Shown here piece after piece: positions 1 through 41,656 of a DNA stretch of 41,656 nt. Made by a program: the position numbers and the translations under genes. The notes beneath the pieces are model-generated. The model searched no databases. It saw only the letters and a list, made by a program, of their open reading frames with translations, and had not been told where the DNA came from. The stretch comes from Actinomycetes bacterium. GTDB lineage: Bacteria > Actinomycetota > Acidimicrobiia > Acidimicrobiales > Ilumatobacteraceae. The DNA lies in NCBI GenBank assembly GCA_014190095.1, contig BJFW01000005.1:11417-53072 (forward strand), read 5' to 3'. The number at the start of each line of letters is the position of its first letter. The first letter of the stretch is position 1.

Positions 1-485
1 CGCTTCTCTCCTCCGCCGCCAATCATGATTGGAATGTTGCCGTTCACCGGCTGTGGGTTCAGTTTGCTCATGCGATCCTTAATCACTGGCAGACCAGCTT
101 CAAGCAACTTCAAACGCTCTACTGCGGTACCGAATTCATATCCGTATTCGATGTAGTCGCGTTCAAACCAACCCGAACCTAGACCGAGTACGAATCGGCC
201 GTCGCTGATGTGGTCAATAGTGCGTGCCATGTCGGCAAGCAACTGCGGGTTGCGGTACGTAAAGCATGTAACCAACGCGCCAACTTGTGCGTGGCACGTG
301 TCGGCTGCCATTGCGGCAAGCAATGTGTAGCACTCGAAGTGGCGCTCTTCAGGGTCGCCCGATAGTGGGTAAAAGTGATCCCATGTCCAAATGCTGTCGA
401 CACCCATTGCATCGGCGGTTCGCCATGCAGTGCGCATCTCTTTCACTGTGGTTGCCTGTGGCCAAAGTTGAATGCCAATTTTCAT
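1..485 (-). CDS. Luciferase-like (LLM class) F420-type oxidoreductase, 3'-truncated by window edge
   Basis: The reading frame is open from an ATG at 485 to base 1, giving 161 codons of the N-terminal half; the C-terminus lies outside the window. The start [13 protein letters not shown], the segment [13 protein letters not shown], the pattern [18 protein letters not shown] and the following GGGGEKR are typical of the bacterial luciferase-like fold (pfam00296), in which most actinobacterial members use coenzyme F420. Family members are cytosolic TIM barrels that reduce or oxidise diverse substrates; the substrate here is unknown. GAAAGG lies 8 bases before the ATG as a ribosome binding site. 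It is followed on the same strand by the aldehyde dehydrogenase that ends at 513. A second family member lies at 28120. Confidence 0.85.
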
Positions 486-512
486 GCGAATACCTTTCGT
501 TGGAAGAACTAT

Positions 513-1889
513 CTAGAGAAACTTCTTGAGAATGGAGAACTTACGTGCCGTATATGGCGGGTAAGCCAACGGAGCATCAAGTTTTGTTGAACGCTTGAGC
601 ACTGGCTTCAAGTGCTGGAACACATCAACACCTGCTTGGCCGTGATACGCACCCATGCCACTTTCGCCTACTCCACCGAACGGCAAGAATGGCCCGGTCA
701 TGTGGAAGATGGTTCCGTTTACCGTGACACCACCCGAAGTGGTGTTGGCTACAACCTTTTCGTTTACTTTTGAATCTTCAGCGAAAACGTACAGCGCCAA
801 TGGATGCTGACGACCGTTTACAAAGCTGAGCGCTTCATCAATGGACTCAATTTCAATGATTGGAAGAATTGGTCCAAAGATTTCTTCTTGCATCACCGGT
901 GATGACTTATCGACATTCACCAACACCGTTGGCGCGATGTAGCGCTCAGATTCTTCGGTTTGTCCACCAACTGCCACAGTTCCAGAACCAATCATGGCTT
1001 TCAAACGGGTGAAGTGACGTGGTGACACCACGCGCGCGTAATCCTTGCTCATATGAGGATCTGCACCATAGAACTCGGTTACCGATTCGCCAATTGCCTT
1101 CACCAATTTGTCGGATACCGACTTATGAACAAGTACATAGTCGGGAGCAACACAGGTTTGACCGGCGTTCACATACTTTGCCCAAGCAATTCGCCGTGCT
1201 GCAACATCAATGTTTGCGGAGGCGTCGACGATGGTTGGGCTCTTGCCACCAAGTTCGAGAGTGACTGGTGTGAGGTTTTCGGCAGCAGCACGCATAACAA
1301 TGCGACCAACTGTTCCGTTACCTGTATAAAAAATGTGTTCGAACTTTTGCGCAAGTAACTCGGTGGTTTCCTGCACTCCACCTTCAACAATTGCAATTGC
1401 TTGCTTGTCGAGATATTGAGGCACAAACTTTGCCAGCACTGCAGACGTTGCCGACGACACTTCCGAAGGCTTCATAACCACTGCGTTTCCTGCTGCAATT
1501 GCTCCGGCAGCAGGAACAAGTAACAACTGCACCGGGTAGTTCCAAGGCGCAATGACCAACACGGTTCCAAGAGGCTCGGGAATGCGGCGTGACGAACCTG
1601 GCTTAGACACGATTGGTGTTGGCACTTTGCGAGCCGATGTCCATTTCTTCAAGTTCTTCAGCATCAACTTCACTTCGGCGATGGTGAAGCCCAAGTCATA
1701 CATCCATGCCTCTTCAACACCGCGACCAAGATCGGCCTTCAATGCAACCGAGAATTCGTCTTGATGCTCTTCGATCATGCGAATCATGGCTTCCAGCTGC
1801 GCCTTGCGCCACGACAGCGGACGCGTTACACCAGACTGAAATGCAGAGCGAGTTTGACTAACTACTTGACTAATACCCATTTGACTCAT
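513..1889 (-). CDS. Aldehyde dehydrogenase, class 3-like (fatty aldehyde type)
   Basis: A 458-residue NAD(P)-dependent aldehyde dehydrogenase, which oxidises aldehydes to carboxylic acids. Visible motifs are PWNYPVQLLLVPAAGAIAAG (about 115-134), the catalytic Glu212 in LELGGKSP, and the nucleophile Cys246 in NAGQTCVAPDY. EEIFGPILP follows, and the C-terminus PPYTARKFSILKKFL is characteristic of the ALDH3 branch. The length matches ALDH3 rather than the roughly 500-residue ALDH1/2 enzymes. It has no signal peptide; some ALDH3 enzymes are membrane-tethered, but no C-terminal hydrophobic tail is visible. The ATG at 1889 is preceded by TAGTGT plus six bases and no Shine-Dalgarno, suggesting a leaderless mRNA. 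Its partner in metabolism is not evident from the neighbours. Confidence 0.92.
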   Translation of the reverse strand: MSQMGISQVVSQTRSAFQSGVTRPLSWRKAQLEAMIRMIEEHQDEFSVALKADLGRGVEEAWMYDLGFTIAEVKLMLKNLKKWTSARKVPTPIVSKPGSSRRIPEPLGTVLVIAPWNYPVQLLLVPAAGAIAAGNAVVMKPSEVSSATSAVLAKFVPQYLDKQAIAIVEGGVQETTELLAQKFEHIFYTGNGTVGRIVMRAAAENLTPVTLELGGKSPTIVDASANIDVAARRIAWAKYVNAGQTCVAPDYVLVHKSVSDKLVKAIGESVTEFYGADPHMSKDYARVVSPRHFTRLKAMIGSGTVAVGGQTEESERYIAPTVLVNVDKSSPVMQEEIFGPILPIIEIESIDEALSFVNGRQHPLALYVFAEDSKVNEKVVANTTSGGVTVNGTIFHMTGPFLPFGGVGESGMGAYHGQAGVDVFQHLKPVLKRSTKLDAPLAYPPYTARKFSILKKFL

Positions 1890-1901
1890 GAATGAACACT
1901 A
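1890..1901 (-). promoter_or_regulatory. -10 element of leaderless ALDH promoter
   Basis: TAGTGT followed by six bases (TCATTC) and the ATG at 1889, with no Shine-Dalgarno. This fits a -10 box placing transcription start at or next to the start codon. Confidence 0.5.
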
Positions 1902-1914
1902 GACCAGCCCGTTG

Positions 1915-2385
1915 CTAGTCGTGAATTGAACCATCGGGCATGATCACGCCGGCAAAGTTTGCGCCATCAAGTACCGCATTTGCGAGATTGGCACCTTTGA
2001 GGTTTGCTCCAATGAGATTGTCGCCCCACAGATCGAAGCCAGAGAGATTTGCACCTTCAAGATTGGCTCCCTCAAGGTTTGCACCTTGGAGGTTTGCACC
2101 ATCAAGATTTGCTTCCTTTAGGTTGCATCCTTCGAGGTTTGCTTTTGACAAGTTGGCTTGAAAGCAATCTGCTCCACAGAGCCCAGCACCCCACAATTTC
2201 GCCTTCGTGAAGACGGCATCAACGAGCACGGCGTCAACAAGATTTGCGCCAGCCAAATTTGCTCGTGCGAAATTTGCACCACTGAGATCGGCACCTTGGA
2301 GGTTTACACCCCTCAGATCAGCGCCTGCAAAGTTTGCTCTCGATAGATCTCGATACGGACCAATTTCGATGCCGTTTACAATCAC
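1915..2385 (-). CDS. Pentapeptide-repeat protein
   Basis: A 156-residue protein made almost entirely of A(D/N)LxG/A-type pentapeptides (for example GADLRGVNLQGADLSGANFA), from about residue 16 to 148. Such repeats fold as a right-handed quadrilateral beta-helix. Known members include DNA-mimicking gyrase protectors (MfpA/Qnr) and many of unknown function; nothing here assigns a role. There is no signal peptide or membrane segment. The start is a GTG at 2385 with the product beginning MIVNGIEIGPYRDLS. It lies 13 bases downstream of the 3' CCA of tRNA-Gly, with a possible leaderless -10 box in between. The DNA repeats visible on both strands here come from this protein and are not a CRISPR. Confidence 0.88.
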   Translation of the reverse strand: MIVNGIEIGPYRDLSRANFAGADLRGVNLQGADLSGANFARANLAGANLVDAVLVDAVFTKAKLWGAGLCGADCFQANLSKANLEGCNLKEANLDGANLQGANLEGANLEGANLSGFDLWGDNLIGANLKGANLANAVLDGANFAGVIMPDGSIHD

Positions 2386-2397
2386 AACCCGAATTTA
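2386..2397 (-). promoter_or_regulatory. -10 element of leaderless pentapeptide-protein promoter
   Basis: TAAATT, then CGGGTT, then the GTG start at 2385. The hexamer begins one base after the tRNA CCA end, so any -35 contact would fall inside the tRNA gene. Confidence 0.45.
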
Positions 2398-2398
2398 C

Positions 2399-2474
2399 TG
2401 GAGCGGACGACGAGATTCGAACTCGCGACCCTCACCTTGGCAAGGTGATGCTCTACCAACTGAGCCACGTCCGC
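2399..2474 (-). tRNA. tRNA-Gly (anticodon GCC), CCA encoded
   Basis: A complete 76-base cloverleaf. The acceptor GCGGACG pairs with CGTCCGC, the D-arm reads GCTCAGTTGGTAGAGC, the anticodon stem CACCT/AGGTG encloses a TGCCAA-type loop with anticodon GCC, and the T-arm contains GTTCGAATC. The discriminator is U and the CCA end is encoded (2401-2399). It sits between the DMT transporter, whose stop codon is only 5 bases upstream, and the pentapeptide-repeat gene downstream. Confidence 0.96.
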
Positions 2475-2479
2475 ATGGA

Positions 2480-3433
2480 TTACGGATTTGAGTTTAGCAG
2501 GGGGTCTGCATTCCTCAACATGTCAGCTTTGGCTGCCTCTGACGTGCCGTATCGCACCACCCCTGCCAGTGATGCGAGCACGATGACCGCACCGACCATT
2601 TGCAAAGGCTTGATTCGCTGGTCGAAGATTGCCCACGCGAAACACATGGAAATTACAGGACCAAGCAAACAAATAAGCGAAGAAGTTGAAGCCGCAACAA
2701 ATTTTTGAGCCCACACAATGGCGGTATGACCTACTGTTCCAGGTATCAGCGTCATCGTCAGCACCAGCAAAAAGTCACGTTGTGAAATTGATGTGATGTC
2801 TTTGCTTGTGAGTAATGCCCACGCTCCCGCGATCACAGCTTGAATGAGCGCGATGCCGAACATGAATGACCACGTATTGAAACCTTCAGTGCGCATCTTC
2901 TTTGTTGCCACAAAATAGCCGGTCCAGAGAACTGCATTGATGAAAGCAAGAATGTCGCCGTACAAGGATGCACCTCCCCCACCACCTGCGGCAACAACCA
3001 CTAGAGCCACTCCGCAGAAACTGCTAAACGCACACAGCACCTGCAACTTTGTGATCTTTTCTTTTAAGTAACTCGGTGCAATAAACAGCATCATTGCCGA
3101 AGAGGTGCTGCCGATGAGAGTTGCATTTGCAATAGACGTGTTGGTAAACGACATGAAACCAAAGATGGTGGAAACGCCAAAAAAGAAACCCGGAACTAAT
3201 GCGCTACGCAAGATACGAAAACTGATTTCTGCCTTTCTGCTTCGCGCAATAAAGAACAGCACGACTGGCCACATGGTGACGCGATAAAAAATTGTTGAAT
3301 TGATTGACATATCAATTGCAACCGTGAGAATGGGACCGATTCCCCACGCAAGGTTTGCGAGGAGTACACCACTTATTGGGAAAACCTGAGCACGAGCGCT
3401 AATTGCGCTTCCCGCACGCGCTACTTTGTTCAC
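2480..3433 (-). CDS. DMT-superfamily (EamA) transporter
   Basis: A 317-residue integral membrane protein with about ten hydrophobic helices arranged as two EamA repeats. The N-terminal repeat contains GVLLANLAWGIGPI and the second begins near LYGDILAFINAVLWTGYFVA. The fold is that of drug/metabolite transporters that export or import small metabolites; the substrate cannot be predicted. The start ATG at 3433 overlaps the stop of the 75-residue gene upstream by 4 bases (ATGA), so the two are probably translationally coupled. The tRNA-Gly promoter appears to lie in the last codons of this gene. Two further DMT proteins are encoded at 30846 and 40672, but this one is the most divergent of the three. 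Confidence 0.88.
   Translation of the reverse strand: MNKVARAGSAISARAQVFPISGVLLANLAWGIGPILTVAIDMSINSTIFYRVTMWPVVLFFIARSRKAEISFRILRSALVPGFFFGVSTIFGFMSFTNTSIANATLIGSTSSAMMLFIAPSYLKEKITKLQVLCAFSSFCGVALVVVAAGGGGGASLYGDILAFINAVLWTGYFVATKKMRTEGFNTWSFMFGIALIQAVIAGAWALLTSKDITSISQRDFLLVLTMTLIPGTVGHTAIVWAQKFVAASTSSLICLLGPVISMCFAWAIFDQRIKPLQMVGAVIVLASLAGVVRYGTSEAAKADMLRNADPLLNSNP
2491..2518 (-). promoter_or_regulatory. Putative tRNA-Gly promoter inside the DMT gene
   Basis: TTGAGG (2518-2513), a 16-base spacer and TAAACT (2496-2491) lie 16 bases before the first tRNA base. This would give a pre-tRNA leader of roughly 10 bases. Confidence 0.4.
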
Positions 3434-3657
3434 GCCTTTGCGTCTGGTGGGCGCAAGTCAACACGCAGCACCAAGAAACCGTCTTCAATGGTTGCTTGCG
3501 AGTCGCCAATCATTGCAAAGTCTTGAAAGTCCATCTGTGCTTGAGTAAGAAACATTTGGCGTTCTTCACCGGCAACAGGAGGAAGTGGGCGACGCTTCAC
3601 AGCAGAAGCACGGTCCTTGAATCGAGCGATCATTTCAGAGGGGTCAAAGGCTGCCAT
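3430..3657 (-). CDS. Small conserved-looking protein of unknown function, 75 aa
   Basis: I do not recognise a named family. The 75 residues begin MAAFDPSEMIARFKDRASAV, continue with a charged helix and the segment RRPLPPVAGEERQMFLTQAQ, and end with a beta-like stretch ATIEDGFLVLRVDLRPP. It has no signal peptide, membrane helix or cysteines. It is likely real because its ATG is preceded by TAGTTT plus six bases (leaderless pattern), its base composition and codon use match the surroundings, and its stop overlaps the DMT transporter start by 4 bases. It could be an accessory to the transporter or simply co-transcribed. Confidence 0.7.
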   Translation of the reverse strand: MAAFDPSEMIARFKDRASAVKRRPLPPVAGEERQMFLTQAQMDFQDFAMIGDSQATIEDGFLVLRVDLRPPDAKA

Positions 3658-3669
3658 TACTCAAAACTA
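3658..3669 (-). promoter_or_regulatory. -10 element of leaderless promoter for the 75-aa/DMT pair
   Basis: TAGTTT, then TGAGTA, then the ATG at 3657, with no Shine-Dalgarno in between. Confidence 0.5.
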
Positions 3670-3677
3670 CCTAACCG

Positions 3678-4058
3678 TTACTGCAACAACGGGTCAATTG
3701 GCTTTTGTGAAACCGGAGCATCATCGCGGTCTTCTACTGGCGCTTCTCTGATGCGCTGAGGAACTGGCGCGATACGTGTTCTTGGCGCAGGTGTATGCAC
3801 TCGTGGCTTAGTGTTTCGAACGCTGACGGGCATCACCTCATCGGCTTCACCCAACAACAATTCACGTTCCCGTGCTGAGGCTGTTTCATAGCGACGATCG
3901 CTCATGATCTCTAAGCGTGCAAGTGCTGGCGGTTCGGGCATGGCTGTTTTCCAGAACCACCATGTCAATACTGACAGTGCGCCACCAGCACCAAGACAAA
4001 CTAGTGACACAAATGCAACGCGTAAGGAAAGCGCAATCACTGCATAGGAAACCGACAT
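3678..4058 (-). CDS. Single-pass membrane protein with Pro/Arg-rich tail, unknown function
   Basis: A 126-residue protein with one strong hydrophobic segment at about residues 5-36 (YAVIALSLRVAFVSLVCLGA onwards). A soluble tail follows, rich in Pro, Arg and Ala, that includes TPAPRTRIAPVPQRIREAP and looks disordered. No enzymatic motif is seen and the family is not recognised. TAGGTT lies nine bases before the ATG, so the mRNA probably has little or no leader. It is divergent from the gene at 4098, with only 39 bases between the two start codons. Confidence 0.6.
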   Translation of the reverse strand: MSVSYAVIALSLRVAFVSLVCLGAGGALSVLTWWFWKTAMPEPPALARLEIMSDRRYETASARERELLLGEADEVMPVSVRNTKPRVHTPAPRTRIAPVPQRIREAPVEDRDDAPVSQKPIDPLLQ

Positions 4059-4097
4059 AACACCACAAACCTATCGCAGGCGACCATACTGAAGAAC

Positions 4098-4514
4098 ATG
4101 TCTGAGCAAGTCATCAATGTGGCAAGTTCGCTCGCATTCATCGCAGCGCTCTCGGCAATGATCTGGTGGCTACGTTCGCGAGCAGGTCATTGGTCCTCCG
4201 AAGATGGCACCCGTTGTATTTGCCAGATGAAACTCGCCCTCACCGGTGCATCGCCGAAGTGGATTGAAGCCCGAATTGTGATTGACACCGAAAATGCAGT
4301 GGTGCTGTGCAAAACCCGTAGTAAGCGTGGTCGGGCGCTTCACGGAATGTGGAAGGTAATTGGCGTGCCTCATGCTTCGCACGTAGGTGCACCAGATTCG
4401 AGTATTCGCACCTACGCGCTATGCCGAACAAACGACAACGATGTGCTCGCAATGTTGCGAATTCCGCTTCACAGCAGAAGCGTCAGCGTGCTTGACGCTC
4501 TTCTTCCGCATTAG
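4098..4514 (+). CDS. Small membrane-anchored protein, possibly DUF2550-like
   Basis: A 138-residue protein with one N-terminal hydrophobic helix (about 6-27, ending in WWLRSRAGHW) and a soluble basic domain containing WIEARIVIDTENAVVLCKTR. The architecture and the W-x-x-A-R-(I/V) plus beta-strand pattern resemble DUF2550 proteins of Actinobacteria, but the resemblance is weak and was judged by eye. CATACT lies seven bases before the ATG with no Shine-Dalgarno. The last 4 bases overlap the convergent metX stop codon (4511-4514). Confidence 0.6.
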   Translation: MSEQVINVASSLAFIAALSAMIWWLRSRAGHWSSEDGTRCICQMKLALTGASPKWIEARIVIDTENAVVLCKTRSKRGRALHGMWKVIGVPHASHVGAPDSSIRTYALCRTNDNDVLAMLRIPLHSRSVSVLDALLPH

Positions 4515-5680
4515 AGCGTTCGTTCAAGAAACGCTTTGATTGGTGCGCCAACCTGATCAAAGTTGATCAGGAACGCATCATGACCGTGAGGCGAATCAAT
4601 CTCAACATACGTTGAATCGACACCCCTCTCGGTGAGCATCGAGTGAATCTGTTTCTGTTGGTACGTGGGATACAAAATGTCACTTGAAATACCCAGCACC
4701 AGCGTTGGGGCTTTGATGCGCGACATTGCATTGTCAAGCGTGCCACGACCACGAGCAATATCATGCAGGTCCATAGCTTTGCCGATGATGAGATAGCTGT
4801 TGGTGTCGAACCGACGAATGAGTCTGTCACCGTGATGATCGAGGTAACCCTCCACCTCAAATCTGTCCCACAAGCCAAGTCCGTTGTAGTCAACATCCAT
4901 ATCAACAAGTGCGCGACCGAAACGTTCGGTGAACACGTTGTCGCTGCGGAATGTGACTTGTGAGATCATGCGTGCAATTGCCAAGCCTTCCCATGGGCCT
5001 TCGCCAATTGCAGCGTCGTAATACTCACCATTGCGCCACTTTGGATCGAGGCGAATTGCTCGACGACCAATTGCACCCCACGCAATTTGCTGAGCCGTAG
5101 CTTGAGCACATGTTGCAATAGGAACAATGGTTTTCACACGATCGGGAAAGGTGACAGCCCATTCCAGTACTTGCATACCTCCCATTGACCCGCCAACAAC
5201 ACTGTGCCATTTGCGAATCCCGAGCATGTCAGTAAGTCGCACTTGCGCGCGCACCATGTCGCGAATAGTGATTACAGGAAAGCGAGAGGCGTACAACTGA
5301 CCATCTTCTGGGTGTGCCGTTGCAGGGCCAGTTGAACCCTGGCAACCACCAATGACATTGCTGCACACCACGAACCACTTATTGGTATCGATTGCTTTAC
5401 CAGGACCAACAACACCCTCCCACCAACCCGGTGTGGGGTGACCTTCTTCCGCAGCACCTGTGACGTGGCTATCGCCTGTCCATGCGTGACATATCAAAAT
5501 CGCATTTGATGCATCTGCATTCAGTGTTCCCCAAGTCTCGTACGCAATAGAAACATTGCTGAGAACTTTTCCACCGTCAAGCGCAAATGGGCGATCTTCA
5601 GGAAAGTGTGCGAACTTGCGACCGCCAACAGGCATGCCAGGAAACCAAGCTCCTGTTGCTGGATAATCATGTCGGGTCAT
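4511..5680 (-). CDS. metX: Homoserine O-acetyltransferase
   Basis: A 389-residue alpha/beta-hydrolase-fold enzyme that acetylates L-homoserine from acetyl-CoA as the first committed step of methionine synthesis. Motifs seen are LSNVSIAYETWGTLN, CHAWTGDSHVTG, GSTGP, the nucleophile elbow VGGSMGGMQ (Ser165 by this start), and SPHGHDAFL with the catalytic His near the C-terminus. The ATG at 5680 was chosen because AGAGGA sits 5 bases upstream and family alignment begins there; an 18-residue extension to 5734 is in frame but lies in the leader. The long leader contains a SAM-type riboswitch (5750-5844), which fits methionine control. The gene is convergent with the small membrane protein at 4098. 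Confidence 0.95.
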   Translation of the reverse strand: MTRHDYPATGAWFPGMPVGGRKFAHFPEDRPFALDGGKVLSNVSIAYETWGTLNADASNAILICHAWTGDSHVTGAAEEGHPTPGWWEGVVGPGKAIDTNKWFVVCSNVIGGCQGSTGPATAHPEDGQLYASRFPVITIRDMVRAQVRLTDMLGIRKWHSVVGGSMGGMQVLEWAVTFPDRVKTIVPIATCAQATAQQIAWGAIGRRAIRLDPKWRNGEYYDAAIGEGPWEGLAIARMISQVTFRSDNVFTERFGRALVDMDVDYNGLGLWDRFEVEGYLDHHGDRLIRRFDTNSYLIIGKAMDLHDIARGRGTLDNAMSRIKAPTLVLGISSDILYPTYQQKQIHSMLTERGVDSTYVEIDSPHGHDAFLINFDQVGAPIKAFLERTL

Positions 5681-5749
5681 ACATTTCCTCTGAAACGAAA
5701 TTAAGCGTTTTTGCAGTTCGTCACGCTCACCCAACTAAGCCAGCCCGTT

Positions 5750-5844
5750 GCTACGCCTGTTGGCGTAACCACATCTTTCGCATTTCGCGAAATGGCACCG
5801 TGGGAAAACCCGGTTGCCGGACCTGTTGGTCGCTCGTGATGTAC
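5750..5844 (-). promoter_or_regulatory. SAM-clan (SAM-I/SAM-IV-like) riboswitch upstream of metX
   Basis: Read on the minus strand, P1 pairs ACAUC (5842-5838) with GAUGU (5775-5771). P2 is GACC-AACA-GGUC (5831-5820). The conserved CGGCAACC (5819-5812) is followed by a GGG/CCC P3 hairpin, then GGUGCC (5799-5794). P4 is CAUUU-CGCG-AAAUG (5794-5781), and GAAAGAUG closes back into P1. CGGCAACC, GGUGCC and GAAAGAUG in this order are hallmarks of SAM-I/SAM-IV aptamers. The short P2 without a kink-turn and the extra hairpin UACGCC-AACA-GGCGUA just 3' of P1 (5767-5752) point to the SAM-IV or SAM-I/IV variant side. The position before metX supports sensing of S-adenosylmethionine. The expression platform is not resolved; there is no obvious U-tract terminator, so control of translation is more likely. 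Confidence 0.75.
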
Positions 5845-5962
5845 TACTTGCATTGCCCGCCCGACTGAGCGGCCGGGAAGGCTTTGCACAGGTCAGGCTA
5901 CCTGCCGATATCGTCAATTCAGCGCAGCGGGCTTTGTTGGCGCTGTTAGAGGTTGTTGGCGC

Positions 5963-6736
5963 ATGTCTCGCGCCTCAACCTCGATTTCTTTGGTGACTAC
6001 TGTGCAGAACTTTCTGACTCCCCTAGCCGTTCCATTTGGCACTCCACCGCATGGATTTGGCAGTCGTGCCATCGCGGCAATTCCTGTTGGCACATCAGTA
6101 GCCACTTTTGGCGGCACAGCCCTCACCCATGCAACATTTGCCCGGTACGACGCCGAACGACGGAGTCGATCTATCCAAGTTGATACGAATCTCATTTTCC
6201 TTGGTCCGCCAAAACGTGAGCCTGGAGATTCAATTAATCATTCATGTGAACCAAACTGCGGCATGCGTAACGCCACGACCATTATTGCCATGCGCGATAT
6301 TGCGATTGGTGAAGAACTGACTTTTGATTACGCCATGAGCGACGCAAGTATTTACGACGAGTTTGACTGCAACTGCGGAACGGCATTGTGTAGAGGACGT
6401 GTGCGTGCAGACGACTGGCGATTGGACACATTGCGTCACAGGTATACAGGTTTCTTCTCGCCATATATACAGAGGAGAATTGAAGCAGAACGACATCGAT
6501 CGCTGCTTACCAAGCGCGATGTTGAGGAAATGCTTGCGACATACGACACAGAGCCATTGATGGCGTTGCGCAATGCGCTGAGGAAATGTTTCGGCATGCC
6601 ACACGCAACGTGGGAGACCCTAATTGAATTGATGGCGAAGCAACCAGACGAAATCAGCCAACTCCTCTCACTGAATACCGATGCACTCGACCAACTTGTA
6701 GGAGCTCTGAATGAAACTCGCGGCGCTGGCCTGTAG
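5963..6736 (+). CDS. SET-domain protein (lysine methyltransferase fold)
   Basis: A 257-residue protein whose first 150 residues form a SET domain. Visible are an N-terminal GFGSRAIAAIPVGT segment, the SAM-binding/knot motif NHSCEPNC (92-99), ELTFDYAM (118-125) and a post-SET-like DCNCGTALCRG whose Cys136, Cys138 and Cys143 could bind zinc together with Cys95. SET proteins methylate lysines using S-adenosylmethionine; bacterial substrates are mostly unknown. The C-terminal 100 residues are helical and unassigned. The ATG at 5963 has AGAGG about 10 bases upstream; in-frame GTG starts a little downstream are possible. It is divergent from metX across the riboswitch region. Confidence 0.85.
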   Translation: MSRASTSISLVTTVQNFLTPLAVPFGTPPHGFGSRAIAAIPVGTSVATFGGTALTHATFARYDAERRSRSIQVDTNLIFLGPPKREPGDSINHSCEPNCGMRNATTIIAMRDIAIGEELTFDYAMSDASIYDEFDCNCGTALCRGRVRADDWRLDTLRHRYTGFFSPYIQRRIEAERHRSLLTKRDVEEMLATYDTEPLMALRNALRKCFGMPHATWETLIELMAKQPDEISQLLSLNTDALDQLVGALNETRGAGL

Positions 6737-6758
6737 CCGCGTGTAAGTTTGCATCGTT

Positions 6759-7481
6759 ATGTACAAGTTTCTTGTTCAACCAAAGTGGATTGCCACTCAC
6801 TTGTTAGTGATTGCACTTGTCGTGGTGATGGTGAACCTGGGCAAATGGCAGCTCAATCGACACCATGAACGCAAAGAATTTAATGCAACACTTGTGCAGC
6901 GCTTTGATGCCCCGATACAACCTCTTGACGAACTGTTGCAGGACTCCAAACCAGAAGACATTGAATGGATGCCTACCGCGGTGAGTGGAACGTATTTACA
7001 AGGCGAAGACATCAGCCTGGTCAACGTTTCGCAAAATGGCATTGCCGGTTATGACGCAATTACTCCCATGCTCCTCAATAACGGCACAGTAGTTCTGGTC
7101 AACCGGGGCTTTCTCCCCTTGGCAAGCGAGTTTCCACCTGCACCGACTGGAGAAGTGTCACTACTCGGCCGAGTTCGAGCTTCAAGCGAAAGACGAACCG
7201 GAGCAGTGTCCGACCCAGCAACTGGCGAACTTAGCGAAGTGCAACGAATTGATATTGACCGACTTCAGCAACAGATCGACGGCGATTTAGTACCGGTGTA
7301 CGTGCAACTACTAAAGAGCACACCCTCTGAAGCACCGACACTTTCCACCATTGTCGACCCAGATTTCAGTAACGGCCCACATTTGAGTTACACCGTGCAA
7401 TGGTTGTTCTTTTCACTATGCGCCATAGGCGGATGGATTGCGCTTGTACGAAGAGAAGTAGTCAAACAAAGGAAGGCTTAG
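6759..7481 (+). CDS. SURF1-family cytochrome oxidase assembly protein
   Basis: A 240-residue protein with the SURF1 layout: an N-terminal transmembrane helix (about 12-27), the motif LGKWQLNRHHERKEFN just after it, a periplasm-side domain with YDAITPMLL and VNRGFLP, and a second helix near the C-terminus (LSYTVQWLFFSLCAIGGWIA). SURF1 proteins assist heme a/Cu centre assembly in aa3-type cytochrome c oxidases, so the host should respire aerobically. It starts 22 bases after the SET gene. The stop overlaps the convergent MBL-fold gene by 4 bases. Confidence 0.9.
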   Translation: MYKFLVQPKWIATHLLVIALVVVMVNLGKWQLNRHHERKEFNATLVQRFDAPIQPLDELLQDSKPEDIEWMPTAVSGTYLQGEDISLVNVSQNGIAGYDAITPMLLNNGTVVLVNRGFLPLASEFPPAPTGEVSLLGRVRASSERRTGAVSDPATGELSEVQRIDIDRLQQQIDGDLVPVYVQLLKSTPSEAPTLSTIVDPDFSNGPHLSYTVQWLFFSLCAIGGWIALVRREVVKQRKA

Positions 7482-8434
7482 TGCTGACTTTCTAATTGCG
7501 CCATTCGCTTAAATTGCTCAACAACATTTGGGCTCTTATGCGAAGCATCTCTACTTCGGTACACCGTGTCGACATTGACGCTGATGCGCCCAAACTCTTT
7601 CCAAGTTGCAAATGATTTCTTCGGGTCTCCGAGGATGTCGGCACAGATTTCTCGCGCAGCATCGAACGCGTCCATGCCTTGTGCTTGACGATCGCTGGCC
7701 TCGCGCAACACGTAAGCCAAGTATTCGCGAACGCGTGAAACCCCTGCCTTGTCAGTGAGTGGACCATGGCCAGGTACCACGGTTTCAACGTCAAGAGCAT
7801 TTATGAGATCGCATGCCGCTATCCAGTTTTCAAGCGGACCAGCCCACACAATTGGAGCACCACCTATAAACAGAATGTCACCTGTGTACACCGTGCGGGA
7901 ATCGGGAACATAAGCAATGGTGTCGCCCGCCGTATGTGCTGGCCCTACCTCAATGAGTTCGACGTCGCGACCACCGGCTTTCACCGTGAGCCGACCAGTG
8001 AACGTTTGCGTTGGCATCGTCATTTCGATTCCCTCGAATTCAAAATCGCCAAAGAATGACCTGAACAGATCGCCCACTTCCCCAGGTGCTTTATTCAGTG
8101 CCGCCAGCATTGCCGGTGGAACTTCAGTCATTTCGTGTGCAGTGGCTGCAGAGGCAACTATTTGTGCACCAACCACCAATTCATTTCCGTAACAGTGGTC
8201 ACCGTTAGCATGCGTATTCACCACGGTTGCAATTGGCGCAGACTGTGTTGCGCCTTTCATTGAATCAAGCATCGCGGCGGTGAGCTTTAGGTCGAACAAT
8301 GTGTCAACGAGTAGCGAAGAACCCTCGCCAACGATGAGCCCCGCATTGCTGTACCCCCAGCCACCATCGGGTTGTAGATATGCATAACAATTGTTTCCAA
8401 TTTCATGAAGACCGAGCGAATAGTTGGTGTCCAT
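7478..8434 (-). CDS. MBL-fold metallo-hydrolase
   Basis: A 318-residue protein with the metallo-beta-lactamase fold. The metal motif reads THANGDH (His75, Asp79, His80), with Asn77 in the position of the second His of HxHxDH. Downstream are GPAHTAGDTIAYVP, YTGDILF and VPGHGPLTD, supplying further ligands. The HxNxDH variant is common in one branch of the superfamily. The reaction is not predictable. AAGAAAGG lies nine bases before the ATG. It follows the AlaC-type aminotransferase by 15 bases and is probably co-transcribed with it. Confidence 0.85.
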   Translation of the reverse strand: MDTNYSLGLHEIGNNCYAYLQPDGGWGYSNAGLIVGEGSSLLVDTLFDLKLTAAMLDSMKGATQSAPIATVVNTHANGDHCYGNELVVGAQIVASAATAHEMTEVPPAMLAALNKAPGEVGDLFRSFFGDFEFEGIEMTMPTQTFTGRLTVKAGGRDVELIEVGPAHTAGDTIAYVPDSRTVYTGDILFIGGAPIVWAGPLENWIAACDLINALDVETVVPGHGPLTDKAGVSRVREYLAYVLREASDRQAQGMDAFDAAREICADILGDPKKSFATWKEFGRISVNVDTVYRSRDASHKSPNVVEQFKRMAQLESQH

Positions 8435-8449
8435 GATCAGAAACCTTTC

Positions 8450-9652
8450 TTACTGAAGGCGTGTGAGCCCGGCTTTTAGGTTGCGCACTGCTTGAGCAAT
8501 GCGTTGTTCGTTTTCGATGAGCGCGAAGCGAGCGTAGCCTTCTCCACCAGGGCCGAAGCCAGCGCCAGGCGAAAGCGCAACGTTGCAATCACGAACTAGG
8601 TGACTGCAGAACTCAACTGAGTCCATATCGCTATACGCCTCGGGAATTGGTGCCCACACAAACATGGACCCGCGCGACTTTGGAATGTGCCAACCGATTC
8701 GATCTAGTCCGTCAATGAGCGCATTACGACGGCTTTCGTAAATGTTTGATACTTCCTGAGGGAAGTCTTGCGCTTCGTTCAACGTGACCGTTGCAGCGAT
8801 CTGCACTGGCTGGAATGTTCCGTAGTCGAGGTAGCTTTTCAATTTCATAAGCGCACCAACAACTTGTTCGTTGCCCGCCATAAACGCGACGCGCCATCCG
8901 GCCATCGAAAAACTCTTCGTCATGGAGTACAACTCAACTGCGCACTCCATAGCGCCTTCGGCTTGCAGGATTGATGGAGGCTTGTAACCATCGAAGCCCA
9001 CGTCGGCATAAGCGAAGTCGTGAACCACGATCATGTCGCGCTCGCGGCAGAAGTCGACAACGCGTTGCATGAATGGAAGATCAACAGTTGCACCAGTTGG
9101 GTTGTGCGGGAAAGACACCACAAGCACTCGCGGACGAGGCCAACCGTTCTTGTACGCCTCGGTGAGGTTTGCAAAGAACTCATCTGAGTACTGCTGGTCA
9201 TCAATTACTTGCTGACTCTGCATTGGCACCTGACGAACGTCGGCTCCAGCAAAGATTGGACCATAAATGTGAATTGGATAACTGGGGCTTGGAACAATTG
9301 CAGCATCGCCGCGATCGAGCAACACCCACATGAGATGACTGAAACCCTCTTTGGAGCCGATGGTGTTCGTGATTTGTGTTTCGGGATCGAGCTTCACTCC
9401 CCAATTGCGCATGTACATGTCGGCAACGGCTTCGCGAAGTTTTGGAAGGCCACGTGACAGGGAATAACGATGGTTCTTCGAGTTTTGTGCGGCTTCAATT
9501 AACTTGTCAACCGCTATCTGCGGAGAAGGAATGTCTGGGTTACCAAAACCCAAGTCGACAACATCTGCGCCATCGTGACGCGCCTGGATCTTTAGATTAT
9601 TGATAATCGTGAAGACATACGGTGGCAGATTGGTGATGCGTCGAAATTCCAC
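8450..9652 (-). CDS. alaC: PLP-dependent aminotransferase, AlaC-like (glutamate-pyruvate type)
   Basis: A 400-residue fold-type I (class I/II) aminotransferase. The opening FRRITNLPPYVF matches the AlaC subgroup, which interconverts pyruvate and alanine with glutamate/2-oxoglutarate. Cofactor-binding features are LGFGNPDIPSP, SFPHNPTGATV and Lys246 in YSMTKSFSMAGWRV, which forms the Schiff base with PLP. The start is a GTG at 9652 preceded by TAGTTT plus six bases, the leaderless pattern. It is followed by the MBL-fold gene. Assignment to alanine rather than another amino acid rests on subgroup resemblance. Confidence 0.88.
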   Translation of the reverse strand: MEFRRITNLPPYVFTIINNLKIQARHDGADVVDLGFGNPDIPSPQIAVDKLIEAAQNSKNHRYSLSRGLPKLREAVADMYMRNWGVKLDPETQITNTIGSKEGFSHLMWVLLDRGDAAIVPSPSYPIHIYGPIFAGADVRQVPMQSQQVIDDQQYSDEFFANLTEAYKNGWPRPRVLVVSFPHNPTGATVDLPFMQRVVDFCRERDMIVVHDFAYADVGFDGYKPPSILQAEGAMECAVELYSMTKSFSMAGWRVAFMAGNEQVVGALMKLKSYLDYGTFQPVQIAATVTLNEAQDFPQEVSNIYESRRNALIDGLDRIGWHIPKSRGSMFVWAPIPEAYSDMDSVEFCSHLVRDCNVALSPGAGFGPGGEGYARFALIENEQRIAQAVRNLKAGLTRLQ

Positions 9653-9664
9653 AGAGACAAACTA
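9653..9664 (-). promoter_or_regulatory. -10 element of leaderless alaC promoter
   Basis: TAGTTT, then GTCTCT, then the GTG start at 9652. The hexamer overlaps the stop codon region of the glucokinase gene (ends 9662), so the gene may also be read from upstream. Confidence 0.5.
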
Positions 9665-10525
9665 GTCGTGAAGATGCAGCAAAGCGGCACCGATTGCACC
9701 GGCTCGCTCGCCCAACTGAGCCGATTTCAGCACAGGGTGAACCCTGTGGCTTGGGGCGTACAGCATGGTGGCAAAGCGCTGATCAATAAGCGGTAACAGC
9801 ATGTCCGCATTCTCCATGACACCGCCACCGACGACAATGGTGTCGGGGTCTGACATGTTGGCAATATTGGCAAGCCCAAGCGCCACCCAAGTGCAGTATT
9901 CGTTGAGCACTTCGAGCGCAGCCACATCTCCACTTCGAGCACGACTGATTACTTCTTCTCCCGTAATTCCTCCAGCAAGTTGCGAGAGTCCAGCACCCGA
10001 TGCATAGCGTTCCCAACAGCCGCGTTGCCCGCAAGGACAATCATCGCCGTCTGCTTGAACAACCATGTGCCCAACCTCGCCTGCATGACCATGCGCACCG
10101 TGTTGTAATGCGCCACCCGATACGAGCCCGCCACCTATCCCAGTTCCTAACGTGACCATCCACATATCGCGTGAACCAACACCTGCACCGCGTTGCCATT
10201 CAGCAAGTGCTGCACACGTCGCATCGTTGTCGCACCACACTGGTTCGCCCAACGCTTGCGCAAGTTTTTCGCGGACGGGAAACTCAATTGCCGTACTCAT
10301 GTTTGGCGACGAACGTATGACTCCTTCTCGCGAAATTAAACCGGGAACACCGAGTCCAATAGTTGCGTGCTCTCCCAATTCGCCAACTATCGCAGCAAGG
10401 GTTTCTACGAGTTGGTCGGCAGTTGGCGTTGGCTTGCGAACCTCCCGAACGACAAGACCTTGATCATCAATGACCACGCCAAGACATTTGGTGCCACCGA
10501 CATCAATGCCTGCGGCGAGATTCAC
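9662..10525 (-). CDS. glk: ROK-family glucokinase
   Basis: A 287-residue sugar kinase, probably phosphorylating glucose with ATP at the entry to glycolysis. Seen are the phosphate-binding GIDVGGTKCLGVV (6-18), the catalytic Asp101 in WCDNDA, GTGIGGG (127-133), and the ROK zinc site His153 (HAGEVGH) with CPCGQRGC (Cys163, Cys165, Cys170). The length and motifs match actinobacterial glucokinases; an N-acetylhexosamine kinase is the main alternative. The GTG start at 10525 overlaps the stop of the SRPBCC gene by 4 bases. Confidence 0.88.
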   Translation of the reverse strand: MNLAAGIDVGGTKCLGVVIDDQGLVVREVRKPTPTADQLVETLAAIVGELGEHATIGLGVPGLISREGVIRSSPNMSTAIEFPVREKLAQALGEPVWCDNDATCAALAEWQRGAGVGSRDMWMVTLGTGIGGGLVSGGALQHGAHGHAGEVGHMVVQADGDDCPCGQRGCWERYASGAGLSQLAGGITGEEVISRARSGDVAALEVLNEYCTWVALGLANIANMSDPDTIVVGGGVMENADMLLPLIDQRFATMLYAPSHRVHPVLKSAQLGERAGAIGAALLHLHD

Positions 10526-10962
10526 GATTCGGAACGGGTCTTCAGTTCTTTCAGCGTGCTGAGAATGCGCATTTCCGCGCGACGCTTCACAAACCCTGGA
10601 AGTGGAATAACCAACTCAACAGCAAGGTCGTATGCAACACGCGTTCCAGTTCCATCTGCGCTGAACGAATAAGCGCCACGCAGTGAACGCATGATGTCAC
10701 CATCTACTAAGTGCCATGACAATGCATGTGGAGCTTTTGAGTAGTCGTACTCCAATGTGTAGTGAGTGCTTCTGCCAAGCGCAGATGCGCGGTACTCAAC
10801 AGTGTGTGGACGACCTTGTGCGTCGCGAGTGAGCACAGTTGCTTCTTTAACGTCTTTAGCCCACTGTGGGTACTGTTCAAAGTTACTCGCAACGTCAAAG
10901 CATCGCTCCGCTGTCGCCGCAACGAAAACTGTGTCTGATCCAGAATCAACCATGTTCACCAT
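10522..10962 (-). CDS. SRPBCC (START/polyketide-cyclase-like) protein
   Basis: A 146-residue protein of the SRPBCC fold, a helix-grip fold with a deep hydrophobic pocket. Indicators are the start TVFVAATAERCFDVASNFEQ, the segment YPQWAKDVKEA and the C-terminal long helix. These proteins bind lipids or other hydrophobic ligands; no enzymatic residue is evident. It overlaps the membrane protein upstream by 17 bases and glk downstream by 4. Mycobacterial pimB loci carry a similar SRPBCC gene near a membrane protein, which hints at a link to envelope lipid handling, but that is inference. Confidence 0.8.
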   Translation of the reverse strand: MVNMVDSGSDTVFVAATAERCFDVASNFEQYPQWAKDVKEATVLTRDAQGRPHTVEYRASALGRSTHYTLEYDYSKAPHALSWHLVDGDIMRSLRGAYSFSADGTGTRVAYDLAVELVIPLPGFVKRRAEMRILSTLKELKTRSES

Positions 10963-11428
10963 CTTTGCCGATTTCAGCCTCTGGTGCAGAGACTTCGCCG
11001 AAAATTCGTTTTCCGAATTCTCCGTACTTGCTCGCCCAGAGTCCGTTCAGTCCAAGCCCAAGCAAGGGCACCAACACCCCGAAAGCCAAGGTGCTGCCAG
11101 CAACCCCGTCCGTCGAACTCCGGATGATTGCCCCTCCCAACCCAATAAAGACCTGAGTTGCAAGTGCCGCATTCATCGCCCGCATGACGAATGGAGAAGC
11201 GACGCCATCGATCAGCAGAAATAGCCCAGCCACCGAAATTTCATCGCTACGACTGCGCTGCACAGCCGAGAAATAGCCCCAAATGAATGCGGCAACACCG
11301 ACAGCAAACAGCACCAGATCGACGATTGCTACCAGTCTGCGCAACGGTGGATTGAACACCACGACCGCAAGACAGGTGATGAAAACGAAAACTGCTGTCA
11401 AGACTAAATTGATCTTTACGATTTTCAT
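10946..11428 (-). CDS. Integral membrane protein of unknown function (pimB neighbour)
   Basis: A 160-residue protein with about four hydrophobic helices (roughly 6-26, 31-52, 66-96 and 102-128), an Arg/Ser-rich loop (QRSRSDE) and an acidic C-terminal tail. I do not recognise a named domain. The ATG at 11428 overlaps the pimB stop by 4 bases (ATGA) and the 3' end overlaps the SRPBCC start, so it belongs to the pimB operon. A membrane protein lies at the equivalent place beside pimB in mycobacteria, consistent with a role in envelope lipid metabolism but not proof. Confidence 0.72.
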   Translation of the reverse strand: MKIVKINLVLTAVFVFITCLAVVVFNPPLRRLVAIVDLVLFAVGVAAFIWGYFSAVQRSRSDEISVAGLFLLIDGVASPFVMRAMNAALATQVFIGLGGAIIRSSTDGVAGSTLAFGVLVPLLGLGLNGLWASKYGEFGKRIFGEVSAPEAEIGKDGEHG

Positions 11429-12546
11429 GCTTTGACTCCCAACACACTGGCAAGTCTTGCAGTAAGCACGTTGTAATCAAATTCGGTAAGAGCTCGTTGG
11501 CGCGAAGCGACTCCCATTGATTGCAATCGTGCTTTGTCACTCAGTAATGAATCAATTGCTCGTGCAACTTTGGCAACATTGCTTGGTTCGTCAATTATTA
11601 ATCCGGTCACGCCATCAACAACCGCCTCCGCGGATCCACCGCTTTGACCCGCAATTTGAGGAACACCGCAAGCAGCGGATTCAGAGAACACAATTCCAAA
11701 TCCTTCTTGTTCCAACCCACCCCACCGAGTACGGCACAGCATCGCTGAAAGATCAGCACTTGCGTACAACAATGGAAGATCTTCGTTTGACACTCTTCCC
11801 GTCAATGTGACCGGAGCGCGAGTTTGTTCAATGAGTTTTTGCAAACGATCGGTGTCACGACCCTTACCGCCAACTATCACCCGTAGCTTTGGCCTGCTTG
11901 GAGCAAGCGCGGCCGCAGCGCGAATGAGTGTGTCGAAACCTTTGCGTGGCACGAGTCGGCTTACGCCAACAATGAGCTCGGCATCTGCTTCTACACCGAA
12001 CTTCGAACGAGTTGCTTTGCGTTGCTCATCAGTAATAGGTGCAAAGCGCTGAGTGTCAACTCCAGGTGGAACAACCGTGATGGGCAAACCTTTACCGCCG
12101 GCTTGACGAGCTTCAGCGGCGGGATATCCGCCGGCAGCAATGATGTGTTGCGCACCACGCAACACACGTGAAAGCACTTGCTTCGATCCTGGCAAACGAC
12201 CTGGCACTGTCACTTCCGAGCCGTGCAACACCACCATGTACGGAAGTTTGAGTGATGGGCCAACAATGCCGAGTGGAACTGCTGGGTCAAGCACCACGAA
12301 GTCTGCGTCAATCTCTTCCGCCATTTCATTGATCCGCTGAATCATCCATGGATGAGGCAACAGCACAGGTTCCTTCGTGCGACGAATGAGGTACGGCTGT
12401 TGCGAATCAAACTCTGCAGAGTCTTTATGGGGTGAGGTAAGTACTGCGAATGAATCGGGCGGTAAACGACGCCACCATTCCCACAAAAGATTCTGAATTC
12501 CACCAACCTTTGGCGGGAAATCGTTAGTGACGAGGAGATGTTTCAT
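11425..12546 (-). CDS. pimB: GT4-family glycosyltransferase, PimB-like mannosyltransferase
   Basis: A 373-residue GT-B enzyme. The N-terminal LLVTNDFPPKVGGIQ is diagnostic of PimB-type phosphatidylinositol mannosyltransferases, which add the second mannose from GDP-mannose to PIM1 at the cytosolic membrane face. The donor-site region shows VGVSRLVPRKGFDTLI, a Glu-rich EGFGIVFSESAACGVP (the EX7E motif) and GQSGGSAEAV. I set the start at the ATG at 12546, where family alignment begins; an in-frame TTG at 12564 adds six residues. It overlaps the membrane protein at 11428 and follows queG. It suggests that the host makes phosphatidylinositol mannosides. Confidence 0.85.
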   Translation of the reverse strand: MKHLLVTNDFPPKVGGIQNLLWEWWRRLPPDSFAVLTSPHKDSAEFDSQQPYLIRRTKEPVLLPHPWMIQRINEMAEEIDADFVVLDPAVPLGIVGPSLKLPYMVVLHGSEVTVPGRLPGSKQVLSRVLRGAQHIIAAGGYPAAEARQAGGKGLPITVVPPGVDTQRFAPITDEQRKATRSKFGVEADAELIVGVSRLVPRKGFDTLIRAAAALAPSRPKLRVIVGGKGRDTDRLQKLIEQTRAPVTLTGRVSNEDLPLLYASADLSAMLCRTRWGGLEQEGFGIVFSESAACGVPQIAGQSGGSAEAVVDGVTGLIIDEPSNVAKVARAIDSLLSDKARLQSMGVASRQRALTEFDYNVLTARLASVLGVKA

Positions 12547-12578
12547 GAAAGGCGCTCGCACCAATACTGACAGATGCG

Positions 12579-13709
12579 TTAGCCAACGCGCAGTTCAGGC
12601 AAGTTCTTCAGTTCCTCCACAACTACTGGATCTTCATCGCTTTGTGGAATGAATTGGTGCAAGCCGAGACGAGCGGCACTCCAAATTGCATGTGCTCGAA
12701 GCATTGGTTCTGGATGTGTGCAGAACTTCGCAATGGCGTTGCGCACTCCCTCGTCTTCGGCGCTGCCAATATTGCCAAGCACAATGAGCAAATTTCGTCG
12801 CACCCACATGGGGTTCCGGTCAGCGATGTACCACTGGCCGACAGACTCCATAAGTTGCGCATCTTCCATGTTCAGCATGTGCAAGATAGGAACCCACGCG
12901 CGCACATTGGTCGGTTTAGTTGTGATGCCCAAACGAACAGTTGGTGGGCAAACGTCTTGACATGAATCGCACCCATACACACGATCGGCTAGCGCGACTC
13001 GATATCCACGATTGAATACTCCAGGCTTTTGCACCAGCCACGCCAAACACTTAGCAGCGTCAATTACACCTGGTTCAACGATCGCATTTGTTGGGCACGA
13101 ATCTAAGCAGCGTTTGCAGGCTCCACATCCGTCGTCAACCAGGCGCTCGTTCACCACAAGCGGCGCATCGGTAACGACGCTTCCCAAAACAAAAAAACTT
13201 CCTGCTCCGCTGATCAGCAGGTTTGCGTTTTTGCCGTACCAACCAAGGCCTGCAAGATACGCAGCCTCACGGTCGACGAGCGCGTTGTGGTCAACAAACA
13301 CCTGCGCATTCCAACCATCACTTTTGAGAGTTTCAGTTACAACACCCAGACCATCACGAAGTTTTTCGTAATAGTCTGCCCACGCATATCGCGCAACGCG
13401 TGCACTGAGTTGCGTCGGTTCGTCCGGGGTGTCAGTTGAATACGAGCACGCTCCAACAATCATTGCTTTAGCATTCGGAACCGCAGCATCTGGGTTCGTT
13501 GAACGATCGGGATTGCGGTACGTGAACTGCATGGTGTCGTGCAACCCAACCGATTTTCGCGAGTGCAAAGTTTCGCGAGCTCGTTGCATCACGGTTGCGG
13601 GAGCAACGCCAATTCGGTCAATGCCATGAGCCAAACCGAGCGTTCGCAAATGCTCGGTGTACAGGGCCGCTTCCTCGCGACTAAATGGTTGTTGGTTAGC
13701 TGACAGCAC
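12579..13709 (-). CDS. queG: Epoxyqueuosine reductase
   Basis: A protein of about 376 residues that reduces epoxyqueuosine to queuosine in tRNA, using a cobalamin cofactor and two [4Fe-4S] clusters. Cluster motifs are CGACKRCLDSCP with CLAW, and YGCDSCQDVCPP. The N-terminal half carries the conserved cobalamin-binding region including FVDHNALVDREAAYLAGLGW, and the C-terminus ends with a HEAT-like helical region. The GTG at 13709 was chosen because family alignment starts near REEAALYTEHLR and an earlier start (13760) would overlap the small Cys-rich gene by 65 bases. With 13709 the overlap is 14 bases. None of the queuosine precursor genes are in the window. Confidence 0.9.
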   Translation of the reverse strand: MLSANQQPFSREEAALYTEHLRTLGLAHGIDRIGVAPATVMQRARETLHSRKSVGLHDTMQFTYRNPDRSTNPDAAVPNAKAMIVGACSYSTDTPDEPTQLSARVARYAWADYYEKLRDGLGVVTETLKSDGWNAQVFVDHNALVDREAAYLAGLGWYGKNANLLISGAGSFFVLGSVVTDAPLVVNERLVDDGCGACKRCLDSCPTNAIVEPGVIDAAKCLAWLVQKPGVFNRGYRVALADRVYGCDSCQDVCPPTVRLGITTKPTNVRAWVPILHMLNMEDAQLMESVGQWYIADRNPMWVRRNLLIVLGNIGSAEDEGVRNAIAKFCTHPEPMLRAHAIWSAARLGLHQFIPQSDEDPVVVEELKNLPELRVG

Positions 13710-13905
13710 GATGCCGAAGCGTAGGCACCATTCCGGCATTTGCAAGCAATCGAACAGCACGTTGCTCTTCGAGGTTGAAAACTACGGCAGATTCGTGGGA
13801 ATCTCCGCACATAAAAGTGACGAGGCAGTCGCTGCACGCATCGGTTTCGCGCATCACGCACGAGTCGCAATTAATAACAAGGACTGGTTGGTTATTGGCA
13901 TTCAT
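13696..13905 (-). CDS. Small Cys-rich actinobacterial protein, 69 aa
   Basis: A 69-residue protein from the ATG at 13905, with AGGAG seven bases upstream. It contains INCDSCVMRETDACSDCLVT, FMCGDS and then EEQRAVRLLANAGMVPTLRH. The four or five cysteines (CxxC, CxxC, C) suggest a zinc or Fe-S site. I recall small proteins of this pattern in actinomycetes near other housekeeping genes, but no function is known to me. The same frame stays open upstream into thrB (to 14415), but that part is a shadow. It sits between thrB and queG, overlapping the latter. Confidence 0.8.
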   Translation of the reverse strand: MNANNQPVLVINCDSCVMRETDACSDCLVTFMCGDSHESAVVFNLEEQRAVRLLANAGMVPTLRHRAVS

Positions 13906-14008
13906 GATGGCTCCTGTGGTTACTGTCAGTGGGCTTTGGTTTCGGTTATTGAGTTCATGTGTGCGCCAGTTGCGTACATGTGAAGTCTGCCCATCGGGTG
14001 TTACGGAG

Positions 14009-14845
14009 TTAGATGAATACCGCCCCATCGTGATCAATATCCAAGATGTGAGTCTGCCCTGTCTTGGGTAACTGGCCTGCAATTCGTTGTGCATCGGCCT
14101 TTGCGCAGAGCACTCCAACCGTTGGACCAGATCCCGAAAGCCATGTGCACCATGCATCGGTTGCAAGCGCAGCAGTAAAGGCTTCATGTGAGTTCGGCGA
14201 AGCAGCGAAACGAACGTCTTGATGCATGCGGTCTTTCGTTGCTTCACGCAATACCGCAACATCGCCTGCCGCAAAGGCGGCCATGAGCAAAGCCGTATGT
14301 CCAATGTTGAACACCACATCGGGTAGTGGAATGGACGAAGCGATTGCAGCGCGGGACTTTTCAGTCGAAGTTTGAGTTTCTGGCACCCAGGCAATGAAGG
14401 CAGGATCGAACCCAAGAGGCAGTTTCACTACTTCTCCACTAACGCTTGCCGTAACGCCTCCAACGAGAGAAGCCGCAACGTTGTCAGGGTGTCCTTCAAG
14501 TTCGGTGCTGAGTCGCAACAACTCCTTACGATCAGCAACGAGCGATTCCTTTCCGTTGCGTTGGGCATGGCCAAGCACCACACCGGCAACGCGTGCCGCT
14601 CCGCTGAAACCGAGCCCGCGGCCCATTGGAATAACCGAGCGAACCCACACATTGCCCGTTCCACCTGCATGACGAAAAGCAGCCAGCGATGGATGACTGT
14701 CGGCTATCACCTTGGCGAACTCTGGAAGAGCCGACCCGTCATCAATACCCATTTCCAAGTGCAACGACAAAGCCATTCCCAACGCATCAAACCCTGGCCC
14801 CAAGTTGGCCGAACTGGCAGGAACGCGAACGCGCAGTGCACTCAT
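14009..14845 (-). CDS. thrB: Homoserine kinase
   Basis: A 278-residue GHMP kinase that phosphorylates homoserine with ATP for threonine synthesis. The N-terminus VRVPASSANLGPGFDALGMA and the phosphate-loop IPMGRGLGFSGAARVAG are characteristic, and the C-terminal SGSGPTVGVLC is the third GHMP motif. It lies 6 bases after the trpD stop. It competes with MetX (4511-5680) for homoserine, so both arms of the aspartate family are represented in the window. Threonine synthase and homoserine dehydrogenase are not here. Confidence 0.94.
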   Translation of the reverse strand: MSALRVRVPASSANLGPGFDALGMALSLHLEMGIDDGSALPEFAKVIADSHPSLAAFRHAGGTGNVWVRSVIPMGRGLGFSGAARVAGVVLGHAQRNGKESLVADRKELLRLSTELEGHPDNVAASLVGGVTASVSGEVVKLPLGFDPAFIAWVPETQTSTEKSRAAIASSIPLPDVVFNIGHTALLMAAFAAGDVAVLREATKDRMHQDVRFAASPNSHEAFTAALATDAWCTWLSGSGPTVGVLCAKADAQRIAGQLPKTGQTHILDIDHDGAVFI

Positions 14846-14851
14846 AACGAT

Positions 14852-15904
14852 CTATCGTGCCACAGCGTTACTAGAAACTTTTAATGCTTCGACAACGCGA
14901 ATGGCAGATCCGTTATCAATTGAGGCTTGCGCAAGTGACACACCTTCTTCCATAGAGGAAGCAACGCCAGCAACAGACAGTCCGGCAGCCGCGTTTAACA
15001 CCACAATGTCGCGCACTGGTCCAAGCTGACCATTGAACGTGTCGAGCACAACTTGTGCATTATGCGCCGGGTCGCCTCCGCGAACTGCAGTGACGTCAGC
15101 GGGTTGAAGGCCAAGATCGGCTGCGTTAATGGTGAACTCGCGCAATGCGTTATCGCGAACCTCCACAACCGAGCACGGACCACTGAGCGATAATTCGTCA
15201 AGACCACCATGACCGTGAACAATCCATGCACGCTCTACTCCGCGAGTTGCAATTGCGCGCGCCATTCTCTCTGCTGCACGTGGATCACCAACACCAACCA
15301 CCATGAACGAAACATTTGCAGGGTTAGCCATTGGACCCAGCAAGTTGAATGCAGTTGGTACGCCAATTTCTTTACGTGTTGACCCTGCATGACGAAAGGC
15401 TGGATGGAACTTCTGCGCAAAGCAAAAGCCCATACCCGCTTCAACGACACAACGAGACACGTCAACAGGTTCTAGATCAATGCGCACACCAAGTGCTTCA
15501 AGAACATCTGCAGTTCCACATTGTGACGATGCAGCACGGTTTCCGTGTTTACACACCGGTACTCCGGCACCAGCAACAACAAAGGCGGCCATCGTTGAGA
15601 TGTTCACCGAATGCGATTTGTCACCGCCCGTGCCAACAATGTCAATTGCGCGTTTCGCGATTTCAGTTGGAAGCTCAACTCGCGCTGAAGCATTGCGCAC
15701 TTCAACCAGCATTCCTTCCAACTCAACTGCACTCTCGCCTTTGGTCCGTAGCCCCATGACCAGTGCTGCAATTTGTGCAGAGGTTGCTTCACCTTCAAGC
15801 ACCGTGCGCATTGCTGCACGTGCTTCGTTCAACGACAGATCAACTCCCGAAGAAACTTTGCCAAGCAGTGCCGCCCAGCCACCAACTTCGTCAATGGCGC
15901 TCAA
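14852..15904 (-). CDS. trpD: Anthranilate phosphoribosyltransferase
   Basis: A 350-residue enzyme that transfers phosphoribose from PRPP to anthranilate, the second step of tryptophan synthesis. Visible are the PRPP motif IVGTGGDKSHSVNIST and KHGNRAASSQCGTADVLEALG-type substrate-binding residues, plus the N-terminal helical domain with ARAAMRTVLEGEATSAQIAA. The start appears to be a TTG at 15904 with GGAAAAG a few bases upstream; no better ATG exists before the conserved helices. It is 12 bases after whiB, an unusual partner, and 6 bases before thrB. Confidence 0.93.
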   Translation of the reverse strand: MSAIDEVGGWAALLGKVSSGVDLSLNEARAAMRTVLEGEATSAQIAALVMGLRTKGESAVELEGMLVEVRNASARVELPTEIAKRAIDIVGTGGDKSHSVNISTMAAFVVAGAGVPVCKHGNRAASSQCGTADVLEALGVRIDLEPVDVSRCVVEAGMGFCFAQKFHPAFRHAGSTRKEIGVPTAFNLLGPMANPANVSFMVVGVGDPRAAERMARAIATRGVERAWIVHGHGGLDELSLSGPCSVVEVRDNALREFTINAADLGLQPADVTAVRGGDPAHNAQVVLDTFNGQLGPVRDIVVLNAAAGLSVAGVASSMEEGVSLAQASIDNGSAIRVVEALKVSSNAVAR

Positions 15905-15916
15905 CGCGCTTTTCCG

Positions 15917-16156
15917 TTACGCGGTATGACGACGCTGACGTAACATTTTGCGGCGGTCGCGAGCCGTTGCACCACCCCATACACCTTGTTGTTCGCGCGT
16001 TTCCAATGCATAATCAAGACACGCTATGCGAACTACGCATTGTTCGCATACTGATAAAGCGAACTCGGCGTGGTCTTCGTTTTCGGGGTAGAAGATTTCA
16101 GCATCGAGTCCCTGGCAAGCACCTTTGCTACGCCACGCCACATCTGCTATCGCCAT
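15917..16156 (-). CDS. WhiB-family Fe-S transcriptional regulator
   Basis: A 79-residue WhiB-like protein. The four cluster-binding cysteines are Cys14 (GACQG), Cys37, Cys40 and Cys46 (VCEQCVVRIAC), followed by the turn GVWGG (58-62) and a basic DNA-binding tail ARDRRKMLRQRRH. Wbl proteins are found in Actinomycetota and their phages, bind a [4Fe-4S] cluster sensing redox or NO, and work with sigma factor region 4. AAGGGGG lies about six bases before the ATG. It heads the long minus-strand series with trpD 12 bases downstream. The exact subclass (WhiB1, WhiB2 etc.) is not resolved by eye. Confidence 0.95.
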   Translation of the reverse strand: MAIADVAWRSKGACQGLDAEIFYPENEDHAEFALSVCEQCVVRIACLDYALETREQQGVWGGATARDRRKMLRQRRHTA

Positions 16157-16271
16157 GCACGGCCCCCTTTTGCCAAATGCTGACTACTTCCCCGCGGGTG
16201 ACTGTAGAACGGCGCTAGGCGTCCATGCCAATTTGCTTATTTGGCCCAATACGGGCTTGGCATTAGGGCAA

Positions 16272-17579
16272 TTAGATCTCTTCTGTAAATCCATATGCAC
16301 GAGCAATTACTTGCAGTGGGTGCACGGGTTGGTTTCCAGTTTGTTCGCTAATTGCAATATTGGCTAGATGACAATCGCCCGTCACGATGTCCCCACTTGC
16401 TTCGGCAATCAAACGTCCGAGCTTGTCGGCAATTGGCATTGATAAGTGAGCGTTCTTTGCGCGCATTCCCCACATGCCGTCAGTTCCTGAACACTGCTGC
16501 ACGACCTTGATCCTTGCGCCAGTGAGCTTCATAAGGTCACGACTCTTCAAACCAATATTTTGCGCACGCAAGTGGCAAGGCGTGTGATACGTAACCGTGT
16601 CGAGAAGAGTTCCCCTGAAATCAGTGTCGAGTGACTTGCCTTCTGTATTGTGCAACTTCATCAAATATTCAGCAGTGTCGTATGTGTGTTCTGAGACCGT
16701 CATGGCATCGGGGCCACCAACATAATCAACATAATCTTTCTTCAAGATGTAACTGCAGGTTGGCTGCGGAACGACAATGTCTTTACCAGCGCGAACATCT
16801 TTCACTAGTTCGGAAACGTTTCTGGCTGCAATTTTGGTGAAGGTATCCATGTCGCCCGAGTGCAAATACGGCGCCCCACAGCAACTGGTGGTGCTGGAGA
16901 GCGAACACGAAATGCCATTGTGCTCGTAAACCTTTACCAAGTCGTGCCCAATACGCGGGTTTGCGTACTCCACAAGACACGTCGGGAAGATCGCAACATC
17001 GCCCTGCAACTTTGTGAAGCGAATCTGTGGACGCCTCGTGAACCAAGTAGTGAAGCGCTGCTTTGCGAATGGTGGCAGCAAGCGCACACTTGAAATGCCT
17101 GCAGTTTTTTCGACAACTTTGCGGATGAGAGATCCGCGCTTGGCACTCATGAATACATTGCTGATCACTCCAGCCGTTGTTGCCAATTTTCCCACTACAT
17201 CGGTATGGCCCATGACTGCTGTGGTGATCTTGTCGCGAACAGTCACCTGTCCATTGGCGCGGCGCATAGCGTGTGTGCGAAGCATGAGGCGAGGGAAGTC
17301 AATTGCCCGCTCGTGAAGTTCTGGAATATACGGACACGCGACATAACACAATTTGCACTGGAAGCATTCATCAGCAACATGATCTTGCTGAGCAGGCGTC
17401 ATTCTTCCAGAGTCTTGATCTTCATGTGCATCAATGTACGAAAAAAGCGTTGGAAAGGAAGGACAAAATTCAGTGCACAAACGACACCCGTGGCATAGGT
17501 CGTATACGCGCGCTAGTTCATTGCGCGTGTCTGCCTCATCAAGATAAAGCGGGTGATGTGGATCGTAAATTGTCGTCAT
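16272..17579 (-). CDS. GlpC/HdrD-like Fe-S oxidoreductase (two 4Fe-4S motifs plus CCG domains)
   Basis: A 435-residue protein with an N-terminal ferredoxin-like pair of clusters (Cys29, 32, 35, 39 and Cys72, 75, 78, 82) and two C-terminal cysteine-rich (CCG-type) domains containing TSCCGAPYLHSGD and TPCHLRAQ with QQCSGTDGMWG. This layout is that of GlpC, the electron-transfer subunit of anaerobic glycerol-3-phosphate dehydrogenase, and of heterodisulfide-reductase-like subunits. It probably relays electrons to the quinone pool or to thiols; the partner dehydrogenase is not certain. It follows rubrerythrin with 3 bases between, and the divergent gene beyond that is glpD. Confidence 0.85.
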   Translation of the reverse strand: MTTIYDPHHPLYLDEADTRNELARVYDLCHGCRLCTEFCPSFPTLFSYIDAHEDQDSGRMTPAQQDHVADECFQCKLCYVACPYIPELHERAIDFPRLMLRTHAMRRANGQVTVRDKITTAVMGHTDVVGKLATTAGVISNVFMSAKRGSLIRKVVEKTAGISSVRLLPPFAKQRFTTWFTRRPQIRFTKLQGDVAIFPTCLVEYANPRIGHDLVKVYEHNGISCSLSSTTSCCGAPYLHSGDMDTFTKIAARNVSELVKDVRAGKDIVVPQPTCSYILKKDYVDYVGGPDAMTVSEHTYDTAEYLMKLHNTEGKSLDTDFRGTLLDTVTYHTPCHLRAQNIGLKSRDLMKLTGARIKVVQQCSGTDGMWGMRAKNAHLSMPIADKLGRLIAEASGDIVTGDCHLANIAISEQTGNQPVHPLQVIARAYGFTEEI

Positions 17580-17582
17580 TGC

Positions 17583-18002
17583 TTAAGCAATGCTCCTCAG
17601 GCCCTCTGCGAAGCGGCCTGCATGGCTCTTCTCAGTGCGAGCAATATTTTCAAACCAGTCAGCAATTTCGATAAAGCCCTCTTCACGAGCAGTCTTTGCA
17701 AAACTTGGGTACATCTGGGTGTACTCATAGGTTTCACTCGCAATTGAAGACTTCAGGTTCTGCTCGGTATCACCAATTGGTTTCCCCGATGTTGGGTCAC
17801 TTACTTCTGCGAGAAATTCAAGGTGACCAAGTGCGTGACCCGTTTCGCCGTCTGCAACGTTTCTAAACAATCCAGCTACGTCTGGGAATCCTTCTATGTC
17901 TGCCTGCTGTGCGAACCACAAGTAACGACGATTTGCTTGGCTGTCGCGTGCAAATGCCTCTTTAAGATTTTCATATGTGTGGGTACCTTCGAGGCCTGCC
18001 AT
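17583..18002 (-). CDS. Rubrerythrin (erythrin-type, no rubredoxin domain)
   Basis: A 139-residue diiron four-helix protein. The sequence starts [20 protein letters not shown] with the helix [19 protein letters not shown], then [14 protein letters not shown] and, in the last helix, [16 protein letters not shown]; the Glu and His residues in these helices are the expected metal ligands. Classical rubrerythrins carry a C-terminal rubredoxin-like zinc/iron domain, which is missing here. The family reduces hydrogen peroxide using electrons from a partner. The ATG at 18002 is preferred over the one at 18017 because GGAGG lies eight bases before it. The Fe-S protein 3 bases downstream is a plausible electron donor. 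Confidence 0.92.
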
Positions 18003-18100
18003 GAACTTTTCCTCCATTGTTTAATTTTGCTTGCGAAAGCATGATGGTCAGAATATGGCGGAAAAGTGAGCAAAGTGTCTTCCGATCGGGGCATTGCGTT

Positions 18101-18112
18101 TAGGCTAATTCG
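18101..18112 (+). promoter_or_regulatory. -10 element of leaderless glpD promoter
   Basis: TAGGCT, then AATTCG, then the GTG start at 18113, with no Shine-Dalgarno. The 110-base gap to the rubrerythrin start must hold promoters for both directions. Confidence 0.5.
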
Positions 18113-19777
18113 GTGAACTTCGACCGCAAGGCCAACATTGAACGCCTCAAAAGCGAGCAATTTGATGTGTTGGTTATTGGTGGTGGCATAACTGGAGTTG
18201 GGGTCGCTCTAGATGCCGCCTCACGTGGGCTGCGAACCGCTCTCGTCGAAAAAGACGATTTCTCGTCGGGCACGTCTTCAAAGAGCAGCAAACTCATCCA
18301 TGGTGGCTTGCGCTATTTACAACAGGGTGAGATCGGCCTGGTGTACGAAGCACTGCATGAGCGCCAGCGTCTACGGAAAAACGCTCCTCACCTTGTGCAC
18401 ATACTCCCCTTTATGATTCCAATCCTCACTAAGGACGGAGTTGTCTCCCGGAAAATTGCTCGTGCACTTGGAAGTGCTTTGTGGATGTACGACCTAACTG
18501 GTGGCTGGCGCATTGGAAAGTTTCACCGTCGATTGAAGGCCAAAGCCGCGCACACGCATTTGCCAACCATGCCCTTTGAAAAACTTGGAAGTGCCTACTT
18601 GTATTACGACGCTGCAGCCGATGACTCACGCTTGTGTGTTGCAGTTGCCCGCACAGCGGCGCAACACGGTGCCGCAATCGCAAATCAATGCTCTGTAACA
18701 AAGATTGTCCATGATGATGCGGGCGTAGCCCGTGGAGCAATTGTTCAACCAACCGATGGCGATCCATTCACTGTTCGTGCAACCACAGTGGTGAATGCTG
18801 CCGGAGTTTGGGCAGACAATGTTCGACAAGCAGATGAGGGAAACAACCCTCATAGCATTCGCCCCGCAAAGGGAATTCACATCACTGTTCCCTGGAATAA
18901 AGTTCAAAACGACATCGCAATTGTTATTCCTGTGCGCCGCGATAAGCGCAGTTTGTTTGTCGTACCGTGGATTCCAAACGCTGATGGTACATATCAGTAC
19001 ACATACGTTGGAACTACCGATACTGATTTTGCTGGTGGTGTAGATGAATCACAAACCAGTGCAGAAGATATCCACTACGTATTGGAAGCTTTGAACCAAT
19101 CAATTACCACCAATGTCACGGTCGACGATGTAACCGCTGTGTGGTCTGGACTTCGACCACTCGTGCGCAACGAGGACGGATCAACCGCAAAAGGTAAGAC
19201 TGCTGACCTGTCGCGTAAGCACAAAGTGAAAGTTTCGCCATCTGGTGTCATTTCAATTATGGGCGGCAAGCTCACCACATACCGCAAGATGTCAGAGCAC
19301 ACGGTTGACGAAGTAGTAAAACACACAGGTAAGGCCAAAAAATGTAGGACGAAAAATCTTCAGTTCATTGGCGCTAAAGGTTTCAAGTCATCGATGCTCA
19401 ATGGCGTGGACGCTCATTTGGCAAAACGCTTTGGTAGTGAACTCAACAAACTGAAGGAATTGATCTCACAAGATCCTTCACTTGGGGAACCGCTTGTTAC
19501 TGGTCTTCCCTATTTGCGTGCCGAGGCCGTATTCGCTTGTCGCAATGAAATGGCGCTCACTCTTGATGACATCTTGTCGCGCCGCACCCGCGCACGCATC
19601 ATTAATCGCAATGCAACCCTTGCCAGCGCTCGCAAAGTGGCCGAACTGATGGCGACCGAGCTGCATTGGGACTCAGCCGAGATCGACCGTCAAGTAGCCC
19701 TTTTCGTGGATTCATGTTCACGCGAGGAAGCTGCTGGAATGGTAAGCGAAGCCGAATTCTTGGCATCTGTTCAGTAG
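18113..19777 (+). CDS. glpD: FAD-dependent glycerol-3-phosphate dehydrogenase
   Basis: A 554-residue flavoprotein that oxidises sn-glycerol 3-phosphate to dihydroxyacetone phosphate, feeding electrons to quinone at the membrane. Seen are the FAD-binding VIGGGITGVGVALDAASRG (21-39), SSGTSSKSSKLIHGGLRYLQ, the substrate-domain VVNAAGVWAD, and the C-terminal DAO_C-like region with RRTRARIINRNATLA. The length fits aerobic GlpD (about 500-560). The start is GTG with a leaderless -10. It is the first gene of a plus-strand set with an AGPS-like enzyme and an FGGY kinase, which together handle glycerol, G3P and DHAP. Confidence 0.94.
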   Translation: MNFDRKANIERLKSEQFDVLVIGGGITGVGVALDAASRGLRTALVEKDDFSSGTSSKSSKLIHGGLRYLQQGEIGLVYEALHERQRLRKNAPHLVHILPFMIPILTKDGVVSRKIARALGSALWMYDLTGGWRIGKFHRRLKAKAAHTHLPTMPFEKLGSAYLYYDAAADDSRLCVAVARTAAQHGAAIANQCSVTKIVHDDAGVARGAIVQPTDGDPFTVRATTVVNAAGVWADNVRQADEGNNPHSIRPAKGIHITVPWNKVQNDIAIVIPVRRDKRSLFVVPWIPNADGTYQYTYVGTTDTDFAGGVDESQTSAEDIHYVLEALNQSITTNVTVDDVTAVWSGLRPLVRNEDGSTAKGKTADLSRKHKVKVSPSGVISIMGGKLTTYRKMSEHTVDEVVKHTGKAKKCRTKNLQFIGAKGFKSSMLNGVDAHLAKRFGSELNKLKELISQDPSLGEPLVTGLPYLRAEAVFACRNEMALTLDDILSRRTRARIINRNATLASARKVAELMATELHWDSAEIDRQVALFVDSCSREEAAGMVSEAEFLASVQ

Positions 19778-19781
19778 TCCG

Positions 19782-19793
19782 TAATCTCTTGGC
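19782..19793 (+). promoter_or_regulatory. -10 element of internal leaderless promoter before the AGPS-like gene
   Basis: TAATCT, then CTTGGC, then the ATG at 19794. It lies in the 16-base gap after glpD and would allow separate expression of the next two genes. Confidence 0.45.
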
Positions 19794-21287
19794 ATGACCC
19801 AGCCAACTGAACCAATTGAGTTTGCAGTTGCTGCCGACGAAATTACTGAGCGCTTTGCTGCAGACTCAACACTTTCATCTGCAGTGTTAGACGATCTTCA
19901 CAAGATTTGTACCACAAACACTGAAGCACAATCGCTCGCAGAACATGGACGCGACTGGTGGCCTCTTGCAATGCATTGGGCTCTGCAGGGTAAAACACCG
20001 CGCAAACCCGGCGCAGTGTGCACACCGAAAACCACTGAACAGGTCGCAGATTTAGTTGCATTATGCAACAAGCACAATTTGCCACTCACCGTTGCTGGTG
20101 GTCGAAGTGGCGTTTGTGGCTCTGCTGTACCGCTGTATGGCGGTATTGTTCTTGACGTCACTGCAATGCAGGGAATTATTTCTGTCGATCAGGTTTCAGG
20201 AATTGTTGAAGTTCTTCCAGGGACGTTTGGTCCTGATTTCGAAAGTGAATTGCAATCAAAGTACGCACTTACCGTTGGACACTTTCCACAATCGTTTGAT
20301 ATTTCAACAGTTGGCGGTTGGGTCGCATGCAGAGGCGCTGGTCAGTACTCGACGCGCTACGGGAAAATTGAAGACATGGTGGTCGGCCTTGAGGTTGTGC
20401 TCGCAAACGGCGAAGTTGTTCGCACAGGTGGTGCGCCAGCTTCAGCAATTGGGCCTGACCTCACTTCACTGTTCGTTGGAAGTGAGGGAACACTCGGCGT
20501 CATCACCAAGGTGTGGTTGCGTGCTCATCCTGTACCGCAGTTTCAAGCGCGTGCTTCGTATATCTTCCCGTCATTTGCCGACGGCGTAAATGCTTGTCGA
20601 GACTCGGTGCGCAATGGCGCAACACCTGCCGTACTTCGGTTGTATGACGAAATTGAAAGTAAACGTTCGCACGGGCTAGACGGCACACAATGCACGCTGC
20701 TCGTACTTGACGAAGGCGACGAGCGTTTAGTGAAGGCAACCCTTGACGTTGTTCGCGAGTCGGTCATGAGTAATCGTGGCAAAGTTGGCGACATCGAACT
20801 GGTTGAGAGGTGGCTGCATCATCGCAACGACACCAGCGGGCTGCAGGCACTGACGCGCAAGGGCTACATCGTGGACACCATGGAGGTTTCGGCACCATGG
20901 TCAAAGCTTGAATCCATCTTTAGCGGAGTTCGCACCGCGTTCATGTCTGCGACAGGAGCTCGCTCTGCGTCGTGTCACCTTTCGCACAGTTACCTAGACG
21001 GCGCATGCTTGTACTTCACCTTTGCTGGAGACAAAACCGAAACGGTAGAAGAGCACTACATCGCCATGTGGAATGCGGGTCAACGAGAAGCAATCAAACT
21101 TGGGGCAAGTGTTTCGCACCACCATGGCATCGGCATTAATCGCGCCAGGTTCATGCAGGAATCCCTTGGTAACGCCATGCAATTGCTGCAGGGCCTAAAG
21201 AATACGTTGGATCCAAAAGATCTGTTGAACCCAGGAAAAATTGGCCTCACTTCACAGCGCAACAACAAAAAGCCGGTCTGGCCATGA
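19794..21287 (+). CDS. FAD-binding oxidase, alkyl-DHAP synthase-like
   Basis: A 497-residue VAO-fold flavoprotein. FAD-domain motifs are PLTVAGGRSGVCG, TVGGWVACRGAGQYSTRYG and FVGSEGTLGVITKVWLR. The sequence GHFPQSFDISTVGGW and the histidine cluster SHHHGIG (His442-444) closely resemble alkyldihydroxyacetonephosphate synthase (AGPS), which replaces the acyl chain of acyl-DHAP with a fatty alcohol to form the ether bond of ether lipids. The C-terminus DPKDLLNPGKIG is common to the family. It sits 16 bases after glpD and overlaps the kinase by 4 bases. A glycolate or lactate oxidase-type enzyme is the alternative, but the HHHGxG motif favours AGPS. Confidence 0.83.
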   Translation: MTQPTEPIEFAVAADEITERFAADSTLSSAVLDDLHKICTTNTEAQSLAEHGRDWWPLAMHWALQGKTPRKPGAVCTPKTTEQVADLVALCNKHNLPLTVAGGRSGVCGSAVPLYGGIVLDVTAMQGIISVDQVSGIVEVLPGTFGPDFESELQSKYALTVGHFPQSFDISTVGGWVACRGAGQYSTRYGKIEDMVVGLEVVLANGEVVRTGGAPASAIGPDLTSLFVGSEGTLGVITKVWLRAHPVPQFQARASYIFPSFADGVNACRDSVRNGATPAVLRLYDEIESKRSHGLDGTQCTLLVLDEGDERLVKATLDVVRESVMSNRGKVGDIELVERWLHHRNDTSGLQALTRKGYIVDTMEVSAPWSKLESIFSGVRTAFMSATGARSASCHLSHSYLDGACLYFTFAGDKTETVEEHYIAMWNAGQREAIKLGASVSHHHGIGINRARFMQESLGNAMQLLQGLKNTLDPKDLLNPGKIGLTSQRNNKKPVWP

Positions 21288-22729
21288 GCATTCTCGTCAT
21301 TGATGTAGGAACTACAGGACTTCGCGCAGCGGTTGTGCGCAACGACGGAAGTGTTGCGCACTTGAACTACGAACTGTGCTCGCCTACATCCCCCTTCGCT
21401 GGATTGGTGGAGTTTGATGCGATTGCAATGCGCGATGCCGTGCTTCGGGTTGCGCACAAAACACTCTCAGCGTCAGGAAAAGTTGATGCAGTAGGCATCA
21501 CCACGCAGCGCGCATCAACGGTGGTATGGGACGCCAACACTGGTTTGCCAATTGGTCCTTCGTTGTCATGGCAGGACTTGCGAACGGTTGGCGAATGCAT
21601 CACCGCAAAGGTTGAACACCATCTCACGCTCGCACCAAATCAAACTGCAACAAAGGCTTCATGGATGTTGAAGAACTACTTCATCCCTTCAGGCGCAGAC
21701 ATTCGGGTAGGCACAGTAGATACGTGGGTTGCATATGTGCTGTCTAACGGTGCTCTTCATGTGACCGATCACTCCAATGCAGCAGTAACTGGACTGCTCG
21801 ATCCACTCACCCAGTCGTGGTCACAACGTTCGCTGTCACTCATGGGTATTGATGAATCAATGTTGCCGACCGTTATCACGTCGAGCGGTGTGATCGGTAA
21901 CGCAACAGCACTTGCTGGTGCGCCGCCAATTGCAAGCATGATCGGAGATCAGCAAGGATCGCTCATCGGTCAAGGTTGCATTGAACCCGGCAAGACAAAA
22001 ATTACATTCGGCACGGGCGGTATGCTCGACATTTTCACTGGCGCTATCGCGCCAACTTCTGCACAACGCAGCACAGGTGGAACGTTTCCGATCATCGCAT
22101 ATAGCGATGCACATTCCATGAATTGGGGTGCCGAGGCAATCATGTTGTCGGCTGGAACAAACATTGATTGGCTCTGCAACGATATGCACCTCATTGACAC
22201 TCCAGAGCAAAGTCATGAAGTTGCCGCACAGTGCGAGACAACAGAAGGCGTTGTGTACGTTCCAGCACTTCTTGGACTTGGCACACCGCGATGGGATTAC
22301 GGTGCACGCGGTTCGTTTTTTGGTATTACTCGTGGAACTTCACGCAGCCACATTGTTCGCGCCGTACTTGAAGGCATTGCTCACCGGGGAACCGACCTCA
22401 TTGAAGCCGCTGAAACCGATTCGGGACTCACCACCTCATCGGTGCGCATCGACGGTGGCATGAGCAAGAACCCCACCTTTGTCCAGGCTCTCGCCAACGC
22501 CTCCCAGCGCCCCATTGAAGTGTCTCCCGTCACCGAAGCAACCACCCTTGGTGCCGCATTTTTAGCGGGTGTCGCGGTAGGAACCTGGAAATCCCTCTCT
22601 GATGCCGTGAGTACGTGGTCTCCGGCCGCTGTTGTAGCTCCAGATAAGGCCTTGAACCGCGCACAATGGAACGAGGCAGTGAACCGCACGTCTGGTTGGA
22701 TACCTGAGTTATCGGCTCTTGACTTCTAG
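21284..22729 (+). CDS. FGGY-family carbohydrate kinase, probably glycerol kinase-like
   Basis: A 481-residue ATP-dependent sugar/polyol kinase. The N-terminal LVIDVGTTGLRAAVVRNDGS is the phosphate-1 loop, GITTQRASTVVWD and SLSWQDLRT resemble the glycerol kinase active site, ITFGTGGMLDIF is the phosphate-2 loop, and VRIDGGMSKNPTFVQALAN is the second FGGY signature. The product overlaps the AGPS-like gene by 4 bases (ATGA), so coupled translation is likely. The neighbourhood with glpD supports glycerol as substrate, giving glycerol 3-phosphate, but the sequence differs enough from canonical GlpK that another polyol is possible. Confidence 0.85.
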   Translation: MSILVIDVGTTGLRAAVVRNDGSVAHLNYELCSPTSPFAGLVEFDAIAMRDAVLRVAHKTLSASGKVDAVGITTQRASTVVWDANTGLPIGPSLSWQDLRTVGECITAKVEHHLTLAPNQTATKASWMLKNYFIPSGADIRVGTVDTWVAYVLSNGALHVTDHSNAAVTGLLDPLTQSWSQRSLSLMGIDESMLPTVITSSGVIGNATALAGAPPIASMIGDQQGSLIGQGCIEPGKTKITFGTGGMLDIFTGAIAPTSAQRSTGGTFPIIAYSDAHSMNWGAEAIMLSAGTNIDWLCNDMHLIDTPEQSHEVAAQCETTEGVVYVPALLGLGTPRWDYGARGSFFGITRGTSRSHIVRAVLEGIAHRGTDLIEAAETDSGLTTSSVRIDGGMSKNPTFVQALANASQRPIEVSPVTEATTLGAAFLAGVAVGTWKSLSDAVSTWSPAAVVAPDKALNRAQWNEAVNRTSGWIPELSALDF

Positions 22730-22738
22730 ATTGTTAGC

Positions 22739-22760
22739 GCCCCATTAGGGCAAGTTTTGT
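22739..22760 (+). terminator. Weak candidate terminator after the FGGY kinase gene
   Basis: A GCCC-CATTA-GGGC hairpin (22739-22751) followed by AAGTTTTGT. The stem is only 4 base pairs, so this may be chance. Confidence 0.25.
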
Positions 22761-22784
22761 CAGTACTTGGAAAGGAACATTCAC

Positions 22785-23333
22785 GTGACCACAGCGCAAG
22801 CACGCTTACCGCGTAGCACGCCACCAGCACAACCAACAGAAGTTGATAAACAACTGTTGTTGTTTTCGCAAGGTGTTGAGTTAGCCGCACGCGACCTGTA
22901 CAAGAAGGCTCTTGAATCAGCAAAGTACTCGGACGATGAAGTGGCAATGCTGACCATGTTTGGCGAACACCACAACACATACGCCCAGGCGATAAACGGT
23001 CTCATCGGTAAAGTTGCAACGAACAAGCGAAACGATGCGTTGTACGCAACTCACGTTGGCCAACTTGCTTCAGCCCAGTCGGCATATGCAGCGCTTCAGT
23101 CGCTTGAAAACACCGTGGCTGCAACGAATACCGACATTCTCGGCCAACTGCTCGGCATTGATGCAGCCCGAATACTTGCTTCCATCATCACCACCGAAGC
23201 TCGCATGGCTGCCGTATTCGGAACGCTTCCTGCTCTTAGTCTCACCTCTGCACTTAACTCAAGTGCAAATTCACTTGCGCCGATCATTGCCCAAGCCACT
23301 GAGACAACAACTGAAACGTCGGTATCAGAATGA
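22785..23333 (+). CDS. Ferritin-like domain protein, cytosolic form
   Basis: A 182-residue helical protein starting at the GTG at 22785, where AAGGA lies about six bases upstream; an in-frame TTG at 22767 is unlikely. Its helices carry the ferritin-like pattern seen in its neighbour: FSQGVELAARDLYKKALES with Glu, then MFGEHHNTYAQAINGLIG, and a later Glu in IITTEARMAAVFG. It has no signal peptide. The ligand set for a diiron centre looks partial, so metal binding is uncertain. It overlaps the next gene by 4 bases, and the two look like products of a duplication. Confidence 0.75.
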   Translation: MTTAQARLPRSTPPAQPTEVDKQLLLFSQGVELAARDLYKKALESAKYSDDEVAMLTMFGEHHNTYAQAINGLIGKVATNKRNDALYATHVGQLASAQSAYAALQSLENTVAATNTDILGQLLGIDAARILASIITTEARMAAVFGTLPALSLTSALNSSANSLAPIIAQATETTTETSVSE

Positions 23334-24136
23334 ACAACATTTCACGTCGTGATGCGCTCCGCGTTGGCGGACTTTCAGTTTTCGGCGCTGCATTTCTTGC
23401 AGCGTGTGGCAAGCAATCGGGTGTAGTCGGTAGCTCGAACATTTTGAGCGAAGGTGTAGTACCTCCGACAACTGCTCTTCCAGCAGGAATTGTCACCGAC
23501 GTAGTACTGCTTCGCACGGCCGCTTCGCTTGAGTACAACGCAATCGATACTTACAACGCAGTTCTTGAAGGCGGTCTCCTCACAGGTGATTACGCAAAAT
23601 TGACCGATGCAGTGAAACGATTCCGCGACGATCACCAAGCACATGCCGATGCAGTAAACCAACTTGTTGTTGCTTCGGGTGGCAAAGCCCATACATGCGC
23701 AAACACTCGAATTGACTCGCTATACATTCAACCTGCGCTTGCATTGGTAACAGCAAGCGACAACCCAGACATGAGTAAAGACGTCGTTGCGCTCGCACAC
23801 GCTTTGGAGAATCTTGCAACGCAGACATACCAAGGAGTAGTCGCTTCACTGACAGCCCCTAGCCTTCGTGCTGATGCAATTCGAGTTGCCCAAGATGAAG
23901 CGCGTCACGCTGTTGTGCTTGCACAGGTTCTCAATGGTGGGTACGCATCCGTCGGACCGACAACCAACGCAGCCACGGGCAAACCAAACATTGCATCCGT
24001 GCCGTCCGCCTACGGTTCGCTCTCAAGCGTTCTATTGCAAGTTGGCGCGCCAAACGCTGACGGCGTAAAAACCTCATTGACGCTTGAAACACCAAGCCTC
24101 AATGGCTTGATCTACGACTACGTCGACTGCCAATAA
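23330..24136 (+). CDS. Exported ferritin-like lipoprotein (Tat signal)
   Basis: A 268-residue protein. The N-terminus shows an SRRDALR twin-arginine motif (Arg6-Arg7), a hydrophobic stretch and a lipobox LAAC ending at Cys26, predicting Tat export and lipid anchoring outside the membrane. The mature part has ferritin-like helices: ASLEYNAIDTYNAVLEGG, FRDDHQAHADAVNQLV, ALENLATQTYQGVVA and DEARHAVVLAQVL, with Glu and His in ligand-like positions. Tat export fits a protein that folds with a metal cofactor before export. It overlaps the cytosolic paralogue by 4 bases. Function is unknown; iron or peroxide handling at the cell surface is a guess. Confidence 0.82.
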   Translation: MNNISRRDALRVGGLSVFGAAFLAACGKQSGVVGSSNILSEGVVPPTTALPAGIVTDVVLLRTAASLEYNAIDTYNAVLEGGLLTGDYAKLTDAVKRFRDDHQAHADAVNQLVVASGGKAHTCANTRIDSLYIQPALALVTASDNPDMSKDVVALAHALENLATQTYQGVVASLTAPSLRADAIRVAQDEARHAVVLAQVLNGGYASVGPTTNAATGKPNIASVPSAYGSLSSVLLQVGAPNADGVKTSLTLETPSLNGLIYDYVDCQ

Positions 24137-24150
24137 CTCGCCCGTACACT
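24122..24150 (+). promoter_or_regulatory. Putative rnpB promoter
   Basis: GTCGAC (24122-24127), a 17-base spacer and TACACT (24145-24150) lie about 10 bases before the RNA start, overlapping the last codons of the ferritin-like gene. Confidence 0.35.
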
Positions 24151-24160
24151 TACCTCGACG

Positions 24161-24521
<361 letters not shown>

Positions 24522-24530
24522 GTCACTTAA

Positions 24531-24971
24531 TCAGGGACGCGAAACCTGATCATTATTCAATTGCCTCCGCGTCCAGACAATAAGTAATACTCCGATTATT
24601 TCAAGTGGAATGTTGATGAGCCCACGATCGAAAACCGGTAACGCGTAATCACCAAACTGCAAACCTGATATTGGCCACCAAAACATCTTTGTATTCGTAA
24701 AAGCACCATCAAACACCAAATGCAGGAACATGCCAATGACGAAGGCCAGCATTTTGCTACGTGATTTCTTGCGTCCATAGGTAATCAACATGACCACAGC
24801 CATAATCGCCACCATGGTGACAAGACTGTGGAGTGGCCCAGCATGACCGAGAAACACTTCAATGACATCGGGAGCAAGCGCGCCTGCAACAACTAGCCGA
24901 TACGCAAACTTCTTATCGTGGAATACGAACCAAATAGTTGCAATGGATGTGCCGATAAACCAAAAGAACAT
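24531..24971 (-). CDS. YdjM/DUF457-like membrane protein
   Basis: A 146-residue protein with four or five hydrophobic helices. Conserved polar residues inside the helices include VFHDKKFAYRLVVAGALAPD, GPLHSLVT and IGMFLHLVFDGAFTNT, a His/Asp pattern resembling LexA-binding/YdjM-type putative membrane-bound metal-dependent hydrolases. The activity of this family is unproven. AGGAAG lies two bases before the ATG, inside the end of the zinc-ribbon gene upstream (ends 24978), so the two are probably co-transcribed. Confidence 0.68.
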   Translation of the reverse strand: MFFWFIGTSIATIWFVFHDKKFAYRLVVAGALAPDVIEVFLGHAGPLHSLVTMVAIMAVVMLITYGRKKSRSKMLAFVIGMFLHLVFDGAFTNTKMFWWPISGLQFGDYALPVFDRGLINIPLEIIGVLLIVWTRRQLNNDQVSRP

Positions 24972-24977
24972 GACTTC

Positions 24978-25685
24978 CTAAAATACGATAAAGCTGCCAC
25001 AATGCGGGCATTCAGGAAACTCATCTACTGGCAGGGTGCGCAGTGAATTGATTTCGCCTTGCGAGATGTCGAGGTGGCACGAACCACACGTTGGTCCCGT
25101 CAAACGACACACTGCCCCATCTGGACGATGTTTGCGCTTTGCCTCATACGTTGACATCAATGACTGTGGGACCACTAACGCCTGAGCACTTCGCTGCTCT
25201 GTGAGTAGAGCAATTTCGGCATCAATTTTTTGTTTAGCCGAACTGAGTGCCATGGTCGCAGCAACCAAAGAGCTTTTTGCACTTAATTGCAAGGGAGCGA
25301 GTTCGCTCTTTCTTAGTTCTGCAGACTCAACAATGCCCATAAGTTCAAGCTCGCGATCATCAAGCGCGCTCCGCTCGGATGTCACTGTTGCGATTTCATG
25401 CTGCAGTGCTTCAGCCTCACGTGGCGCGATAACGGTCTTCAGCTGCCTATTCAGCTTGATTAACTTGTCATCATGTTCGTGTGAGAAGCGATCGACTTTT
25501 GTGATTTCCGCATTCGAAGCAACAATCTCTGCATCACAAATCGCAATTTGTGCATCAATTTCAGCGAGTGTTCTCTTTGCCACATCACGATCAACCATTT
25601 CCTGCAAATGACTTACACGATGCTTGGCTTGTGAAATTGCAATGTCTGTTGTCTGAACTGCGAGGAGATCTGACAACACGCTCAT
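24978..25685 (-). CDS. Coiled-coil protein with C4 zinc ribbon
   Basis: A 235-residue protein: an N-terminal coiled coil of roughly 165 residues rich in Glu, Lys, Ala and Leu, then a C-terminal zinc ribbon with CGSCHLDIS and CPHCGSFIVF. This is the bacterial C4-type zinc-ribbon family (formerly DUF164) widespread in Actinobacteria, often beside a Nif3-like gene, which is not present here. Its function is not established. The ATG at 25685 directly follows the PBP stop codon (25690-25688), and the longer frame to 25748 would overlap PBP codons. It has no signal peptide. Confidence 0.82.
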   Translation of the reverse strand: MSVLSDLLAVQTTDIAISQAKHRVSHLQEMVDRDVAKRTLAEIDAQIAICDAEIVASNAEITKVDRFSHEHDDKLIKLNRQLKTVIAPREAEALQHEIATVTSERSALDDRELELMGIVESAELRKSELAPLQLSAKSSLVAATMALSSAKQKIDAEIALLTEQRSAQALVVPQSLMSTYEAKRKHRPDGAVCRLTGPTCGSCHLDISQGEINSLRTLPVDEFPECPHCGSFIVF

Positions 25686-25687
25686 CA

Positions 25688-28093
25688 CTAACCCGCGACT
25701 GTCGTGACAGCCGATGGAGGGAGACCATCGGTGCAGTTGTACACCCAATAGGCACCAATTGGCACGGTATTCACGGGTCCCGCGGGGTAACGATCTTTGA
25801 TGTACTGCTTGCTTGGCGGCACACTCGCTGCAACCGCGCCAGGAATGGTGGTCGTTGTCGTGGTGGTTGTAGTTGACGTGGTGACAACAGGCAGTGCTGG
25901 TGGTTCAACCAGATTCACTACAACGGTGTTGTTCGGCACAACTGGAACCGTAGTCGCATTCTTGCCTTTCGCCTGCGCTGTTGTTGGTGCTGGAATAGTT
26001 CCCGCAACCACTTGAGCCAAGCATTCGTTGCCAGGCAGATAGATGCGCTGAGGGGAAAGGTCTACACGTGCTTCGGTTGGCAATGCTGGTGGTGGAGCCG
26101 GCCAGTCAGAAAACTCATTAATGGGGATGTCTCCAAGCACTTCGTCCATCAATTGCTTCCAAATTCGCGCGGGATACATAGCGCCTTGAATGCGCGCGTA
26201 CCCATCTGCTTTTACAAACTCGGGAATGTTGACCATCGGCGTATATGCACGTGGATCACCGACCCACACCGCGGTCGTCAGTTCACGTGTGAAGCCAACA
26301 AACCATGCATTCGTATTGTCGTCTTGCGTTCCTGTCTTTCCGGCAGCTGGTCGACCGCCATCAAGTTGTGTTCGACGTGCAGTACCAAACTTCAACACAC
26401 CTTTCAATACATCCACCGAGCGCAAAGCTGATGCTTCCGAAAGAGCCTGATCGGGATTCAATTCATGCTGATAAATGACGCCAGTGGAGTCTTCAATTTT
26501 CTCGACGAAAAATGGCTCATGGTGAACGCCTAAGTTGGCAATGGTTTGGGCACCTGCTGCCATGTCGAGCGGACTCATTTCATTTGCACCAGTAGAAAGT
26601 GATGCATATGGCTTGATGAGATTTAGTCGTTCAGCGTCTGTACCCCATTCGGGTTTCGGCATGAAGTCCGAGCTCATCATTCCGTACATCAACGCAACAA
26701 CTTTCTCAAGACCCACCACTTGTGCAAGCCGGGCATACGCACAGTTAATTGATAGTGCCGTCATAGTCCGCAGGTTTGATACTGGCTGACTCACACCATT
26801 TGAAATAAGGAAAGTTGGCTCCTCGTCGTTTCCAGGGTTCGGCAATGTGCACGGGAGCGTTCCATCAATCACGTCCTCTGGCAGCAGTCCAGCCTCCATT
26901 GCCGCCGCAAGAATAAACATCTTTACGCTCGAACCCGTTTGACGCCTACGCATAGCAACGTTTACTTCGCTCACCAAAAAGTCGCGACCACCCACCATTG
27001 CTCGAACACCACCCGTTGCGTTGTCAATAGTGACAACTGCCGCCTGAATGTTTGCCGAGTTCTCTGGCATTTGCTCAAGTGCTGCTCGTTCGGCTGCAGC
27101 CTGAGCGCCTTTGTCAAGCGTTGTGTAGATGCGAAGACCGCCATAAAACAACTTTTTGTAGCGCTCTTCGTACGTTGCGCCAAGAATGTCGGAGCGGTTC
27201 AACAAATAGTCACGGACCGCTTCGGAGAAATAGGTGCGTCCAGTATCAGTTGCACGAGAAATCTCGCGACGATTTTCAGGAATTGGGCAATCTGCATCCT
27301 CAACTGTTCGCAATCGAGGATTTTCCCAGTTCTTACACGCAAGCGTGGCCTGCTCTGGGGTCATCTCTCCAACTTCTACCAATCGACTGAGCACTTGCTT
27401 GTAGCGGTAACGAGATGCGTCGGGCTTCGTAAATGGGTCACGGGAAGAAGGCGCTTGCACCATGCCGGCAAGAAACGCCCCCTGATTTTGCGATAGCCCT
27501 TGCACTGAAGTGCCAAAGTACACCTCGGCAGCAGCCTGCAAACCAAACGCGTTATTGCCGAAGAACACAGTATTGAGATACCGCTCAAGAATTTCTTCTT
27601 TGGATAATTGTTTCTCCAACATCACTGCTCCGCGAATTTGCAGAATCTTTAAACGACTTCCCGAGATTTTTCCGCCAAGCAATTCGTTCTTAATTACCTG
27701 CTGAGTAATTGTCGAGGCACCTTGTCTTCCACCACCTTGCGAGTTAGCCAGCAGTGCTCTTCCAATCGCTCTCAAGTTCACACCGTCGTGCTCAAAAAAT
27801 ACCGAGTCCTCAACAGCAATGAACGCATTCCTTACTGGTTCAGGAACCGCAGAAATTGGGGTCTGCTGCGTGTTCTTCACTTGAAACACGCCAACCTGCT
27901 GCCCATTTACATCGAGCAAAATACTGCGCTGGGCCAACCCTGAGAACTGTGACAGCGCTACCGGTTCCTCGCTATGCGCGTTCAGGATCCCCCAGGCCTG
28001 TGGAGCCATGGCCGTAATGATGGCCGTGATCGCAAGTGCTCCGGCGAGCATGGTGATCAACAGGCGGATACTCAACCTCAAGTGGGGATTCAC
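25688..28093 (-). CDS. Class A penicillin-binding protein (transglycosylase/transpeptidase)
   Basis: An 801-residue bifunctional peptidoglycan synthase. It has an N-terminal membrane helix (about 8-31), a GT51 domain with EDSVFFEHDG (catalytic Glu near 95) and GASTITQQVIKN, and a transpeptidase domain with SSVK (active Ser388, Lys391), SIN (448-450) and KTG (586-588). A Pro/Thr-rich tail follows (TTSTTTTTTTTTIPG) with a short extracellular C-terminus that includes two cysteines. The GTG at 28093 was chosen because AAAGG lies four bases upstream. Upstream in-frame starts would run into the divergent gene at 28120. It is followed by the zinc-ribbon gene with 2 bases between. Confidence 0.93.
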   Translation of the reverse strand: MNPHLRLSIRLLITMLAGALAITAIITAMAPQAWGILNAHSEEPVALSQFSGLAQRSILLDVNGQQVGVFQVKNTQQTPISAVPEPVRNAFIAVEDSVFFEHDGVNLRAIGRALLANSQGGGRQGASTITQQVIKNELLGGKISGSRLKILQIRGAVMLEKQLSKEEILERYLNTVFFGNNAFGLQAAAEVYFGTSVQGLSQNQGAFLAGMVQAPSSRDPFTKPDASRYRYKQVLSRLVEVGEMTPEQATLACKNWENPRLRTVEDADCPIPENRREISRATDTGRTYFSEAVRDYLLNRSDILGATYEERYKKLFYGGLRIYTTLDKGAQAAAERAALEQMPENSANIQAAVVTIDNATGGVRAMVGGRDFLVSEVNVAMRRRQTGSSVKMFILAAAMEAGLLPEDVIDGTLPCTLPNPGNDEEPTFLISNGVSQPVSNLRTMTALSINCAYARLAQVVGLEKVVALMYGMMSSDFMPKPEWGTDAERLNLIKPYASLSTGANEMSPLDMAAGAQTIANLGVHHEPFFVEKIEDSTGVIYQHELNPDQALSEASALRSVDVLKGVLKFGTARRTQLDGGRPAAGKTGTQDDNTNAWFVGFTRELTTAVWVGDPRAYTPMVNIPEFVKADGYARIQGAMYPARIWKQLMDEVLGDIPINEFSDWPAPPPALPTEARVDLSPQRIYLPGNECLAQVVAGTIPAPTTAQAKGKNATTVPVVPNNTVVVNLVEPPALPVVTTSTTTTTTTTTIPGAVAASVPPSKQYIKDRYPAGPVNTVPIGAYWVYNCTDGLPPSAVTTVAG

Positions 28094-28107
28094 GTTGCCT
28101 TTAACAC

Positions 28108-28119
28108 TAATCTGCCTAC
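28108..28119 (+). promoter_or_regulatory. -10 element of leaderless promoter for the LLM oxidoreductase
   Basis: TAATCT, then GCCTAC, then the ATG at 28120. The start codon of the divergent PBP gene is only 26 bases away. Confidence 0.5.
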
Positions 28120-29073
28120 ATGTCATCTTCCCGCCAGTTCCCGATTCGCCCATTTCGCTTTGGAATTCAAGCAAGCAGCACACCGACTGGCAGGGAGTGG
28201 GTGGAACTTGCGAGAAAGACCGAATCGCTCGGTTATGGCGCACTCACCATGCCCGATCACTTCACTGATCAACTTGCGCCGCTTCCAGCACTCACCGCTG
28301 CAGCAATGGCAACGTCAACACTTCGCATTGGCGCGTTGGTGTGGGACAACGACTACAAGCACCCAGTGGTATTTGCAAAAGAAATGGCAACGCTCGATGT
28401 GCTGAGCGATGGCCGACTCGACTTGGGCATTGGTGCGGGGTGGATGATGACCGACTACGAACAGTCAGGCATTCCATACGAATCTGCCGGCACTCGCATC
28501 GACAAGATGATTGAAGGCATTGACATCATGAAGGGTTGCTTTGCGCAAGGGCCGTTCTCGTATGCAGGCAAGCACTACACGATCACCAATTACAACGGCA
28601 TGCCAAAACCTGTGCAAGGAACATGTCCACCAATCCTGATTGGCGGTGGCGGAAAACGCGTACTCACCTATGCAGCAAAGGTCGCCGACATTGTGGGCAT
28701 CAATGCCACCATGAGTGCTGGTGCAGTTGGACCAGAAGCCATCGCCACCATGACCGCCGAGGCTGTTGACGCAAAGGTGGACATTGTGCGCGAAGCTTCG
28801 GGCGACCGCATCAACGACATTGAAATGAACATTCGTGCCTTCCTGGTGAATGTCACCGACGATGCCGAAGGCGCTATCAGCAGGCTGGCAAAGGGTATGG
28901 GTGTTGAAGAATCAATGGTTGCCAACACCCCATTTGCGTTAATGGGACCTCCAAACAAACTGATCGAAGACCTGCTTGCTCGCCGTGAGCGTTGGGGCTT
29001 TTCCTATGTAATCGTTGGTGGTGAAGACGTAGAGGCGTTCGCGCCAGTGGTGGCAGCGCTCGCCGGCAAATAG
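28120..29073 (+). CDS. Luciferase-like F420-type oxidoreductase
   Basis: A 317-residue TIM-barrel oxidoreductase. PFRFGIQASSTPTGREWVEL at the start, YGALTMPDHFTDQLAPLPAL, LSDGRLDLGIGAGWMMTDYE and PILIGGGGKRVLTYAAKVAD are characteristic of the actinobacterial subgroup I know as TIGR03621 (MSMEG_2516-like). Members probably use reduced or oxidised F420, and the substrate is unknown. The ATG at 28120 has no Shine-Dalgarno but a leaderless -10. It is divergent from the PBP gene and is followed by the cold-shock gene, whose promoter begins immediately after this stop codon. A related truncated gene is at 1-485. Confidence 0.9.
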   Translation: MSSSRQFPIRPFRFGIQASSTPTGREWVELARKTESLGYGALTMPDHFTDQLAPLPALTAAAMATSTLRIGALVWDNDYKHPVVFAKEMATLDVLSDGRLDLGIGAGWMMTDYEQSGIPYESAGTRIDKMIEGIDIMKGCFAQGPFSYAGKHYTITNYNGMPKPVQGTCPPILIGGGGKRVLTYAAKVADIVGINATMSAGAVGPEAIATMTAEAVDAKVDIVREASGDRINDIEMNIRAFLVNVTDDAEGAISRLAKGMGVEESMVANTPFALMGPPNKLIEDLLARRERWGFSYVIVGGEDVEAFAPVVAALAGK

Positions 29074-29103
29074 TTGACGGCATGAAGTGTGATTAGGCAC
29101 AAT
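29074..29103 (+). promoter_or_regulatory. Cold-shock gene promoter
   Basis: TTGACG (29074-29079), an 18-base spacer and CACAAT (29098-29103) give a start near 29110 and a leader of about 60 bases. It begins on the base after the LLM stop codon. Confidence 0.5.
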
Positions 29104-29169
29104 GTGTCATAACCTAGAAGTCGGATTAGCCACAAGGGCTCTTCCTCATTTCACGAAAAGAGAAAAGTT

Positions 29170-29367
29170 ATGCGCGGTACCGTCAAATTCTTTAATGCAG
29201 AGAAGGGCTACGGCTTTATTTCACGCGATGGAGGGGACGATGTTTTCGTTCACTTCTCGAACATCAAGGGCGAAGGCTACAAGTCTTTGTTCGAAGGTCA
29301 AGCCGTTGAATTCGACGTTGCACCTGGTCGCAAGGGTGAGGAAGCACAAAACGTCGTCGTAATCTGA
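29170..29367 (+). CDS. Cold-shock domain protein
   Basis: A 65-residue CspA-type OB-fold protein binding single-stranded nucleic acid. The RNP1 motif KGYGFISR and RNP2 motif DVFVHFS are both intact, with the usual [11 protein letters not shown] start. AAAGAGAAAAG lies just before the ATG at 29170. Unlike most genes here it has a leader (about 60 bases), which in other cold-shock genes is where mRNA structure controls translation with temperature. It is monocistronic: the amidase on the opposite strand ends 16 bases later. Confidence 0.96.
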
Positions 29368-29383
29368 CGAACTAATTAATAAT

Positions 29384-30790
29384 TCAGTCGATCGGATCGA
29401 TCGGCGTGCTTAAACCACACGCCGATTCGATCTGCTCGGCGATTGCAAGGCAGTGAAGATCGGTGAAGCGAGACCCGATCACCTGGACACCAACTGGAAG
29501 CGAGTCGGCCATTCCGCCCGGCACCACCACTGCAGGAAGTCCAAGCAAGTTTGCTGGCAACACAGCACGTAGTTGTTGCAAAGTTCCCATTGCGTTTTCT
29601 ACATCTTTGATGTCATTGTCGTAAACAAACGCTGGCTCTGTCCACGTTGGACAAATAAGCACAGGGTTCTCCTTAAACCACAACGACCAACGTCGTGCAA
29701 CACCATTGCGTTGCGTCTGCGCATTTACCCAGCCCGCAAAGTCAACTGGTGTCATACCTTCACTGGTGAGTTCAAGGAATCGCCTACCGCCCTCACCCAT
29801 CACCATGTTCAGCAAGTCGAGCTGCAACGTAAGTTCGCCATTCATTTGAATTGACCACAACAAACATGCAAGTTCGAAGTCTGGTGGCGTCGTTTCCACA
29901 ACTTCATGCCCGGCATTTGACAACGCATCGGCAGCTTTGCGAACTGCTGATTCAATACCAGGGTGTGTAGTTCCACCCGGTGGGTTAGCCATTACGGCAA
30001 CGCGAGTTTTCTTTGCAAGAGGAAATTCATCGAGCACTACAGGAACACTGATTGGGTCACGTGCATGTGCACCAGCAACTACTCGCAAACCAGCACGCAC
30101 GTCTGCAATGCGTCGTGCCATCACTCCTTGGCCGAGCATGAGTTGCGAACTGAGACCGAAGTCTTCAATGGGAAACATCTGCGCATCGGGCACAACACCT
30201 TTGGTGGGCATGATGGAAGCGATGCCGTTGCAATGAGCAGGGTTGCGCAGCGAACCACCGATGTCGTTACCTAGACCGAGCGGCGACATACCGCTGGCAA
30301 GGGCAGCACCTTCGCCACCACTTGAACCACCTGCGGTGCGATCTGATTTCCATGGGTTCTTTGTTCGCCCGTACAGGGTGCTGTCAGTGTGTACACGAAG
30401 ACCCAAGTCGGGCATGTTGGTGCGGCCAAGCATGATTGCACCAGAAGCCTTCATGCGCTCAACAGTTGGCGCATCAATAGCAGGAATGGCCTCAGCAAGA
30501 GCGGTAATACCTTGTGTCGTGGCCTGACCCGCAACATCAATATTGATCTTGACGGTATAAGGAACGCCATGAAGCGGACCAATTGTGCCACCTTGCGCAA
30601 GAGCCTTGTCTGCAGCATCAGCAGCAGTGCGAGCCTCATCACCCATCACCCGAATAATGGCGTTGACTTTAGGGTTCACTTCATCGATTCGGCTGAGATG
30701 CGCATCTATCACTTCTCTGCTGGAAAATTTTTTACTGCGGATTCCTTCTGCAAGATCTAGTGCACTCTTCCGCCACAGTTCGTTTGTCAT
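29384..30790 (-). CDS. Amidase-signature family hydrolase
   Basis: A 468-residue amidase of the Ser-cisSer-Lys type that hydrolyses amide bonds. The N-terminal LSRIDEVNPKVNAIIRVM and GPLHGVPYTVKINIDVAGQA (with the catalytic Lys), and the Gly/Ser-rich block DRTAGGSSGGEGAALASGMS followed by GNDIGGSLRNPAHCNG, are the amidase signature. GatA is the best-known relative, but the lack of gatB/gatC nearby and the sequence suggest a general amidase. The ATG at 30790 has AAGGGGG six bases upstream; an in-frame TTG at 30808 is less likely. It has no signal peptide. The divergent gene is a DMT transporter. Confidence 0.88.
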   Translation of the reverse strand: MTNELWRKSALDLAEGIRSKKFSSREVIDAHLSRIDEVNPKVNAIIRVMGDEARTAADAADKALAQGGTIGPLHGVPYTVKINIDVAGQATTQGITALAEAIPAIDAPTVERMKASGAIMLGRTNMPDLGLRVHTDSTLYGRTKNPWKSDRTAGGSSGGEGAALASGMSPLGLGNDIGGSLRNPAHCNGIASIMPTKGVVPDAQMFPIEDFGLSSQLMLGQGVMARRIADVRAGLRVVAGAHARDPISVPVVLDEFPLAKKTRVAVMANPPGGTTHPGIESAVRKAADALSNAGHEVVETTPPDFELACLLWSIQMNGELTLQLDLLNMVMGEGGRRFLELTSEGMTPVDFAGWVNAQTQRNGVARRWSLWFKENPVLICPTWTEPAFVYDNDIKDVENAMGTLQQLRAVLPANLLGLPAVVVPGGMADSLPVGVQVIGSRFTDLHCLAIAEQIESACGLSTPIDPID

Positions 30791-30833
30791 GTTTCCCCCT
30801 TGAACCAAGAGTAACCAAACAAGGCTCGGGCAC

Positions 30834-30845
30834 TAGATTCGGAGC
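30834..30845 (+). promoter_or_regulatory. -10 element of leaderless DMT-transporter promoter
   Basis: TAGATT, then CGGAGC, then the GTG start at 30846. Confidence 0.5.
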
Positions 30846-31754
30846 GTGGTGAAGAATCAACAAGCGTTCGGGTCATTTCTTATCGTGTTTGCCAGCGCTT
30901 GTTTTGCCATGGTTCCGTTCATGGCAAAGACCACCTACGACGAAGGTGCTAACGCTCTTGGCATGTTGTCTTCCCGATTCGCGATGTCAGCGGTTTTGAT
31001 GGTCATCTTGCGTTTTGTATTCGTTCGCGACACGCCATGGCCGCGCAGACAGCTACTTCCCGACTTGCTGTCACTTGGTTTTGTGGGCATCACCATTTGC
31101 TCACTCACCTACTTCACCGCTATTCGCGATATTGATACCAGCCTTGCCATTGTTATTTTCTACTGCAACCCCGTCATGGTGGTGCTTGCTTCATGGTTGA
31201 TCTACAAGAAGAAACCATCGAAGAGCATTGTGTATGCGTTGATGTTCACCATGGTCGGTGTGGGCATAACCTCAGGCGAAATTGGTGGAGGAAGCACACA
31301 GGCTGTTGTACTCGTACTCATTTCTTCTCTCGCCTATGTTTTCTATGCGCTTGGCTGTTCTCGTTCGCTCAAGCACACCGACATGTTCACGGGAGTCACA
31401 TTCGTAAATATTGGCGCAGCACTTGGTTTCAATTTATATGCACTCGTTTCGCCAGGTGGAATGACTGCCGATTACCCAGACACCACCAAAGGGTGGCTAG
31501 TCATTGTTGCATTGGCAATTGTTGGAACAGTGTTTCCTACATCTACCTTTTTTATGGGTTTAAAGCGCATTGGTACGAACATGACCTCCATTTTCACTAC
31601 TAGCGAACCAGTTTTTGGCATTGCATGTGGAATTCTGATTTTGAACGAGCAACTGTCTTTGAACCGCGTGATCGGCGCAGCATTTGTTATCGGCGCATTG
31701 CTGATGCTGTCGGTTGTTGAGTCGCGTTCTGAAACGGTTACCGCTCACCAATAA
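30846..31754 (+). CDS. DMT-superfamily (EamA) transporter
   Basis: A 302-residue ten-helix membrane protein with two EamA repeats. Near the N-terminus TTYDEGANALGMLSSRFAMS is nearly shared with the transporter at 40672 (RTAYDEGANALGVMTPRFAI), showing that the two are paralogues. The first repeat ends at IYKKKPSKSIVYALMFTMVG; the second has EPVFGIACGILILNEQLSLN. The substrate is unknown. The start is a GTG with a leaderless -10. Its last 17 bases overlap the convergent serine hydrolase gene. Confidence 0.88.
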   Translation: MVKNQQAFGSFLIVFASACFAMVPFMAKTTYDEGANALGMLSSRFAMSAVLMVILRFVFVRDTPWPRRQLLPDLLSLGFVGITICSLTYFTAIRDIDTSLAIVIFYCNPVMVVLASWLIYKKKPSKSIVYALMFTMVGVGITSGEIGGGSTQAVVLVLISSLAYVFYALGCSRSLKHTDMFTGVTFVNIGAALGFNLYALVSPGGMTADYPDTTKGWLVIVALAIVGTVFPTSTFFMGLKRIGTNMTSIFTTSEPVFGIACGILILNEQLSLNRVIGAAFVIGALLMLSVVESRSETVTAHQ

Positions 31755-32649
31755 CCGGAAATTGTTCGATGACTACCCGTAATTCTGCAACAACAGAGTT
31801 CCGTAACTCGGCGACGGTTTTACCAAGTCGCACCACGACAAGATCGCGGTCAGGTATCACCATGATGTACTGGCCTTCATAACCAGCGGCAACAAGACTG
31901 TTGCGCTCTCCTGGCAGCGTCCACCAGTGAGCCCCGTAGCCCAAACCTGTTTCTTCGTCGAACGCGTGCTGTGCTCGTGCGTGGTCAACCCAACCTTCGG
32001 GCAAAATTCGCACTCCATTGCACACCCCGTCGCGAAGGTACAGCAGACCAAACTTGGCGAAGTCTCGTGCGGTTGCGTACACATACGAAGAACCAACAAA
32101 GGTTCCTGCCGCGTCATACTTCGGCAGGGCCTTCATACCTATTGCGTCGAACAATCGACTGCGCATAAAGCTCTCGATATTGACATGAGAACCAGTGGCA
32201 TCGCCTAAAGCGTTGCCAAGCAGCCGGGTGACAATGTTGGTAGTTCCCGATGAATACACCCATTCAGCACCTGGCGCTGCGGCAAGCGGTTGCGCAATCG
32301 CATATGCCGCGACATCGTCTTTGCCGGATCCAAAAAGCATGTCGATTACATCGGATGCGTCGCCGTCTACATAATCCTCTACCCATGACAGCCCAGACCG
32401 CATCTCCAGCAAATGTTGCAAAGTGATGTTGCGTCGGTTATCCGACTCCCACCCAGGAAACAGTTGGCTATCTGCAACGTTCAACAGCCCATCCATCTGC
32501 GCAATTCCGACGAGAGCATGCGTGATGCTCTTTGCCATCGACCACGAAATGAGTGTGGTTTGAGCTGTGACTTCAGGTGCGTATGTCTCGGAGACAATCT
32601 CGCCTTTATGAATTACCAGTTGAGCGAGAGTCACATTGTCGCTAGTCAC
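31738..32649 (-). CDS. Serine hydrolase of the beta-lactamase/PBP4* family
   Basis: A 303-residue protein of the beta-lactamase-like (class C/esterase) family. The SxxK motif is ISWSMAKSITHALVG (Ser-Met-Ala-Lys), and YSSGTTN with a Tyr-x-x-type second motif follows, then a C-terminal region with WWTLPGERNSLVAAGYEGQY. Members act as esterases, D-aminopeptidases or peptidases. The GTG at 32649 is chosen because GGAGG lies eight bases upstream and the start overlaps the exonuclease stop (GTGA). No signal peptide is visible, so it is probably cytosolic. It is the last gene of the mod operon. Confidence 0.85.
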   Translation of the reverse strand: MTSDNVTLAQLVIHKGEIVSETYAPEVTAQTTLISWSMAKSITHALVGIAQMDGLLNVADSQLFPGWESDNRRNITLQHLLEMRSGLSWVEDYVDGDASDVIDMLFGSGKDDVAAYAIAQPLAAAPGAEWVYSSGTTNIVTRLLGNALGDATGSHVNIESFMRSRLFDAIGMKALPKYDAAGTFVGSSYVYATARDFAKFGLLYLRDGVCNGVRILPEGWVDHARAQHAFDEETGLGYGAHWWTLPGERNSLVAAGYEGQYIMVIPDRDLVVVRLGKTVAELRNSVVAELRVVIEQFPVIGER

Positions 32650-34238
32650 TTCTGAGCCTCCAAAAACTTGGCAATGCACAGCACTTCGTCCATTGCATCG
32701 TTGCGCAACACTCCGTGAACATCATGAACACCAGCAGGCGGAAGGATGGCTTCTTGAACTTGCTTGCTTAACGATGAAAGCGGCATAAATAATTGGTCTG
32801 CGTTGCGAGTGGATGCAAGAACTCCGTTATCCACTTCGTACACAATGTTGTTGAACGAAACAGTGAACTTTCCTTGACTGCACAGCTTCTCTGCTTGTTC
32901 CTGCCTGCGCAGCACCGTTTCAAATGTTTGAATGCGATCTCGCAAGTAGGCAGCCTCTTCATAACGCTGAGCTTCGGAGTGAGCATTCATTCGTGCGGTC
33001 AATGCGTCGCGCACAAAATTGCTCTTTCCAGTAAGCGCATCGGCAGCCTGTTGCACAGCATTGGCGTACGACTCTGGCTCTGCAGTTCCCGAACATGGGC
33101 ACTGTGCAAGACCTAGCCGCGCAGCAGAACACACTGGCGCACCTTCTGGGGCTACATAGTTACGACCCATGCGCACTGTGCAGCGCCGAAGTGGAATAAC
33201 CGACTCAATTGCATCTACCACTTCCGTTGCCATGTTGCGCGTAGAAATAGGACCGATGCAAATGCCCTTTGCAGACGGAGTCTTGGACACCATCAATCGC
33301 GGCCACTCTTCCTCGGTAGTTAGTCGCACGTAGCAGTACTTTGCCGTTCGCGTACCCGCGTGGTTATAGCGAGGACGCAGCCTGCCAATAATGCGTAACT
33401 CCAACACTTCGGCAGTCAACAAGTCGGGTGTTTGAATGAACTCAATCCCCTGCATCAGTTTCAGCAATGAGCCCACTTTTGTTCGCGATTCGTTCGTTCC
33501 GAAATAGCTGCGCACTCGTGAGCGCAAGTTGCTGGCTTTACCCACGTACAACACCTCACCTTGCGCGTCGGTGAACATGTACACACCAGTAGTTCGCGGC
33601 AAGGTTTCAGTGAGCTTCAACTTCTTTGCTTGAGGATGTGAGCCAAGTTTGGGCAATGCGATGAGATCATTCAGGTCGTAGACACCAAAACCTGCGGCGC
33701 GCTCGATTAAGTAATGCAACAGGTCCCCAGTTGCCAACACATCGTTCATGGCGCGGTGAGCAGGTTGGTGTTTCAACCCAAGACTCTCGGCCAGCGTTGA
33801 CAGTTTGCAATTTGGAACCTCGCTGCGAACAAGCCTCCTCGCCAAAGAAACTGTGTCGACCACTTTGTTGGATAGCCGTGGCCGACCATCTCGCTCGAGC
33901 GATGACTGAATGAACCCCATGTCAAATCGGGCATTGTGCGCCACAATCACCGAGTCGCCGATGAACTCAACCAAGTCGTCTAGCACGTCTTCAATGGGCG
34001 GCGAATTCATAACCATGATGTCGGTGATACCTGTGAGCATCACGATGAATGAAGGAATGGCGCAACCCGGGTTCACCAAAGTGTTAAAGCGTGCAATCTC
34101 TTCCCCACCTTGATACTTCACTGCACCAATTTCAGTGATTCCGCCAACATCGGCAGACGACCCTGCAGTTTCTAGGTCGAGTACGCAAAACACCACATTG
34201 GACAATGCTGGACTTGCATCATCGAGTGACAGTTGCAT
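32646..34238 (-). CDS. DEDDh exonuclease / GIY-YIG (UvrC-N-like) fusion
   Basis: A 530-residue fusion protein. Residues up to about 190 form a DnaQ-type 3'-5' exonuclease (VLDLETAGSS, VAHNARFDMGF, HRAMNDVLAT supplying the DEDDh residues). The next part is a GIY-YIG nuclease domain (TTGVYMFTDAQGEVLYVGKA and RSRVRSYFG), followed by a UvrC-like middle region with a UVR-type segment and a Cys cluster (APVCSAARLGLAQCPCSG). The architecture matches mycobacterial Rv2191, a Cho/UvrC-like protein of unclear repair role. It lies 3 bases after modC and overlaps the serine hydrolase by 4 bases. Confidence 0.9.
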   Translation of the reverse strand: MQLSLDDASPALSNVVFCVLDLETAGSSADVGGITEIGAVKYQGGEEIARFNTLVNPGCAIPSFIVMLTGITDIMVMNSPPIEDVLDDLVEFIGDSVIVAHNARFDMGFIQSSLERDGRPRLSNKVVDTVSLARRLVRSEVPNCKLSTLAESLGLKHQPAHRAMNDVLATGDLLHYLIERAAGFGVYDLNDLIALPKLGSHPQAKKLKLTETLPRTTGVYMFTDAQGEVLYVGKASNLRSRVRSYFGTNESRTKVGSLLKLMQGIEFIQTPDLLTAEVLELRIIGRLRPRYNHAGTRTAKYCYVRLTTEEEWPRLMVSKTPSAKGICIGPISTRNMATEVVDAIESVIPLRRCTVRMGRNYVAPEGAPVCSAARLGLAQCPCSGTAEPESYANAVQQAADALTGKSNFVRDALTARMNAHSEAQRYEEAAYLRDRIQTFETVLRRQEQAEKLCSQGKFTVSFNNIVYEVDNGVLASTRNADQLFMPLSSLSKQVQEAILPPAGVHDVHGVLRNDAMDEVLCIAKFLEAQK

Positions 34239-34241
34239 GAT

Positions 34242-34871
34242 TTACCGAGTGTAATTCTCGATTCGTGTACATAAATGATCAAAATCGGTTCGATCGTGAC
34301 TGACCACAATGGCACTCACCCCAAGGCGATTGAGATGCTCACGGATCTGGTTGCGCACGCTTTCTCGCGACTCATCGTCAATTGCCGAGAGCGGTTCATC
34401 GAGCAACACGGCCTGCGGGCTGCCGATGAGCGCCCGCACGATTGCCACGCGTTGGCTCTGCCCTCCCGACAGTGTTGGAGCCAACTGCTCGGCAACATTG
34501 GCAACTCCGAATTGCTCCAGAGTTTCCATTGCTAATTTCCGCGCAATATTGCGCTTCATGCCCCGCATGGTGAGCGGAAAGGCGGCGTTGTCCAGTGCGG
34601 TCATAAACGGAAACAGCGAGTGATCCTGAAACACCATTCCAATGTTGCGTAATTCGGGTCGCACAAATTGCTTCTTTGCGGGAGCGTCAACGATTACCCC
34701 ATTGACTTTCAATTCGCCTTCACCAAGCGGGCACAGGCCGGCAATCGTCCGCAATAGCGAAGTTTTCCCTATTCCGTTTGCGCCAAACACGCCAACTATC
34801 TCATTGCCAAACTCAAGCGAAAAATGACGAGAAAATGCACCGACCGCAACAGTGCCATGCAATGAAATCAT
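34242..34871 (-). CDS. modC: Molybdate-type ABC transporter ATP-binding protein (short, no TOBE domain)
   Basis: A 209-residue ATPase. Walker A is GANGIGKTSLLRT, the Q-loop lies in GMVFQDHSLFP, the ABC signature is LSGGQSQRVAIVRAL, and Walker B with D-loop is AVLLDEPLSAIDDESRE, followed by the His switch VVSHD. Canonical ModC carries an additional C-terminal TOBE (molybdate-binding) domain of about 130 residues, absent here. It overlaps modB by 4 bases. Assignment to molybdate rests on modA and modB; tungstate is an alternative. Confidence 0.88.
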   Translation of the reverse strand: MISLHGTVAVGAFSRHFSLEFGNEIVGVFGANGIGKTSLLRTIAGLCPLGEGELKVNGVIVDAPAKKQFVRPELRNIGMVFQDHSLFPFMTALDNAAFPLTMRGMKRNIARKLAMETLEQFGVANVAEQLAPTLSGGQSQRVAIVRALIGSPQAVLLDEPLSAIDDESRESVRNQIREHLNRLGVSAIVVSHDRTDFDHLCTRIENYTR

Positions 34872-35668
34872 TGCGATGCACCACCAATCCAGCGATCACG
34901 CAAGCCCACGAGCACGCCTACACAAATAGCCACAAGCAAGACGCTCAAGGCATAAGCGCCCTCAGGGTTGCTCTCCAGCATGGTGTACACCGCAAGCGGT
35001 GCCGTTTGTGTTCGACCCTGAATATTGCCAGCGAATGTTATGGTCGCCCCAAACTCACCTAATGCCCTTGCCCACGCAAGCATGAGGCCAGCCACTAGGG
35101 AAGGCTTCAACAGCGGCAGCGTGACCCGCATAAACCGCGTGAGATCTTTGGCTCCCATAACCGCTGCAGCCTCTTCGTATTTCGAATCGATAGACCTGAG
35201 TCCGCCTTCAAGGGCAAGAACCAAAAACGGAAGAGCCACAAAGGTTTCGGCAATGATTACTCCCCACAGTGAATACGTGAGTTGAATGCCAACAACACTG
35301 TCGAGCACCCCTCCAAGCAATCCACTCGTCTTTCCATAAGCGCCCAACAACGCAACTCCACCCACAACAGGTGGCAGCACCATAGGTAACAGCACCAAAG
35401 CGCGAACGAAACGACGGCCGGTAAATTGCATTCGCGCCAAGCACCATGCGAGTGGCAAGCCAAGCACAAGCGCCAGCAAAGTTGCACTCACTGATGCGTA
35501 CAGCGAGATTCTCAAGGCATCACGAGTAGCAACATCGGTCAATTGACTCCACAGTTTTGACCAGGCAACTCGCTTCAACAAGCCAACAATCGGCAATGCA
35601 AGAAAAAGAACACCGATTAAGGCCCCAATGCGCACAAAGCGCGGAGTACGTGAACTGACACTATTCAT
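34868..35668 (-). CDS. modB: Molybdate ABC transporter permease
   Basis: A 266-residue membrane protein with about six helices. The cytoplasmic EAA loop is EEAAAVMGAKDLTRFMRVTL followed by PLLKPSLVAG, where the ATPase docks, and ARALGEFGATITFAGNIQGR is the ModB-type signature. It forms the transmembrane channel for oxyanion uptake. The ATG at 35668 lies directly after the modA stop codon (35671-35669) and the gene overlaps modC by 4 bases. Confidence 0.92.
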   Translation of the reverse strand: MNSVSSRTPRFVRIGALIGVLFLALPIVGLLKRVAWSKLWSQLTDVATRDALRISLYASVSATLLALVLGLPLAWCLARMQFTGRRFVRALVLLPMVLPPVVGGVALLGAYGKTSGLLGGVLDSVVGIQLTYSLWGVIIAETFVALPFLVLALEGGLRSIDSKYEEAAAVMGAKDLTRFMRVTLPLLKPSLVAGLMLAWARALGEFGATITFAGNIQGRTQTAPLAVYTMLESNPEGAYALSVLLVAICVGVLVGLRDRWIGGASQ

Positions 35669-36436
35669 CTATGGAGCCAAGAATCCAAATGATTTCAGAA
35701 CTTTTAATCCGGCAGGCGACAGAACAAATTGCACAAAGGCTTCAGCTTGTTTGGAATTCTTGCTTCCCTGAATGACGGCTATTCCATAGGATGCTTTCAC
35801 GTTCTTGCTTGCAGGAATGGCGATTGCTAAAACTGATTTCTTCGTCGCCATTGCATCTGTTGCATACACAATTGCGGCATCGGCATCACCCGTAGACACC
35901 GCATTCAGTGTGGCTGTCGCGTCAACACCGCGTGTAATTTTTGACTCTGCAATCACCACGCCGTATCGCGACAGCACTGTTGCCGCATACACGCCGCATG
36001 GGACAGTCTTTGCACAGAGCGACACGACCGATGCCTTTGCCAAATCTGATACCGACGAGATACCCAGAGGATTTGAACGCTTCACAATCAATTGCATCGA
36101 ATTGCGAGCGAATACTTTTGGTGACTTCACCACACTTCCTGATGCCAGCAACTTGTCAAAACTGATTAAGTCGGCAGCGGCAAGGACATCAGTTGGTGCA
36201 CCGGACTGAATCTGTGACACCAAACTGGAAGTTGAGGCGAAATTGAAACGAACCTTGATGGACGGACTCGCTTTCTCAAATTGCCTACCCAACTCGGCGT
36301 AGGCCTTGGACAGTGAAGCAGCAGCCGAAACTGTGATGGTGATCCTCTTGGTCTGAGTTTGCTCTGCATGAGCAGGGGCACCAACTCCAACGACAACCGC
36401 AAGAACGACCATGAGTAATCTCAGTCTGGCTAACAT
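35669..36436 (-). CDS. modA: Molybdate ABC transporter substrate-binding protein
   Basis: A 255-residue exported binding protein. The start MLARLRLLMVVLAVVVGVGA gives a Sec signal peptide ending at AHA or HAE. VSAAASLSKAYAELGRQFEK is the diagnostic ModA motif (oxyanion-contact Ser/Ala), followed by FNFASTSSLVSQIQSGAPTD. There is no lipobox Cys; attachment is not evident. The ATG at 36436 starts only 7 bases from the start of the divergent PadR gene, and the longer reading frame to 36559 is a shadow. The leader contains the palindrome at 36435-36453. Confidence 0.92.
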   Translation of the reverse strand: MLARLRLLMVVLAVVVGVGAPAHAEQTQTKRITITVSAAASLSKAYAELGRQFEKASPSIKVRFNFASTSSLVSQIQSGAPTDVLAAADLISFDKLLASGSVVKSPKVFARNSMQLIVKRSNPLGISSVSDLAKASVVSLCAKTVPCGVYAATVLSRYGVVIAESKITRGVDATATLNAVSTGDADAAIVYATDAMATKKSVLAIAIPASKNVKASYGIAVIQGSKNSKQAEAFVQFVLSPAGLKVLKSFGFLAP

Positions 36437-36453
36437 AGTCACAGTGAGACTAT
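36435..36453. promoter_or_regulatory. Palindromic operator at divergent modA/padR starts
   Basis: ATAGTCACAGTGAGACTAT matches its reverse complement at 16 of 19 positions (centre 36444, mismatches at the seventh and thirteenth bases plus the odd centre). It covers the first base pairs of modA (36436) and the GTG of the PadR gene (36444). On the minus strand TATAGT lies twelve bases before the modA ATG; on the plus strand TAACAT lies seven bases before the GTG. Confidence 0.65.
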
Positions 36454-36965
36454 ATACGCCTTCTGTGCTTGACCATGTAGTCCTCAGGCTTGTCTGCGAA
36501 AAGCCCCAGCACGGATTTGCCATTTCCAAGGAACTCGACGCAGACGAATCTCTTGTCACCGTGATGAAGGTGCGCCGTCCCTTGGTCTATCGATCCATCA
36601 ACAGTCTGGAAGCCGCAGGACTCATTCGGCCATCAAAGACCGAAGCCGGAGTCCACGGATCTGAACGAACGGTGTACTCCCCAACTGCACTCGGCAAGAC
36701 GACTTCAGCAAAGTGGCTAGAGAGCATTGTTGAACATCCGAGAGATGCCCGCATTGAACTTCTGGCGAAGTTCGTTCTTAGGAGCCGTGCAAACCTGTCA
36801 AACAAAGGATTGGCTAAACGCCAACGTGACCTTTTTTCTGTCTTCGCTCAAGAATTTAAGGCAAAGGAGCAAGCGGCTGAGCCACGTACAAAGCTGGTTG
36901 CACGCTGGAGATATGAATCCATTCACGCCATGATCCGCTTACTCGATTCGGTGATTGACGACTAA
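36444..36965 (+). CDS. PadR-family transcriptional regulator
   Basis: A 173-residue regulator. The winged-helix domain reads VLRLVCEKPQHGFAISKEL, KVRRPLVYRSINSLEAAGLI and a wing with HGSERTVYSPTALGK, which is PadR-like; a C-terminal alpha-helical domain of about 80 residues follows for dimerisation. PadR proteins normally repress adjacent genes and release DNA on ligand binding. I chose the GTG at 36444 for its leaderless -10 (TAACAT, seven bases); GTG at 36465 and ATG at 36411 are in frame. It lies beside modABC, so molybdate or another oxyanion could be its signal. Confidence 0.82.
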   Translation: MRLYTPSVLDHVVLRLVCEKPQHGFAISKELDADESLVTVMKVRRPLVYRSINSLEAAGLIRPSKTEAGVHGSERTVYSPTALGKTTSAKWLESIVEHPRDARIELLAKFVLRSRANLSNKGLAKRQRDLFSVFAQEFKAKEQAAEPRTKLVARWRYESIHAMIRLLDSVIDD

Positions 36966-36998
36966 TTGCCTAAAGTTTGACTAGACAAGGAGACTCAC

Positions 36999-37427
36999 AT
37001 GATTCACGAAGTTATTGAAAAATGGCACCTGCACATGAAGGGCCAACTTCCAGGTGGCCTCGATGATTTGCTTGATGACGATGTGGTATTCATCTCCCCA
37101 ATTGTGTTCACTCCTCAAGAAGGCAAAGCAATCACCAAGTTGTACTTACAAGCAGCAGGACAAACACTGCCCGGAGAGAAGAAATTGGCAGGCTCGCCTA
37201 ACACTGACAACAAAGCGTTCCGCTACATCAAAGAAGTTCTCAGTGGTAGCACCGCAGTGTTGGAGTTTGAAACTTATGTTGAGGGTAAATATGTGAACGG
37301 AATTGACATGATTACCTGCAACGACAAAGGAAAGATCACTGAATTCAAAGTGATGATTCGACCATTGCAGGCAATCAATCTTGTGCATAAGCAAATGGGC
37401 GAAATGCTCGAACGCATGAAGCCGTAG
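36999..37427 (+). CDS. NTF2-like/SnoaL-type protein
   Basis: A 142-residue protein with the alpha+beta cone fold of SnoaL-like proteins: HEVIEKWHLHMKGQLPGGLD, LLDDDVVFISPIV, and a C-terminal VNGIDMITCNDKGKITEFKV strand pair typical of the family. These bind small hydrophobic ligands or act as isomerases/cyclases; no catalytic dyad is certain here. AGGAG lies six bases before the ATG, one of the clearer Shine-Dalgarnos on this strand. It follows the PadR gene by 33 bases and could be read with it. Confidence 0.75.
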   Translation: MIHEVIEKWHLHMKGQLPGGLDDLLDDDVVFISPIVFTPQEGKAITKLYLQAAGQTLPGEKKLAGSPNTDNKAFRYIKEVLSGSTAVLEFETYVEGKYVNGIDMITCNDKGKITEFKVMIRPLQAINLVHKQMGEMLERMKP

Positions 37428-37432
37428 CGAAG

Positions 37433-37444
37433 TAGTCTTGCCCT
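37433..37444 (+). promoter_or_regulatory. -10 element of leaderless VIT-family promoter
   Basis: TAGTCT, then TGCCCT, then the ATG at 37445. Confidence 0.5.
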
Positions 37445-38140
37445 ATGAGCCCACATGATGAAGACCATTCCAGCCACCGCATCGGTTTACTCCGCGCAAT
37501 GGTGCTGGGTGCCAACGACGGCATTATCAGCACAACATGCCTTGTTCTTGGTGTAGCGGCAGCCACTGCAGAACGCTCAACGATTCTTACTGCCGGCATG
37601 GCAGGCTTAGTTGCTGGTGCGGCAAGCATGGCTCTTGGCGAATATGTCTCTGTTAGTTCCCAACGAGACTCCGAACAGTCTGACATCGCCAAAGAGAAGT
37701 GGGAACTCGAACACACTCCCGAAATTGAGTTGGCAGAACTTGCCGGCATCTACCGCAAGAAGGGTTTGCCACAGGCACTTGCACACGAAGTTGCAGTCGA
37801 ACTCACGAAGCACGACGCTCTCAAGACTCACCTTGCTGAAGAGCTTGGCATCCATGAAGCAACACGTGCTCGCCCGATTCAAGCAAGCGTCGGTTCAGCA
37901 GGATCATTCGCTGTTGGTGCCGCAATTCCCCTCATCGCGGTTTCTCTATTTACAGAAGCCATGCGTTTCACTGGCACCATTGCTGTAGTTGTGCTCACCC
38001 TGATTGCATTAGGTGTTTCGAGCTCCAAATACGGTGGAGCAAAACCTGCTCGCCCAGTACTGCGCGTGGTCATTGGTGGACTTATCGCCATTGCCATCAC
38101 GATTGCAGTTGGCGACCTGTTTGGCGCTGCCGTCGCCTAA
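37445..38140 (+). CDS. VIT1/CCC1-family divalent metal transporter
   Basis: A 231-residue protein of the vacuolar-iron-transporter (VIT1/CCC1) family, which exports or sequesters Fe2+ or Mn2+. The first helix LLRAMVLGANDGIISTTCLV and the second AGLVAGAASMALGEYVSVSS carry the family signatures, followed by the cytosolic Glu/His-rich metal-binding segment (EKWELEHTPEIELAELAG) and three more helices to the C-terminus. Length is normal. It may balance iron alongside the ferritin-like and rubrerythrin genes elsewhere in the window, but no shared control is visible. It ends 4 bases inside the convergent HutD gene. Confidence 0.92.
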   Translation: MSPHDEDHSSHRIGLLRAMVLGANDGIISTTCLVLGVAAATAERSTILTAGMAGLVAGAASMALGEYVSVSSQRDSEQSDIAKEKWELEHTPEIELAELAGIYRKKGLPQALAHEVAVELTKHDALKTHLAEELGIHEATRARPIQASVGSAGSFAVGAAIPLIAVSLFTEAMRFTGTIAVVVLTLIALGVSSSKYGGAKPARPVLRVVIGGLIAIAITIAVGDLFGAAVA

Positions 38141-38676
38141 GGGCGTTTCACCAAAATAACACACACGGTTCCACTGATTAGTGAAACGGCTTCTGCATCA
38201 CATTCAAGAACTGAGTCGTGACGCGCTAGATCAATTGTCGAATCTCCACACTTCACTTGCGCGCTTCCACCAACTGCAACAACACTGCTTGCACTATTTA
38301 AAAGCCCAGCGGTAGCAACAATCGCCATTTCACCGTCGGCTTCTTTTCGTCGCACCATCAAGTTGATATCCAAAATTGGGCCATCTGTGAGCGTTGCTTC
38401 AGTAATTGCATCGCCTCGGAACCGAACTACCTGCATTGGCAAGCACTGCAGTTTCTTGCGGTCAACAGACAACAACATGCCAGCACCTTCAACTACCGCC
38501 AGATAACGATTCACACACTCAATGCGTGAGAAAGGTCCGTCTTCGTTTACTGGCGCCATGGCGAGTCGCCAAGTCCACTCACCTGCTTCATTTCGATCAC
38601 TCGCAATTTCGTAGCTTGTGCCACGACCATTGACCCATGGCATTGGAGTGTGTTCGCTACTTCGTTGAATTCGCAC
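38137..38676 (-). CDS. HutD/Ves-family protein
   Basis: A 179-residue cupin-like protein. MPWVNGRGTSYEIASD near the start and WTWRLAMAPVNEDGPFSRI followed by NRYLAVVEGAGMLL are the HutD/Ves hallmark. Some members are linked to histidine utilisation or to cold-induced Ves; the biochemical role is not established. The start is a GTG at 38676 with a leaderless -10 (TAGTTT). No hut genes are nearby. It is divergent from a VOC gene with only 31 bases between start codons. Confidence 0.86.
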   Translation of the reverse strand: MRIQRSSEHTPMPWVNGRGTSYEIASDRNEAGEWTWRLAMAPVNEDGPFSRIECVNRYLAVVEGAGMLLSVDRKKLQCLPMQVVRFRGDAITEATLTDGPILDINLMVRRKEADGEMAIVATAGLLNSASSVVAVGGSAQVKCGDSTIDLARHDSVLECDAEAVSLISGTVCVILVKRP

Positions 38677-38688
38677 TCAGGCAAACTA
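38677..38688 (-). promoter_or_regulatory. -10 element of leaderless HutD promoter
   Basis: TAGTTT, then GCCTGA, then the GTG at 38676. The divergent -10 box at 38696-38701 is only 7 bases away. Confidence 0.5.
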
Positions 38689-38695
38689 CACCGCC

Positions 38696-38707
38696 TATGG
38701 TTTGTTC
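38696..38707 (+). promoter_or_regulatory. -10 element of leaderless VOC promoter
   Basis: TATGGT, then TTGTTC, then the ATG at 38708. Confidence 0.5.
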
Positions 38708-39073
38708 ATGGAACACACACCAAAAACTGAATGGGCGCGTCCAGTTGTCTATTTCGAAATTGAAGCACGAGATGAGAACGTCTTGATTCCTTTCTACAAA
38801 GAAATGTTCAACTGGGATATTGGTAGTGGCCCAATCCATCGCATTCCCACGGGAATCGGCGGACCAGAAAACGGAATTGGTGGTCATATTCGCAAAGGTA
38901 AGCGTGGCGGCATTGCGCTCTACATCCAAGTGAAAAGTGTTGAGCGCTCGCTAGTGCAAGCGGTCGAACTTGGCGGAACCAAGACCATGGATCCGTATCA
39001 AATTCCTGGCGGCGCACTGATTGCAGGAATCACTGACCCTGAAGGCAACTCCCTCACGCTCGTTCAGCAATAG
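38708..39073 (+). CDS. VOC-family (glyoxalase/bleomycin resistance-type) protein
   Basis: A 121-residue single-domain VOC protein. The strand VVYFEIEARDENVLIPFYKE, then FNWDIGSGPIHRIPTG, and the C-terminal AGITDPEGNSLTLVQQ are typical of the family, with Asp/Glu and His residues placed to bind a divalent metal. The substrate is unknown. The ATG at 38708 is favoured over a TTG at 38702 because of its leaderless -10. Single VOC domains usually act as homodimers. It is convergent with the small gene ending at 39077. Confidence 0.85.
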   Translation: MEHTPKTEWARPVVYFEIEARDENVLIPFYKEMFNWDIGSGPIHRIPTGIGGPENGIGGHIRKGKRGGIALYIQVKSVERSLVQAVELGGTKTMDPYQIPGGALIAGITDPEGNSLTLVQQ

Positions 39074-39076
39074 TTG

Positions 39077-39361
39077 CTAAAACAGTGAAAACACTTCGTG
39101 CGTTGTTGAACCTTTCGCAATGCACGACAACCACTCAGCACTGATGCCCGAATAGTTCCTGTATCCGGCGTCTGCCTGACTTGCCTCGCCGAACAGCGTG
39201 ACCACGATAAATTTGCCATTTGCATCGACTGCAACCGTTCTTCGCGCTAAACCCGGGCGATTGAGATAACACCACTCCTGCATCTGTTCATCAAGAGAGT
39301 GAAACTTTTCCACAGAGACACCACCAACAAGGGTGAAAGTTTCAACTTCAATTGCAGCCAT
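39077..39361 (-). CDS. Small protein, possibly dimeric alpha-beta barrel (ABM-like)
   Basis: A 94-residue protein. Its pattern (EVETFTLVGGVSVEKFHSLD, NRPGLARRTVAVDANGKFIV and VTLFGEASQAD) has the strand-helix-strand repeat of the dimeric ferredoxin-like barrel found in antibiotic-biosynthesis monooxygenases and related proteins. The resemblance is weak and no active-site residues are assigned. TACGCT lies seven bases before the ATG. It is divergent from no gene; the secreted protein that ends at 39385 lies upstream on the same strand. Confidence 0.62.
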   Translation of the reverse strand: MAAIEVETFTLVGGVSVEKFHSLDEQMQEWCYLNRPGLARRTVAVDANGKFIVVTLFGEASQADAGYRNYSGISAEWLSCIAKGSTTHEVFSLF

Positions 39362-39374
39362 GCTTCTGAGCGTA
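39362..39374 (-). promoter_or_regulatory. -10 element of leaderless promoter for the 94-aa gene
   Basis: TACGCT, then CAGAAGC (7 bases), then the ATG at 39361. Confidence 0.4.
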
Positions 39375-39384
39375 CTCCAGCTGA

Positions 39385-40620
39385 TTAGTCAGCCTTAATT
39401 GATGAGATCCTGCGACCATTCACCCACATTGAAATGGTGTAGCCCTTCAGCGAGCGTGTACTCATTATTAGCTTTTGTGCATTGACATTCGTTTTTGTAG
39501 TCCAAGTAATGGTTGGCTTTCCTTTTGCCGTTGCTCTAATGACGATTGGAGCATTACGCAGAGGTGAAGTAGCAACAATTGAATATTTACTTCCCGACTT
39601 TTGAACGATTAGGCCCACATCAATCAAATCAACTAATGGCGCACCAGCATTCACTGAACGTGCCCCTTCCACTGCAGCAATAGTGGTCGATGTCGTGCTG
39701 GTTGTGCTGGTTGTGGTGGTTTCTTCAGACGGTGCGCCATCCCCGGAAGAATCGTTGCTAGGAAGAGTTGTTTGCGGTGGACTGACAACAGCAACCAAAG
39801 TTGATGTGCCGGGCAAAATGTGCTGACCCCACGACGTGACGTACAAACCGTTGGTGTAGTACTGACCGCCAGATCCAGCCCCAATTGGATTCCAAATATA
39901 GGTTGCGTTTTCTGGATAACCCGTTGGCCAATAGCGTCCGTTTAGCAAGCGATCTGCTGGCCATGTGCGCCATTCACCATTACGTCCACATACAAGCGGA
40001 GTGCACACTGAGGTGGTCATCACTTGACCAGTTGCGTTGTCAACCAAGTTCCACGTACCAACTCGTGGTCCTTCGTACATGTCGACCTGTGGGACTCCAG
40101 GCACAAGCGTTTCAGTAGCAACTGTTGTGGAGGTGCTGAGCGGATTGATAGTGGTTGATGAGCTTGGGTTATAGGCAGCGGGTGTGTTGATGACCAACGT
40201 TGCTGAATAAGAAACGGAATCATCAATCATCCAAGCTTCAACTTCATAGGTTTCACTCGCACTCAAATCGCGAAAATCCCATGTGTGGATGTAGCCACCC
40301 GCACAAGTAGACGCAGAAATTAAGCGAGTTCCTGGGCTGGGATAGGTGCCTGTGCTGATGACCGTTGCACCATTTCGCAACGTATATCCGTACGAGACAT
40401 CAGTGAAATCAATTCTTGATTGAGCACTGCGCACACAGAGGGCAACTTGCGCTTGTGACTGGCTAACACAGTCTTGGCCGCAGCTGACACCATTGGAATT
40501 GATGACATACACATCAATTCCTGTTACACCAACGGCGTTGGCTGGAGCGGGAGAAACCAGCGCTATCGAACCGAAGAGAAACAGTGTTACAAAAATTCGC
40601 TTAAGTGCCTGAGTGGTCAT
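39385..40620 (-). CDS. Secreted Thr-rich protein of unknown function
   Basis: A 411-residue exported protein. The ATG at 40620 gives a signal peptide KRIFVTLFLFGSIALVSPAP ending at ANA29, with a leaderless -10 six bases before. The mature part has an N-terminal beta-rich domain with paired cysteines, a short Thr/Ser linker, a middle domain rich in Trp and Tyr (RVGTWNLVDNATGQVMTTSV, GRNGEWRTWPADRLLNGRYW), a Thr/Ser-rich linker (EETTTTSTTSTTSTTIAAVE) and a C-terminal domain ending in RRISSIKAD. No cell-wall sorting signal is seen. The family is not recognised. It is divergent from the DMT transporter at 40672. Confidence 0.75.
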   Translation of the reverse strand: MTTQALKRIFVTLFLFGSIALVSPAPANAVGVTGIDVYVINSNGVSCGQDCVSQSQAQVALCVRSAQSRIDFTDVSYGYTLRNGATVISTGTYPSPGTRLISASTCAGGYIHTWDFRDLSASETYEVEAWMIDDSVSYSATLVINTPAAYNPSSSTTINPLSTSTTVATETLVPGVPQVDMYEGPRVGTWNLVDNATGQVMTTSVCTPLVCGRNGEWRTWPADRLLNGRYWPTGYPENATYIWNPIGAGSGGQYYTNGLYVTSWGQHILPGTSTLVAVVSPPQTTLPSNDSSGDGAPSEETTTTSTTSTTSTTIAAVEGARSVNAGAPLVDLIDVGLIVQKSGSKYSIVATSPLRNAPIVIRATAKGKPTITWTTKTNVNAQKLIMSTRSLKGYTISMWVNGRRISSIKAD

Positions 40621-40632
40621 GGACTCACTGTA
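40621..40632 (-). promoter_or_regulatory. -10 element of leaderless promoter for the secreted protein
   Basis: TACAGT, then GAGTCC, then the ATG at 40620. Confidence 0.5.
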
Positions 40633-40658
40633 TCCATTGGGTCTCACAACGTATTGAT

Positions 40659-40671
40659 TAGCCTCGTAACC
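40659..40671 (+). promoter_or_regulatory. -10 element of leaderless DMT-transporter promoter
   Basis: TAGCCT, then CGTAACC (7 bases), then the GTG at 40672. Confidence 0.45.
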
Positions 40672-41586
40672 GTGCCAACTAGCCAGCGACTGTCGGGAAC
40701 GCTGTTCGTTATGGCCTCAAGTATCGGTTTTGCCGTTGTACCAACAATTACACGCACCGCCTATGACGAGGGAGCAAATGCTCTCGGCGTCATGACCCCA
40801 CGGTTTGCCATAGCCGCGCTTCTCATCACTGCCATTCGACTGATGTTCGGTAAAAAGGAAGGCTGGCCGAATATCAAACTTGCGATTGCCATGTTTTTTA
40901 TTGGCGCTATTGGTGTCACTGCAGTGTCCCTGTTGTACTTCATCGCCATTGGCCAAATTGATTCCAGCTTGGCAATTGTGCTGTGGTACGCCTACCCCGT
41001 TCTCGTATTGCTCATCGCGTGGGTATTTGAAAAAAAGCGACCGTCAGCAACCATTGTCATACCACTCATTTTGACCCTCACAGGCATCGCAATTTCGGCG
41101 GGACAAGTTAAAGGCGGCAACACCACAGCAATCATCTTGGTGGTGAGCTCGTCAATGATTTTTGCGGTGTACATCACCGTGCTCTCGAAAGTTACGCAGA
41201 AAATGGGACTGCTCACCGGAGCATCAATTCTCAATTTAGGAACTGCTACGGGCTACATCGTGGTTGGGGTGTTCTCCACCAGTGCGTTTGCGCCAGTATT
41301 TCCGACCACCGGAAAAGTTTGGTTGCTCATTTCAGGAGCAGCAGTTATCGGAACGACACTGCCGTTTTTATGCTCTCTCGCCGCGTTAAAGCGGATCCCA
41401 ACTGGCATGTACTCGGTAATCACCACACTTGAACCTGTATGGCACATCATCATGGGCGTGATATTCCTTGGCGAAGTGATGACGGATAACCGAATCATCG
41501 GAGCAAGCCTCACCGTTGGTGGATTATTACTGTTCTCGGCACTGGAAGTACGGACCAAAGACGCGTCAACACCTGTGACAATCTAG
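40672..41586 (+). CDS. DMT-superfamily (EamA) transporter
   Basis: A 304-residue ten-helix transporter paralogous to the one at 30846, sharing the YDEGANALGVM segment and the repeat end FEKKRPSATIVIPLILTLTG. The second repeat includes LEPVWHIIMGVIFLGEVMTD. The substrate is unknown. I chose the GTG at 40672, where the paralogue alignment starts and a -10 box lies seven bases upstream; the same frame is open to 40474, but that part is antisense to the secreted-protein gene. A tRNA gene follows on the opposite strand. Confidence 0.88.
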   Translation: MPTSQRLSGTLFVMASSIGFAVVPTITRTAYDEGANALGVMTPRFAIAALLITAIRLMFGKKEGWPNIKLAIAMFFIGAIGVTAVSLLYFIAIGQIDSSLAIVLWYAYPVLVLLIAWVFEKKRPSATIVIPLILTLTGIAISAGQVKGGNTTAIILVVSSSMIFAVYITVLSKVTQKMGLLTGASILNLGTATGYIVVGVFSTSAFAPVFPTTGKVWLLISGAAVIGTTLPFLCSLAALKRIPTGMYSVITTLEPVWHIIMGVIFLGEVMTDNRIIGASLTVGGLLLFSALEVRTKDASTPVTI

Positions 41587-41592
41587 AAACAA

Positions 41593-41656
41593 TGGTGGGC
41601 GTTGAGGGACTTGAACCCCCGACATCTTCCTTGTAAGGGAAGCGCTCTAGCCAACT
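41593..41656 (-). tRNA. tRNA-Val (anticodon TAC), 5' end outside window, CCA encoded
   Basis: The 3' part of a tRNA read on the minus strand: D-arm AGTTGGCTAGAGC, anticodon stem CTTCC/GGAAG with loop CTTACAA (anticodon TAC), T-arm GGGGGTTCAAGTCCC, acceptor 3' strand AACGCCC, discriminator A and an encoded CCA (41595-41593). The 5' acceptor strand lies beyond base 41656. Confidence 0.93.

Follow-up and report, generated by a model that had tools for sequence, protein, structure and literature searches.

The metX leader of a freshwater actinobacterium of the Ilumatobacteraceae carries a SAM-I/IV riboswitch that very probably lowers metX expression when S-adenosylmethionine (SAM) is plentiful. 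This reading is supported by a class-specific aptamer, a conserved core and a conserved position before metX, compensatory base pairing and the lack of an intrinsic terminator. SAM-sensing leaders of this clan repress methionine synthesis genes. The riboswitch is sound but not new, being ordinary both for the SAM-I/IV class and for the order.

We analysed a 41,656-nt stretch of the genome (hereinafter the window) and examined its metX leader with covariance models. Positions 5734–5847 of the minus strand score 43.8 bits with the SAM-I/IV riboswitch model of Rfam (RF01725; gathering score 41.1 bits); the E-value is 5e-4 when the whole window is searched and 4e-6 in a local stretch of 321 bases. 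SAM-I/IV, the type named in the first-pass annotation of the sequence, is the best match of its clan and the sole Rfam match listed in the 321-base stretch at E up to 10; one weaker, overlapping hit from its clan was omitted. Because the score lies just 2.7 bits above the gathering score, which counts against this explanation, we built a second covariance model from 27 leaders, all from genera other than its own. The out-of-genus model recovers the window site with 75.7 bits (E = 2.8e-15) and no other window match at E up to 10, and a genome-wide search returned no second SAM-I/IV copy, only the window site. Judged from these sequence comparisons, the fold at 5842–5750 on the minus strand is confirmed as a real and well-supported member of the SAM-I/IV class. 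The elements of the leader and its gene are as follows, all in window coordinates.

4511–5680, minus strand: metX, homoserine O-acetyltransferase, 389 aa (NCBIfam NF001209), start ATG at 5680
5682–5697, minus strand: predicted hairpin CGUUUC-AGAG-GAAAUG, overlapping the Shine-Dalgarno sequence AGAGGA (5686–5691), by energy prediction only
5725–5740, minus strand: conserved tail GCUUAGUUGGGUGAGC, a small hairpin whose stem pairs in most, not all, congeners
5750–5842, minus strand: SAM-I/IV aptamer, P1 to P5, from the RF01725 match at 5734–5847 and the out-of-genus covariance model
5750–5769, minus strand: P5 hairpin GUUACGCC/GGCGUAGC, directly 3′ of P1, with 5 of 8 pairs changed on both sides within the genus
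5771–5775, minus strand: P1 3′ strand GAUGU, pairing with ACAUC
5776–5792, minus strand: P4 hairpin UUUCG/CGAAA, with 5 of 5 pairs changed on both sides within the genus
5794–5818, minus strand: P3, with GCAACC/GGUGC as its core and UUUU as its loop (5805–5808)
5819–5833, minus strand: P2, GACC-AACA-GGUC: 4 bp closed by the AACA loop and, beyond a single bulged base, a further G-C pair; no internal loop
5838–5842, minus strand: P1 5′ strand ACAUC, pairing with 5771–5775

The P1–P4 fold, the 4-bp P2 with its AACA loop and the hairpin right after P1 that had been drawn in the first-pass annotation are thus borne out. P3 consists of GGC/GCC and CCG/CGG stems and an upper GG/CC stem and contains the AA/U internal loop that belongs to the binding core; the aptamer displays the core motifs GGCAACC, GGUGCC and GAAAGAUG. 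The GAG, GGCAACC, GGUGC and GAUG segments recur in the crystallised SAM-I/IV RNA (4L81; sequence printed in PMC5393176) and are nearly invariant among relatives.

The class definition used here is that of PMC6890682, PMC2864571 and PMC5393176. SAM-I/IV RNAs have an undivided P2 and a P4 and lack PK-1 (PMC6890682), and their P2 is described as being without an internal loop (PMC2864571). A kink-turn is therefore not expected in the window aptamer, and the earlier proposal that its compact, kink-turn-free layout is a reduced variant is refuted by the published definition of the class (PMC6890682, PMC2864571). The element scores over the cut-off, lacks PK-1, and shares with SAM-I/IV (RF01725; 4L81) the core strings AUCACGAG, GGCAACC and GGUGC, the undivided P2, the upper GG/CC stem of P3, P4, and P5 directly after P1. 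It differs from 4L81 in two respects: the crystallised RNA has a 7-nt P3 loop that forms PK-2, whereas the window P3 loop is 4 nt long, and the window tail contains a conserved AGUUGGGY element particular to its genus. The 4-nt P3 loop, absent from the first-pass annotation, is the real departure from the class.

The comparison of related metX leaders that had been proposed at the outset revealed compensatory changes in P2, P3, P4 and P5 among the Acidimicrobiia. Across 37 leaders of the order, standard pairs fill 92% of pair cells, compared with 83% in shuffles and 38–47% in slid controls, and changes on both sides of a pair occur in 102 pair cells against a shuffle mean of 30. P1 forms a standard pair in all aligned leaders of the order that have letters at those positions. 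Within the genus the core is fixed, and many compensatory changes fall in P4 and P5. Of 120 related genomes, 56 contain the element at a score above the cut-off, and a simple pattern finds it 5′ of metX in 67 of 80 loci; among the remaining loci, some are truncated and some visibly keep the core in a form that the pattern misses. The SAM-I/IV element precedes metX in most of the Acidimicrobiia metX loci examined.

These data bear on two other views of what the element is. The binding core is common to the whole SAM clan (PMC6890682), so that an RNA with this core could in principle be SAM-I (RF00162) or SAM-IV (RF00634) proper; the window element shares P1–P4 as well as the core with SAM-I, and with SAM-IV the core, P5 after P1 and a possible PK-2 strand adjoining the P3 3′ strand. 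Such an assignment is nevertheless very unlikely. The kink-turn and PK-1 of SAM-I are absent from the window RNA, in which P2 has no internal loop and no loop is free for PK-1, and a P5 is present. The SAM-IV layout, with P2 split into P2a and P2b, a PK-1 and no P4, is not matched either, as the window P2 is single and P4 is present and covaries; SAM-I/IV is moreover the best match of the clan. The proximity of the score to the Rfam cut-off would also suit a relic or a chance set of hairpins without regulatory function, but an invariant core, helices that covary in both the genus and the order, and 75.7 bits with the order-level model make this explanation extremely improbable. The assignment to SAM-I/IV is retained.

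In the window's subclade the P3 loop is UUUU, and 4 nt are too few for the usual PK-2 at its customary site. Distant Acidimicrobiia have a P3 loop and tail capable of PK-2 pairing, for instance CGGACAC with GUGUCCG in L127, and matched loop-tail pairs beat swapped ones over 29 clusters (p = 0.009 by energy and 0.004 by stem score, with two control segments reaching 0.03 by stem score). Within the genus of the window, a candidate PK-2 would join an invariant CCCA adjoining the P3 3′ strand to a tail UGGG (5730–5733) that is itself nearly invariant, following the arrangement described for SAM-IV, and an alternative candidate would join CCC to a nearer GGG; the distal UGGG or the proximal GGG gives 3–4 pairs. 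Covariation was sought in the genus for CCCA/UGGG and for CCC/GGG and was not found for either. As neither partner covaries, we claim neither pseudoknot.

The gene downstream is metX, the context given by the first-pass annotation: its product scores 490 bits against NF001209, for which the cut-off is 331. The start at ATG 5680 is backed by the protein and by relatives and congeners, and lies 69 nt from the end of the aptamer (end of P5). The TTG at 5734 given as the start in the open reading frame list, which lies inside the leader, was rejected on the evidence of the relatives and the protein. The relatives identified from protein sequence are mostly metagenome-assembled genomes of Ilumatobacteraceae and other Acidimicrobiia, and several isolate names suggest lakes. 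In one relative (L002), the element stands 5′ of a gene that, judged by eye, reads like metY. In the window, an out-of-frame AUG lies 4 bases before that of metX and begins a frame of five codons, AUG UAU GAC CCG ACA UGA (5684–5667, minus strand), which overlaps the metX start; close relatives have this AUGUAUG arrangement too.

For the switching itself, SAM would bind in the P1/P3 core and stabilise P1, and the SAM-bound leader would block translation initiation rather than transcription; in this genus, the best candidate for the strand signalling SAM binding is the conserved tail AGUUGGGY. The minus strand between the aptamer and metX contains no terminator-like site, in agreement with the initial remark that the leader has no clear intrinsic terminator. 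Some related genera have tails complementary to the Shine-Dalgarno sequence, such as GUCCUCCU/AGGAGGAC (L035), GAACUCC/GGAGUUC (L012) and UGUCCCU/AGGGACA (L006). Across clusters this complementarity is modest, with p = 0.008–0.022 in the swap test and a combined shuffle p of 0.006 compared with 0.03–0.19 for control segments. Together with the missing terminator, such tails in several related genera make translational repression the most likely mode of SAM control of metX. The window leader itself has no Shine-Dalgarno-complementary tail beyond chance, and the initiation region was not consistently more or less accessible when P1 was formed than when it was not.

Other SAM-clan switches act on termination, and SAM could here control transcription, by way of Rho or of a terminator that went unrecognised; as the minus-strand leader shows no terminator-like site and some related genera have Shine-Dalgarno complements, this is improbable. 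A different form of translational control was explored by modelling the same aptamer in two states: without SAM, the tail (5744–5713) would invade the 5′ half of the aptamer, and with SAM, the freed GUUGGGU would pair with metX codons 2–4 (ACCCGAC) and block initiation. Predicted energies favour the invaded fold by 6.5 kcal/mol for the transcript from 5847 to the AUG, P1 is predicted to be regained (probability 0.70) with the tail on codons 2–4 once codons 2–10 are added, and several clades have longer core-tail complements, for example AUCACGAGUG/CACUCGUGAU in L073. Against this, the window reaches p = 0.049 relative to shuffled tails, a preference that most close relatives do not share; control segments reach combined p values of 0.03–0.07 in the shuffle test; the codon pairing is no better than that of synonymous codings in nearly all congeners; and the predicted outcome varies with the assumed 5′ end of the transcript. 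We regard this two-state scheme as doubtful and have not adopted it, as it is suggestive in some clades while the controls (p = 0.03–0.07) and most close relatives are unsupportive. It is likewise unlikely that the genus has lost the usual loop-tail pseudoknot and constitutes a SAM-I/IV subtype with its own platform, in which the tail AGUUGGGY would be shared between the aptamer without SAM and the metX initiation region with SAM. Translational repression by a SAM-bound aptamer remains the preferred reading.

In five leaders (L073, L075, L092, L013 and L028), the tails complement the P1 5′ strand, J1/2 or P2 over 8–11 bases, as with UGUUCAUCAGG/CCUGAUGAGCG in L092, and the tails of L092 and L028 also complement the ribosome-binding region. 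These five SAM-I/IV leaders are candidate shared-strand translational switches.

SAM-I/IV-like matches that do not precede metX were observed at L046:424–534, L015:1501–1609 and L007:308–424 (genomes G046, G063 and G065), each of which contains a second match as well. They have a different P3 loop, of the GAGCC...GGCCAC type, and the next reading frame at L046 and L007 encodes some 70 residues of no obvious identity. Elsewhere in the window, 24162–24523 on the plus strand is a bacterial class A RNase P RNA (201 bits), an ordinary gene.

The assignment puts a known SAM-sensing RNA in charge of methionine synthesis in freshwater Ilumatobacteraceae, with SAM-I/IV as the usual metX leader among the Acidimicrobiia loci examined. 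The collected leaders, some of which have clear Shine-Dalgarno complements, could help to resolve translational control by SAM-I/IV riboswitches.
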